Below are positions 1 to 64,000 of a stretch of 64,000 nucleotides of DNA, in pieces. The stretch spans positions 1 to 64,000 of the forward strand of contig CACEIC010000002.1 of NCBI GenBank assembly GCA_902559605.1, in the 5' to 3' direction. Position numbers and translations under genes: made by a program. The first letter of the stretch is position 1. Each line of letters opens with the position of its first letter. The notes beneath the pieces are model-generated. The model saw only the letters and a program-made list of their open reading frames with translations, made no database searches and was not told where the DNA came from. This DNA comes from an uncultured Pelagibacteraceae bacterium (GTDB taxonomy: Bacteria; Pseudomonadota; Alphaproteobacteria; Pelagibacterales; Pelagibacteraceae).

Positions 1-117
1 GAACCTAAATGCAGACTAATATCTAATTGTAGGTTGCTAACATTGAAGTCACTCAATCTTGATATAATTAAAAGATGTGCAGACGAGCTAACTGGAATAA
101 ACTCAGATATTCCTTGA
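1..117 (+). other. Open frame entering from the window edge (38 codons, ends TGA); possible C-terminus or remnant of an upstream gene
   Basis: Frame 1 reads EPKCRLISNCRLLTLKSLNLDIIKRCADELTGINSDIP* and then stays open for 19 more codons after the TGA; no family recognised. Confidence 0.25.
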
Positions 118-265
118 GTAATTGATAAAATTAGCGTCTCCACATATTTTGAAATCATTAGATCCAATACTTCATAATGAAATTGTAACCAAATTAAAGC
201 AATTACATATTTGCATATCATCTATGCATAATAAGAAAAAACCGCTGATTTACTTAAGTTTTGTG

Positions 266-306
266 AAATATTAGTCAATATTTATGACCTTGTAATTGTT
301 TATAAT
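266..306 (+). promoter_or_regulatory. Putative gltDB upstream region: 7-bp hairpin AAATATT-AGTC-AATATTT (266-283) and -10-like TATAAT (301-306)
   Basis: Read directly from sequence; TATAAT lies 31 nt before the gltD ATG; no good -35 seen. Confidence 0.35.
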
Positions 307-336
307 TAAATTTTTATCGTATATACAGCGTCCACC

Positions 337-1770
337 ATGTCAGAAAAAATGCTTAAGTTTGTTAATATAGGTCAACAAAATCCACCTAAAAGAGATATAT
401 CAGACCGAAAAGAGGATTTTGATGAAATATATCAAGAATTTCTAAAAGATAGAGCTGTTCAGCAGTCAAGCAGATGTTCCCAATGTGGAGTACCATTTTG
501 CCAAGTTCATTGTCCATTAAGTAACAATATACCAGATTGGCTTAAACTAACTGCTGAGGGAAGATATGAGGAAGCTTATCAATTATCACAAAGCACAAAC
601 AACATGCCAGAAGTTTGTGGAAGAATTTGCCCCCAGGATAGGCTGTGTGAAGGAAATTGTGTAATAGAGCAATCGGGTCATGGAACGGTAACTATTGGAT
701 CAATAGAAAAATATATCACAGAGAAAGCTTGGGAAAATGGTTGGGTTAAACCAATAGAAATAAATAGTGAAAAAAATGAGAGTGTAGGAATTATAGGTTC
801 TGGTCCTGCTGGACTTGCTTGTGGAGAACAACTCAGAAAAAAAGGATACAAGGTAACTATATATGATCGTTATGACAGAGCTGGAGGGCTACTAATATAT
901 GGTATCCCAGGATTTAAATTAGAAAAGCATGTTGTTCAAAGAAGAATAAAACTTTTAGAAGAAAGTGGAATTAAATTTGTCTTAAACTTTGAAGTTGGAA
1001 AAGATTCCAGCTTGATGGAGTTAAGAGAAAAACATGATGCAATTTTAATAGCTACAGGAGTTTATAAAGCTAGAGAAGTTAATCTACCTGGTAACGATTT
1101 GAGTAATATTTTCCCTGCAATGGAATTTTTGACAGCATCAAATAAAAAAGGACTAGGTGATAAAGTTGAGTTGTTTGATAACGGAACTTTAAACGCTGAA
1201 GGCAAAGATGTTGTAGTAATTGGAGGTGGCGATACAGCAATGGACTGCTTAAGGACTTCAGTGAGACAGAATGCTAAATCTGTAAAATGTTTGTATAGAA
1301 GAGATAGAGAAAATATGCCAGGATCAGCAAGAGAAGTTGGCAATGCAGAAGAAGAAGGTGTTGAATTCATTTGGTTAACAAGCCCTAAAGAGTTTAAGGG
1401 AACAAATAAAATTGAAAGTTTAGTTGTTAATAAAATGAAATTGGGTGAGCCAGATGATAGCGGTAGAAGAAGACCAGTTGTTGAAGAAAATTCAGATTTT
1501 GAAATTAAAGCTGATCTTGTAATCAAAGCGCTTGGATTTGATCCAGAAGATCTTCCAAAATTATTTAATGAAGAAAAATTACAAGTATCAAGATGGGGCA
1601 CAATAAAAGCGGATTTTGATACAATGGAAACTAGTATAGAGGGAGTTTTTGCAGCCGGAGATATAGTTCGTGGAGCATCTTTAGTGGTTTGGGGCATCAA
1701 AGACGGAAGAGATGCCGCAACATCAATTGATAATTATTTACAAAGTAAACAAAAACTTAGAGTTGCTTAA
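337..1770 (+). CDS. gltD: Glutamate synthase (NADPH) small subunit
   Basis: N-terminal Cys motif CSQCGVPFCQVHCPL, GSGPAGLACGEQLRKKGYKVTIYD FAD motif, GGGDTAMDC NAD(P) motif. Confidence 0.95.
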   Translation: MSEKMLKFVNIGQQNPPKRDISDRKEDFDEIYQEFLKDRAVQQSSRCSQCGVPFCQVHCPLSNNIPDWLKLTAEGRYEEAYQLSQSTNNMPEVCGRICPQDRLCEGNCVIEQSGHGTVTIGSIEKYITEKAWENGWVKPIEINSEKNESVGIIGSGPAGLACGEQLRKKGYKVTIYDRYDRAGGLLIYGIPGFKLEKHVVQRRIKLLEESGIKFVLNFEVGKDSSLMELREKHDAILIATGVYKAREVNLPGNDLSNIFPAMEFLTASNKKGLGDKVELFDNGTLNAEGKDVVVIGGGDTAMDCLRTSVRQNAKSVKCLYRRDRENMPGSAREVGNAEEEGVEFIWLTSPKEFKGTNKIESLVVNKMKLGEPDDSGRRRPVVEENSDFEIKADLVIKALGFDPEDLPKLFNEEKLQVSRWGTIKADFDTMETSIEGVFAAGDIVRGASLVVWGIKDGRDAATSIDNYLQSKQKLRVA

Positions 1771-4700
1771 TGAAGTTAAGAAAAAAAAATTTAAAAATTT
1801 TAAAAAGTAATCATGTTTACTCGGAAGAAATGGAACATGATGCATGTGGTGTAGGTTTAGTAGCATCTACCGAAGGTCTAAAATCAAGAAAAGTCGTAGA
1901 ATATGGAATCGATGCCTTAAAAGCTGTTTGGCATAGGGGTGCAATCGATGCAGACGGAAAAACAGGAGATGGTGCTGGAATCCATATTGAAATTCCTAAA
2001 GATTTCTTTGAGGAAAAAATTGAAGTCACTGGTCATAAACATGATAATTCTGAACTATGTGTGGGTATGATTTTCTTACCAAGAAATGATTATAGCGCTC
2101 AAGAGCAATGTAGAACTATTGTTGAAAGTGAACTAACAAAGAGAAATTTTAGTATCTATGGCTGGAGACAAGTTCCTGTTGATCCCTCTGTTTTAGGAGA
2201 AAAAGCTGAACAAACAAGACCTGAAATTACTCAAGTATTGTTCACATACAATGACAAAAAAGTTGTCAATAAATCTCTGGAACAAAAATTGTATGAAACT
2301 AGAAGAGTAATTGAAAAAGAAGCTCTCAATAATCAATTAAATAATTTTTATATATGTTCATTCAGTTCTAAATCTATCATTTATAAAGGAATGTTTTTAG
2401 CAGAAGCTTTGTCAGATTTTTATACTGACTTAAAAGATGAAAGATTTATATCGAGGTATGCAATATTTCACCAAAGATTTTCAACTAATACTGCGCCTAG
2501 TTGGGACTTAGCTCAACCGTTTAGATCTATAGCGCATAATGGTGAAATAAATACCCTTAAAGGAAATGTTAATTGGATGAAGGTTCACGAAGAAGAGATG
2601 TTTAGTCCAGTTTTCGAAGATATAGAGAATCTTAAGCCTGTAATACCAGCTGGAAATTCTGACTCTGCATCATTAGATAATGTTTTTGAATTATTAAATA
2701 TTTCTGGACAGCCTGCTCCTCTAGCAAAATTAATGTTAATACCAGACGCCTGGTCAAAAAAAAATAAGGTATTAAAAAAAGACCATCAACAGCTATTCAA
2801 TTTTTTAAATAGTACCATGGAGCCCTGGGATGGGCCAGCTGCTATAGCTGCAACAGATAATGAATGGGTAATTGTTGCAACCGACAGAAATGGATTAAGA
2901 CCACTTAGATATACAGTGACAAGAGACAAACTTCTCTTTGCAGGAAGTGAAACAGGAATGATAGATTTAAATGAGAAAAAAATTGTATCTAAAGGAAGAT
3001 TAGGACCTGGAGAAATATTAGGAGTAAGAATAGAAAAAGGCAAAGTATATTCAAACGATGAAATAAAAAACTACCTTTCAAAAGAGTATAAGCATTACAA
3101 CAATCAGATTATTGATCTTGATAAAAAATTAGAGGCAGAAACTGAAAAAGTAGAGCTAGAAGGCCAAAGTTTGAGGAATTTTCAACATTGTTTTGGATAT
3201 AGCATAGAAGATTTAGAATTAATTCTTCATCCAATGGCAGAAGATGCTAAAGAAGCAACAGGCTCAATGGGTGATGACACGCCTTTAGCAGTTTTATCTG
3301 ACAAATATAGACCACTATACCATTACTTTAGACAAAACTTTAGTCAGGTTACAAATCCACCAATTGACTCTCTAAGAGAAAATAAAGTTATGAGTTTAAA
3401 GACAAGATTTGGAAATCTTGGTAATATTTTAGATTTTAGTAAATTAACTAAAGACAATATTTATGTCTTAAATAGTCCGATATTATCAAATGCACAATTT
3501 GAAAAATTTTTGAAATTCTTTGGAAATAATAATAAAGTTTTAGATTGTACATTCAGCAAAGACGATGATTTAGAGACATCAATAAATTTACTCAAAGTTA
3601 AGTCTGAACAAGCTGTTAGAGAGGGAATTAAACAAATAATATTATCAGATAAAAATATTTCAGAAAATAGAATGCCAATGCCGATGCTTTTATGTATAGG
3701 TGCAATAAATACACATTTAGTTAAATTAGGTTTAAGAGGTTATGTTTCTATTAATGTTCAAACTGGAGATGCTTTAGATACTCATTCTTTTGCAACATTA
3801 ATTGGCGTTGGTGCTACTACTGTGAACCCTTATTTAGCTTTTGATAGCTTATATCAAAGACATTATAAGAAATTATTTGGAAATTTCACTTTTGATGAAT
3901 GTGTTTCAAGATACATTAAATCAGTCAATCTCGGTCTTCTTAAAATAATGTCTAAAATGGGAATTTCTGTTTTAAGTTCTTATAGAGGTGGATGTAATTT
4001 TGAAACTGTGGGACTAAGCAGAACAATTGTGAAAGATTATTTTCCTGGGATGTTATCAAAGATTTCTGGAATTGGTTTAAAAGGAATAGAAAAGAAAATC
4101 AGAACTATACACAAAGAAGCATTTTTCAATAATTCAAATATTTTACCCATTGGAGGTATTTACAGATATAGAAAAAACGGTGAAACACATCAGTATCAAG
4201 GCAAACTAATTCATTTACTGCAAACTGCGGTTGGACAAGGATCTTATGAAATATATAAAAAATACACAAAAGGTATTTATAATCTAAACCCAATAAGTTT
4301 AAGAGATTTAGTGGATTTTAAATCTAAAAATCCCATCGATATATCTAATGTTGAGCCTGCATCTAATATATTAAAAAGATTTGGAAGTGGAAGTATGTCT
4401 CATGGAGCTTTATCTAAAGAAGCACATGAAACTCTTGCTGTTGGCATGAACAGAATTAAAGGCGCATCTTGTAGTGGTGAAGGTGGAGAAGATGAAAAAA
4501 GATTTAAGATTATGGAGAATGGAGATAGTGCAAATTCAAGGGTTAAACAAATTGCATCAGCTAGATTTGGAGTAACCATTAATTACTTAAATAATTGTAA
4601 TGAGATTGAAATCAAAATTGCACAGGGCGCTAAACCAGGTGAAGGTGGACAATTACCAGGTTTTAAAGTTACGGATGAAATTGCCAGATTGAGACACTCA

Positions 4701-6266
4701 ACGCCAGGAGTTACTTTAATATCACCTCCACCACATCATGATATTTACTCAATAGAAGATCTAGCTCAATTAATTTATGATTTAAAACAAATAAATCCTA
4801 AGGCTAGGGTTGGAGTTAAATTGGTTGCTTCATCAGGAATTGGAACGATAGCTGCTGGAGTTGCAAAAGCTAAAGCAGACATAATTTTAATCTCAGGACA
4901 CTCAGGAGGTACAGGAGCCACTCCACAGACAAGCGTTAAATATGTTGGAGTTCCTTGGGAGATGGGATTAACAGAAGCAAACCAGGTATTGACTTTAAAT
5001 AATTTGAGACATCAAGTGACGCTTAGAACTGACGGTGGAATAAAAACAGGAAGAGATGTTGTAATTGCAGCCATGATGGGAGCAGAAGAATTTGGCGTAG
5101 CAACAACTGCATTAGTCGCAATGGGATGTATAATGGTCAGGCAATGTCATTCCAATACATGTCCAGTGGGTGTTTGCACACAAGATGATAAATTAAGAGA
5201 GAAATTTACAGGAACTCCTGAAAAAGTAGTTAACCTTTTCACATTTATAGCAGAGGAAGTAAGAGAAATACTTGCTGATCTTGGTTTCAAATCTTTAAAT
5301 GAAGTAATTGGAAGAACTGACTTACTAAGGCAAGTAAGCAAAGGATCACCAAACTTGGATGATCTAGACTTAAATCCTCTTTTTGTACAAGCAGATCCTG
5401 GAAAAAATAAAAGATATTGTGAGAAACCTGAAATTAATTCTGTTCCAAATACTTTAGATCAAAAATTATGGCCAGAAATAGAAGACAAAATAGATAAAAA
5501 AGAAAAAATAAATCAAGAATTCGAAATTCAAAATACCGATAGAGCAGTTGGTACTAGAATTTCTTATCATTTGTACAAAAAATTTGGAAATAACAATCTT
5601 GATGAAAATTCGATCGAATTAAATTTTAAAGGTTCAGCAGGCCAATCCTTTGGTGCTTTTGCTATTAAAGGATTAAAACTAATTTTAAAAGGGGATGCAA
5701 ATGATTATGTCGCCAAAGGATTATCAGGTGGATTTATTGTGATTAAATTACAAGATGAAAGCAACCTTGTTTCAAATGAAAATACTATTATTGGAAATAC
5801 TGTTTTGTATGGAGCTACTTCAGGAAAATTATTAGCCGCAGGACAAGCAGGAGAGAGATTTGCTGTAAGAAATTCAGGTGCAACTGCAGTAGTAGAAGGT
5901 TGTGATTCAAATGGTTGTGAATACATGACAGGTGGAAATATTATTATATTAGGAGATATTGGCGATAATTTTGGAGCTGGCATGACAGGAGGTATGGCAT
6001 TTATTTATGACCCTGAAAATCAATTTGATAAAAAAGTAAATCCTGAAAGTGTAGTTTGGCAAACCCCAGAAACTAAATTTTGGATTGAGCATCTAAGGAA
6101 ATTTATTCAAGAGCATGCGATAGAAACAAATTCAACAATCTCGAAAAAAATTGTTGAGAATTTTGAAAATGAAATAAATAACTTCGTCCAAGTTTGTCCA
6201 AAAGAAATGTTAGATAAGTTAGAAAATCCTATATCAAACAAAAAATTAGTCGGTCAAGCTAGTTAG
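1770..6266 (+). CDS. gltB: Glutamate synthase large subunit
   Basis: 1498 aa; N-terminal glutaminase start MEHDACGVG, ISGHSGGTGATPQTS FMN/synthase core, C-terminal GXGXG repeat domain. Confidence 0.96.
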   Translation: MKLRKKNLKILKSNHVYSEEMEHDACGVGLVASTEGLKSRKVVEYGIDALKAVWHRGAIDADGKTGDGAGIHIEIPKDFFEEKIEVTGHKHDNSELCVGMIFLPRNDYSAQEQCRTIVESELTKRNFSIYGWRQVPVDPSVLGEKAEQTRPEITQVLFTYNDKKVVNKSLEQKLYETRRVIEKEALNNQLNNFYICSFSSKSIIYKGMFLAEALSDFYTDLKDERFISRYAIFHQRFSTNTAPSWDLAQPFRSIAHNGEINTLKGNVNWMKVHEEEMFSPVFEDIENLKPVIPAGNSDSASLDNVFELLNISGQPAPLAKLMLIPDAWSKKNKVLKKDHQQLFNFLNSTMEPWDGPAAIAATDNEWVIVATDRNGLRPLRYTVTRDKLLFAGSETGMIDLNEKKIVSKGRLGPGEILGVRIEKGKVYSNDEIKNYLSKEYKHYNNQIIDLDKKLEAETEKVELEGQSLRNFQHCFGYSIEDLELILHPMAEDAKEATGSMGDDTPLAVLSDKYRPLYHYFRQNFSQVTNPPIDSLRENKVMSLKTRFGNLGNILDFSKLTKDNIYVLNSPILSNAQFEKFLKFFGNNNKVLDCTFSKDDDLETSINLLKVKSEQAVREGIKQIILSDKNISENRMPMPMLLCIGAINTHLVKLGLRGYVSINVQTGDALDTHSFATLIGVGATTVNPYLAFDSLYQRHYKKLFGNFTFDECVSRYIKSVNLGLLKIMSKMGISVLSSYRGGCNFETVGLSRTIVKDYFPGMLSKISGIGLKGIEKKIRTIHKEAFFNNSNILPIGGIYRYRKNGETHQYQGKLIHLLQTAVGQGSYEIYKKYTKGIYNLNPISLRDLVDFKSKNPIDISNVEPASNILKRFGSGSMSHGALSKEAHETLAVGMNRIKGASCSGEGGEDEKRFKIMENGDSANSRVKQIASARFGVTINYLNNCNEIEIKIAQGAKPGEGGQLPGFKVTDEIARLRHSTPGVTLISPPPHHDIYSIEDLAQLIYDLKQINPKARVGVKLVASSGIGTIAAGVAKAKADIILISGHSGGTGATPQTSVKYVGVPWEMGLTEANQVLTLNNLRHQVTLRTDGGIKTGRDVVIAAMMGAEEFGVATTALVAMGCIMVRQCHSNTCPVGVCTQDDKLREKFTGTPEKVVNLFTFIAEEVREILADLGFKSLNEVIGRTDLLRQVSKGSPNLDDLDLNPLFVQADPGKNKRYCEKPEINSVPNTLDQKLWPEIEDKIDKKEKINQEFEIQNTDRAVGTRISYHLYKKFGNNNLDENSIELNFKGSAGQSFGAFAIKGLKLILKGDANDYVAKGLSGGFIVIKLQDESNLVSNENTIIGNTVLYGATSGKLLAAGQAGERFAVRNSGATAVVEGCDSNGCEYMTGGNIIILGDIGDNFGAGMTGGMAFIYDPENQFDKKVNPESVVWQTPETKFWIEHLRKFIQEHAIETNSTISKKIVENFENEINNFVQVCPKEMLDKLENPISNKKLVGQAS

Positions 6267-7020
6267 CATTTTTAATAATATTATCTAACTCTTTACAAAT
6301 AATATTTAGATTTTTTTTTGACGAGAGACTATGGTCACCCTTCTTAATTATATTTAATTTTTTTTTTGCTTTGCTGAAGATTTTTAAAACTTCTCTTGAG
6401 TATTTAATTGGCACAACTTCATCTTTTTGACCATGGACCATAGTAACAGGTATTTTCATTGAAATTTTAACATTCAAAACTTTATTTTGTTTTTTTCTTC
6501 CATCTTTAATTAATTGATTAGTTATGAGATACTCATATCCACCATTTTTAATTTTGCTAATACCTCTTTTGATAATTTCACTCTTTGTCTTTTTTGAAAA
6601 TTTTTTCCACATTATTCTTGTTAAAAATTCTGGAGCAGAACCAATTCCCATAAAGCCTTTAATCTGTTTCTTAATTGATTTAAATAATAATAAAGAAATC
6701 CAAGCACCCATACTAGAACCTATTAAAATTATATCATTTTTTTTAACTATATTCTTAATAGTCTGTTTTGCATCATTTGCCCAAGTCGAAATATTCCCTT
6801 TTGTAAATTCTCCTGAAGATTTTCCGTATCCAGAATATTCTAGTGCCAAAAAACCAAATTTATTTTTTTTAGCATAGTTTAAAAATCTTTTAGGTTTATC
6901 TCCTTCTATATCGGATGCAAAACCTGGTAAAAATATAATATAAAGATTTTTCTTATAATAATTGCTTATATATCTTAGTTTTTTCGTTTTAGAAATTTTT
7001 AGAAATTTAAATTTTTTCAT
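6259..7020 (-). CDS. Alpha/beta hydrolase family protein
   Basis: Nucleophile elbow GSSMGAW, late VTMVHGQKDEVVP and GDHSL motifs. Confidence 0.8.
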   Translation of the reverse strand: MKKFKFLKISKTKKLRYISNYYKKNLYIIFLPGFASDIEGDKPKRFLNYAKKNKFGFLALEYSGYGKSSGEFTKGNISTWANDAKQTIKNIVKKNDIILIGSSMGAWISLLLFKSIKKQIKGFMGIGSAPEFLTRIMWKKFSKKTKSEIIKRGISKIKNGGYEYLITNQLIKDGRKKQNKVLNVKISMKIPVTMVHGQKDEVVPIKYSREVLKIFSKAKKKLNIIKKGDHSLSSKKNLNIICKELDNIIKNAN

Positions 7021-7062
7021 ATAAAGTATTAAAATTGATTTGAAATATTATAATTCTACCAT

Positions 7063-8217
7063 ATGCATCCAAAATTGAAAGTTCTGCAAGTGATACCAAA
7101 ACTTGGATACGGTGGCGCAGAAACAGGTTGTTATGATATCGCACACTATCTACACGAAAATGATTGTAAGTCTTTTTTAATTTGCAACGGTGGTGAATTA
7201 ACAAAGTTTATAGATAAAAAAAAAGTTAAATATATAAGGTTACCTGTTAATTCCAAAAACCCCATTTTGGTTTTTTTTAATTCAATAATTATTTCTTTAA
7301 TAATTTTATTTTATGGAATTAATATTGTCCATGCGAGAAGTAGAGCGCCTGCATGGTCTTGTTTGCTAGCTACCAAAATCACACGACGTAAATTTGTAAC
7401 TACATTTCATGGAACATATAATTTTAAAAGTAAATTAAAAAAATTATATAATTCTGTAATGTTGAGATCAGATTTAATTATTGCTGGGTCTAATTTTATA
7501 TTTTCGCATATTAAAGAAAACTATTCCGAATACCTTAATGATAAAAAAAAATTCTTGGTTATATTTAGGGGCATTAATACTGATTATTTTGATCCATCAA
7601 CTACTATAGAAACAGAGGAAGATGAATTATTTAAATCATGGGGACTTAAAATTGAGAGAAAAACCGTTCTATTACCTGGAAGATTAACAGAATGGAAAGG
7701 CCAAGAAATGTTTTTAGATGCTATTAATAAAGTGAATATTAATTTAGGACATGAGGTATTTAATGTAATTATTCTTGGAAGCGATCAAGGAAGAGAACTT
7801 TATAAAAAGAAACTTATTAGGTTAGTTGAACAGTACAGATTAACTAACCAAGTAAAATTTATAGATCATTGTAAAAATATGCCTTTAGCTTACAAAGTTT
7901 CAGACATCATAGTTTCTTCATCTACAAAACCAGAAGCCTTTGGAAGAATATCTGTTGAAGCTCAGGCAATGAAAAAACCAATAGTTGCGAGTAATATTGG
8001 GGGATCAAAAGAGACTATAAATGAAAATAAAACTGGATTTTTATTTGAAGCAAATAACTCTGAAGATCTTTCAAAAAAATTAATAGAAATTATGAATTTA
8101 GATGAACAGACCATCAATCAAATGGGCATAGAAGGTAGAAAAAATGTCGTTTCAAAATTTAATGTTGAAAAAATGTGTTTTTCTACTTATTCAGAGTATA
8201 AAAAATTAATAAACTAA
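7063..8217 (+). CDS. Glycosyltransferase, GT4-like (family 1)
   Basis: N-terminal VLQVIPKLGYGGAETGCYDIAHYL; C-terminal SSSTKPEAFGRISVEAQAMKKPIVASNIGGSKETI. Confidence 0.88.
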   Translation: MHPKLKVLQVIPKLGYGGAETGCYDIAHYLHENDCKSFLICNGGELTKFIDKKKVKYIRLPVNSKNPILVFFNSIIISLIILFYGINIVHARSRAPAWSCLLATKITRRKFVTTFHGTYNFKSKLKKLYNSVMLRSDLIIAGSNFIFSHIKENYSEYLNDKKKFLVIFRGINTDYFDPSTTIETEEDELFKSWGLKIERKTVLLPGRLTEWKGQEMFLDAINKVNINLGHEVFNVIILGSDQGRELYKKKLIRLVEQYRLTNQVKFIDHCKNMPLAYKVSDIIVSSSTKPEAFGRISVEAQAMKKPIVASNIGGSKETINENKTGFLFEANNSEDLSKKLIEIMNLDEQTINQMGIEGRKNVVSKFNVEKMCFSTYSEYKKLIN

Positions 8218-10136
8218 TGCCAAATATTACATTACCTGATGGAAAAAAATTAAACTTTGAAAAAAGCGTGACAGGCACAGAGGTTGCTGAAAAAATTAGC
8301 AAGTCTTTAGGTAAGCAAGCTTTGGTGATGAGCATAAACGGTGAGCTTAAGGATTTATATACTGTTATTGATCAAGATTGTTCTATTGAAATATTTACAG
8401 CTAAAGATCCTGAGGGTTTAGAAGTCATTAGACATGACACTGCACATATAATGGCTATGGCTGTTCAAGAACTATACCCAGACACACAGGTAACAATTGG
8501 GCCAGTTATAGAAAATGGATTTTACTATGATTTTGCAAGAAAAGAGCCTTTTACTAGCGATGATTTAAAAAGGATTGAAAAAAAAATGTCAGAGATAATA
8601 GATAAAGATGTAAAAACAAGAAAAGAAGTTTGGGAGAGAGATAAAGCAATAAGTCATTTTAAAAAAATTGGAGAAAAATATAAAGCTGAGATAATTGAGA
8701 GCATTCCTAAAAACGAAGAACTTACGATTTATCATCATGGCGAAACATGGCATGATTTATGTAGAGGTCCACATTTAGTATCTTCTGGTAAAATAGGTAA
8801 GGCTTTTAAACTGACAAAAGTATCTGGAGCTTATTGGCGTGGTGACTCTAATAATGAAATGCTTCAAAGAATATATGGCACTGGTTGGGCAACTCAAAAA
8901 GAATTAGACCTTTATCTTCAGAGAATTGAGGAAGCAGAAAAAAGAGATCATAGAAAAATTGGAAAAGAAATGGATTTATTTCATTTCAGAGAAGAAAGTC
9001 CTGGATCTGTGTTCTGGCACCAGAAAGGATGGAATTTGTTCCAAAAATTAGTTTCATATATGAGAATGAAACAAGATCACGATGGTTACAAAGAGATAAA
9101 TACGCCAGAAATACTTGATAGATCTTTGTGGGAAAAATCTGGTCACTGGGAAAAATTTGGAGCTAATATGTATACTTCAACTACACCAGATGAAAAAGTA
9201 TTTGCAATTAAACCAATGAATTGTCCTGGATGTGTTCAAGTATTTAATCAAGGACTTAAAAGTTATAGAGACTTACCTTTAAAGATGTCAGAATTTGGAA
9301 AAGTTCATAGATATGAACCTTCAGGTGCATTGCATGGATTATTACGTGTAAGAGCCTTTACTCAAGATGATGCACATATTTTTTGTACAGAAGAACAAAT
9401 TACCGAAGAATGTTTGAGTGTTACAAATTTAATTTTAGAAATTTATAAAGATCTTGGTTTTGAAGATGTTATTTTAAAATATTCAGATAGACCAGATTTA
9501 AGAGTTGGTGACGATAAAGTTTGGGATAAATCAGAGGCTGCGTTGTTAGAGGCAATCAAAGCGACAAATTTAGAGTACTCAATTAATAAAGGTGAGGGCG
9601 CATTTTATGGACCAAAAATTGAATTTGTTTTAAGAGATGCAATCGGTAGAGATTGGCAGTGTGGAACCTTGCAAGTAGATTTAAATTTACCAGGTAGATT
9701 AGGAGCTTCTTTTGTTGATAAAGATGGAACTAAAAAAGTACCTGTAATGTTACACAGAGCATTATTTGGATCTTTAGAAAGGTTCATAGGTATCCTTATA
9801 GAGAATTATGCAGGCAAGCTGCCATTTTGGATATCACCTTTACAGGCAGTAGTTATTCCAATCTCTAGTGATTTTGATGAATATGCTAAAAGTGTAGCTA
9901 AGGAATTAAAACGGATTGGTTTGATTGTCGAGGTGGATCTTAAAAATCACAATTTAAATTATAAAATAAGAGATCATTCTTTAACAAAAGTACCAATGTT
10001 ATTGATTTGCGGAAAAAAAGAAGTTGACTCCAACAGTGTAACTATTAGAAGATTGGATTCTAATAAACAAGAAAATATGGCTTTGAAAGAATTTATAAAA
10101 AAATACTCCGATCTAAATAAAGCCCCTTCAATCTAA
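8217..10136 (+). CDS. thrS: Threonyl-tRNA synthetase
   Basis: TGS N-terminus, RHDTAHIMAMA, KPMNCPGCVQVF class II motifs. Confidence 0.97.
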   Translation: MPNITLPDGKKLNFEKSVTGTEVAEKISKSLGKQALVMSINGELKDLYTVIDQDCSIEIFTAKDPEGLEVIRHDTAHIMAMAVQELYPDTQVTIGPVIENGFYYDFARKEPFTSDDLKRIEKKMSEIIDKDVKTRKEVWERDKAISHFKKIGEKYKAEIIESIPKNEELTIYHHGETWHDLCRGPHLVSSGKIGKAFKLTKVSGAYWRGDSNNEMLQRIYGTGWATQKELDLYLQRIEEAEKRDHRKIGKEMDLFHFREESPGSVFWHQKGWNLFQKLVSYMRMKQDHDGYKEINTPEILDRSLWEKSGHWEKFGANMYTSTTPDEKVFAIKPMNCPGCVQVFNQGLKSYRDLPLKMSEFGKVHRYEPSGALHGLLRVRAFTQDDAHIFCTEEQITEECLSVTNLILEIYKDLGFEDVILKYSDRPDLRVGDDKVWDKSEAALLEAIKATNLEYSINKGEGAFYGPKIEFVLRDAIGRDWQCGTLQVDLNLPGRLGASFVDKDGTKKVPVMLHRALFGSLERFIGILIENYAGKLPFWISPLQAVVIPISSDFDEYAKSVAKELKRIGLIVEVDLKNHNLNYKIRDHSLTKVPMLLICGKKEVDSNSVTIRRLDSNKQENMALKEFIKKYSDLNKAPSI

Positions 10137-10682
10137 GTGGCAGATTTTAAACAAAATTATTTTCAAAAAAGAACTAAAGCAAGAGGCCCAAGGTCTAATA
10201 ACAGGATTACATCAAATGAAGTTCAAGTTATTGCAAGTGATGGAGAAAATTTAGGAATTTTAAATTTAAATGAAGCTATCAATAAAGCAAAAAATGAAGG
10301 TTTAGATTTAATTGAAATTGCTCCAAATGCAAAACCACCTGTCTGTAAAATTATGGACATGGGTAAATATAAATACGATGCACAAAAAAAAGCTAACAAA
10401 GCAAAAAAAAAACAAAAGAAAATTGAATTAAAAGAAATAAAATTAAGGCCAGTTACAGAAGTTCATGATTACACTTTCAAAATTAAAAATGCTCAGAAAT
10501 TTTTGGCAAAAGGTGATAAAGTCAAATTTACAATAAGGTTCAAAGGGAGAGAGTTGCAACATTCAAACCTTGGCAATGAATTGATGGATAAAATTAAGGC
10601 AGACATGGAGACTATTGGGAGAGTAGAGCTTCAGCCAAAATTTGATGGAAAGCAAATGATTATGGTAATCCAGCCTTTATAA
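10137..10682 (+). CDS. infC: Translation initiation factor IF-3 (GTG start)
   Basis: NAKPPVCKIMDMGKYKY, HDYTFKIKNAQKFL; GTG directly abuts the thrS stop. Confidence 0.95.
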   Translation: MADFKQNYFQKRTKARGPRSNNRITSNEVQVIASDGENLGILNLNEAINKAKNEGLDLIEIAPNAKPPVCKIMDMGKYKYDAQKKANKAKKKQKKIELKEIKLRPVTEVHDYTFKIKNAQKFLAKGDKVKFTIRFKGRELQHSNLGNELMDKIKADMETIGRVELQPKFDGKQMIMVIQPL

Positions 10683-10734
10683 GCCATATTTCTAGTTGTA
10701 AATTTAATTTAATATTTGTATAAACCCGGAAATT

Positions 10735-10941
10735 ATGCCCAAGTTAAAAACAAAAAGTTCAGCTAAAAAAAGATTTAAAATCTCAGCTAAAGGAAAGGTT
10801 ATTACCCCACAGGCCGGAAAAAGACACGGCATGATTAAAAGAACAAATTCACAAATTAGAAAACAAAGAGGCACAACTGTTTTATCTAAACAAGATGGTA
10901 AGATAGTAAAATCTTATATGCCTTACAGCTTAAGAGGATAA
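10735..10941 (+). CDS. rpmI: 50S ribosomal protein L35
   Basis: [22 protein letters not shown]; position after infC. Confidence 0.96.
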
Positions 10942-10942
10942 A

Positions 10943-11299
10943 ATGGCAAGAGTTAAAAGAGGAGTTACAAGCAGAGCTAAACACAAAAAAGTTTTAAAAG
11001 CTGTTAAAGGTCAATGGGGAAGAAGAAAAAATACTATAAGAGTTGCAAGACAAGCAATGGAAAAAGCTATGCAGTATGCTTACAGAGATAGAAGAAATAA
11101 AAAAAGGGATTTCAAATCTCTGTGGATACAAAGAATTAATGCTGGTGTTAGATCCGAAGGTATAACATACTCAATGTTTATTAATGGTTTAAGTAAATCT
11201 GGAATTAAATTAGATAGAAAAATTCTTGCAGAAATTGCTTACGATAACCCTGAAGCTTTCAAAACTATAGTTAAAAGGGCTCAAGCAGCATTAAATTAA
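10943..11299 (+). CDS. rplT: 50S ribosomal protein L20
   Basis: [37 protein letters not shown]. Confidence 0.97.
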
Positions 11300-11342
11300 T
11301 CAAGACTATTGTTTTTCTTCCTTTAACAAATATTCTATCAAA

Positions 11343-12410
11343 ATGTCTGATATTAAAAAAATAAAAGATGATTATATCGATAAACTTAATGCGGAAAATA
11401 ATGTTGATAAAGTAAACAACATTAAATCAGAACTATTTGGAAAAAACGGAATTATATCGAACGAATTTAAAAAATTAGGTTCGATTTCTGTAGAAGAAAG
11501 GAAAAAATTAGCCTCAGATTTAAATAATGTTAAAGACGAACTTCAAAATAAAATATCAATCAAAATTCAAGAAATAGAAACTAAAGAAATTAATTTAAAG
11601 CTTGAGAAAGAAAAAATTGATGTAACTCTTCCAGAAAGAGATATTGAAATTGGTAAAATTCATCCAGTCTCTCAAGTGATAGATGAAATTTCATCTATAT
11701 TTTCTGAGATTGGATTTAGCGTTGAGGAAGGTCCGGATGTAGAAAATGAATATAATAATTTTACAGCATTAAATACACCAGATAATCATCCAGCTAGAGA
11801 TATGCATGACACTTTTTATCTAGATAATAATAAGGAATTACTTTTGAGAACTCACACATCTCCTGTTCAGGTAAGAACTATGCTAAAAGGTAAACCTCCT
11901 TTTAAAATTATTGCTCCAGGACGAACTTACAGATCAGATAGTGATCAAACCCATGCTCCGATGTTTCATCAAGTTGAAGGGTTACATATAGATAAAAATA
12001 TAAACATGGGACATCTAAAAGGATGTTTAAATTATTTTATTAAGGAGTTTTTTGAAGTTGATAAAATTAAAATGAGATTTAGACCAAGTCATTTTCCATT
12101 TACCGAACCTTCGGCAGAAGTAGATATAGGATATGAAATTAAAAATGGAAAGATAGTAATTGGTGAAGGTGATAAATGGCTAGAAATTTTAGGTTGCGGA
12201 ATGGTTCATCCAAATGTTTTAAAAAATGTAAAAGTTAATCCAAGTAAATATCAAGGATATGCTTTTGGAATTGGCATAGATAGACTGGGAATGTTGAAAT
12301 ATGGAATTAATGATTTAAGAGCTTTTTTTGAGACTGATTATAGATGGTTAAGTCACTTTGGTTTTGATCCATTAGATGTCCCATCAAATTACAGAGGACT
12401 GAGTAGATGA
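11343..12410 (+). CDS. pheS: Phenylalanyl-tRNA synthetase alpha subunit
   Basis: [31 protein letters not shown]. Confidence 0.96.
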
Positions 12411-14815
12411 AGTTCACCGTTGACTGGTTAAAAAACCATCTTGATACAAAATTTAATAACAATCAAATAATAGATAAATTAACCAATATAGGTCTAGAAG
12501 TAGAAAGTTTTGAGAGCTCTACATCCGAATTAGATACATTTATTGTTGCAAAAATTATAAATGCCAAAACTCATCCAAATGCTGACAGATTGAAGTTATG
12601 TGATGTTGATGTAGGTAGCGACAAAACAATTGAAGTAGTATGTGGAGCCCCAAATGCAAAAAATGGTCTTTTGACTGTTTATGCACCTCCAGGATCAATT
12701 ATTCCTAAAAATCAGATGAAATTATCTGTAAGTAAAATAAGAGGTGTAACATCATATGGAATGCTCTGTTCTGAGTCAGAATTACTACTATCCAATGAAA
12801 GTGATGGAATTATAGAATTAAAAAACAATAAATATGCAAATAAAATTGGAGAAAAATATTTTAAAAACACTTCTGAAAAAGTAATAGATTTATCAATTAC
12901 GCCCAATAGACCAGATTGTTTAGGAGTAAGAGGAATTGCTAGAGATTTATCTGCAGCTGGTGCTGGTAAATTAAAAATTAATAAAAAAACCAATTTAAAA
13001 TATAGAGGTAATCAAAATATAAACGTAACAATAAAAAAAGAAAAAGCTCAAGGATGTACAATATTTGGAAGTTGTTTAATAAAAAACGTAACAAATAAAG
13101 AGAGTCCAAAATGGCTAAAAGATAAAATTCTGTCTTTAGGCCAAAAACCAATATCTGCAATAGTCGATATTACTAATTATGTAATGTTTGATTTAAATAG
13201 ACCATTACACGCTTATGATGCAGATAAAATAGATAATGAAATTATTGTTAGAAGTTCTTCTAAAGGAGAAAGCTTCGAAGCCTTAGATAATAAAAAATAT
13301 ATTTTAGAAAATGATATGTGCGTTATTTCTGACAGATCTGGAATCCTTGGTCTTGGTGGCATAATTGGTGGGACAAGATCTGGAACAGAATATTCGACTA
13401 AAAATATATTATTAGAATCTGCTTATTTTTTACCACGTTCAATAAGAAAAACCTCTAAACAATTAAATATAGATACAGATGCAAAATTCAGATTCGAAAG
13501 AGGTATAGATCCTCTTTCAATTGAAGAAGGATTAATAAAAGCTTCTGAACTAATAAAACAAATTTGTGGAGGTGAAATAAGTAATTTAGATGTAAAAAAA
13601 ATTGAAAATTATAAAAAAACAATAATAAATTTTGATCCATTTCTTTTTGAAAAAACGACTGGATTTAATGTTGAAAATAAAGAATTAATCAAAATACTAG
13701 AAAAGCTAGGTTTTAATGTATCTAAGAATAAAAAAATTTTAAAACTAACAATACCTTCATGGAGACCTGATATAACTCAACCAATTGATATTGTTGAAGA
13801 AATAGTGAGAATAAAAGGTTATGAACATATTAATACTTTAGAACCTATTAAGACAAGATTAAAGCCAACACTTAATTATTATCAGAAATTATTTCATTTT
13901 TTACAAAGATCTGTCGCATCTAAAGGTTATTCAGAGACCGTGACATGGTCATTTACTGATTCTAAAATTAATCAGTTATTTAAAGAAAATGATGAAGAAA
14001 TACCAATTGTAAATCCGATTAGTTCAGATCTAAATGTTTTAAGAAATTCTATTTTTCCAAATTTATTATTTTATTTGAAGAAAAATTTAGATAGAGGATT
14101 TAAAGACATTTCTTTATTTGAAATTGGTCCAGCTTTTAAAGGAAAAAATCCAGGAGATCAACTGACAGTGATAGGCGCTGTAAGAGCAGGAAAGGTATCA
14201 AGATTGTCTTGGAATGATAAAGAGAGAATTGTAGACACATTTGATGTAAAAAAAGATGTAATACAAAGTCTTTGTGAAGCAGGGATCGATAAAGAACATA
14301 TTGTTATAGATGATAAAACTCCTTCTTACTATCACCCAGGAAAATCTGGAGGAGTGTACCAAAATAAAAACGAAAAAGTTGCTCTTGCATATTTTGGTGA
14401 GATTCATCCAAACATAATAAAAAAATTAGATATAAAAACCGAAGGTTTGGTAATATTTGAAATTTGTCTTGATTACATTAAAGAATTAAAACAAAAGATA
14501 AAAGATACAAAATCTGAATATAAATTTTCTGATTTCCAAAAATCAGAGAGAGATTTTGCATTTATTATTAATAAAAACTTTAAATCTCAAGAATTGGTTA
14601 ATATAATTAAATCTGTTGATAATAAATTAATTAAGTCAGTACGAGTATTTGATGTATTTGAGGGAGAAAATATACCAGAGGGAAAAAAATCTATAGCTGT
14701 TAATGTAACTATTCAGTCAGAAGAAAAAACATTGAATGAAAATGACCTGGACAACGTTAATAAACTAATTATCTCTTCCGTTGAGTCAAAGTCTGGCGCA
14801 AAAATTAGATCCTAA
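12407..14815 (+). CDS. pheT: Phenylalanyl-tRNA synthetase beta subunit
   Basis: tRNA-binding domain start, [20 protein letters not shown] overlap with pheS. Confidence 0.96.
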
Positions 14816-14817
14816 AA

Positions 14818-16626
14818 ATGGTTGATAAAATAGACAATATTAGGAATTTTGCAATTATAGCTCATATAGATCATGGTAAATCAACTATAGCGGACAGAAT
14901 AATTCATAAATGTGGAGGTTTGAGTGATAGAGAAATGAAATCTCAAGTGCTTGACTCTATGGATATAGAAAGAGAGAGAGGGATAACAATTAAAGCACAA
15001 ACAGTTAAATTAAATTATAAAGCTAAAAATGGCAAAAATTATATTTTAAATATTATAGATACCCCAGGCCATGTAGATTTTAGTTATGAAGTAAGTAGAA
15101 GCCTTTATGCGTGCGAGGGCTCAATATTAATTGTAGATAGTACACAAGGCGTAGAAGCCCAAACACTTGCAAATGTATATCAAGCACTTGATATAAATCA
15201 TGAGATTATTCCAGTATTAAATAAAATTGATCTACCAGCATCTGATCTTGAAAGAACAAATAATCAAATTGAAGATGTTATTGGCATAGATACATCTAAT
15301 TCTGTACCTTGCTCTGGAAAAACTGGACAAGGAATAGATGAAATTCTTGAGCAAATTATTAACTCCTTGCCTGGACCTAAAGGTGAAAAAAATAGCAAAT
15401 TAAAGTGTTTATTAGTTGATAGCTGGTATGACACTTATCTTGGAGTAGTTATATTAGTGAGAATTATAGACGGAAAACTAAAAAAAAATATGAAAATAAA
15501 AATGATGTCTACAAATCAAGAATATATTGTAGAAAAAGTTGGTGTTTTTACACCTAAGGCAAAAGATGTGAGTGAACTTAATGCTGGAGAAATAGGTTTT
15601 ATTACAACTGGAATTAAAATTTTATCAGAAACTAAAGTTGGAGACACTATATGCGATGCAGAAAATCCTCTCCAAGACGCTTTACCAGGTTTTAAACCAA
15701 GTAAACCAGTAGTTTTTTGTGGTTTATTTCCTGTTGATAGTTCTGAATATCAAAAATTAAAAGATGGACTTGCTAAATTACAATTAAATGATGCAAGTTT
15801 TTCTTATGAAGCAGAGTCATCGTCTGCCTTAGGTCTTGGATTTAGATGTGGATTTCTAGGTCTTTTACATCTTGAAATAATCACAGAAAGACTTGAAAGA
15901 GAATTTGATATAAATTTATTAACTACTACACCTGGTGTTGTTTATAAAGTTCACTTAAATAATGGTGAAATTATCGAACTTCAAAATCCATCAAATTTAC
16001 CAGATCCTAATTATATAAAATTTATAGAAGAACCATGGATTAAAGCCACAATTATCGCTCCAGACCAATACTTGGGATCAATTATTAAGTTATGTCAAAA
16101 TAAAAGAGGCATTCAAACTAATTTAAGTTATTCAGGAAATCGTGCAGTAATTAATTATGAGATACCTTTAAATGAAGTCGTATTTGATTTTAATGATCGT
16201 CTTAAATCTATGACAAGTGGATATGCAAGTTTTGATTATGAAATTATTGATCACAAAGAAGGAGATCTAGTAAAAATGAATATACTTGTAAACTCAGAAC
16301 CTGTTGATGCTCTTGCAATGATGATACATAAAGATTTTGCTCAAACTACAGGTAGAGAGGTTTGTGAAAAATTAAAAGACTTAATTCCAAGACACAACTT
16401 TATGATACCGATTCAAGCAGCTATTGGTGGTAAAATTATTGCTAGAGAAACTATTAAAGGTTTTAAAAAAGATGTATTAACGAAAATTCATGGAGGTGGA
16501 GCGACAGATAGAAAAAGAAAACTGCTTGAAAAACAGAAAAAAGGTAAAGCTAGAGCAAAGCAATTTGGAAAAGTTGAAATTCCTCAAGAAGCATTCATAG
16601 GTGTTTTAAGGATAAGCAAAGAGTAG
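14818..16626 (+). CDS. lepA: Elongation factor 4 (LepA)
   Basis: [38 protein letters not shown]-terminal [23 protein letters not shown]. Confidence 0.96.
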
Positions 16627-16633
16627 GTATTTT

Positions 16634-16723
16634 GGAGAGGTGGCCGAGCGGTTGAAGGCGCACGCTTGGAAAGCGTGTATAGGGGAAACTCTATCATGGG
16701 TTCGAATCCCATTCTCTCCGCCA
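16634..16723 (+). tRNA. tRNA-Ser (anticodon GGA), CCA encoded
   Basis: Cloverleaf: GGAGAGG/CCTCTCC-type acceptor, anticodon arm CACGC-TTGGAAA-GCGTG, long variable arm, GGGTTCGAATCCC T-arm. Confidence 0.96.
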
Positions 16724-16869
16724 TATTTTTATTAGAAAAATGATCTTTTTGAAGGGTTTTAAAGAAATAGAAAAAAAATCTAAAAAACATCAAAAAAACG
16801 TTGGTATCCAACACTAATTTAACCATTTGCGTCTCTACCATTTTTAAATTTTTTATAAAAATGTTATAA

Positions 16870-18951
<2,082 letters not shown>

Positions 18952-20232
18952 ATGGATTTAAAACAATCTGTCAAGGCAGCATCATTAAATAAGTCAACAT
19001 ATATCAATTTAAGATGGATAGGCATTTTAGGTCAATTTATAACTATAAACACTGTCAAATTTATTTTTGGTTTTGAGTTCAACTTTATTTTATCTAATCT
19101 TATAATTTTTGTTGGAGCTTTAAGTAACTTTTACTTAATGTTTTTTTATAAAAAACCAGTACTTTCAAACGCGACTTCTTTTAATTTTTTATCTTTAGAT
19201 ATACTTCAATTGAGTGCTTTACTTTTCTTATCTGGGGGTATTTTAAATCCATTTTCAATATTCCTTTTGATACCAAGTGTATTTGCTGCATCCAACTTAA
19301 ATATTAAAACAAATATTGCTTTAATTTTAATTACTCTTGCATCAATTATAATTTTAACTTTTTATCATTATGAATTGCCAAAACCATTGGATGAATATAG
19401 TATTAGTCTGTATTATTACTATGCAATTCCTCTTGCATTAATAATTGCATTATTTTTTTTAAATTATTTTGCATTTATTTTTGGACAAGAAACAAATCTT
19501 AGGAAAGATGCATTAGATAAAATCCAAGAAGTAATTTCCAAAGAACATGAGCTAGTTTCGCTTGGGGGACAGGCTGCAGCTGCAGCTCATTCATTTGGTA
19601 CTCCTTTGTCCACAATTAAAATTATTTCCCATGATTTATTTGATCAGTTTAAAGATAATAATGATGTTAAAAAAGATCTCGAACTATTAATTAGTCAGGT
19701 TAATAGGTGTAATGAGATATTAAAAAAATTAACATTAAATCCTGCTATAGAAGATGATTTTATTGACAAAAATAAAACGCTTTACGATTATATTAATGAG
19801 ATAGTTAACTCATTTAAAGAAATTTCTAATAAGAATTTTAATGTTAATAAAGAGCAAGATTCTAACTCATTTGAAATATTAAAATCTGTTGAAATTGTTT
19901 ATGGTCTGAGGAATTTTATTGGAAATGCTAACAAATTTTCAAATGAAAATATCTATATAGCTATCAAAAGTGACAGTCAAAAGACTGAAATAACAATAGA
20001 GGATGATGGCCCTGGTATACCAAAAGATATACTTAATAAGATTGGAGAGCCTTATATTAAGACACTTAAACCCAAAGATAACAAAAAAACTGGACTAGGT
20101 TTAGGGATTTTTATAGGCAAAACATTGTTAGAAAAAAATTCTGCCAGAATAACAATTAGAAATTCAGAAACCAGAGGTGGAGCTGAAGTAAATATAGAAT
20201 GGGAAAATAAAAATTTAAAAAAATTAGTGTAA
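18952..20232 (+). CDS. RegB/PrrB/ActS-like membrane sensor histidine kinase
   Basis: N-terminal TM helices with GGILNPF (GGxxNPF quinone-type motif), H-box [24 protein letters not shown] cysteine, DDGPGIP and [14 protein letters not shown]. Confidence 0.85.
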
Positions 20233-22014
20233 TTTTTTATTATTTTCAAACAATCCACTAAGCTGACCAATCATTACATCACCTAATTCTTGAACATCAG
20301 CAATTTTTATCGCTTTTTTGTAATATCTCGAAACATCATGGCCTATACCTATGGCAAGAATTTCGATATCACTTTTGTTTTCAATCGATTTTACAGTTTG
20401 CTTTAGATGTTTTTCTAAAAAATCACCAGAGTTAACAGATAATGTTGAGTCATCAACTGGAGCTCCATCGGAAATAACCATAAGAATTTTTCTTTCTTCT
20501 TTTCTTTTCTTAAGTCTATTGAAAGCCCAAGTAATAGCTTCACCATCAATATTTTCTTTAAGCAAACCTTCTTTTAGCATTAAACCTAAATTTTTTTTTG
20601 ATTGTCTCCAGTGGGTATCAGCAGATTTATAAATTATATGTCTTAGGTCATTTAAACGTCCTGGATTTTTTAATTTTCCAAGTTTATTCCACTTTTCTCT
20701 ACTCTTGCCACCCTTCCAATTTTTTGTTGTGAAACCAAGAATTTCAACTTTAACCGAGCATCTTTCTAATGTTCTAGACAATATATCAGCACAAAGAGCG
20801 GCAATAGTAATTGGCCTCCCTCTCATAGATCCAGAATTATCTATTAGCAAAGTCACAACTGTATCTTTAAACTCTAAATCTTTCTCTTTTTTAAAAGAAA
20901 GGGAATTATATGGATCAATTATTATTCTTGGTAATTTTGAACTATCTAATAAACCTTCTTCAAGATCAAATTCCCAAGATCTATTTTGTTTTGCAAGTAA
21001 CTGTCTTTGTAATTTATTTGCAAGTTTGGTAATTATGTCTTGGAAACTAGTTAGCTGTTGATCTAAATTTTTTCTTAATTTTGAAATTTCTTCAGAATTT
21101 TCCAATGTTTCTGCTTTTGCTGTCTCATCAAATTCTGATGTATATATTTTATATTCTTTATTACTTATTCCTAAATTTTTTTTCTGAACAATATTTTCTA
21201 TTTCATTATTTTCAGCATCATCATTTCCTAGTTGTTCATCAAGTCTAAACTCATTCATTTCGTCAGAACTATCAACTCCTTCATTAACACTGTTTTCCTC
21301 TTCTCTTTCCTGAGAGTCTCCACTATCTGTTTTTTGATCATCTTTTGAATTATTGTTATCTTGCTCATCTTCTTTCTGTTCTTCCCTTTTGTTTTCTTCT
21401 TCAGATTCGAAGATTTCCATATTTTGAAGAATTTCTGATATTTTAGAATTGTATATGTCCTGATTCTCTGCATTTTCTTTTAAAAAGTGTATGTGTTTAT
21501 CTAAAGATTTTTCAAAATCCTCTTTCCAGTATGATAAAATTTTTTTAGCGCTTTCAGTTAAATTTACATTCATTATTTTATTAAGCATGTAATATTCAAA
21601 AGCTTCAGAGACATTAGACTCCTCTTTCTTTTTAATATTTTCAGATTTTGCCATACCAATTTTATTGTTATATTTGGCCATTAAATTTTTAGAAATTCCT
21701 CTCATCATTTGTGATCCTAAAAGTTCATATCTTATTTTTTCAGAAATTTTATACAGCGTATGGCAAGTAGGTGTTTTTGGAATATTTTGTTCCAATGTAG
21801 AATTATCAGAAAATTTTCTTTTTAATGCCTCCGAGTCTGCCTCAGCTCTTAATTTTATAAAGTTTTCTTTATCTTTTAAATTATCAAATTTAGAAATATT
21901 AAATTCTTTTAAATTTTTTTTGTCTTTTAATGGATATGTTTCGCCTGAAATGGCTTTAATCGTTGAATTTAAAGCTTGTTTAAATTGCTCTTTTATAAGA
22001 TCATCTTTGTTCAT
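20224..22014 (-). CDS. cobT: CobT-like protein (VWA domain)
   Basis: C-terminal VWA with [13 protein letters not shown], acidic mid-region; ATG at 22014 overlaps the cobS stop (the listed ORF starts further upstream). Confidence 0.88.
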
Positions 22015-22988
22015 TAAACCTGAATATTTATCATCGACTCTGGCAGTTCTTCTCCAAAACATCTTTGATAATATTCTGCGATTGTATTTTTTTCTACGTC
22101 ATCACATTTATTTAAAAAAGTTACTCTGAACGCATAACCCACATCTTTAAATATTTCTGAATTTTCTGCCCAATGTAATACCGTCCTAGGACTCATAACA
22201 GTTGAAATATCTCCAGCCATAAATCCTTTTCTAGTAAGTGTCGCAACTTTTATCATGTTTGCAACTTTCTCTTTACCTTTATTATTATCTAAAGATTTAT
22301 TTTTTCCTAAAATAATTTCCATTTCTTTTTCCAAAGCTAAATAATTTAATGTTGTTACGATATTCCATCTATCCATTTGTCCCTGGTTTATTTGTTGTGT
22401 TCCATGATAGAGTCCAGTTGTGTCTCCTAAACCAACAGTATTTGAGGTTGCAAATAATCTGAAATATTTATTTTGCTTAATGACCTTATTCTTATCTAAT
22501 AAAGTAAAATTTCCTTCAGCTTCCAAAACTCTTTGAATTACAAACATCACATCTGGTCTACCGGCATCATATTCATCAAATACTAAAGCTACTGGATTTT
22601 GTATCGACCAAGGAAGAATTCCCTCTTTGAATTCTGTTACTTGTTTTCCATCTTTGATTACAATTGAGTCTTTACCAATTAAATCTATTCTACTAACATG
22701 ACTATCTAAGTTAATTCTGATACATGGCCAATTCAATCTGGCTGCAATTTGTTCTATATGTGTGGATTTACCTGTTCCATGATAACCTTGCACTAAGACT
22801 CTTTTATTAAATGAAAATCCAGAGAGGATTGCTAAAGTTGTATCTTTATCAAATTTATAAGTTTTATCTATATCTGGCACATAATCAGTTTTTTTTGAAA
22901 ATGCATCCACTTCCATATCAGAATCTATACCGAATGTTTGTTTAATCGATAATTTAATATCTGGGGTCTGTTCAATATTTGTTGTCAA
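22014..22988 (-). CDS. cobS: CobS-like AAA+ ATPase (MoxR type)
   Basis: [40 protein letters not shown], Walker B VFDEYDAG. Confidence 0.92.
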
Positions 22989-23505
22989 TTTTGTCCTTAT
23001 AAGTATTTTTTAATTGGGTATAAGCTAAAGTTATCACTTTAAGCTTATCTTCAAATTTTTTATTGCCAGCATTCATATCAGGGTGAAATTTTTTCACAAG
23101 TCTTTTGAATTTTTCTTGTATTTTGGCCCATTTTAAACCAACACCAACACCCAAAATTTCAAAGGCTTTAAGATCATTACTATTAAAATTAAACTTATTC
23201 ATGTGATTCAAATTACTAAAATCTTTAAATTTTCCATTTTCATCTTTTAAAGTATTATTCCACAATATTTTGAAAAAATTGTCTGAAGAGCTGAAACTCT
23301 GCGTTGGCTTATGCCATGTCATGTCAGACTTTAAAAAGTTGATTACTTGTTCGTCGCTCATACCTGAAAAATAATTCCAGCTTTTATTAAACTCTCTTAC
23401 ATGCTCTAGACATAGAAGCCTATATTCTTTGCTGTTATCCTTTTCTTTTGGAGCTTTGTAAAGTCCCTCTTCATTGCAATTATTCCATTCACAAATATTT
23501 TTCAT
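22972..23505 (-). CDS. J-domain (DnaJ-like) protein
   Basis: C-terminal J domain with HPD ([30 protein letters not shown]); start taken at MKNICEW. Confidence 0.85.
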
Positions 23506-23525
23506 ATAATATAATATCAAGTTTA

Positions 23526-23786
23526 ATGGATATTAATCAACTTTCAAAAAAAATTGAAAATAAACTTTTGAATGACAGTTCTATAAAAAATGTAAAGATA
23601 ATTGATAACACTTATAAGCATTTAAAACACAATTCACATCAGAAAGGCAAATATCATATTAAATTAGAAATAAATTCTGAAATATTAAAAAAAACGAGTA
23701 GAATTCAGTCTAATAAAGTAATCTACAAAATTTTAAGCGAAGAATTGAAAACTGATATTCATTCTTTACAAATAAGCTTTACTTAA
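23526..23786 (+). CDS. BolA family protein
   Basis: MDINQLSKKIENKLL...KYHIKLEINSEILKKTSRIQSNKVIYKILSEELKTDIHSLQI; divergent from the J-domain gene. Confidence 0.85.
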   Translation: MDINQLSKKIENKLLNDSSIKNVKIIDNTYKHLKHNSHQKGKYHIKLEINSEILKKTSRIQSNKVIYKILSEELKTDIHSLQISFT

Positions 23787-24881
23787 TTCTTTTAATAAAA
23801 ACTTGTTCAATTCACCAGATTTGGCCTGATAATTTAGGTTTAATTTTCCAAAATTCCTTATTAAAATTAAGTTTATATTGTCTGATTTATTTTTTTTGTC
23901 ACTTTTCATAAAATTAAGAATTGATGTAATTTTCCTTTTATTAAAAAGGTCTTTATATTTATTTTTAATTTCTATCTTTCTAATATGATTGTTTATTAAT
24001 TCTGTATTTGAATTTGAAATAATTTTTTTTTCTTTACTAAAATTTACAGCATTCATTAAACCAAATATAACAGCTTCTCCATGATTTAATTTTTTTGAGT
24101 AACCAAGACTAGCCTCATATGCGTGAGCAAAAGTATGGCCAAGATTTAAAGATTTCCTTAAATTTTTTTCTTTTTCATCCTTTTCAATAATTTTTTTTTT
24201 TAATAAACAGCTATTTAAAATTGCATTAATTATAAAATTTCCTTTGAGATTTAAAATCTTATTAAAATTTTTATCTAAAAAAATAAAATTTTTTTTGCTA
24301 TCAATTAAACTACTTTTTAATATTTCAGCATATCCACATATAATTTCTCTTTTGGGGAGGGTACGTAGTAAATTAATATCTGAAATTACTAAATCTGGCT
24401 GATAAAAACTTCCTATAAGATTTTTTCCAAATTTATTATTAATACCTGTTTTACCACCTATAGAAGAGTCGACTTGTGCTAATAAAGTAGAGGGTATATT
24501 AATAAATTTTATTCCTCTTTTAAATGTGCTGGCTGCATATCCAACAACATCTCCTGTAATTCCTCCGCCAAATGAAATTATGCAGTCTTCTCTATAAAAA
24601 TTATTTTTAAATAAAACATTATGTATTTTTTCGATACTTAATTTGCTTTTATTTTTCTCATTTGCACTAAAATTTAAAGTATAAATTTCTTGATTTTTTA
24701 AATTTCCTAAGAGTATTGTTCTAAATTTTTTTGGTATCTTACTATCAATTACTATTAAACATTTTGAAAATGATAATTTATTTTTTTTTATAATATTTCT
24801 TAATTTTGAAATTATATTGGTACCAATATGGACTTCGTAATTTTTACTTTTAGTTTTAACCTTTATTATTTTTGTTTTCAT
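23766..24881 (-). CDS. aroB: 3-dehydroquinate synthase
   Basis: SFGGGITGDVVGYAASTFKRGIKFINIPSTLLAQVDSSIGGKTGIN. Confidence 0.96.
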   Translation of the reverse strand: MKTKIIKVKTKSKNYEVHIGTNIISKLRNIIKKNKLSFSKCLIVIDSKIPKKFRTILLGNLKNQEIYTLNFSANEKNKSKLSIEKIHNVLFKNNFYREDCIISFGGGITGDVVGYAASTFKRGIKFINIPSTLLAQVDSSIGGKTGINNKFGKNLIGSFYQPDLVISDINLLRTLPKREIICGYAEILKSSLIDSKKNFIFLDKNFNKILNLKGNFIINAILNSCLLKKKIIEKDEKEKNLRKSLNLGHTFAHAYEASLGYSKKLNHGEAVIFGLMNAVNFSKEKKIISNSNTELINNHIRKIEIKNKYKDLFNKRKITSILNFMKSDKKNKSDNINLILIRNFGKLNLNYQAKSGELNKFLLKELSKAYL

Positions 24882-25380
24882 ATTTTTTTATAATTTTATT
24901 TGCTATTTCATTTTTATTTAGCTGATCACAATTAATTGTGAAGTCTGCCAAACTATATATTTTAGCTCTTTCATTTATTAGTCTCTCTAGATCTGTTTTA
25001 CTTAATGTCATGGCTAGAGGTCTTTTTTTGCTACCATTTATTCTTTTAATTATTATATCTTTTTTCCAGTTCAACCAAAAACTAAAAGAACTTTTCTTAC
25101 ATTCTTTCCTAATATTGGTATTAATATAAGCACCTCCACCTAGTGATATAATTTGTTTTTCACCTTTTAAACATGATAATGTTATTTCTTCTTCACATTC
25201 ACGGAAGTATTTTTCTCCCTTTTTTTTGAAAATTTCTGCAATTTTCATTTTTTCTTTTTCTTCAATTTTATTATCTATATCAATAAATTTAAGTTTGGTT
25301 TGTTTAGAAATCAATTTTCCTATTAATGTCTTTCCTGAGCCCATCATACCTACTAAAACTAGATTTTTATTTGATTCCAT
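24856..25380 (-). CDS. aroK: Shikimate kinase
   Basis: LVGMMGSGKTLIGKLI P-loop, DIDNKIEE, LGGGAYI; linked to aroB. Confidence 0.94.
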   Translation of the reverse strand: MESNKNLVLVGMMGSGKTLIGKLISKQTKLKFIDIDNKIEEKEKMKIAEIFKKKGEKYFRECEEEITLSCLKGEKQIISLGGGAYINTNIRKECKKSSFSFWLNWKKDIIIKRINGSKKRPLAMTLSKTDLERLINERAKIYSLADFTINCDQLNKNEIANKIIKKYENKNNKG

Positions 25381-25476
25381 ATATTTCTAAGTTGAAAAAA
25401 CACAAATATGTCTTATTTTGATTTTACAAAATTATATGCTTTTAAAACATTATACTACAAAGGAATATAACATAAT

Positions 25477-25617
25477 ATGAAATTTGCAATTAAAGCCGGA
25501 ATTATTTTTTTTATATTAATTTTGTCTATTGTTGTTTTGAGTCAGATTGATTTCCCATCCCCCAACAAAAAAATTGAAGTGATTTTGCCTAATGAAAATT
25601 TTAAAACGATTAAGTAA
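25477..25617 (+). CDS. Small single-TM protein (46 aa), uncharacterised
   Basis: ATG...TAA ORF MKFAIKAGIIFFILILSIVVLSQIDFPSPNKKIEVILPNENFKTIK; overlaps the next gene by 26 nt. Confidence 0.5.
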   Translation: MKFAIKAGIIFFILILSIVVLSQIDFPSPNKKIEVILPNENFKTIK

Positions 25618-27331
25618 AATAATTTTTAAAATAATCTTAATTTTATTTTTTTATAATTGTTCTTTTGCAAATGAACCAATCGATATCTGGAAAATTGAAA
25701 AAAAAGACATTATTAACAAAGAAAATTCAACCTCAAACATAAACGTAAGTAATAATCTAAATACAAATACAACATTATCAGTTCAATCTAGTTCCGAGAT
25801 AGTGATAAATAAAGAAATCGAGTCATCCGCTATAAAATTAGCTGGATTATATGATCCCGCGCAGAATGGCCTAAAAATTGACATGTGGTCGAACAGTGAT
25901 GGTGAGTTAATTAAAAGTATATTAAATAAAAATTTAAACAGAAATTTATCTGAATTTTCAAAAAAAATATTAGATATAGCTTTACTAACAAATTCATATA
26001 TTCCTACAAATAATATTACTGAAGATGAATTTTTAGAGTTTAAATTTAATCATTTAATTAACAAAAAAGATTTTGAATTAATTAGAGAATTTTTAATTAA
26101 TAACTCTGAAGTTTCAAATAAAAATAAATTGATTAAATTTTATTCAGAATATTTTCTTTCAAACTCTGAAGTAAAAAAAGCATGTGAAATATTTAATATT
26201 AGTGGTGCTATTACTGATAAGTATCTAAATAATTTTAAAATTTATTGTTTAATTCTAGAAAATAAAAAAGAACAAGCTCAACTACTTTTCGATTTGTCAA
26301 AAGAGTTGGATGAGATAGACACTTTTTTTGAAAACAAATTTAATATATTAATGGGTTACGCTAGCAAAGATGAAATAATTTCAGACGAAAATATTTTATA
26401 TTTTCACTTATCTCATAAAACAAATAATGATTTTAATTATGAGCCAAAAATGGACTCACCTAGATATATCTGGAATTATTTGTCATCATCAAATATTCTT
26501 AAAAATTCAAATTCCTTTGATATTGAAAATTCAGAAGATTTAAGATTATTAGAAAGAGCAACTCACGAAAATGTATTTGAGGAGAGAGAACTACTAGATA
26601 CATATAAAAAATTTCAATTTAACATAACACAACTATTAAATGCCAAAGATGCATATAAGCTACTTCCAGATTATGAGGGAAGAGCTTTATTATATCAAAG
26701 ATTACTTCTATCTGTTGATGTCGAGCAAAGATTAAGTATGACGTCTGAACTATATAAATCTTTCCAAAAAAAAAAATTAGATAATGCGTTTGATAATGAA
26801 ATTAAAATAATATTAAAAAAAATAAAAAAAGATGATGTTCCCTCAAATTTTACGACCTTTTATGAAAATCATACCGATAACAAGTTAAAAAAGGAGAGAA
26901 AGATAAAATTTAATAATAAAAAAATACATCAGTCAAAATTATTAAATTACTTTTTAAACAAAACTAGTTTGCCCAAAGCTGAAAAGGAAACAAACGATAT
27001 TTTAAAAAAAATCAAAAGAAACAAAAAATATGTTTTTTCAACAAAAGATATGATTCTTATTGAATCGCTTAAATCAGATGGCGTAAAAATAGATAAAAAA
27101 TACGCAAACCTCTATGAATACAACTATCAATTTTCCTCTGATATAAAACAAATGCTATCGAATGGAGAGTTAGGCTTATTATTAATCAAAATAGTAGATA
27201 TTGTTGGTGAAAGTAACCTTGAAGATCTAGATATAAACACTGTGAATTTATTAGTTTCAACTATGAATGAGCTTAAAAATGTAGATTTAAGGAACGAAAT
27301 TCTAATAGAAGTCTTGCCTTTAAAAGTCTAA
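25592..27331 (+). CDS. Uncharacterised exported protein (signal-peptide-like N-terminus)
   Basis: 579-aa ORF, N-terminal KIILILFFYNCSFAN; no domain recognised. Confidence 0.75.
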   Translation: MKILKRLSKIIFKIILILFFYNCSFANEPIDIWKIEKKDIINKENSTSNINVSNNLNTNTTLSVQSSSEIVINKEIESSAIKLAGLYDPAQNGLKIDMWSNSDGELIKSILNKNLNRNLSEFSKKILDIALLTNSYIPTNNITEDEFLEFKFNHLINKKDFELIREFLINNSEVSNKNKLIKFYSEYFLSNSEVKKACEIFNISGAITDKYLNNFKIYCLILENKKEQAQLLFDLSKELDEIDTFFENKFNILMGYASKDEIISDENILYFHLSHKTNNDFNYEPKMDSPRYIWNYLSSSNILKNSNSFDIENSEDLRLLERATHENVFEERELLDTYKKFQFNITQLLNAKDAYKLLPDYEGRALLYQRLLLSVDVEQRLSMTSELYKSFQKKKLDNAFDNEIKIILKKIKKDDVPSNFTTFYENHTDNKLKKERKIKFNNKKIHQSKLLNYFLNKTSLPKAEKETNDILKKIKRNKKYVFSTKDMILIESLKSDGVKIDKKYANLYEYNYQFSSDIKQMLSNGELGLLLIKIVDIVGESNLEDLDINTVNLLVSTMNELKNVDLRNEILIEVLPLKV

Positions 27332-27345
27332 ACAATAAATTAACT

Positions 27346-27867
27346 ATGTCAGTAAAAGAACTAATCACAGTACCTGATGATATTCTTAGAAAAAAATCTG
27401 AGCCTTTAAATAAAGTTGATGTTAATGAAAAAAAACTCATAAAAGATTTATTTGAAACTATGTACCATCACAATGGTATAGGTTTAGCAGCTGTTCAAGT
27501 TGGAATACTTAAAAGAGTAGTTGTTTTAGATGTGTCAAAAAATGAAAATGAAAAAAAACCTTTATGTTTTATTAATCCACAAATAAAAAATTTAAGTGAA
27601 AAAATGTCTACATATGAGGAAGGTTGTTTATCAATACCTAATACCTTTATTGAGATAGAGAGACCAGAAATTTGTACTGTATCTTATATAGATGAAAATG
27701 GTACTAAGAAAGAAATGGAATGCGATGGATTACTCTCGACATGCTTACAACATGAAATAAACCACCTAGATGGAAAACTAATAATTGATTATTTATCTAA
27801 AATCAAAAAAGATTTAATAATAAAAAAATTGTCTAAACAAAAAACTTCTAATAGAGTTGTTGTTTAA
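27346..27867 (+). CDS. def: Peptide deformylase
   Basis: GIGLAAVQVG, EEGCLSIP, LQHEINHLDG. Confidence 0.97.
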   Translation: MSVKELITVPDDILRKKSEPLNKVDVNEKKLIKDLFETMYHHNGIGLAAVQVGILKRVVVLDVSKNENEKKPLCFINPQIKNLSEKMSTYEEGCLSIPNTFIEIERPEICTVSYIDENGTKKEMECDGLLSTCLQHEINHLDGKLIIDYLSKIKKDLIIKKLSKQKTSNRVVV

Positions 27868-28782
27868 ATGTCAAATATTGTATTCATGGGCACACCGCAG
27901 TTTGCTGTGCCTATCCTAAAAAAAATTAACCAAAAATATAAAATTTGCTGTGTATTTACTCAGCCTCCAAGTAAATCAAATAGAGGTCAAAAGTTTACGA
28001 AATCATCAATTCATGAATGTGCAGAGGAACTTAATCTAGAAGTTAAAACTCCAAAAAAAATTGATGAAGAATTTGAATATCTTAAAGAATTAAATTTAGA
28101 TCTTGTGATTGTTGTTGCATACGGGCAATTAATTTCAAAAAAAATTCTTGATTTGAGTAAAAAAGGTTTTCTGAATATTCATGCTTCATTATTACCAAAA
28201 TGGAGAGGAGCGGCACCAATTCAAAGATCGATTTTAAACAATGAAAAAAAAACTGGTATATCATTTATGAAAATTGATGAAAAATTAGATTCTGGACCAG
28301 TATGTAATAAATATTCAATAGATATTCTTGATCAAGATAACGCAGAAATTTTATCAGAAAAATTATCTTATTTGAGTACAGAAAAAATTTTAGAAAATGT
28401 ACAAAAAGTTTTAGACGGAGAGGCAATATTTAAAGAGCAAGATCATGTAAAAGCTACATATGCAAAGAAAATTCAAAAAATAGAGGGAAAGATAGATTGG
28501 AATAATAGTGCTCGTAAAATAATTGCTCAAATAAATGGATTATATCCAAAACCTGGTGCATGGTTTGAGCTTAACAACAAAAGATATAAAATATTAAAAG
28601 CCAAAATAAACAAGCAGTCAGCAACAATCGGTGAAGTAATCGACGAACAAATGACAATAGCATGTGGTGAAAATTCAATAAATATTATTGAGATACAAAA
28701 AGAGGGCAAGAAACCTCAATTAATTAACGAATTTTTATTAGGGAATAAAGTTAGAAAAGGAACAATAATTGCAAGTGAATAG
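27868..28782 (+). CDS. fmt: Methionyl-tRNA formyltransferase
   Basis: VFMGTPQFAVPIL, NIHASLLPKWRGAAPIQRSI. Confidence 0.97.
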   Translation: MSNIVFMGTPQFAVPILKKINQKYKICCVFTQPPSKSNRGQKFTKSSIHECAEELNLEVKTPKKIDEEFEYLKELNLDLVIVVAYGQLISKKILDLSKKGFLNIHASLLPKWRGAAPIQRSILNNEKKTGISFMKIDEKLDSGPVCNKYSIDILDQDNAEILSEKLSYLSTEKILENVQKVLDGEAIFKEQDHVKATYAKKIQKIEGKIDWNNSARKIIAQINGLYPKPGAWFELNNKRYKILKAKINKQSATIGEVIDEQMTIACGENSINIIEIQKEGKKPQLINEFLLGNKVRKGTIIASE

Positions 28783-29515
28783 ATATCAGATTCTAATAGA
28801 ATACGTAGGCACTCTATACAATGGTTGGCAAATTCAAAAAAAAGGTAAGTCAATCCAGGAAAATATTGAGATTGTCTTATCAAAACTATTAAAAGAAAAA
28901 ATAAAAATTTACGGGTCTGGACGAACAGACACAGGAGTTCATGCTAAAGAGCAATCAGCACACTTTGATACTACAAACAAAATTATTCAAAAAGATAAAT
29001 TATTGAATTCACTAAACTTCTTTTTAAATAAAAAAAAAATATCTATTCTAAAAATAAAGAAAAAAAATAAACTTTTTCATTCAAGATATTCTGCAATAGA
29101 AAGACGGTATACCTACTTAATTAGAAATGATGCTTCTCCCTCAGTTATCAATTTTAACAGAGAGTGGCATATTAAAAAAAAAATTGATGTTGAATTGATG
29201 AAAAAGGGAGCAAAAAAATTAATTGGAACTCATGATTTTTCAACTTTTAGAGCATCTAATTGTGCTGCAAAAAGTCCAGTAAGAACCATGAAAAAAATAA
29301 AAATAACCAAAGTTAAAAGTGTTATAAAAATTCAATTTGTATCAAAATCATTTCTTAAGAGTCAAGTTAGATCCATGGTTGGTTCACTCAAATACCTAGG
29401 TGAAAATAAATGGAACTTAAAAAAATTTACTAGTATATTTAAATCAAAATCTAGAAAAAATTGTGCTCCTATTGCCCCTGCACATGGTTTATATCTTGAG
29501 AAAATTATTTATTAG
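28775..29515 (+). CDS. truA: tRNA pseudouridine synthase A (GTG start likely)
   Basis: GSGRTDTGVHAKEQ, FLKSQVRSMVGSL; overlaps the fmt end. Confidence 0.95.
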   Translation: MNRYQILIEYVGTLYNGWQIQKKGKSIQENIEIVLSKLLKEKIKIYGSGRTDTGVHAKEQSAHFDTTNKIIQKDKLLNSLNFFLNKKKISILKIKKKNKLFHSRYSAIERRYTYLIRNDASPSVINFNREWHIKKKIDVELMKKGAKKLIGTHDFSTFRASNCAAKSPVRTMKKIKITKVKSVIKIQFVSKSFLKSQVRSMVGSLKYLGENKWNLKKFTSIFKSKSRKNCAPIAPAHGLYLEKIIY

Positions 29516-29963
29516 ATTTCTTTTTTTTTTTTATTCTCCATCTTGATCCCTCTCTAACTATGTAACCACAACAATTTTTGGAGCCACACTTACAAGGGAA
29601 ATCCTTATAATTTTCATCAAAACTAAATCCATAATCATAAGTTAGTTCCTCATTTTTTTTTATATCTTTGATAGAACTAATCCATAATTTTAAACCTTTA
29701 CCTTCAACTTCACAGTTTGGATTACATGAGTGATTAATAAGTCTTGCAGTATTATAAGCAAAATCACCGTCTAAATCATACCTATTATTGAGGTTAAAAA
29801 GATAAATTGCTTTATCGTTATCAAATTTCGGATTATTTTCGGTCTGTTTTTTTGTAATTATTTTACCTATGTAGTAAATAATCTTAGTTCCTTTTTTTAT
29901 ATTTTTAGATGCAAACAGTCCCCTGTTATCAATATTTGATGATTTTTGTTTATATAGTTTCAT
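29505..29963 (-). CDS. SET domain protein (putative protein lysine methyltransferase)
   Basis: GRGLFASKNIKKGTKI, ARLINHSCNPNCEV, NEELTYDYGF, post-SET CKCGSKNCCGYI. Confidence 0.9.
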   Translation of the reverse strand: MKLYKQKSSNIDNRGLFASKNIKKGTKIIYYIGKIITKKQTENNPKFDNDKAIYLFNLNNRYDLDGDFAYNTARLINHSCNPNCEVEGKGLKLWISSIKDIKKNEELTYDYGFSFDENYKDFPCKCGSKNCCGYIVREGSRWRIKKKKKSNK

Positions 29964-29965
29964 GA

Positions 29966-30895
29966 TTATGTATTCTCCGACTTAATTAATGCATTTACAT
30001 GATAATTAGCGCTTTCAGCAAGTGCTTTCAGGTCGTATCCACCTTCTAATAAAGATACCACTTTTCCATTAGTAAACTTATTAGTGGCTTTTAGTGTTCT
30101 TCTTGTTATTTCATAAAAATCTTTGGATGAAAGTTCAAATTGAGCTAATGGATCGTTCTTGTGAGCATCAAAGCCAGCAGAAAAGACTAGGAAATCAGGC
30201 TTATATTCAATTAACCTATCTAAAACTCTATCATAAGCATTAAAATACTCTTCAGAATTTGTGCCTGCAGGAAGAGGTATATTGAGAGAATTATTATACT
30301 TTCCCTTATCTTTTTCTGAGCCACCACCTGGATAAAATGGATATTGATGTGTTGATATATAAAGTGAATTTTTGTTGTCATACAATACATCATAATTTCC
30401 ATTTCCCCAATGAACATCAAAGTCTACACATGCAATTCTTTTATACTTATATTTTTTTATTAAATAATTAACTGCAACACCTGCATTAGAAATGCAACAA
30501 AAGCCCATTGATTTATTTTTTTCTGCATGGTGTCCTGGTGGTCGTACAACACAAAAAGCATTTTTATATTTTTTATTTTCAATTCCATCTATTGCACTTA
30601 TAGCTGATCCTGCGGCTTGAAATACTGCATCCTTACTTCCAGGAGATACAACTGTGTCACCATCTAAAAAATTTAACCCACTTTTAGGAAATGAATTATT
30701 TAAATTATTAATGTAATCTTCAGAATGCGTCATATTAAGAATATCACTAGGAACAACATCTGGTTTATCCCAAAGCAGTTCTTTATTTTTTTTTAAAGTA
30801 TCAATTATTGAAACCACTCTCTTTGGTTGCTCTGGATGACCATCACCTGTTATATGTTTTTCCGAAGATTCAGATGTTATAATTGCAGTTTTCAA
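29966..30895 (-). CDS. Histone deacetylase / acetylpolyamine amidohydrolase family protein
   Basis: RPPGHHAEKNKSMGFCCISNAGVAV, DFDVHWGNGN, SAGFDAHKNDPL. Confidence 0.93.
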   Translation of the reverse strand: MKTAIITSESSEKHITGDGHPEQPKRVVSIIDTLKKNKELLWDKPDVVPSDILNMTHSEDYINNLNNSFPKSGLNFLDGDTVVSPGSKDAVFQAAGSAISAIDGIENKKYKNAFCVVRPPGHHAEKNKSMGFCCISNAGVAVNYLIKKYKYKRIACVDFDVHWGNGNYDVLYDNKNSLYISTHQYPFYPGGGSEKDKGKYNNSLNIPLPAGTNSEEYFNAYDRVLDRLIEYKPDFLVFSAGFDAHKNDPLAQFELSSKDFYEITRRTLKATNKFTNGKVVSLLEGGYDLKALAESANYHVNALIKSENT

Positions 30896-32034
30896 GTGAA
30901 ATAATTATGTAAGATGTTCTTATAAATCTTAGTTAACTTTTTTAAATCTGAGATCGATGTTCTCTCATTAACCATATGAATAGTATTATTTCTTAACCCT
31001 AACTCAAGTCGAGGTATTGAACCTAGAAACCTGCTGTCACTTGTACCACCTCTACAATTTAATTTTGCATTATTCCCTGTAACTTTTTTTACAACTTTTT
31101 TTACCATATATATTTGTTTATTTGGCTCTGTGTAAAATGCTTCTCCACTTACTTTATAATCTATCTTGGTTTTGCAATTTTCTTTTTTTGCAACTGCATT
31201 AATAATTTTACTAAGTTTTTTTTTTAATGATAACGATTTATAAGTTGAATTAAATCTAACATTAAATTTAGCACTTGCAGACTGTGGGACTACATTTTCA
31301 GATATATTATCCACATTAATTTTTGTAAATTCCAAATTGGATGGTGGCATATATTTTGTTCCTTTGTCTAGTGGAGCACTTTTAAGTTTAGATATTATTT
31401 TAGCAAGAGCAGTACATGGATTTATATAAGTGCCATAAAATGCAGAATGTCCACTTTTTCCATACACTGTTATTGTTGCATTCATAGAACCTCTTCTTCC
31501 AATCCTTATTTCATCTCCAACTGATTTATTTGATGACGGTTCGCCTACTATTGAAAAGTCAATTTTTTCCTTTTTTTTCTTTAAATATTTCATAACGGCT
31601 GGACAACCATTACCTGTAGTTTCTTCATCAGCCGTAATTATTATTGATATAGAACCTTTAAATTTTTTATTTTTAATAAAATTACTTACAGCACTTATCC
31701 AACACGCCACACTACCCTTCATGTCCTGGGATCCTCTTCCATATAAATATCCTTTTTTTACTACTGCTTTAAATGGTGGAAACTCCCAATTATTGAGGTT
31801 AGCAACAACATCTGTGTGACCCAAATAATTAATGTTAGGTTTTGATTTACCAAATTTTGCATATAAATTTAATGCAGGTTTAGCACCTGTACCTTTTGAT
31901 TTTATTATATGACATTTAAAGCCTATTGATGAGAGTTTCCTTGAAAGGAAATTCATAATACCTTTATCTTCTGTTTTAATTGTTTGAAATTTTATTAGCT
32001 CTTGAGCTAACGTCAGTTCATTATAAGTTTTCAT
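30892..32034 (-). CDS. dapE: Succinyl-diaminopimelate desuccinylase
   Basis: YLGHTDVV, GRGSQDMKGSVACW, EETTGNGC; next to dapD. Confidence 0.94.
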   Translation of the reverse strand: MKTYNELTLAQELIKFQTIKTEDKGIMNFLSRKLSSIGFKCHIIKSKGTGAKPALNLYAKFGKSKPNINYLGHTDVVANLNNWEFPPFKAVVKKGYLYGRGSQDMKGSVACWISAVSNFIKNKKFKGSISIIITADEETTGNGCPAVMKYLKKKKEKIDFSIVGEPSSNKSVGDEIRIGRRGSMNATITVYGKSGHSAFYGTYINPCTALAKIISKLKSAPLDKGTKYMPPSNLEFTKINVDNISENVVPQSASAKFNVRFNSTYKSLSLKKKLSKIINAVAKKENCKTKIDYKVSGEAFYTEPNKQIYMVKKVVKKVTGNNAKLNCRGGTSDSRFLGSIPRLELGLRNNTIHMVNERTSISDLKKLTKIYKNILHNYFT

Positions 32035-32038
32035 TAAT

Positions 32039-32866
32039 CTACTCTCTTAAAAGATCATTTATTGAAGTCTTTGACCTTGTTTTTTCGTCTACTTGTTTGA
32101 TTATTACCGCGCAATATAATGATGGAGCGCTAGAATTATTTTTATCTGGTAGAGAACCTGGAACAACAACAGAATATGGTGGAATTTTACCGTAGCTTAT
32201 TTCACCTGTTTTCCTGTTAACAATTTTTGTTGATTGTCCAATATACATACCCATACTTAAAACAGAACCTTCTCCAACTATCACTCCTTCTACAACCTCA
32301 GACATTGCTCCTAAAAAAACATTGTCTTCAATGATTGTTGGTAATGCTTGTGCAGGCTCTAAAACTCCTCCAACTCCGCTACCTGCAGAGATATGACAAT
32401 TTTTTCCGATTTGAGAACAACTCCCAGCTCTTGCAAAAGTATCTATCATTGTTCCCTCATCAATGTATGCTCCTATATTCACATAGCACGGCATTAAAAC
32501 AGCATTTTTGCCCACAAAAGATCCTTTTCTCACTGGAGAATTAGGAACCATTCTGAAACCAGCTTTTTCATGGTCCTCTTTAGACCAACCTGCCGTTTTA
32601 CCTTTTAAAAGATGCGCTTTGTCATACCAACTACTGTAGGGTCCATTTAAATTTTCCATTGGATACATTCTAAAACTTAACATAATTGCTTTTTTTATAT
32701 GTTGATGTGTTACCCACTTACCATTAATTTTTTCTGCTACTCTGACTTTGCCACTATCTAAGTCATCAATAATTTGATTAACAGTATTTTTTAAACTCTC
32801 ATCTGAGTTAGGACTAACTTGGTCTCTATTTTCCCAGGCATCATTGATTATATTTTCTATGCTCAT
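32039..32866 (-). CDS. dapD: Tetrahydrodipicolinate N-succinyltransferase
   Basis: Left-handed beta-helix hexapeptides; [36 protein letters not shown]. Confidence 0.96.
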
Positions 32867-32870
32867 AAAT

Positions 32871-33542
32871 TTAAGAACTTTTTAATAACCTTATTTCTTT
32901 TAAAAATAAAGAGAGATTTTCGATTTTATAGTCGATGTAATCTTTATCAGACTCTTTTTTACCCCAGTATTCATTATTGATAAGCCAAGCTGTTATTGTC
33001 CCCCGCTCTTTACCTATTGATAAATTTTTAGCTATATCCTCGATATAAAGAGTTTCTTTTGGATTAATATTAAATTTATCAACCATAAGATCAAAAGCTT
33101 TAGCTTCAGGCTTAGGGTGATATTTTGCGTCTACGATATCAAATATATCTTTAAATTGGTCTTCAATACCAAGAGTTTTCACTATATTTTTTACGTGAGC
33201 TCTACTTCCGTTTGTGAATACAAATTTATTTAAATCAATGTTTTCTAGCTCATTTCTTAAGGTAAGATCTTTTTCCATAAATGAAAGATCAATATCATGA
33301 ACATACTCCAAGAATTCTTCCGGTGGTATGTCATGATGTATCATCAATCCATTTAAACTTGTGTTGTATTTGTGAAAATAATCTCTTTGTAATTCTTTGG
33401 CTTTTGTAAGGTCTAAGTTAAGTTTATTCGAAATATATTTTGTCATTCTTTTACTAACTTGGCCAAAAACTGCTTCTAAATCATTATATAAAACACCATC
33501 ACAGTCGAACAAAATATTCTTTATATTTTTTAGATTATTCAT
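32871..33542 (-). CDS. HAD-superfamily hydrolase (pyrimidine 5'-nucleotidase-like)
   Basis: [41 protein letters not shown]. Confidence 0.88.
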
Positions 33543-34390
33543 TTTCTTATTAATGTACCTGCGCCCTTATCAGAAAATAATTCAAATAGTATTGAATGTG
33601 GTTTTCTCCCATCAACAATAACAACACCTCTAACTCCATTAGATATTGCATCTAAACAAGTGTTTATTTTTGGTATCATGCCTCCAGAAATAGTATTATT
33701 TTTTAACATTTTGTTGGCTCTATCGAGATTAATTTCAGACAAAAGTTTTTGATTTTCATCAAGAACTCCTTCAACATCTGTCATCAAAAGAAGTCGTCTA
33801 GCATCGATCTCTTTTGCAATTGAACCTGCGGCAACATCTGCATTAATATTATAAATTCTACCATCATCTCCCAATCCCAAAGGAACAACAATTGGAATTT
33901 GTTTGTTATTAATAAAATTTAATATTTTCTCTTTGTTAATTTTTTTCGGTGTCCCGACATATCCCAGTTCTTTACTTTCAGGAACAATATTAATTATATT
34001 ATTTTCTTTAGGTGATATTGAACAAACATTAGTGTTTTTAGATTTTAATTCATGTAAAATCTCTAAATTAAGCTCTAGTAAAGCCTCTTCTATATATCTT
34101 ATTGTTTTTTCATCTGAAACCCTAAGTCCTTTGATAAATCTTGTTTCAATATTATTTTCATCTAATTTTTTTTTAATATTTTTGCCTCCACCATGAACCA
34201 CTATTGCTGATAAACCGATTTTGTTTATTACTGAGATATCTTCTATAAACTGATTAAATAGTTTTTTATCTAATAAAACAGATCCACCACATTTAATTAC
34301 TACAACCTCAGACTGATATTTGTTTATATATTTTTCAACTTCATTAATATTCGGCCCATCTGTTGGAATAATCTTATCTAACGCCATCAA
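33539..34390 (-). CDS. argB: Acetylglutamate kinase
   Basis: VVIKCGGSVLLD, VVHGGGKNI, GGMIPKINTCLDAI. Confidence 0.96.
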   Translation of the reverse strand: MMALDKIIPTDGPNINEVEKYINKYQSEVVVIKCGGSVLLDKKLFNQFIEDISVINKIGLSAIVVHGGGKNIKKKLDENNIETRFIKGLRVSDEKTIRYIEEALLELNLEILHELKSKNTNVCSISPKENNIINIVPESKELGYVGTPKKINKEKILNFINNKQIPIVVPLGLGDDGRIYNINADVAAGSIAKEIDARRLLLMTDVEGVLDENQKLLSEINLDRANKMLKNNTISGGMIPKINTCLDAISNGVRGVVIVDGRKPHSILFELFSDKGAGTLIRK

Positions 34391-36073
34391 TTAAACTGTT
34401 TTAACTGAAGTTCTCTTCATAATCACATACTGTTGTGCCATTGTAAGCACGTTGTTAATTGTCCAATATATAACTAATCCTGATGGAAAAGGTGCTAGTA
34501 TCACTGTTAGGAATACTGGAAAAAACATGAATATTTTTTGCTGGATTGGATCTGGTGGTGTTGGATTAAGTTTTTGTTGCATCCACATTGTAACACCCAT
34601 TGCTACAGGCCAAGCACCGATAATCAAAAATGACGGAACATCGTATGGCAATAAACCAAATAGATTAAATAAACTTGTTGGATCTCTTTCACTTAAATCA
34701 TGTATCCAACCAAAAAAAGGCTGATGTCTCATTTCAATTGTAACAAACAACATTTTATAAATTGCAAAAAAGAATGGTATTTGAATTAAAATAGGCAAAC
34801 ACCCACTTACAGGATTTACCTTCTCTCTTTTGTAAAGAGCCATCATTTCTTGCTGTAACTTCATTTTATCTTCCTTATGCAGTTCTTTAAGCCTTACCAT
34901 TTCGGGTTGAAGAACCTTCATTTTTGCCATTGATCTAAATGAGTAGTTAGCAAGAGGAAAAAATAATATTCTAATACAAGCAGTAATTAGTATAATTGCA
35001 ATTCCATAGTTGCCAGTTAATTTAAAAAAATAATCTGATATTAAAAATATTGGCTTTGTTAAAAAATATAAGAAACCCCAGTCAATTGCTAAATCAAATT
35101 TATTAATATTTAATTTTTCCGCATAACCATCAACGACATCTACTTCTTTTGCGGCAATAATCACTTTTACTTGATTAGTTTTACTTTCATTAGCTCTGAC
35201 TTCTGTTGCAGTAGTCTCTATGAAGTTAGCTTTAAATTTATTTTTATAATCGAAATCTGATCTAAAACTTTTATTACTTTCTGGGATTAAGCTAGTTATC
35301 CAATATTTATCTGTAATACCCATCCATCCTTTGTTAGCATTTATAGAGTATTTCTTGTCTTTAATGTCATCGTAATCTTCTTCAACAAGATTATCATCAA
35401 AAACACCTAGTAGACCTTCATGTAATATATAAAAATCAGTTATATCAGGAGCTAGGTTTCTAATAATCTGACCGTAGGGATAAAAGTTATAAGTATTTTG
35501 TGTATTATTTGTAATTTTTTGGTTAATAGTAAATAAAAATTTATCATCTATACTTATTTCTTTCTCAAAAGTTATATTCTGTTCATTATTCCATACTAAT
35601 TTAATTGGACTATTTGGTGTTAGCAATTTATTGCCAACAACCTTCCACTTTGTATTTGAATTGGGAACTTCTATATCTTTATTATTTATAGCCCAACCTG
35701 TCTCTATGTAATAACCATTTTCAGATTCTTTTGGATTAAGTAAAACTACATTTTCATCAGAGTCTAAAGTTTCAGTATATTTCTTAAAAATTAGGTCGTC
35801 GATTAATGATCCATCTAGAGAAATAGATCCTTTAATATTTTCATTTTCAAAAAGTATTCTTTCAACTTTGTTTATTGCCTCTGTTCTTGAAATTTTATTA
35901 TTTTCAATATTTTGTTCAATTTTTGGTGCTTCACTAAGTTGAAGATTATTTTTATTTTGATCATTATTAGTTATTTGCTTTGGATCAGGGCTTGGAGGAG
36001 CAAAAAATAATCCATAAAGGATTATTACTGCTGCACTTAATGAAATTGCTGCTATTACATTTCTTGTGTCCAT
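34391..36073 (-). CDS. yidC: Membrane protein insertase YidC
   Basis: N-terminal TM, periplasmic domain, C-terminal YGIAIILITACIRILFFPLANYSFRSMAKM. Confidence 0.96.
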   Translation of the reverse strand: MDTRNVIAAISLSAAVIILYGLFFAPPSPDPKQITNNDQNKNNLQLSEAPKIEQNIENNKISRTEAINKVERILFENENIKGSISLDGSLIDDLIFKKYTETLDSDENVVLLNPKESENGYYIETGWAINNKDIEVPNSNTKWKVVGNKLLTPNSPIKLVWNNEQNITFEKEISIDDKFLFTINQKITNNTQNTYNFYPYGQIIRNLAPDITDFYILHEGLLGVFDDNLVEEDYDDIKDKKYSINANKGWMGITDKYWITSLIPESNKSFRSDFDYKNKFKANFIETTATEVRANESKTNQVKVIIAAKEVDVVDGYAEKLNINKFDLAIDWGFLYFLTKPIFLISDYFFKLTGNYGIAIILITACIRILFFPLANYSFRSMAKMKVLQPEMVRLKELHKEDKMKLQQEMMALYKREKVNPVSGCLPILIQIPFFFAIYKMLFVTIEMRHQPFFGWIHDLSERDPTSLFNLFGLLPYDVPSFLIIGAWPVAMGVTMWMQQKLNPTPPDPIQQKIFMFFPVFLTVILAPFPSGLVIYWTINNVLTMAQQYVIMKRTSVKTV

Positions 36074-36312
36074 TATTTAATTTCCCTTTTCTTCACTGGA
36101 TCGTACCCATGTCCACCACCCAAAAATTTTATGGGATGGCATGATAAAATTCTTTTAATGCCTTTATAACAACCTATTAAAACACCATATTCATTTAAAC
36201 TATCAATAAAATATTCTGAACAGGTTGGAAGGTACCTACAATTGTTACCTAGAAATGGAGAAATTAGATATTTGTAAAATTTAATTAAATTTATTAATCC
36301 CTTCTTAATCAT
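36073..36312 (-). CDS. yidD: Membrane protein insertion efficiency factor YidD
   Basis: YKYLISPFLGNNCRYLPTCSEYFIDSLNEYG, GGGHGYDPV. Confidence 0.95.
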   Translation of the reverse strand: MIKKGLINLIKFYKYLISPFLGNNCRYLPTCSEYFIDSLNEYGVLIGCYKGIKRILSCHPIKFLGGGHGYDPVKKREIK

Positions 36313-36314
36313 AA

Positions 36315-36656
36315 TTATCTAATTTTCTCAAATTCTCTAAAAAGCTTTGTTTTAATAAAACTGTATTCATCTTCTAATATAGGTTTTCTTGCAATTAACA
36401 AATAACTATAATTTAGGTTAATTTTAATTTTTTTTAAACTTTCATTCATCATATTTCTTAATCTTCTTTTTATTTTATTTCTTATAACTGCGGTTCCAAT
36501 CTTTTTTTTTGTAATAAAACTTATATTGAAATGTTTATTATTTTTATTTTCTAATCTCCTATAAAAAATTGTTGAATATTTATTTGAGATTTTTTTACCA
36601 TTTAAAATAAATTTAAAATCTTCATTTTTTGATAGACTCTTTAATTTGACCTGCAT
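36315..36656 (-). CDS. rnpA: Ribonuclease P protein component
   Basis: GTAVIRNKIKRRLRNMMNE; position next to rpmH. Confidence 0.92.
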   Translation of the reverse strand: MQVKLKSLSKNEDFKFILNGKKISNKYSTIFYRRLENKNNKHFNISFITKKKIGTAVIRNKIKRRLRNMMNESLKKIKINLNYSYLLIARKPILEDEYSFIKTKLFREFEKIR

Positions 36657-36790
36657 TAAACAGTGAGTTTTTTTCTGCCTTTACTTCTTCTTCTTCTAAT
36701 GAGTTTTCTTCCACCTTTAGTCTTCATTTTAGACCTAAAACCATGCCTTCGTTTTCTCACTTTTTTACTAGGTTGATATGTACGTTTCAT
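36656..36790 (-). CDS. rpmH: 50S ribosomal protein L34 (44 aa, below the ORF-track cutoff)
   Basis: [44 protein letters not shown]; stop overlaps the rnpA ATG. Confidence 0.97.
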
Positions 36791-36834
36791 ATTAAGGCTT
36801 CTTTTTTGTTAAATTTCGGTAGTTATACAATTTA

Positions 36835-37590
36835 ATGTATATAAGTACAGCGATTTTTAATAAATTAGGTAAAGTGGAAAAACAAAATAAATTAAAAATT
36901 GTTCTAGGTGTTATATACCTATCAATAGTTACAGGGTTTTTGTTGCTATTTTTTAACTATTTCTCACTTGATGACTTTTCAAGTTTTGATCTTATAAAAA
37001 ATAATAGAGATAAATTAAATGATATAAAAAATTCTAATCTTTTTATAACAAGCATCATATTCCTTATTGGAGTGATTGCTTGGTCTATGTTATTAGGATT
37101 TGGGGCACCTGTATTTTTATTAGGTGGATTTATATTTGGTAAATGGATTGGAACATTATTAGTTATATTTGGTTTATCAATAGGTGCAACCTCTTTATAT
37201 TTAACCGCAAATTATTTCTTTAAAGATTTTATCGAGAAAAAATTTTCAACAAAATTTTCTAATCTTAAAGAAAAGTTTAAAGACAATGAATTTATTTTTT
37301 TTTTAATATACAGATTTGTTGGTGGGATACCTTTTGCAATATCTAATATTTTACCAACATTATTTAATGTTAAAATTAAAAATTTCTTTTTTGGGTCTCT
37401 TATTGGAATGGCGCCCCAATTATTTATTGGCACCTCACTTGGAGCTGGGCTTAATAAAGTTATTGAAAATAATCTAGAGCCCCCAAGTATAATCGATATA
37501 ATTTTAACTCCAGATATTTATATTCCAATAATCGGGATGATGATATTGGTTTTAATAGGAATCATGATGAGAAAAAAATTTTACAAATAA
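36835..37590 (+). CDS. TVP38/TMEM64 (DedA-like, VTT domain) membrane protein
   Basis: GAPVFLLGGFIFGKWIGTLLVIFGLSIGATSLYL, RFVGGIPFAISNILPTLFNVKIKNFFFGSLIGMAPQLFIGTSLG. Confidence 0.85.
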   Translation: MYISTAIFNKLGKVEKQNKLKIVLGVIYLSIVTGFLLLFFNYFSLDDFSSFDLIKNNRDKLNDIKNSNLFITSIIFLIGVIAWSMLLGFGAPVFLLGGFIFGKWIGTLLVIFGLSIGATSLYLTANYFFKDFIEKKFSTKFSNLKEKFKDNEFIFFLIYRFVGGIPFAISNILPTLFNVKIKNFFFGSLIGMAPQLFIGTSLGAGLNKVIENNLEPPSIIDIILTPDIYIPIIGMMILVLIGIMMRKKFYK

Positions 37591-37591
37591 C

Positions 37592-37665
37592 TGGTGCCCT
37601 CACCCAGAATTGAACTGGAAACTCATCCTTACCATGGATGTGTTATACCATTTAACTATGAGGGC
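37592..37665 (-). tRNA. tRNA-Thr (anticodon GGT), CCA encoded
   Basis: Reverse complement GCCCTCATAGTTAAATGGTATAACACATCCATGGTAAGGATGAGTTTCCAGTTCAATTCTGGGTGAGGGCACCA; anticodon arm CATCC-ATGGTAA-GGATG. Confidence 0.95.
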
Positions 37666-37760
37666 ATATTTTAATTATAATTAGTGTATAAAATTGTTTT
37701 TTTCAAATAATTGCCTTAATTTTTTATTAAAATCAGGTATATCTAAATTTGGTAAATGAT

Positions 37761-37958
37761 ATGGGAATTCACTACGATTATAAATCAACAAGAGGTGCTA
37801 AAGCTATGGAGAAGCAAGCTAAAAGAGAAAAAAAGCTTGCAGAAAAAAGAGCAAAAAAATTAGCCAAACAAGGTGATACCAAAAATTCGGAAGATAAAAC
37901 CATACCTATCGATCAGGTTATAACGTTAGATCACCTTACCAATCCAGATAAAAAGTAA
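37761..37958 (+). CDS. Small basic conserved-type protein (MGIHYDYKSTRGAKAMEKQAKREKKLAEKRAKK)
   Basis: ORF with plausible internal start at MGIHYDY; highly charged. Confidence 0.6.
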   Translation: MGIHYDYKSTRGAKAMEKQAKREKKLAEKRAKKLAKQGDTKNSEDKTIPIDQVITLDHLTNPDKK

Positions 37959-37963
37959 TCAAG

Positions 37964-38065
37964 ATGGACAGTAAGAAGGATAAAAAGGCTAAACTAGAAG
38001 AGGCTTTGCGTAAAAACTTAAGAAAAAGAAAAATTTTTCAGAGAAAAAACAAAAAAAATAAATAA
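37964..38065 (+). CDS. Very small basic protein (33 aa) abutting dcd
   Basis: MDSKKDKKAKLEEALRKNLRKRKIFQRKNKKNK*; stop directly precedes the dcd ATG. Confidence 0.5.
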   Translation: MDSKKDKKAKLEEALRKNLRKRKIFQRKNKKNK

Positions 38066-38620
38066 ATGACAGTACAATCAGATAAGTGGATAATTAAAAT
38101 GGCTAAAGAACAGTCAATGATATCACCATTTGAAGACAAACAAATAAGGGAAGGGAAAATTTCGTTTGGTGTTTCTTCTTATGGCTACGATGCAAGAGTA
38201 TCAAATGAATTTAAAATATTTACTAATGTTAATTCTGAAATTGTAGATCCAAAAAATTTTAAACCAACAAATTTTGTGACTAAAGATTCCGATGAATGTA
38301 TTATTCCACCAAATTCTTTTGTTTTAGCAAGAACAGTCGAATATTTTAAAATCCCAAGCGATGTCCTGGTTATTTGTTTAGGCAAGTCTACTTATGCGAG
38401 ATGTGGAATAATTGTTAATGTAACACCTTTAGAACCAGGATGGGAAGGACATGTTACTCTTGAATTTTCTAACACAACACCATTACCAGCCAAAATATAT
38501 GCAAATGAGGGTGTGGCTCAATTTATATTTTTAAAGGGGAATGAGAAGCCCGATGTTTCATATGCTGATAGAAATGGAAAATATATGGGCCAAAAAGGGG
38601 TAACGCTGCCCAAAATTTAA
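38066..38620 (+). CDS. dcd: dCTP deaminase
   Basis: [52 protein letters not shown]. Confidence 0.96.
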
Positions 38621-38621
38621 A

Positions 38622-39884
38622 ATGGATAAATTTAAAATTAATGGTCCCTCTAAGATCAGAGGAGAGGTATCAATTTCTGGAAGTAAAAATGCTGCTCTAC
38701 CAATACTTGCTGCAACTCTACTCTTTGATAAAAAAGTAACAATTAAAAATCTTCCACGAGTTAAAGATATAGATACAATGCTTAATTTGTTAAAATCACT
38801 TGGAAGAAAAATTAGTTTTAAAAGTAATAAAAAAATTGCGACAATCTCAATAGGGAAAAAAAATAATTTTTTTGCACCTTATTCTCTAGTTAAAACAATG
38901 AGAGCAGGAATTTTAGTCCTTGGCCCCTTATTAGCAAAAAATAAAAAAGCAAAAGTAAGTAGCCCAGGTGGTTGTAGTATAGGAGTAAGACCAATAGACA
39001 TACATTTAAAAGCCATATCTAAACTTGGTGTCAAAATTCAAATCGAAAAAGGATATGTTAATGCAAAAGCACAAAAGGGATTAGTTGGTTCAAATATAAG
39101 ATTTTCAAAAATTTCTGTTGGAGCTACTGAAAATTCCATTCTTGCTGCTTGTCTTGCAAAAGGAAAAACGACTATAAGGAATTGTGCTATAGAGCCTGAA
39201 ATCAAAGACCTAACAAAATTTTTGAATACAGCTGGCGCTAAGATCAAATGGGTTGGTAAAAGAACTTTAAAAATAGAGGGTGTAAAAGTACTAAAAAGTA
39301 TCACCTACTCAATAATGAATGATAGAATTGAGGCAGGCACTTTTTGTGTTGCCGCGTGTCTGAATGGTGGAAATTTAAAAATTAAAAACTTTCAGCCAAA
39401 AATTATAAATACGGAAATAAATCTACTAAAAAAAATTGGAGCAAATATAAAAACTACAAAAAATACAATTGAAATTAAGGGACCAAAAACAATTAAAAAT
39501 TTAGAATTATTAAAAACTGGGGAATATCCAAACTTCCCAACTGATTTGCAGGCTCAAATTATGGTATTATTAACCAAAGCTAGCGGAAAAAGCACTATAG
39601 AAGAAAATATATTTGAAAACAGATTTATGCATGTTCCAGAATTAAAAAGATTAGGTGCAAAAATTAATATTAAAGGAAATAAGGCAATTATCGAAGGAAC
39701 TAATAATTTAGAAGGAGCTGAATTAATGTCTAGTGACTTAAGGGCATCAGTCGCTTTAGTTTTGGCTGCTTTTATTTCAAAAGGAACAACAGTTATTAAT
39801 AGAGTGTATCATTTAGATCGAGGTTATGAAAAAATTGAGAATAAATTAAAAAAAATTGGAGTAAAAATTAAAAGAATATCTTAG
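38622..39884 (+). CDS. murA: UDP-N-acetylglucosamine 1-carboxyvinyltransferase
   Basis: SGSKNAALPILAATLL, PGGCSIGVRPIDIHLKA, DRIEAGTFCVAA. Confidence 0.96.
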   Translation: MDKFKINGPSKIRGEVSISGSKNAALPILAATLLFDKKVTIKNLPRVKDIDTMLNLLKSLGRKISFKSNKKIATISIGKKNNFFAPYSLVKTMRAGILVLGPLLAKNKKAKVSSPGGCSIGVRPIDIHLKAISKLGVKIQIEKGYVNAKAQKGLVGSNIRFSKISVGATENSILAACLAKGKTTIRNCAIEPEIKDLTKFLNTAGAKIKWVGKRTLKIEGVKVLKSITYSIMNDRIEAGTFCVAACLNGGNLKIKNFQPKIINTEINLLKKIGANIKTTKNTIEIKGPKTIKNLELLKTGEYPNFPTDLQAQIMVLLTKASGKSTIEENIFENRFMHVPELKRLGAKINIKGNKAIIEGTNNLEGAELMSSDLRASVALVLAAFISKGTTVINRVYHLDRGYEKIENKLKKIGVKIKRIS

Positions 39885-40276
39885 TGAATAGTTTTTTAAA
39901 GAAAGTAATCGCCCAATCTCCAGATGACTTACAAATCATTTCAGCAATATGTGCAGAATCTAAAGTCAAAATTTCTGATATAAAATACCTTCCTTCTACG
40001 AAAATTTTTTTACTTTCTGTTTTAAGAAAAGATAAAGAAACAGAAAATAGTAAACCGATAAATAGTGTTGTAAAATTTGAATTTATTGAAAGTTCTAAGT
40101 CTAAAAATATTGACCAGTCCAATACAGGATTAACTTTAGAGTTATTCGCTATTGATATTTTCAAAAAAAAAGAAAATTTTGAAATAGTTCTGTTATTTTC
40201 AAAAAATAGAATTATAACACTGTCCACAGAAGTTATTGACGTAACATTGGAGGACCAAAAAATTAAAAATGATTAA
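39884..40276 (+). CDS. DUF2948-like protein (GTG start)
   Basis: AQSPDDLQIISAICAESKVKISDIKYL; located between murA and hisD. Confidence 0.75.
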   Translation: MNSFLKKVIAQSPDDLQIISAICAESKVKISDIKYLPSTKIFLLSVLRKDKETENSKPINSVVKFEFIESSKSKNIDQSNTGLTLELFAIDIFKKKENFEIVLLFSKNRIITLSTEVIDVTLEDQKIKND

Positions 40277-41531
40277 GTTTTTAGATACAAAAAGTATAAA
40301 TTTTCAAAAAAAATTAATTGACTTTTTGGAATCAAGGAGATCTGGAAAGAATATTGATACAACTATAGTTAAAAGAATTCTAAAAGACGTAAAATTAAAC
40401 AAGAACAAGGCATTGTTAAAATATGAAAAAAAATTTAGCAATAACAATTCGATAAAAATTAAAAACAATGAGCTAAAAAATTCAATTAAATCTTTAAATG
40501 AAAAAATAAAGCAATCAATTGATTTAGCATATGATAGGATATTTAATTTTCACAAAAAACAGCAGAGAAAAAATATTTTTTATAAAGATAAATATAATAA
40601 TAAGCTAGCCTATAAATATGTTCCATTGCAGTCAGTAGGAATTTATGTTCCTGCAAATTTACCCTCAACATTGCTTATGAATTCTATACCAGCCAAGATT
40701 GCTGGCGTTAAAAGAATTGTTTTGGCCAACCCCAAACTTAATGGAAAATTAAATCCAGCTGTTTTATACGCTGCTCAAAAAGTTGGAATTAATGAAATAT
40801 ATTCAATGGGTGGTGCGCAGGCTATTGCAAGTTTAGCCTATATTCAAAAAGTTAATAAAATTGTTGGACCTGGTAATATTTTTGTTGCTGCAGCTAAAAA
40901 GGAATTATTCGGCCAGGTTGGTGTAGAGTCTATGATAGCTGGTCCTTCAGAAATAACAATTTTAGCAGATAATAAAACTAAAATAGAGGATGTCCTAACA
41001 TCAATGATAGGCCAAGCAGAACATGATGAAAATTCACAGTGTATTCTTATTTCAAAAGATTTAAAATTGATAAAAGAATTTCAAAAAAAAATTAAAGAAA
41101 GAATAAAAAAATTACCAAGAAGATTAATAGCTTTTAAAAGTCTTAAAAATAATGGTTTAGCAATTCTTGCAAGAAAAAATTCAGATATAATTAATTCAAT
41201 AAATGAAATAGCTCCGGAGCACTTAGAAATAAATATTTCTAAACCAGATAAAATACTTAATAAAGTAATCAACGTTGGAAGTGTTTGTATTGGTAAATAT
41301 TCACCAATGGCAGTTACAGACTATAATGCTGGCACAAATCATGTCTTACCAACTTTTGGATCTGCAAAGTTTGCGTCAGGATTGAACGTTAACGAATTTT
41401 ATAAAAAAATTAGCTATATAACTCTATCTAAAAAAGGTGTTGAGAAAATAGGAGAATCCGCTACACATCTCGCAGAGTATGAAGAATTATATGGTCATGC
41501 TTTAAGTATAAGATCAAGAATGAGGAGATAA
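40269..41531 (+). CDS. hisD: Histidinol dehydrogenase
   Basis: [65 protein letters not shown]. Confidence 0.96.
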
Positions 41532-41535
41532 TAAT

Positions 41536-41751
41536 TTGAGTAAACAGGATACGTTGGAGTTTGAAGGTATAGTGACTGATCTTCTTCCTAATGCTATGTT
41601 TAGAGTTAAACTAGACAATGGTCATAACGTTACTGCTCACACAGCAGGAAAACTAAGAAAAAATCGTATTCGTGTTTTACAAGGTGATAGAGTAAAATTG
41701 GAAGTTTCTCCATACGATCTATCAAAGGGTCGTATAATTTTTAGATCTTAA
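41536..41751 (+). CDS. infA: Translation initiation factor IF-1 (TTG start)
   Basis: [70 protein letters not shown]. Confidence 0.96.
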
Positions 41752-41754
41752 TAT

Positions 41755-41830
41755 GGCTTCGTAGCTCAGTTGGTAGAGCAAAGCCCTGAAAAGGCTTGTG
41801 TCGCTGGTTCGAGTCCCGCCGAAGCCACCA
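41755..41830 (+). tRNA. tRNA-Phe (anticodon GAA), CCA encoded
   Basis: GGCTTCG/CGAAGCC acceptor, anticodon arm AAGCC-CTGAAAA-GGCTT; starts 4 nt after the infA stop. Confidence 0.95.
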
Positions 41831-41915
41831 TACCATGTGGTATTAATATCCATCATTATGCTTGCATTCAAAATTAAAATCTAATACCTATCCATCAGCT
41901 ATTTATAGCTAATTA

Positions 41916-41921
41916 TATAAT
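41916..41921 (+). promoter_or_regulatory. Putative -10 element (TATAAT) of cspA
   Basis: TATAAT 24 nt before the cspA ATG, preceded by a 5-bp hairpin AGCTA-TTTA-TAGCT (41897-41910). Confidence 0.35.
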
Positions 41922-41944
41922 AACAAAGAAAGAGTAACTAAAGT

Positions 41945-42157
41945 ATGAGTACATTAAAAGGCAAAGTAAAGTGGTTCAACGGTAAGAAGGGCTACGGTTT
42001 TATTGAAAGAGAAGACGGAGAAAAAGATTGTTTCGTTCATGCGAGTGCAGTTAGAGAAGCTGGGCTAAGATTTTTGAATGAAAACGATGCTATAGAATTC
42101 GAAATTCAAGATGGCGAAAAAGGTCCAAGCGCTGTAAATTTGAAAAAATTAGGTTAA
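41945..42157 (+). CDS. Cold-shock domain protein
   Basis: [31 protein letters not shown]. Confidence 0.95.
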
Positions 42158-42188
42158 TAAAATTTAATTCATCAAAAATATTTGTATG

Positions 42189-42221
42189 GGAATAGGATAT
42201 GTTAGAAGACATAGCTATTCC
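42189..42221 (+). other. Predicted stable RNA hairpin downstream of the csp gene
   Basis: GGAATAG-GA-TATGT-TAGAAG-ACATA-G-CTATTCC: 7 bp + 5 bp separated by a 2x1 internal loop. Confidence 0.6.
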
Positions 42222-42276
42222 TGTGCAAAGCTTTTTCTTACTTGCATTTCAAAAAAAAAATGCTACTAACACAACA

Positions 42277-42351
42277 ATGACTAAAAACGTAATTATTAAA
42301 AGAGAAACACACAGACATCATTTTCATGCTGGCTGCAAGCTAGCTATTTAA
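42277..42351 (+). promoter_or_regulatory. Candidate His-rich leader peptide (24 aa; in frame with a longer 50-codon ORF from 42199) upstream of tRNA-His-hisS-hisZ-hisG
   Basis: MTKNVIIKRETHRHHFHAGCKLAI*; codons CAC AGA CAT CAT TTT CAT; overlaps hairpin GCTGGC-TGCAA-GCTAGC (42328-42344). Confidence 0.35.
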
Positions 42352-42401
42352 CTATTTATAAATTTAATTTTATCCACATTTAGTATAAAACATCAGAAGG
42401 A

Positions 42402-42478
42402 GCACGGGTAGCTCAGTTGGTTAGAGCAGCGGTTTGTGGAACCGAAGGTCGACAGTTCGAATCTGTCCCCGTGTACCA
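42402..42478 (+). tRNA. tRNA-His (anticodon GTG), CCA encoded, no encoded G-1, A73
   Basis: GCACGGG/CCCGTGT acceptor (G1:U72), A73, anticodon loop TTGTGGA, T-arm GACAG-TTCGAAT-CTGTC; base -1 is A. Confidence 0.95.
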
Positions 42479-42482
42479 AAAA

Positions 42483-43913
42483 ATGAATAAAGAAAAAAAA
42501 TTGTCAGCCAAGAACCCCTCAGGTTTTGTTGATAGATACGGTAACGAATTAGCATTAAAAGAAAACTTAATTGCTAAGATTGAAGAAAATTTTTTAAAAT
42601 TTGGTTTTTCAAAGCTAGAAACTCCAAGTTTTGAAATATCAGAAAACATAGGAAAATTTTTACCAGATGAGGATAGACCAAGCTCTGGTGTATTTGGTTT
42701 TCAAGAGGAAAATGATAGTTGGATATCATTACGTTATGATTTAACTGCACCATTAGCAAGATACGTGTCTCAAAATTATTTAAATATCTCAAATCCTTTT
42801 AAAAGATATCAAATCGGTAATGTATGGCGAAATGAGAAACCCGGACCTGGTAGATTTAGAGAGTTTACTCAAGCCGATTGTGATATTATTGGATCCAATA
42901 ATCCTTTAGCAGATGCTGAGATGTGTAATCTTTTAGCTGATACATTATATTTTTGTGGCTTAGAAAAGAATCAATATCAAATTAAGTTGAGTAATAGGAA
43001 ATTAATCCAGGGACTTATTGAAAATTTAAAAATTTCAGAAAGCAAACAACAACTTACTGTTTTAAGAGCTATTGATAAACTTGATAGAGTTGGAACTGAT
43101 GGCGTTAAACAATTGCTTACAACGGGACGTGAAGACAAATCCGGTGATAAAACTATTGGAGCAAACCTCTCCGATAATCAAGCTGAAGAAATAGTTAGTT
43201 TTATAAACATGAAATCCCTAGATGAAATTAAGTCAGCTATACCAAACAAATTAATTGAAGATGGTGTTGATGAAATAAATAAAGTATTAGATGGATTAAA
43301 TTATTCATCTAATTTTGATCAAATAATTTTTTCTCCAGAGGTTATTAGAGGACTTGAATATTATGATGGTCCAATATTTGAGGCAAATTTAACATTTAAA
43401 GTCAAAAATCAAAAAAACCAAGAGGTGGAGTTTGGCTCAGTTGGTGGAGGTGGAAGATACAATTCTTTGGTTTCAAGATTTAAAAAAGTAGACTTATCTG
43501 CAACAGGAGTTTCCATAGGCCTTGATCGTTTGTTATACGCATTAGTTCAGTTAAATAAAATCGAGGTAAAAAATAATTCACCAATAATTATATGTGTTTT
43601 AGATCAAAAATATCTCTCTAATTACTATGAATTGTTATCACAACTTAGAAATCAAAACATAAGATCTGAAGTTTATCTGGGAGATTCTGGTTTGAAATCT
43701 CAATTAAAATATGCAGATAAAAGGAGCTCACCAGCTGTAATTCTTTGTGGAGATGATGAATTTAAAAATAATAAAATTACTATAAAAAAATTAGTCCCAA
43801 ATTTAGAAGAAACATCAAGAAATTTATCTAGAGAAGAATGGAAAAAATCTGAAAATACTCAAATTACATTTGACAAGGAGAACCTGATTGATGAAATCAA
43901 AAAACTTATCTGA
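42483..43913 (+). CDS. hisS: Histidyl-tRNA synthetase
   Basis: LRYDLTAPLARYV, RYQIGNVWRNEKPGPGRFREFTQADCDIIG, GRYNSL; ATG at 42483 (the longer ORF reads through tRNA-His). Confidence 0.94.
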   Translation: MNKEKKLSAKNPSGFVDRYGNELALKENLIAKIEENFLKFGFSKLETPSFEISENIGKFLPDEDRPSSGVFGFQEENDSWISLRYDLTAPLARYVSQNYLNISNPFKRYQIGNVWRNEKPGPGRFREFTQADCDIIGSNNPLADAEMCNLLADTLYFCGLEKNQYQIKLSNRKLIQGLIENLKISESKQQLTVLRAIDKLDRVGTDGVKQLLTTGREDKSGDKTIGANLSDNQAEEIVSFINMKSLDEIKSAIPNKLIEDGVDEINKVLDGLNYSSNFDQIIFSPEVIRGLEYYDGPIFEANLTFKVKNQKNQEVEFGSVGGGGRYNSLVSRFKKVDLSATGVSIGLDRLLYALVQLNKIEVKNNSPIIICVLDQKYLSNYYELLSQLRNQNIRSEVYLGDSGLKSQLKYADKRSSPAVILCGDDEFKNNKITIKKLVPNLEETSRNLSREEWKKSENTQITFDKENLIDEIKKLI

Positions 43914-44943
43914 AAATATTTTAAAAGTAATTAAGTCAAACGGATATAAATATATTGATCTTGATACAGTTATTGACACTAATTTAATATTGGAAAGGTC
44001 AGGAGAAAATTTCAAAAGATTTATATTTTCTTTCAATGATCAATTAGGAAATGAAATTTGTTTAAGACCTGACTTAACAATTGCATCTTGTGTTAGATAT
44101 TTGAAACAAAAAAAGAAAACTAGTGAAAAAATTTTCTATAGTGGTCAAGCATTTAGGAAAGGATTAAATAAAAAAGACTCTGTTATCAGAAATCAGATTG
44201 GTTTCGAAATATTGGGATCTTTTACTGAAAAAAAAGATGATAAAAAAATAATAGAAACTTCACTTAAAGCATTATCAAAAATTAAATATAAAAGTGGATA
44301 TTTAGTAATAGGTAACATAGAAATTTTTAGGCTTTTGTTAGATAAATTGGATTGTCCAGCAAGATGGAAGTTAAGATTACAACGTCATTTTTGGAGAGAA
44401 AAATATTTTAATGATTTATTGAAAAGATTGGAGACTAATTCTGATATCGACCCAACAATTGTCGAAATAGATAAAAAAAAATATTCTAAAATGATTAATG
44501 GAAATAAAAAAAAAGAAGTTGCTGGAAGATCAATAGAAGAAATATTGTTAAGATTTGATAGTAAAATTAAAGATCCAAGAAGAACAAAAAAAGGTAGTAA
44601 TGTTGTAAAAATTTTAAAAGAGTACTTAAGAATTGAATGTCCTATTAATCAAGCATCTAAAAAGTTAAATTTATTTTTTAAAAAAAATAAAATTAATCTT
44701 AGAGTTCAGGATGATTATTTCCCAATAACTAAAAATAAAATTAATAAATTAAATGTTAGTTTCAATTCTTCTTTTGGAAGACATCTCGAATATTACACTG
44801 GTTTGGTATTCAAGATTGATATTAAATTAAAGTCTGAGAAGTTAAATATTAGAGGTGGTAGATACGATTCTTTAATTAAAGATCTTGGATTTAAAAAAAA
44901 TATACCAGCTGTTGGAGCAGCTATTAACTTAGAGAAATTATGA
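43891..44943 (+). CDS. hisZ: ATP phosphoribosyltransferase regulatory subunit (HisRS paralogue)
   Basis: LRPDLTIASCVRYL, GQAFRKG, RGGRYDSLI; between hisS and a short hisG. Confidence 0.88.
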   Translation: MKSKNLSENILKVIKSNGYKYIDLDTVIDTNLILERSGENFKRFIFSFNDQLGNEICLRPDLTIASCVRYLKQKKKTSEKIFYSGQAFRKGLNKKDSVIRNQIGFEILGSFTEKKDDKKIIETSLKALSKIKYKSGYLVIGNIEIFRLLLDKLDCPARWKLRLQRHFWREKYFNDLLKRLETNSDIDPTIVEIDKKKYSKMINGNKKKEVAGRSIEEILLRFDSKIKDPRRTKKGSNVVKILKEYLRIECPINQASKKLNLFFKKNKINLRVQDDYFPITKNKINKLNVSFNSSFGRHLEYYTGLVFKIDIKLKSEKLNIRGGRYDSLIKDLGFKKNIPAVGAAINLEKL

Positions 44944-45623
44944 GTAATAGCATCTTAAAAATTGGAATTCCAAGTAAGGGACGTTTGCGATCAGGAGTTT
45001 TAAATATTTTTAAAAGAAAAAAATTAAAAATTCTTTCTGAAAGAGGTGAGAGGGACTTATTTGGATTTATTAAAGGAGAAAAAAATATTACTATTAATTA
45101 TCTGCATGCTAGAGAAATAATAGAACGTCTTGCGGATGGATCTCTAGATATTGGCTTTTCTGGATATGATTTATTAATGGAAAGCGAAATTAACATTCAA
45201 AAAAAAGTGATTGTAAAAAAAAAGTACGATTTTGGAGAAGCTAAATTAGTAGTTGCAATCCCAGATGATTGGATAGATGTACAGACAATGCCTGATCTTG
45301 AAGAAATAGCTTTTGAATTTAAAGAAAAAAAAAAAAATAGATTACGTATAGCTACAAAATACCCAAATTTAACAAGAGAATTTATGTTCTCCAGAGGAGT
45401 TACTCAATTTAAATTGGTGAAGAGCCTTGGTGCAACAGAGATATATCCATTTACCAGATCATCTGAAATAATAACCGATATAACTTCAACCGGAGCAACT
45501 TTAAAAGCTAATAAATTAAGGATATTAAAAGATGGAATAATTCTTAATTCTCAGGCTTGTTTAATGACATCAAAAAAAAATAGAGAGATAAAAAATCTTA
45601 AAAGTGTTTTAAATAAACTTTAA
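44940..45623 (+). CDS. hisG: ATP phosphoribosyltransferase, short form
   Basis: KIGIPSKGRLRSG, LDIGFSGYDLL, VTQFKLVKSLGATEIYP, ITDITSTGATLKANKL. Confidence 0.93.
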   Translation: MSNSILKIGIPSKGRLRSGVLNIFKRKKLKILSERGERDLFGFIKGEKNITINYLHAREIIERLADGSLDIGFSGYDLLMESEINIQKKVIVKKKYDFGEAKLVVAIPDDWIDVQTMPDLEEIAFEFKEKKKNRLRIATKYPNLTREFMFSRGVTQFKLVKSLGATEIYPFTRSSEIITDITSTGATLKANKLRILKDGIILNSQACLMTSKKNREIKNLKSVLNKL

Positions 45624-45653
45624 ATATCATTAAGTAAGTGTAACATACGAATC

Positions 45654-46751
45654 ATGGATACAATTTTAATTATTATTTTAGCTTTAATATTGATTGCTAC
45701 TTTGGCTATCCTTTATTTAAATATTAAATCGAATGTAACAAAAGAAGATACAAACAAAGAAGCTGACGAAATTGCAAAATTAAATGCAGAAATAGTTAAA
45801 TTAAAAGATAGTTTAAATACTACTATTAATTCTTCTTTAAATTCCATGTCTACGTCATTTAATAATCTTTCAACTGGCGTTACAAAAGACATGACAGCAG
45901 CTCTAACAAAAGTTGATGAAAAAGTTGCAGCTTTTAATTCCCAAGTTGAAAATTTAAACGAAAGTCAAAAAGGTATAAATAAAATCTTAGCTGGAGTTAA
46001 AAAGTATGGAACTTTAGCAGAGTTCAGTCTGGGCTCACTCATTAAGGATTTGCTGCCTTCTTCGCAGTATCTTTCAAACGTAAAAATGAAGGAGGAAACT
46101 GGTGAAAACGTTGAATTTGCTATTAAACTCCAAGAAGGTGTATTGGTTCCGGTTGATAGCCATTTTCCTGTTGAGAGATTTAAAGCTATTCAAGATGCAC
46201 ATCAAGAAGACGATAAAAAAGCTATTGCGGATGCAAGAACTAAACTTGCAAAAGCTTTCAAAGAAAAAGCTAAGAGTGTAAATGAAAAATATATTGTTCC
46301 ACCTAAAACTACTGATTTTGCAATTGTATATGCACCAACTGAGAGTTTGTTTTTAGAGATAGCTAATTACCAAGACCCAAATACTAAGGAATTATTGAGC
46401 CAAGAATTAATGAAAAAATATAAAGTAACTATTATGGGACCAAATAATTTATCTGGATATTTACAATCATTACACATGGGTTTTCAAACATTAAAAGTTC
46501 AAAAACATGCAACAGAAATATATGATCATTTAAAAACAATAAGCACAAGATTTACAAAACATTTTGATGGAATTGTTAATCTCAGAAAAAAATTAGAAGA
46601 GGCAATGACAGCTGTTGATAAATTTGGAACGGATGCAAGATCTATTAAAAGAACATTAGAAAATATAAAAGATCCAGAGCAAATTGAAAAGGCTATTGAA
46701 ACAGAAAATGTTGAAAAGTTTGAGGATATTCCAAGACAAGCAAACAATTAA
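45654..46751 (+). CDS. rmuC: RmuC family DNA recombination protein
   Basis: N-terminal TM plus coiled coil; VPVDSHFPVERFKAI, KYIVPPKTTDFAIVYAPTESLFLEI. Confidence 0.9.
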   Translation: MDTILIIILALILIATLAILYLNIKSNVTKEDTNKEADEIAKLNAEIVKLKDSLNTTINSSLNSMSTSFNNLSTGVTKDMTAALTKVDEKVAAFNSQVENLNESQKGINKILAGVKKYGTLAEFSLGSLIKDLLPSSQYLSNVKMKEETGENVEFAIKLQEGVLVPVDSHFPVERFKAIQDAHQEDDKKAIADARTKLAKAFKEKAKSVNEKYIVPPKTTDFAIVYAPTESLFLEIANYQDPNTKELLSQELMKKYKVTIMGPNNLSGYLQSLHMGFQTLKVQKHATEIYDHLKTISTRFTKHFDGIVNLRKKLEEAMTAVDKFGTDARSIKRTLENIKDPEQIEKAIETENVEKFEDIPRQANN

Positions 46752-46774
46752 TTTAATTCTAAAACAAAAATTTA

Positions 46775-47461
46775 ATGAAATGGAATAATAAATTTAATTA
46801 TCCCAAGACTTCAAGATCAATTGAAGATGGATACAGAAAATATTTATTAGGGGAGTATAAACTACCAAGTGTTACTACAATTCTAGGGGCCACAAAGTCA
46901 GAAGAAGAGAAGGCAGCCCTTGCAAATTGGAAAGAGAGGGTAGGAATTAAGGAAGCAAATAGAATTAAAACTGAAGCTTCATCAAGAGGTACTTCTATGC
47001 ACTCTTATATTGAGGATTACTTAAGAGGGAGAATTAACGAGAGTTTTTTTGAGAGTAATGAGCAATACAAAAATATGGCTAAAGAAATTATTCAAAAAGG
47101 AATTACTGGAAGACTAAATGAAGTATATGGCATGGAAGAAACATTATACTATCCAGATCAATATGCCGGTACAGCTGATATGATAGCAGTTTATGAAGGT
47201 AGAGATGTTATTGTAGATTTTAAACAAGCTAATAAACCAAAAAAAACAGATTATATTCAAGACTACTTTTTACAATTAGGAGCTTATACTTTAGCTCATG
47301 ACGTTGTTCACGGAACTAAAATGAAAGCAGGAATAATATTATTATGTACTAAAGATATTTTGTTCCAAGAATTTAAAATTGAGGGAGCAGAATTAGAAAT
47401 GTATCAAAATTTATTTTTAGGAAGGGTTAAAAAGTTTTACGAATTGAATAATATATCTTGA
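46775..47461 (+). CDS. PD-(D/E)XK superfamily nuclease (MGME1/phage-exonuclease-like)
   Basis: LPSVTTILGATKS, RGTSMHSYIEDYLRG, YAGTADMIAVYEGRDVIVDFKQANKPK. Confidence 0.75.
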   Translation: MKWNNKFNYPKTSRSIEDGYRKYLLGEYKLPSVTTILGATKSEEEKAALANWKERVGIKEANRIKTEASSRGTSMHSYIEDYLRGRINESFFESNEQYKNMAKEIIQKGITGRLNEVYGMEETLYYPDQYAGTADMIAVYEGRDVIVDFKQANKPKKTDYIQDYFLQLGAYTLAHDVVHGTKMKAGIILLCTKDILFQEFKIEGAELEMYQNLFLGRVKKFYELNNIS

Positions 47462-47585
47462 CTTTACTTAACCTATCCATAAAAGAGTTATTAATACCTG
47501 AGCTAATCGTTTATATGCTAATGGTAAAGTCTTTAAAAAACTTTCCAAAAACCAATAAAATATTAGCTAATTTGAGGATAAAATT

Positions 47586-49019
47586 ATGAATCTAGCAATT
47601 TGGGACATAGAATCATCTAGTGCAAGCACAGACTTTGGGAGCATTATTGAAATTGGCGGAGTTTTAGTTGATGAGAATTTTAAAGAGAAAGACAGATTTA
47701 ATTTAAGATGCAGCTTGCCTGAAGGAGAAATCTTTCAAGCCATGGCACTTATTGTAAATAAAACATCAATAAAGCAATTAACACAAACTAATCTTTCTCA
47801 TTATCAAATGTTAGCAGAAGTTGAAAAAATATTTAAAAAATGGAGCCCCGCTGTATTTCTTGGTTGGTCTAATATTGGATTTGACGATGAAATGATAAGA
47901 AAAGAGTTTTTTAAAGGGATTAGATATCCATATCTTACAAATGCTGCTCCCAATAAAAGACATGATGGCATTAATATTGCTCGTGCAGCTTATGCAATTG
48001 ACCCTTCAATTTTAGAAGTAGAATTTAACGAAAAAAATAATGCAGTATTTAAATTAGAATCGTTAGCTAGAATGCAAGGTATTGATTCAACTGACGCCCA
48101 TAGTGCATTAAGTGATAGTATAATGACAGCTAAAGTTTTAAATATAGTCAAAAAAAAACAGCCAGAGACTTGGGAATCTTTTTTTAAAACTGCAAATAAA
48201 TCTGATACCGAAACTATAATTAAAAAAGGAGAAATTATTACCTTAAATGAGTATTATTATGGTAAATCCAGACTTCATTTAGTTGCACCTCTTCATCAAA
48301 AATATTGTATGCATCCAATATATGCTGGTTGGTATTATGCGTTCGACTTAAGGATTGATATAGAACCTTTACTAAATTTATCAATTAATGAGCTTAAGGT
48401 TGAAATGAAAAAGTCTCCTAAATTTTTAAGAACTATTAGATCTAACAAGGCTCCAATTATTGTAGATGCAAAATATGGTATGCAAGCAGAACCTTATAGT
48501 GCCATGGATAAGTCATTAATTAATAAAAGAGCAGATATCGTTAAAAATAATGAGAAATTTTCTCAAAATATCCTTCATGCATTAAGAGAAGTAGCTGAAG
48601 AAAAAGAACAGTCTAAAACACAAGAAGATATATATGCTGAAGAAAGTATTTATACTAAATTTACATCAAACAAAGATACTGCTTTATTTCCTGCTTGGCA
48701 TGCAGCATCATGGAAAGATAAACTTAAATTATTAGATAAATTTGATGATGATCGTTTAGTAGGTTTTGGAAAAAAAATCATATATCAAGAGGCACCGGAA
48801 GTTCTTCCAGAGAATATGTTTAAATCAATAAAAAGAGAAATTGCCAAACGTATTTTGAGTGAAAAAAAAGAAAAATGGTGGACGATCCCTACGCTTTATA
48901 CAGAAATTGATACACTTCGAGAAAAATATACTAATGAGAATGACAATGAAAAGCTTGCATTATTAGATGAATTTAATGAATACGCAATGTCAATACAAAA
49001 AAAGTATGAAAATGTTTGA
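47586..49019 (+). CDS. sbcB: Exodeoxyribonuclease I-like DEDDh exonuclease
   Basis: IWDIESSS, LGWSNIGFDDEMIRKEFF, DAHSALSDSIMTAKVL. Confidence 0.85.
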   Translation: MNLAIWDIESSSASTDFGSIIEIGGVLVDENFKEKDRFNLRCSLPEGEIFQAMALIVNKTSIKQLTQTNLSHYQMLAEVEKIFKKWSPAVFLGWSNIGFDDEMIRKEFFKGIRYPYLTNAAPNKRHDGINIARAAYAIDPSILEVEFNEKNNAVFKLESLARMQGIDSTDAHSALSDSIMTAKVLNIVKKKQPETWESFFKTANKSDTETIIKKGEIITLNEYYYGKSRLHLVAPLHQKYCMHPIYAGWYYAFDLRIDIEPLLNLSINELKVEMKKSPKFLRTIRSNKAPIIVDAKYGMQAEPYSAMDKSLINKRADIVKNNEKFSQNILHALREVAEEKEQSKTQEDIYAEESIYTKFTSNKDTALFPAWHAASWKDKLKLLDKFDDDRLVGFGKKIIYQEAPEVLPENMFKSIKREIAKRILSEKKEKWWTIPTLYTEIDTLREKYTNENDNEKLALLDEFNEYAMSIQKKYENV

Positions 49020-49085
49020 TGTGGATAATTTTAACATTTCTTTTTTAACTATTGATAAAAAAATTTTAATTTATATATAAACCTA

Positions 49086-49406
49086 ATGGCAACATTAAAA
49101 GTTACAGACGAAATATTTGAAGAACAAGTTTTAAAGAACGAAAAACCAGTTTTAGTAGATTTTTGGGCTGAATGGTGTGGACCTTGTAAAATGGTTGGAC
49201 CAATTTTAGAGGAAATCTCGGAGGAGATGGCAAATGATATTGTCATTGCAAAACATGACATAGACTCAGAGCCTAACATGCCTACAAAGTATGGTGTTCG
49301 TGGAATTCCTACAATGCTTTTATTTAAAGGTGGTGAATTAAAAGCAACTAAAGTTGGAGCTACACCAAAGAGCGATATTGTTGCTTTTATAAAAGAAAAT
49401 ATTTAA
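49086..49406 (+). CDS. trxA: Thioredoxin
   Basis: VLVDFWAEWCGPCKMVGPIL, YGVRGIPTMLLFKGG. Confidence 0.97.
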   Translation: MATLKVTDEIFEEQVLKNEKPVLVDFWAEWCGPCKMVGPILEEISEEMANDIVIAKHDIDSEPNMPTKYGVRGIPTMLLFKGGELKATKVGATPKSDIVAFIKENI

Positions 49407-50683
49407 TTCAAATTAAGTAGCTCACCAGCAAGATACAAAGAACCAGTTATCATTATCAAATCGTCTTTCTCTGGATTTAGGGATATAAGAGCTTCTTGAA
49501 TAGATTTTTTGTAACTAACATTAGGATATTTATTTAATTTTTCCTTTAAATCTATTCCTTTGATAGCATTCGGTTGGTTAGGAATATCAATTGTTGTTAT
49601 GGAAGATATATTATTAAATTTGCTTAAATATTCTTCGTGATCTTTGTTGGACATCATTCCAAGAATTAAGTGCTTTTTACAATCTTGAGTGTTTAAATAT
49701 TCATTAAGAGCTTTTGCTCCTAAAGAATTATGAGAGCCATCTAAATATAATTTATTATTCTTACAAATATCTTTAAGCTTTCCAGATTTAATTTCTTGTA
49801 GTCTCGCTATACTTTTTATCTTAGTAACGCCTTCTTTAATATTTTCATCTTTTACCCCCACCTGTAAATTTCTTACTGTAGCAATAGCAGTCGCACAATT
49901 ATCAATTTGAAAATTACCTAAAAGATTTGGTTTTGGTAATTTTAAACCACCATATTCATCTTCGTAATAAATAAAACCATTCTCATTTAATGAATAATTG
50001 AAATCATCTTTATAAATGATTTTTTTTGATAAATTATTATTAATTGTTTTTTTTATTAAATTTAAAGTTTCATCTGAGCTTTGTTTACTAACTACTATAG
50101 TAGAATTTAGTAGGGATGAGGTTTTTTCATAAACAATTTTTTTAATATTTTGCTCGTTTTTTGGTAACCAATCTAGATGATCTAATCCTATTGAAGTAAC
50201 AATACTAGACAAATTTGCATCAATAATATTTGTTGCATCATATCTATGAAATAGACCACTTTCTATAATATTTATTTTGTCTTTAAATTTACTTGCATGA
50301 TAAAAATAGGATGCAGTTAATATTTCGAAATAAGTTATTTGTTCACCATTATTAATATTTTCTACTTCTATTAATAAATTAGATAAGTCATCGTCAGATA
50401 TTTCTAAGTCGTTAAAAATATATCTTTCATTAATTTTTTGAATATGTGGGCTAGTATAAATATTACAATTTATATTTGCAGTTTTTAAAATTGATCTTAC
50501 TACTTGTATAGTTGAATACTTACCATTTGTACCAACGACTGATATATATTTTAATTTTTTTTGTGGATCACCTAATTTTTTGCAAAGGTTCTTAACTCTG
50601 TCTAGACTTAGATCAATTTCTTTAGGATGCAGCTTTTGCAAGCGGTTCAATATTGTCTGAAGTTTCATTTGTTTGCTTTTCAT
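49403..50683 (-). CDS. folC: Folylpolyglutamate/dihydrofolate synthase
   Basis: VVGTNGKYSTIQVVRSIL, LGNFQIDNCATAIATV, LYLDGSHN. Confidence 0.93.
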   Translation of the reverse strand: MKSKQMKLQTILNRLQKLHPKEIDLSLDRVKNLCKKLGDPQKKLKYISVVGTNGKYSTIQVVRSILKTANINCNIYTSPHIQKINERYIFNDLEISDDDLSNLLIEVENINNGEQITYFEILTASYFYHASKFKDKINIIESGLFHRYDATNIIDANLSSIVTSIGLDHLDWLPKNEQNIKKIVYEKTSSLLNSTIVVSKQSSDETLNLIKKTINNNLSKKIIYKDDFNYSLNENGFIYYEDEYGGLKLPKPNLLGNFQIDNCATAIATVRNLQVGVKDENIKEGVTKIKSIARLQEIKSGKLKDICKNNKLYLDGSHNSLGAKALNEYLNTQDCKKHLILGMMSNKDHEEYLSKFNNISSITTIDIPNQPNAIKGIDLKEKLNKYPNVSYKKSIQEALISLNPEKDDLIMITGSLYLAGELLNLN

Positions 50684-51554
50684 TTACCGCGTTATCTTTT
50701 TTTAACAATATTGATAATAATAAGCTTATTTCTGTTTTTAAATCTTTTCGTTCAACAATTCTGTCTACAAATCCATGCTTTTCTACAAATTCAGATGTTT
50801 GAAAGTCAGAACTAAGCTCTTCCTTGACTGTTGCTTGTATAACTCTTTTTCCTGCAAAGGCTATCAAACAACCTGGTTCAGCAAAATGAATATCTCCTAA
50901 CATTGCAAATGATGCTGTAATACCACCAGCGGTAGGATCGGTAAAACAAACTAAATAAGGAAGATTATTTTTTTTAAGTTCATTAACAGCAAGTGTAGTT
51001 CTTGTCATATTTGCAAGTGCAATAGGAGATTCAAACATTCTTTGTCCACCACCACAAGGAAAGAAAACAAATGGTGTTTGATTATCAATAGCGTGTTGAA
51101 CACCATAAATAATTGCTTCACCTTCTGCAGCCCCAACAGAACCACCAATAAACTCAAAATTTATCGCTCCGGCCGTCACTTCGACTCCATTTATCCTTCC
51201 TTTAGCAATCATCACAGCTGAATTTTGATTAGTTTTCTTTCGTGCAGATTTTAATCGATCTTTATAAGATTTGGTATCTACCCATCCAAGGGGATCTTCT
51301 GCAGGAATTGGAGTATCAAGTATTTCGTAAGTATTTCTTCCAAAAATAATGTCAAATCTTTGTCGGCAATTAATTCTATGATGTTTTCCACAGGAGTTGC
51401 AAACCCATAAATTTTCTTCGAGATCTTTTTTTAATATTGGGCCTTTGCAACAACTAGTCCAGTCTGAGTTTGCTATATCTTCTTTTGATGGTCTTTTTTT
51501 TAAAACTTTCTTTATTTTTTCACCAAAACTTAAAGCTTTTGTAATCCAGTTCAT
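50622..51554 (-). CDS. accD: Acetyl-CoA carboxylase carboxyltransferase beta subunit
   Basis: Cys4 zinc motif CCKGP...CNSCGKHHRI, GGQRMFE, TDPTAGGITASFAMLGDI. Confidence 0.96.
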   Translation of the reverse strand: MNWITKALSFGEKIKKVLKKRPSKEDIANSDWTSCCKGPILKKDLEENLWVCNSCGKHHRINCRQRFDIIFGRNTYEILDTPIPAEDPLGWVDTKSYKDRLKSARKKTNQNSAVMIAKGRINGVEVTAGAINFEFIGGSVGAAEGEAIIYGVQHAIDNQTPFVFFPCGGGQRMFESPIALANMTRTTLAVNELKKNNLPYLVCFTDPTAGGITASFAMLGDIHFAEPGCLIAFAGKRVIQATVKEELSSDFQTSEFVEKHGFVDRIVERKDLKTEISLLLSILLKKDNAVNEKQTNETSDNIEPLAKAAS

Positions 51555-52351
51555 AGAATTTTACTTTTTAATTTTTTCACTAGCTTACTTACATTTGTGA
51601 CAGGATTTTGTCCATGCTTTAAACTCTTGCTAATTTCCTTACAAATAGCACTTCCAACAACTAATCCATCTGCTGATTTGAGTTTACCGATTGTTTTTTC
51701 TGTGATTCCAAAACCAATAACAATTTCTTTCTTTGGATCAATCTTTTTTATTTTGGTATAATTTTTTAATATATGTTTAGGTGAAACTTTTAGTTTACCA
51801 CCTGTAGTACTCAACATTGAAATAAAATAATTCATAGGATGAGAATCTCTTATAATTCTTTTAAGCCTTTTTGTTGTTGTAGTTGGCGATAAAAGCTGAA
51901 TAAAATAAATAGATTTTCTTTTACATTTTCTAGCAAATTCCTTATTTTCTGGCCAAGGCAAGTCTACAACTATTAATCCATTTACACCCGAAGAATTACA
52001 TTTATTTAAAAACTTATTTTCTCCAAATTGAAAAATCATATTAAAATATCCCATTAAAATAATTGCCTTATTTTTGTTTGATTTTTTAAAGTCTTTTACA
52101 ATTTTAAAAACATCATTCATTCTAATCCCATTTTTAATCGCTCTATATGCACTTGTTTGAATTTGACTACCGTCTGCAACTGGAGTGTTGTGTGGAACAC
52201 CCAATTCTAAAATATCAGCATTTTTTGAAATTGAATTTAATATATCTAATGATTGTTTTTTTGAGCTATCTCCTGCAACAGTATAAGTTAATAGAGCAGC
52301 TCTATTTTCTTGTTTCGCTTTTTTAAAAGCAAGACTAATTGGGTTCAACAT
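51551..52351 (-). CDS. trpA: Tryptophan synthase alpha chain
   Basis: DILELGVPHNTPVADG, GLIVVDLPWPE, VIGFGI, VVGSAI. Confidence 0.95.
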   Translation of the reverse strand: MLNPISLAFKKAKQENRAALLTYTVAGDSSKKQSLDILNSISKNADILELGVPHNTPVADGSQIQTSAYRAIKNGIRMNDVFKIVKDFKKSNKNKAIILMGYFNMIFQFGENKFLNKCNSSGVNGLIVVDLPWPENKEFARKCKRKSIYFIQLLSPTTTTKRLKRIIRDSHPMNYFISMLSTTGGKLKVSPKHILKNYTKIKKIDPKKEIVIGFGITEKTIGKLKSADGLVVGSAICKEISKSLKHGQNPVTNVSKLVKKLKSKIL

Positions 52352-53579
52352 ATTTTTTTCCCAATCTTTTTTTTAAAATTTCTCGATCTTTGTACGCATC
52401 ACCGCAACTATTGACTACCACTATAGTATCCTTGCTTAATTTTTTTGCTTCTTTTATTGCAACTGAAAAAGCATGACTTGGTTCTAGAGAAGGTCTTAAT
52501 TTTTCAAACTTAGTTACAGTTTTATAAGCGCTTAAAGCATCTTCATCACTTGCTGCAGTATATCTTGCTCGTTTCGTATCTTTTAAAAAACAGTGAAGCG
52601 GAGAAATTCCAGGATAATCAAGTCCAGCAGAAATTGATTCAGTTTCTTCTATTTGTCCATCCGAGTCTTGATTAACATATTGAGCTGCACCATGAAGAAT
52701 TCCAATTTTTGAACCATAAGTTAAAGGAGCTGCATGTTTTTTACTTTTTGCTGGACCACCAGCTTCTACACCAATAAATTCGCACTGTTTTTTGTCATAA
52801 TCCATAAATTCATTCCAAAAACCAAAACTTGAACTTCCACCACCAACACAATTGTAAAGTTTTAGTTTTTTTGGCATTGATCCAAACTTATCAATTAATT
52901 GAACTTTTAGCTCTCTTGAAATTTGACTAGTGCTCCAACCACAAATACGAACAAAAACAGCAGGTCCTACCGTACTTCCAACACACATTGCCGTAGTATC
53001 ACAATTAGCAACCCAGAACCTCATACATTCAGAAACAGCATCAACAAGTGTTTGACTTCCTGAGTATACAGGTATTACTTCAGCTCCGTTTTTTTTCATA
53101 GCTTTTACATTGGGTTGTTGTCTTGCAATATCTTTTGCACCCATGAAAATTTTGCATTTTAACCCAAATTTTTTAGCAGCCATACTCAACATTTTACCTG
53201 CATAACCAGCACCAGTATCCCCAATTATAAATTTTTTACCAGATCTTTTGGCAAGCAGACAATGCACAGTAGCATTGTATATTTTGTGCGCTCCTCCATT
53301 TGCGTCTGATACAACTTTAGACCAAATTTGAGCCCCACCAACGTGATTTGTTAGATTCTCTAATTTAATAAAACGAGTAGGGGCACCAACCCAATTTTTA
53401 AAATATTTATCTCTTTCAGCTATGAATCTTTTGTCATTTTTCAATTTATTAAATAGAATTTCTAGGTCTTCTATTGGCTTTTTCAATGTTTCGGGAACGT
53501 AATTGCCCCCAAACTTTCCACCCCAAAAACCAAGTTTACTTACCTGATCAATTAGTGGAATTTTTTTTTTAATTTTCAT
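52335..53579 (-). CDS. trpB: Tryptophan synthase beta chain
   Basis: GGAQIWSKVVSDANGGAHKIYNA region, GDTGAGYAGKMLS, CVGGGSSSFGFWNEF. Confidence 0.93.
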   Translation of the reverse strand: MKIKKKIPLIDQVSKLGFWGGKFGGNYVPETLKKPIEDLEILFNKLKNDKRFIAERDKYFKNWVGAPTRFIKLENLTNHVGGAQIWSKVVSDANGGAHKIYNATVHCLLAKRSGKKFIIGDTGAGYAGKMLSMAAKKFGLKCKIFMGAKDIARQQPNVKAMKKNGAEVIPVYSGSQTLVDAVSECMRFWVANCDTTAMCVGSTVGPAVFVRICGWSTSQISRELKVQLIDKFGSMPKKLKLYNCVGGGSSSFGFWNEFMDYDKKQCEFIGVEAGGPAKSKKHAAPLTYGSKIGILHGAAQYVNQDSDGQIEETESISAGLDYPGISPLHCFLKDTKRARYTAASDEDALSAYKTVTKFEKLRPSLEPSHAFSVAIKEAKKLSKDTIVVVNSCGDAYKDREILKKRLGKKYVEPN

Positions 53580-54193
53580 ATTTTTACAAACAAATTTAAT
53601 AATTTATCAATTTTTTTTATATCCTTTTTTCCATTAGCATCTTCTAGTGATCCACTCAGGTCTATAATGAAATCTTTATTTTTAAAATTAGAAATATCGT
53701 CTATTTGTATATTACCTGCAATCATTTTATTTAATTCATTTGGTACAATATCTAGCAGTTTATGATCAAAACTTTCTGATTTATGATATCCTTTTGAGTC
53801 AAATAAAATTATATCTGATATCTCTAGATAATTTTTATATTTAATTACGTCATCTTCTTCAGAAACTGTAAGTGCAGTTATTATTTTTATACCGTATCTT
53901 ACTTTAATTTCTTTTGTTCTTTCAGGGTCTACATCATAGAGTTGATAGTAATCAAAATTTAAATTCTTTATTTTATCTAAAATTTCGTCAGTTGGATCTA
54001 CAAGAACTGAAGTAAATTTTATATCTTTTTTATCGACATTAAGTAGTTCTTTTAGTTTTTCATACCTAACAAATCTTTTACTTTTTCTATAATTTGTTAT
54101 GAAGCCAATAAATCCTGGTGGATTAGGATGGTTTAAGATATAATTTAGTGTTTTAGGATCTGTGATCCCACAAATTTTTAAACCTTTTACCAT
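53576..54193 (-). CDS. trpF: Phosphoribosylanthranilate isomerase (divergent)
   Basis: KICGITDPKTLNYIL, YYQLYDVDPE, IIDLSGSLEDANGKKDIKKI; next to trpB. Confidence 0.82.
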   Translation of the reverse strand: MVKGLKICGITDPKTLNYILNHPNPPGFIGFITNYRKSKRFVRYEKLKELLNVDKKDIKFTSVLVDPTDEILDKIKNLNFDYYQLYDVDPERTKEIKVRYGIKIITALTVSEEDDVIKYKNYLEISDIILFDSKGYHKSESFDHKLLDIVPNELNKMIAGNIQIDDISNFKNKDFIIDLSGSLEDANGKKDIKKIDKLLNLFVKI

Positions 54194-54861
54194 TTATCTA
54201 AATGATTAATTAATTTTTGAATATTATTTTTAATGTTACCTTTAGTAATATCTCTACCTATCACAAGCCAATCAGCACCGTTTCTGTAGGCTTCATTAGG
54301 TGTTAAAACTCTTTTTTGATCGTCTCTTTTAGAATTCAATCTTATACCTGGAGTTATAATCTCTTTTTTAAATACTTTTTTTACTATTTTAGCTTCTTGA
54401 GCGCTACACACGATAGCATCCAACTTTGCTTTAGTTGCCAATTTTGCTTGATGAAGAACTAAATCTTTTACATTTTTACTGAATCCGATTTCTTTAACAG
54501 CTTTATTATCTAATGAAGTTAATATTGTGACACCTATTAGTTTTGTTTTACCTGCAGCTTTTTTTGCTTCTTTAAGAGCCTTAAAACCTGAATTAATATG
54601 TATAGTTATGTAATCGAATTTCAGATCACTTATTGATTTAATAGCTGAAGAGCATGTGTTTGGAATATCTGAAAACTTGAAATCTCCAAAAGTAATTTGA
54701 TCCTTTAACTCCTTAATAAATCCTCTACCATTTTTAGAATTTAAAAACTCTAATCCAAATTTATAACCAATCTTTAACTTATTTGATTTTGTATTTTTTA
54801 ATATGTTGTTAATTCTTTTTATACTTGTTGTATCACATGCTATAAATACTTTATTTTTCAT
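54187..54861 (-). CDS. pyrF: Orotidine 5'-phosphate decarboxylase
   Basis: FGDFKFSDIPNT, ITPGIRLN, NGADWLVIGRDIT. Confidence 0.93.
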   Translation of the reverse strand: MKNKVFIACDTTSIKRINNILKNTKSNKLKIGYKFGLEFLNSKNGRGFIKELKDQITFGDFKFSDIPNTCSSAIKSISDLKFDYITIHINSGFKALKEAKKAAGKTKLIGVTILTSLDNKAVKEIGFSKNVKDLVLHQAKLATKAKLDAIVCSAQEAKIVKKVFKKEIITPGIRLNSKRDDQKRVLTPNEAYRNGADWLVIGRDITKGNIKNNIQKLINHLDKW

Positions 54862-55141
54862 TATTTATTTTTTCCAACCACATTTTTGATGATTTGAAAA
54901 GTATTGAATATTTTTCTTTTACAGAAATTTTTTCATTTGTACGAGGGTTTCTCGCAATTCTCTCTTTTTGATACCTTGGTTCTATGGAAAATATGTCTCT
55001 TAATTCTACTCTTTCATGTCTTTTTAAAGAATTTTTAATCTCAAAGATTATAATTTCAATAAATTTTGTTAAATCTCTTTTAATAAAATTTGGATAGTTA
55101 TTTGAAAGTTTTTTTATGATTTCTGATTTTTTTGTAGACAA
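54851..55141 (-). CDS. ihfB: Integration host factor beta subunit
   Basis: Bacterial DNA-binding fold, VELRDIFSIEPRYQKERIARNPRTNEKI; directly downstream of rpsA. Confidence 0.88.
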   Translation of the reverse strand: MSTKKSEIIKKLSNNYPNFIKRDLTKFIEIIIFEIKNSLKRHERVELRDIFSIEPRYQKERIARNPRTNEKISVKEKYSILFKSSKMWLEKINNEK

Positions 55142-55145
55142 TTAT

Positions 55146-56879
55146 TTACTCATCATCTTTATTATTTTTTTTTTCTCCTAACTTTTCAGATAATGATGAA
55201 AAAGGAAGATTTTTTCCACTTAATGGACTAGAGAATTTTGTTACTGCCTCTTTATTTTGTAATTCCTCCAGCAATTTTATACTTAAGCTGACTTTTCTCT
55301 TCTCTATATTTAATTCTGATATGGCTGCATCTATTCTTTCTCCTCCAACAAATCTAGATGGTCTTGCATCAGACGCATTTAATGCGATATTTGATTTTTT
55401 AATCAAAAAGTCTAAATCGCAATTTTCGGGCCTCACTAATAATCCCTTATTATCTGTTGATACCACCTTAACAGTTATAACGTCATTTACTTTTTTTCCA
55501 TTGAACCAATCAAAAGGGTCAGTTTCTAGTTGCTTCAATCCAACACGAATTTTTTGTTCATCTCTCTTAATTTCTAAAATTTTAACATTTAATTTGTCAC
55601 CCTTTTTGTATTTTTTTAATTCATCTTCTGGTTTACCAAGATAACTCAAATCATTTGCATGCAAAAATCCATCTATATCAAAATCTCCTAGTTTAACATA
55701 TAGTGCATATTCATTTGAATTTGATACAACTCCACTTATTTCACTTCCTTCAGGAAATTTATCCATAAATAATTGATAAGGATTTTCTAATGTTAGTTTA
55801 TGAGAAATTGCTATACGTCTCTTCTCTTTATCAATTTCTGTTATAACACAATCGATCATATCACCAACTTTGAATAATTTTTTTGGTGATACATTTTTTT
55901 TTGTCCAACTCATTTCGCTGCTGTGAAGTAATGTGCTTAAGCCAGGTTCTAGTGAGCAGAAACAACCATAGTCTGTAATTTTATCAACTTTGACTTTATA
56001 TTTACTACCAATTTCATAATTTGATATATGTTCAAATGGATCTGGAGATAGCTGTTTTATAGAGCAGCCAATCTGTAGTTTCTCTTTATCAATGGATATT
56101 ACTTTTAAATTATGCTTTTCACCAACATTAAATATTTCGTCAGGATGATTGACCCTTGAATATGAAATTTCTTGCAGATGTACTAAAACATCTATTTCAT
56201 TATTTACTTCAAAGAAACACCCAAAAGACGAGTAACCCTTAACTACAGCGTCATTTATGACATCCCCAACCTTGAATTTTTCTATAATTTTTGCTTTATC
56301 TTCTCTTTTGTTTGATGAAACTATTTGTCTTCTAGATACACAGGCATTACCTCTTATTTTATCTAATTTAATTATTGCAAACTTTTGCTCAACACCAATT
56401 AAATGATCGATGTTTTTCATAGGCTTGTCACTTATTTGTGAACCTGGACAAAACATTAAAGAACCAGTATCAATATGCTCAACTATAACACCTCCTTTAC
56501 ATTTTGTTGTTATTTTACCAATAATTGACTCATTTTCCTCGTAAGCTTTTTCTAGTTTATACCACCCTTTAATCTTTTGAGCTTTTATTGCAGAAACAAT
56601 TACCTCACCATTCTTATCTTCAATTCTTTCTAGTAAGACAGGTATATTTTCTCCTACCTTAATCTTATCTTTAAACCCAATCATTTTTAATTCATTTACA
56701 TCTACAATTGGCTCACTTTTTAGACCTGGAATGAATATAAAAACAAATTTTTCTGTGATCTTTGTTATCTTACCCTCTATAATTTTTCCTTCTTCGATTT
56801 TATTTTTCGATAACTGGTTATTTAATAATTTTTCAAATTGTTGTGTTTCTGGGGAATTTATATCTTTATATATTTCCAT
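55146..56879 (-). CDS. rpsA: 30S ribosomal protein S1
   Basis: Repeated S1 domains (e.g. GCFCSLEPGLSTLLHSSEMSW); cmk-rpsA-ihfB order. Confidence 0.95.
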   Translation of the reverse strand: MEIYKDINSPETQQFEKLLNNQLSKNKIEEGKIIEGKITKITEKFVFIFIPGLKSEPIVDVNELKMIGFKDKIKVGENIPVLLERIEDKNGEVIVSAIKAQKIKGWYKLEKAYEENESIIGKITTKCKGGVIVEHIDTGSLMFCPGSQISDKPMKNIDHLIGVEQKFAIIKLDKIRGNACVSRRQIVSSNKREDKAKIIEKFKVGDVINDAVVKGYSSFGCFFEVNNEIDVLVHLQEISYSRVNHPDEIFNVGEKHNLKVISIDKEKLQIGCSIKQLSPDPFEHISNYEIGSKYKVKVDKITDYGCFCSLEPGLSTLLHSSEMSWTKKNVSPKKLFKVGDMIDCVITEIDKEKRRIAISHKLTLENPYQLFMDKFPEGSEISGVVSNSNEYALYVKLGDFDIDGFLHANDLSYLGKPEDELKKYKKGDKLNVKILEIKRDEQKIRVGLKQLETDPFDWFNGKKVNDVITVKVVSTDNKGLLVRPENCDLDFLIKKSNIALNASDARPSRFVGGERIDAAISELNIEKRKVSLSIKLLEELQNKEAVTKFSSPLSGKNLPFSSLSEKLGEKKNNKDDE

Positions 56880-57531
56880 ATTTTTTTTTAATCGAAGTCT
56901 TAACTAAATCAATAAGTTTTGCCTCCATTTGTTTTAAACTTAATTTAGTGGTGTCGACTAATACAGCATTTTTTGGCATAATCAAGGGGCTTATTTTTCT
57001 ATTAATATCATCATTATCCCTTTGAATTAAGGCTTTTTCAACTTGCCTTAAAGTCACCTTTTTATTTAAAATTCTAAACTCTTTAAGTCTTCGTCTTGCT
57101 TTTTTATTTATAGAACAAGTAAAAAATATTTTAAGATCCGCATTCGGCATAATTTTTGAGCCTATATCTCTTCCTTCAACAATGACTAGACTAGAATTTT
57201 TTATAAATTTTTTTTGAAATTTGTTTAAAGCTTTACGGACAAAAGATTTTTTTGCTATCTCAGAAGATAGCAATGTTACGTCATGATCATATAATTTTTT
57301 ATTATCTAATTTCTTTAATGTTATAGTTTTGGCAATATCATTAATTAATTTTAAATTGTATGATTTATTATATTTTATAATTTTTAACGCACAATATCTA
57401 TATAGTTTTCCACTAGATAGAAATTTCATGTTCAATTTTTTTGCAATTAACTTACATCCAGTAGTTTTGCCTGATGCGCTACTTCCATCTGCTGCAATCT
57501 TAAATTCAATTTTTTTATTAATTATAGTCAA
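56866..57531 (-). CDS. cmk: Cytidylate kinase
   Basis: IAADGSSASGKTTGCKLIAKKLNMKFLSSGKLYR, VEGRDIGSKI. Confidence 0.94.
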   Translation of the reverse strand: MTIINKKIEFKIAADGSSASGKTTGCKLIAKKLNMKFLSSGKLYRYCALKIIKYNKSYNLKLINDIAKTITLKKLDNKKLYDHDVTLLSSEIAKKSFVRKALNKFQKKFIKNSSLVIVEGRDIGSKIMPNADLKIFFTCSINKKARRRLKEFRILNKKVTLRQVEKALIQRDNDDINRKISPLIMPKNAVLVDTTKLSLKQMEAKLIDLVKTSIKKKYGNI

Positions 57532-58853
57532 TCTAATTTAGCTCCCAATTTTTTTAATAATGTAAGAAATATTGGGAAAGAAGTATTAATAGATGCTTTA
57601 TCTTCTATTTTCCATTTCCCCCCAAACGTTAATGCAGCAATACAAGACATCATAAAAACTCTATGGTCTTTTCTAAAGTCTTTAATATTATATTCACCGT
57701 TCAACTTTAAATTTGGGTTTCCATAAATTTTAATATCGTCTGAATTTCTTGAGCATTTGACCCCAATTTGTTTTAAGAGTTTCATAGCAATATCTAGCCT
57801 TGGACTTTCTTTTTTATTGAGTTCTGACAAATTTCTGAATGTTGAAATTCCTTTAGCTTTTGCAGCCACAAGAAAAATCACCAAAAATTCGTCAATTGCA
57901 GAGCTATTAAGGCTTTCTGGGCAATTTATACTTTTAAGATTTCCTCTACTTTTTACTATTATATCCGCAATGTTTTCACCATTGTAAACTTTTTTATTTT
58001 TTAAAGATATATTTGCATTCATTTTATTAAGTATTTTTATAATGCCTATTCTTGAATTATTAACATTAATATTTTTTAATATTATTTTGGAATTTTTAGA
58101 CAACAATGTTAGTACCAAAAAAAAGGCACTAGAGCTTATGTCTCCAGGTACTTTATAACTGAAACCATTAAAGTTGGCTGGGCCAGATACTTTTATTAAA
58201 TCGAAGTTTTTTTTTTTTAAAATTTTTATTGGAATTTTAAGAAACTTAAAAATTAATTCAGTATGATTTCTAGACTTTTTTGCTTTTATTAGTGTTGTGC
58301 CGGGGGTCTTAATTGCGCCTAACATAATTGAGCTTTTACACTGCGCACTCCCCAAATTTTCAATGTATTTTATTGGTCTTAAAAATTCAGATCCAGTAAT
58401 TTCAACAGGCAAACTCTTTTTGTTTGAGCTTGTTTTGGCGCCAAATAATTTTAGTGGATCAGTCACTCTTGTAAAATCTCTTTTAGATAAACTTTTGTCT
58501 CCTATAAGTTTTATTTTTTTTTTTGAATTAATTAAGAGTCCCAATATTAGTCTAGCAAGTGTACCAGAATTACCTGCGTTAATTGTAGTGTTTCTGTTCG
58601 TTTTATATCCATTTAATCCATATCCATAGATTTCATAATAATTTTTTTTTTTTTTAAATTTAATACCTAACTTTTTAATAGCATTTAATGCATTAACTAC
58701 ATCTTCAGATTCAAGCAAATTGAATAACCGCGACTTACCTATAGCTTGTGATGCCATTAGAACACATCTTATAGAAATACTTTTGTCTCCACTAACTTCT
58801 ATTTTTTTATTAAAAGGTTTAATAGAGCGATTTATCTTTATATAATTGTTCAT
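57528..58853 (-). CDS. aroA: 3-phosphoshikimate 1-carboxyvinyltransferase
   Basis: GDKSISIRCVLMASQAIGKS, NAGNSGTLARLILGLL, DFRKDHRVFMM. Confidence 0.95.
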   Translation of the reverse strand: MNNYIKINRSIKPFNKKIEVSGDKSISIRCVLMASQAIGKSRLFNLLESEDVVNALNAIKKLGIKFKKKKNYYEIYGYGLNGYKTNRNTTINAGNSGTLARLILGLLINSKKKIKLIGDKSLSKRDFTRVTDPLKLFGAKTSSNKKSLPVEITGSEFLRPIKYIENLGSAQCKSSIMLGAIKTPGTTLIKAKKSRNHTELIFKFLKIPIKILKKKNFDLIKVSGPANFNGFSYKVPGDISSSAFFLVLTLLSKNSKIILKNINVNNSRIGIIKILNKMNANISLKNKKVYNGENIADIIVKSRGNLKSINCPESLNSSAIDEFLVIFLVAAKAKGISTFRNLSELNKKESPRLDIAMKLLKQIGVKCSRNSDDIKIYGNPNLKLNGEYNIKDFRKDHRVFMMSCIAALTFGGKWKIEDKASINTSFPIFLTLLKKLGAKLD

Positions 58854-58860
58854 AGGTGAA

Positions 58861-59637
58861 TTAATTTATATTAAATTCATCACCAAAATATTGTGTTTTT
58901 GCTTCTTTATCACTAATTACTTCATCTGGACTTCCTGATGCAATAATATTTCCGTTAGATAAAATTATAGCTCTATCAACACAATTTAAAAGATCTCTTG
59001 CCTGATGATCACATATAACAACTGATATTTCCTCGGTTGATTGTAAGTTTAATATTATTTCTTGTAACATTTTGATTGTCAATATATCAAGTGCAGCAAA
59101 AGGTTCATCTAATAACAGTATTTTAGGATCATTTACAAGAGCCATTGCAATAACTAATTTTTTCTTTTGTCCACCAGATAAATGTTTTGCTTTAATATTT
59201 AATAAAGCTTCAAATTCAAACTGTGAAATAAGTTTATTTATTTTTTGCTCCCTTAGCCCCTTTTCTTTAATATGAATTTCTGCAACCAGTTTAAGGTTAT
59301 CTTCCATGGTTAAATCATGAATTAATCCTCCATATTGTGGTACTAATCCAAGTTTAAACTTTGTAAACCTCTCATTAATTGGAAGATTTGTTACATTTAT
59401 TCCATCAATAATAATTTCACCAAAGTTTGGATTTTTTAGACCAGTAATCAAATTAAATATAGTGGATTTACCAACTCCATTAGGCCCTAACATCCCTAGT
59501 ATTTCTTGTTTTTTTATTTTTAAATTTAAATTATTTAGAATTTGTCTTTTGTTATAAAATACTGATGCATTCTTAATTTCTACTATTGTTTCTTCTCCTT
59601 TGAATTTTTCAATCTTAAATTTTTTAATTAGAGCCAT
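58861..59637 (-). CDS. lptB: LPS export ABC transporter ATP-binding protein
   Basis: GPNGVGKSTIFNLITG, LSGGQKKK, LLLDEPFAALD; adjacent to lptC-like and kpsF. Confidence 0.93.
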   Translation of the reverse strand: MALIKKFKIEKFKGEETIVEIKNASVFYNKRQILNNLNLKIKKQEILGMLGPNGVGKSTIFNLITGLKNPNFGEIIIDGINVTNLPINERFTKFKLGLVPQYGGLIHDLTMEDNLKLVAEIHIKEKGLREQKINKLISQFEFEALLNIKAKHLSGGQKKKLVIAMALVNDPKILLLDEPFAALDILTIKMLQEIILNLQSTEEISVVICDHQARDLLNCVDRAIILSNGNIIASGSPDEVISDKEAKTQYFGDEFNIN

Positions 59638-60380
59638 CAGTTGCTAATTATTTTTATTTTATCTTGTGAGTTAATTTCTATATCTTTTGTTATAATATTT
59701 AATTTTATAACCTGTGCTTTCATTACAGATTTTTCATCTTTGATTTCAACATTATTATATGCAATTGCATAATTATTATTTATTTGTAAATCAAGATTGT
59801 CACAATTTATTACTTTATTATCATATTTTATGACAACATTTCTATAAAATTGAGAATTTTGATTATCATAATTGTATTCTGCAAAATCTGAAGTTATATG
59901 AATATCCGACCTTTTCGGTGAGAAAATAACTCCATTAACTTCTTCTAAATCTAGAATATCCGAATTTTTTATATTTGTTTTTCCATATTTTGCCAAAATT
60001 TTAAATATATCCCCTTCTTTATTGGAAGTAATATACTCAATCTCTTTAGTGAGATTTTTAATTTTATCAGTGCTGGTTTTGTTTAAAGTTGTCTTTTTGT
60101 TTTCCAATTCTTTTTTTGAATTTTCATCTTTATTTATCTTTAAATCTTTCTTGTTATCTTCGGTAATAGTTTCTTTATTACTTAAAGTTGTATCATCAAG
60201 CACCTCTTGATCTGAAATAATCTCTTTTTCTATTTTTTTATTTTCTAATTTATTAACATCAGAATCCAATACCAATCTATCTTTTAGAGGCCCTGAGTAA
60301 AAATATATAAAATAAATTCCACCTAATATAAAAAAAATTATTATCGATAATATTAATTGCAACAAAGATTTTACTGACAT
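59637..60380 (-). CDS. lptC: LptC-like LPS export protein with long charged linker
   Basis: N-terminal TM, ~90-aa Lys/Glu/Asn-rich linker, then OstA/LptC-like repeats (SDFAEYNYDNQNSQFYRNVVIKYDNKVINCDNLDLQ). Confidence 0.72.
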   Translation of the reverse strand: MSVKSLLQLILSIIIFFILGGIYFIYFYSGPLKDRLVLDSDVNKLENKKIEKEIISDQEVLDDTTLSNKETITEDNKKDLKINKDENSKKELENKKTTLNKTSTDKIKNLTKEIEYITSNKEGDIFKILAKYGKTNIKNSDILDLEEVNGVIFSPKRSDIHITSDFAEYNYDNQNSQFYRNVVIKYDNKVINCDNLDLQINNNYAIAYNNVEIKDEKSVMKAQVIKLNIITKDIEINSQDKIKIISN

Positions 60381-61360
60381 TAGCTAATATTTGATTTCAA
60401 AATATCGTGCATATGAACTAATCCAATGGTTTTTTTATTGTTTTTACCGTCATGTACACATAGAGATGTAATTTTTTTTGTATTCATTATCGATAAAGCA
60501 GACGCAGCCAATGTATCTTTATTTACAGTTATTGGATTTTTTTTCATAATTTTTTTTAGCTCCAAATTTTCAAAATTTGGGTGTTTTTGTGCTATTCTTT
60601 TAAAATCACCATCAGTAATAATTCCAACTGTATAACCATTTTTTTTCTTAATTATCAAAACACCAAGTTCTTTATTGGTAATTATATCTATAGCTTTTTT
60701 CATTTTTAAATTCTCACTTACTATTGGCAGTTTTTTACCAGTAATCATTAAGTCACTTACTGTTTTGAGTTTGACAGATAAACTACCACTTGGATGTATT
60801 TTTTTAAAATCTAATTTCGTAAAATTTTTATATTTCATACAAGAAATTGCAATAGCATCACCTAAAGCTAATTGAGCAGATGTAGATGAAGTTGGAACAA
60901 TATTTTCAGGACCAGCTTCTTTTATAGCTGGCATTAGAAAAGCTACATCAGAATTTTTGTATAAAACAGAGTCTTTTTTAGAAGTAATACCGATTAATTT
61001 AATATTTTTATTTCTAGATGTATATTGGATAATATTTTTCAATTCATCACTTTGTCCACTGTTACTTATTAAAATTACAATATCATTTGATGTGATTTGA
61101 CCCATATCGCCATGACTTGCATTAGTGGCATCTAAAAAAAATGAAGGTGTACCCGTTGATGAGAATGTAGCCGCCCATTTTCTTGCAATAATCCCACTTT
61201 TTCCAACACCTGATATTATTACTTTTCCTTGTTTACAATTTAGAATTAGTTTTACTACTTTTGAAAAGGAAAGATTAATATTATTTTTTAGATTTTTTAA
61301 TGCATTAATTTCAAATTGAATAACGTCTTTAGCAATTTTTTGTATTCTATCATTTTGCAT
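60380..61360 (-). CDS. kpsF: Arabinose-5-phosphate isomerase (SIS + CBS)
   Basis: VISGVGKSGIIARKWAATFSSTGTPSFFLDATNASHGDMG, two CBS repeats. Confidence 0.95.
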   Translation of the reverse strand: MQNDRIQKIAKDVIQFEINALKNLKNNINLSFSKVVKLILNCKQGKVIISGVGKSGIIARKWAATFSSTGTPSFFLDATNASHGDMGQITSNDIVILISNSGQSDELKNIIQYTSRNKNIKLIGITSKKDSVLYKNSDVAFLMPAIKEAGPENIVPTSSTSAQLALGDAIAISCMKYKNFTKLDFKKIHPSGSLSVKLKTVSDLMITGKKLPIVSENLKMKKAIDIITNKELGVLIIKKKNGYTVGIITDGDFKRIAQKHPNFENLELKKIMKKNPITVNKDTLAASALSIMNTKKITSLCVHDGKNNKKTIGLVHMHDILKSNIS

Positions 61361-61972
61361 TTAATGAGACCATATATCTGATGTATAAGATGCTAAATCT
61401 AAATTAACTCTACTATATATAAATTTTATAACATCTTTATATAAATCATTTCTTTTTTCTCTGACTAAAATCTTACTTAGACCTTTGTAAATTTGATGTA
61501 AATAAATTACATCTTTAGCACAATAATTTAATTGTTTTTCAGTTAGATCTCCTCCAAAGTCAGACGATTGAAGATTTTTGCTAATATCATTACCTGTAAA
61601 TTCTTTAATTAAGTCTTTTAATCCGTGTTTATCGCTATAACTTCTGGCAATCTTACTCATTATTTTTGTGCAGTTTATATTTGCCACTTCCACATTTAAA
61701 TATTTTTTTATAAATAATAAGTCTGCTCTAGCATAATGAAATATCTTATTAATTTTTTTATCCTCTAAGATTTTTTTTAAATTTGGTGCGTTATAAGTCT
61801 CCCTATTAAGTTTTATAATGTGGGCATCATTCTTGCCTGTAGAGATTTGGACCAAGCAAAGCTTGTCTCTTTCAACATTCAGGCCCATAAATTCACAATC
61901 AACAGATATATTGTCACCCAGGTTTAATTGATCTGGCAAATCTTCTCTGTGTAATTTAATATCTATATTCAT
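61361..61972 (-). CDS. Short RNase D-like 3'-5' exonuclease (DEDDy)
   Basis: ISVDCEFMGLNVERDKLCLVQIS, FHYARADLLFI, QLNYCAKDVIYLHQIY. Confidence 0.9.
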   Translation of the reverse strand: MNIDIKLHREDLPDQLNLGDNISVDCEFMGLNVERDKLCLVQISTGKNDAHIIKLNRETYNAPNLKKILEDKKINKIFHYARADLLFIKKYLNVEVANINCTKIMSKIARSYSDKHGLKDLIKEFTGNDISKNLQSSDFGGDLTEKQLNYCAKDVIYLHQIYKGLSKILVREKRNDLYKDVIKFIYSRVNLDLASYTSDIWSH

Positions 61973-61988
61973 TTTTAAGAATATATAT

Positions 61989-62948
61989 ATGAATCAAAAA
62001 GAAATTCTACTTTTCGGTGCAACAGGTCAAATCGGAAGAAATTTAATAAGAAAGTTATCACAAAATAACTATAAAATTACCGCAGTTACAAGAAATACTC
62101 ATAGAGCGGGTTACATTATAAAGACCCAAGCTAATCCTGGATATCTGGAATTAGTGGAATTAAAAAATTTTGACCCAAAAAAAATTGAGGACTTAATTAA
62201 AAATTGTACAGTTTGTATTAATTTAATCGGGATTTTATTTGAAAAAAAAAGAGGTGATTTCAAAATAATTCATACGGATCTACCTAACTTACTTTCTAAA
62301 TTAGCAAAAAAATATAAAATTCAAAAATTTATACATTTATCCTCTTTAGGAATTGAAAATGCTTTAGATAGCGATTATGCAAATAGTAAACTGGAGGGAG
62401 AAAAAAAAATTAAAAGTAATTTTGAAAAATTTGTAATTCTTAAGCCTTCAATTGTCTATTCGGTTGATGATAAATTTACAACTAGGTTTATGACATTGCT
62501 AAGCAGACTGCCAATAATGCCTTTATATTATAATGGAAATACAAAGTTTAGCCCAATTCATGTTAGTGATTTAGTAGATATAATATTAAATGCAATTGAA
62601 AATAAAAATAACAACTTAGTTCTTGAATGTGTAGGCCCAGAGATTTTAACATTTAAGGAAATAATTGAAAAATTATTGATTTCAATACAAAAAAAAAGAT
62701 TTCTCGTACCTGTTCCAATTCAAATAGCATCACTGACTGCAAAACTTTTACAGTTGTTGCCCAATCCCCTATTGACTGAAGATCAGCTCAAATTATTAAA
62801 ATATGATAATGTTAGTACAGGATTATACAAAACAAACTTTGACTTTGGTTTTAACACCAAAAAGAATTTTGATGAAGAAATTAATAAATATAGTTATAAT
62901 TGGAAAACTGGTGGACAGTTTGCAATTAAAGATAATATAAAAAAATAA
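61989..62948 (+). CDS. NAD-dependent epimerase-like protein (complex I NDUFA9-like)
   Basis: LLFGATGQIGRNLIRKLSQNNYKITAVTRN, KFIHLSSLGIEN. Confidence 0.85.
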   Translation: MNQKEILLFGATGQIGRNLIRKLSQNNYKITAVTRNTHRAGYIIKTQANPGYLELVELKNFDPKKIEDLIKNCTVCINLIGILFEKKRGDFKIIHTDLPNLLSKLAKKYKIQKFIHLSSLGIENALDSDYANSKLEGEKKIKSNFEKFVILKPSIVYSVDDKFTTRFMTLLSRLPIMPLYYNGNTKFSPIHVSDLVDIILNAIENKNNNLVLECVGPEILTFKEIIEKLLISIQKKRFLVPVPIQIASLTAKLLQLLPNPLLTEDQLKLLKYDNVSTGLYKTNFDFGFNTKKNFDEEINKYSYNWKTGGQFAIKDNIKK

Positions 62949-62949
62949 A

Positions 62950-63231
62950 ATGCTTTCTTATTTAGTAATTGGTTTATGTATTTTTTTACTTTTAGTGGTA
63001 ATATTTTTTTCTATAAAACCTATAAGCATGGGAATTGAAGCAAGAAGAGATATTAAAAATAACGCCGAAGATGAAAATTTTAATGGAGATATTGAAGCTT
63101 CAATGGTCGAAAATAACAACGATAAGAAACTTCAAATTTCGGACGAAATAATTAAATTAAGTAAGCTTAAAAATGAAGGACTAATCACCGAAGAAGAATT
63201 TAAAAAAGCAAAAAATAAACTAATAAACTAA
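62950..63231 (+). CDS. Small membrane protein with SHOCT-like C-terminus
   Basis: N-terminal TM; C-terminal IIKLSKLKNEGLITEEEFKKAKNKLIN. Confidence 0.8.
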   Translation: MLSYLVIGLCIFLLLVVIFFSIKPISMGIEARRDIKNNAEDENFNGDIEASMVENNNDKKLQISDEIIKLSKLKNEGLITEEEFKKAKNKLIN

Positions 63232-63722
63232 GCTGATTTTATTTTTTTTTCTATAAATTTAGGCATTTCTTCATCTTTATCCATTATATCTTCTTTTTTT
63301 CCTTTTGGTTGAAAAACAACCATTAAATGTAATGGACAATATGAAAATTTTTCTACGTTTTTCCTGCCACAAAAACTAGCATCTTTTTCATTTGGATTAC
63401 CTTCCATGTATTTACAAGTATCCTCAGTTAGTTCCTCTAAAGTAAGATTTTTTGCAGCCTCAAAATTTTTATCCAAAATTAGTGATTTAAATTTACTCCT
63501 TTTACCTTTTAATTGAATTTGATTGTTGCCCTGATTTGAATAATTTTTTTTGTTTACATTTTGAGATTTGGTTTTTATTTTTGATGATAAATTTAACCTA
63601 TGTGCTTTACCAATCACTGCATTTCTTGAAACACCACCAATAATTTCGGCAATCTGACTCGCTGTTTGACCTTTGCCCCACATTTCTTTTAATTTATTAA
63701 CTTTTTCTTCAGTCCAACTCAT
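63228..63722 (-). CDS. gcrA: GcrA-like cell cycle regulator
   Basis: MSWTEEKVNKLKEMWGKGQTASQIAEIIGGVSRNAVIGKAHRLNL; C-terminal CxxH-type motif CPLH. Confidence 0.93.
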   Translation of the reverse strand: MSWTEEKVNKLKEMWGKGQTASQIAEIIGGVSRNAVIGKAHRLNLSSKIKTKSQNVNKKNYSNQGNNQIQLKGKRSKFKSLILDKNFEAAKNLTLEELTEDTCKYMEGNPNEKDASFCGRKNVEKFSYCPLHLMVVFQPKGKKEDIMDKDEEMPKFIEKKIKSA

Positions 63723-63881
63723 TATTTTTACTATATTTAGTATTTAATTGTATATATATAACATCATGTGGCATAAATCTGTTTTAAAACAAGTTTTTTT
63801 TCTTTTTTTTCAACATATAAAGATTTTATAACTTGAGGTTGTAAATTACTCTTAAAAAAATAAAAAAAATTATAAGTAAAT

Positions 63882-64000
63882 ATGAGCGCTTTAGCACCGA
63901 ATTATAAAAGAAAAAATTTATCTTTTGTCAAAGGCAAAGGTAGTTTTCTAATATCATCAGATGGTAAAAAATATTTAGATTTCGTTCAAGGAATAGCAGT
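63882..64000 (+). CDS. argD: Acetylornithine aminotransferase (N-terminal part, truncated by window end)
   Basis: MSALAPNYKRKNLSFVKGKGSFLISSDGKKYLDFVQGIAV. Confidence 0.82.
   Translation, partial: MSALAPNYKRKNLSFVKGKGSFLISSDGKKYLDFVQGIA

Follow-up and report, generated by a model that had tools for sequence, protein, structure and literature searches.

Members of the order Pelagibacterales (SAR11) share a short, histidine-rich open reading frame (ORF), followed by a structured hairpin, in the region upstream of the histidyl-tRNA synthetase gene hisS. We consider this order-wide conserved His leader peptide, with its adjoining hairpin, to be real, and its role in regulation to be putative. 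The best explanation, which we hold to be the probable one, is that the leader is a minimal, leaderless, ribosome-mediated histidine attenuator. The element is described here from a 64,000-nucleotide stretch of a Pelagibacter draft genome (hereafter the window), where the genes on the forward strand are ordered hisD-infA-tRNA-Phe-csp-gap-tRNA-His-hisS-hisZ-hisG (Table 1). The gap between csp and tRNA-His, 244 nt in size, houses the leader ORF, while the ATG of hisS starts 4 nt past tRNA-His.

Table 1. Features of the his leader locus, with positions given in window coordinates.
Feature	Position	Strand	Remarks
hisD	40269-41531	+	upstream of infA, tRNA-Phe and csp
infA, then tRNA-Phe		+	between hisD and csp
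csp	41945-42157	+	gene just 5′ of the gap
14-bp inverted repeat, probable csp terminator	arms 42182-42195/42215-42228	+	read from sequence; outside leader RNA
P1, proposed leader promoter	42242-42269	+	-35 TTGCAT (42242-42247), 16-nt spacer, extended -10 TGCTACTAA (42261-42269); 7 nt ahead of ATG
Leader ORF MTKNVIIKRETHRHHFHAGCKLAI, probably leaderless (ATG = +1)	42277-42351	+	counterpart in 59/59 usable order-wide loci
His control codons CAC AGA CAT CAT TTT CAT (H R H H F H)	42310-42327	+	recur at same place in unrelated clade sequences
Hairpin B GCTGGC-TGCAA-GCTAGC, putative attenuator hairpin	42328-42344	+	about -8.2 kcal/mol; right after last His codon
AU-rich tail, weak U-tract	42345-42373	+	4 T among first 8 bases
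Probable P2 -10 (TATAAA), second promoter for tRNA-His-hisSZG	42384-42389	+	conserved motif before tRNA-His
tRNA-His (GTG), CCA encoded	42402-42478	+	ARAGORN and Rfam
hisS, histidyl-tRNA synthetase	42483-43913	+	TIGR00442, 358 bits (cut-off 287)
hisZ, ATP phosphoribosyltransferase regulatory subunit	43891-44943	+	NF008953, 338 bits (under cut-off 384); best family
hisG, ATP phosphoribosyltransferase	44940-45623	+	TIGR00070, 173 bits (cut-off 76)

The four His codons of the leader ORF, located at 42310-42312, 42316-42318, 42319-42321 and 42325-42327, correspond to leader codons 12, 14, 15 and 17 and thus fall within six codons, with the hairpin directly 3′ of them. An ORF with at least four His in six codons was obtained in only 6 of 20,000 dinucleotide shuffles of the gap. 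Furthermore, the leader is the sole short ORF with such a His cluster on the forward strand of the 64-kb window, while one is found on the reverse strand. A functional micropeptide was disfavoured, as the translated product has no match in Pfam or NCBIfam and its N-terminus is variable.

Sequence upstream of hisS was compared among 60 genomes representing both Pelagibacterales families (f1 and f2) and ten genus-level groups, of which 59 loci were usable. Similarity of HisS or of the gap determined the choice of these loci. A short ATG-initiated ORF is present at the matching position in all 59, and 47 of these encode at least three His residues. Single leaders contain one and six His, respectively, while two His are found in 11 loci, three in 25, four in 18 and five in three. 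The sequence-only reading had placed a His-rich leader ORF and hairpin before tRNA-His-hisS-hisZ-hisG; its coordinates check, and the leader-peptide idea stood up order-wide when put to the refutation test of an unconserved frame or unconserved His codons in relatives. Histidine accounts for 14.7% of leader residues in the order-wide sample, compared to 0.6% in the HisS, HisZ, HisG and HisD proteins of the window, the former share being raised somewhat by the partial use of His-containing patterns in choosing the ORFs. Three loci without a patterned match were read by eye, two of them having leaders with two and one His and the third lying at a contig edge.

The His motifs of the leaders differ widely (HRHHFHAG, VHAHFHAG, HTHHHTHAKH, HSHRMHA and THHHIHI), with further variants in the order sample including HRHHFHAGCKLAI, HTHHHTHAKHGLGN and HSHRMHARLLLS, and clades with unrelated leader sequence still place the His cluster ahead of a hairpin. 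In the RHFHHG variant one codon is deleted and four His are retained by a shift to RHFHH. The f2 leaders are eleven-codon ORFs, such as MIVFTHHHIHI. One subclade of genus-level group g1 has a leader with just two His codons, and one locus has a single His codon. A g1 subclade of eight loci carries a longer leader, STLRxxLxGTxRxVHxHxHAG, the codons of which form an extra hairpin (CTTTAAGA/TCTTAAAG) 5′ of the His codons. Relatives with just 50% identity in the HisS protein still share approximately 81% identity in the gap DNA, indicating that the gap is under constraint.

Among 69 unique 24-codon leaders, the frame and stop codon are retained and codons 2-10 vary freely, while codons 14, 15 and 17 encode His throughout. 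Codon 14 shows only CAT/CAC exchange and codon 16 only TTT/TTC. This set was pattern-filtered, yet all 100 loci identified through similarity of the gap yielded a leader, indicating that the filter removed little. The amino acid at codon 21, in the hairpin loop, varies between Lys, Thr, Met and Gln, suggesting that the RNA stem, and not the peptide, is constrained there. This free exchange, together with conservation that is strongest over the hairpin, would also fit a conserved non-coding RNA or promoter element in which the His codons are incidental. We regard this as very improbable, as the clades, despite their differing sequences, all have clustered His codons in a frame whose ATG keeps a fixed distance from the -35 element. 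From this conservation we infer that the ORF is coding, and a histidine-sensing leader peptide is, on the sequence evidence, very likely.

The leader is furthermore tied to the histidine genes downstream. The hisS-hisZ-hisG genes follow it in all ten operons checked, which cover both families. Four of these, all from f2, retain the leader without a tRNA-His gene before hisS, indicating that the leader tracks hisS and not the tRNA. The distance between the encoded CCA of tRNA-His (42476-42485 region) and the hisS ATG is 3-7 nt in 144 of 150 f1 loci, and excision of the tRNA would make the hisS mRNA near-leaderless. The tRNA-His gene of three loci also shows strong divergence between clades, with both flanks conserved, as if the allele had been replaced in place between the leader and hisS.

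In f1, the 5′ arm of the hairpin starts within a few bases of the His codon that ends the cluster, and in f2 it starts just past the stop codon. When the arms of six g1 variants were compared, all six core pairs showed compensatory types, while swapped arms paired at only 63%, and compensatory types were observed in four of nine pairs of the f2 hairpin; these arms were taken manually from folds, and the covariation calculation is not tree-aware. The eight bases 3′ of the hairpin contain between zero and six T, depending on the clade, and the f2 tail is C-rich. The U-tract is weak or absent by clade, which argues against the hairpin being a textbook intrinsic terminator. It is not reported by a terminator scan, and canonical terminators in a 20-kb stretch of the source genome are not above chance (6 versus 7.4 expected). 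We give premature termination at or near hairpin B a slightly better than even chance of being the way in which the leader acts.

Eleven f2 loci share a conserved C-rich stretch (ACCCC) 3′ of the leader hairpin, as well as an inverted repeat of the TAGTATC..GATACTA type immediately ahead of hisS. Both f2 elements, like the weak U-tracts, are compatible with a His-sensing leader whose output is Rho-dependent termination, RNA stability or RNA processing, and not hairpin-driven termination. However, covariation keeps the hairpin beside the His codons, as would be expected if the ribosome controls the hairpin, and in the window only some 50 untranslated nt separate the leader ORF from the tRNA. 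We consider these other outputs rather unlikely.

The start of the leader transcript can be predicted from promoter spacing. Of 54 diverse representatives from both families, 50 have a TTG 33-37 nt (mostly 35-36) 5′ of the leader ATG, compared to only 2-12 at other five-base offsets. The P1 call rests on this conservation, because a strict sigma-70 scan of the window does not list P1. At a normal sigma-70 promoter, transcription starts approximately 35-36 nt downstream, counted from where the -35 element begins. The spacing between the -35 element and the ATG, combined with this geometry, places the +1 at or next to the ATG. Shine-Dalgarno-like matches occur in 6/54 representatives, and short A/G-rich words can give such matches by chance. 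A leaderless leader mRNA, with the ATG as +1, is thus likely from the sequence. The inverted repeat on the csp side probably separates csp from P1, and other clades have a different hairpin at this position.

With the inferred +1 at the ATG, the mutually exclusive pairings that had been proposed between the hairpin and upstream segments lie outside the transcript. The TGCAA at 42224-42228 forms part of the 3′ arm of the probable csp terminator, upstream of the +1, while the CTTGCA at 42241-42246 overlaps the -35 of P1 and is unlikely to occur in the leader transcript. Similarly, the 50-codon version of the ORF, beginning at 42199, has to be abandoned, as its start codon lies 5′ of P1 and many relatives do not retain it. 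Extra hairpins near the leader are found in some clades only. A pairing between AUGAUUAAA, where the leader begins, and UUUAAUCAU immediately 3′ of the hairpin (window 42277-42285/42347-42355) is possible in many g1 relatives. This long-range helix between the AUG region and the tail has a permutation p of about 0.0005 with relatedness not fully controlled, and it is mismatched in the window; for both reasons it was set aside as a main argument. Where formed, it would hide the leader start codon.

The suspicion of the sequence-only reading that tRNA-His has a promoter of its own gained ground, as a [T/G]ATAAA motif is located 16-22 nt 5′ of tRNA-His in nearly all loci of the order sample that carry the tRNA. 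This conserved sequence suggests a second promoter, P2, in f1, and as such the leader may tune the operon without fully controlling it. Against the attenuator, P2 could make much of the operon transcription leader-independent. Taken further, P2 alone might drive tRNA-His-hisSZG, with the leader RNA being mainly an independent short transcript that acts in trans as an sRNA or peptide, like rnTrpL/peTrpL of Sinorhizobium meliloti. The conserved P2 -10, the leaderless architecture resembling S. meliloti trpL (PMC7298713) and the pairing of 5′ and 3′ ends that is possible in many clades are consistent with such a role. It is nevertheless improbable, as the leader stays ahead of hisS-hisZ-hisG where tRNA-His is absent, and its poorly conserved N-terminal residues and a C-terminus that changes with the hairpin are unlike those of a functional peptide.

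The ribosome-mediated attenuator, which we favor, could function as follows. Judging by promoter spacing, transcription from P1 would start at or next to the AUG, allowing immediate ribosome loading without a Shine-Dalgarno site. In the window, the ribosome would then translate 11-16 codons and reach the His cluster directly 5′ of hairpin B. When charged tRNA-His is plentiful, the ribosome would pass, hairpin B would form and most P1 transcripts would end or fail to continue. When it is scarce, the ribosome would linger on the later His codons and cover the 5′ arm of the hairpin, so that transcription may proceed into tRNA-His, hisS, hisZ and hisG. Baseline levels of tRNA-His and its synthetase in f1 would be supplied from P2. 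In a folding model with the ribosome footprint masked, most of hairpin B is lost with the ribosome at the third or fourth His codon, while the hairpin still forms with the ribosome at the first. A ribosome at the stop codon would also mask the hairpin, indicating that timing matters.

The locus thus combines a short ORF with clustered His, its coding status drawn from conservation, with downstream genes dedicated to the same amino acid. No competing, mutually exclusive antiterminator pairing was found by folding in the window or in its clade. More tentatively, the leader may be a two-state attenuator, ancestral to SAR11, that needs no separate antiterminator: with the His codons directly adjoining the hairpin that would terminate transcription, a ribosome slowed on the leaderless mRNA could itself take the role of the antiterminator. 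Such a switch would adjust tRNA-His, its synthetase and the enzyme for the first step of histidine synthesis in concert.

The Rfam His_leader family of enterobacterial hisL (RF00514) gave no covariance-model match to the leader at the gathering score or at E-values up to 10, and a known Rfam family was rejected given the absence of a match even at E = 10. Like hisL, the SAR11 leader comprises a short ORF with clustered His ahead of his genes and a hairpin downstream. It differs in that no 1:2/2:3 antiterminator was found, the His codons abut the hairpin, the target begins with tRNA-His/hisS and the mRNA is apparently leaderless. In Bacillus, His leader peptides precede hisS* and hisZ (PMC2965389), and in several Firmicutes they precede his operons and are accompanied by terminator and antiterminator structures (PMC9413887). 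The SAR11 leader resembles these in being a His-rich leader 5′ of the same HisS/HisZ gene family (PMC2965389, PMC9413887), while the phylum and the sequences differ. The trpL attenuator of S. meliloti is likewise an alphaproteobacterial leader peptide with a transcript that begins at the AUG, as predicted from spacing in SAR11. It senses Trp where the SAR11 leader would sense His, and it forms mutually exclusive structures and yields products that act in trans (PMC7298713).

Among 40 upstream regions from other Alphaproteobacteria, a His leader was found in family f127 only, along with one chance-like ORF, and family f41, which looks HIMB59-like judging by its size and base composition, has none. 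The ten f127 loci encode MNTxLHHHHHHA/S/V ahead of hisS, with TTGACT located 37-39 nt before the leader ATG and competing G+C-rich hairpins past the stop codon. Both the f127 and SAR11 elements are His leaders ahead of hisS, but their sequences are unrelated and the f127 leader is probably of independent origin. No publication on the f127 leader was found in the literature searches made. Similarly, no description of the SAR11 element was found in the open-licence literature searched, so that older or subscription reports could have been missed, and histidine is not mentioned in a 2009 survey of structured RNAs in P. ubique.

SAR11 bacteria rank with the most abundant cells of the ocean, and few regulators are known from them. 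From its sequence, the most likely role of the leader is to let histidine shortage be sensed through a slowed ribosome. Up to ten Pelagibacterales genomes showed no comparable leaders at ilvB, trpE and leuA, and a His-sensing leader present order-wide would as such be a rare case of an amino-acid switch being conserved in a streamlined genome. If true, a leaderless leader peptide would be linked to the control of both a tRNA gene and the cognate synthetase, and the SAR11 leader would test how little RNA an attenuator needs.
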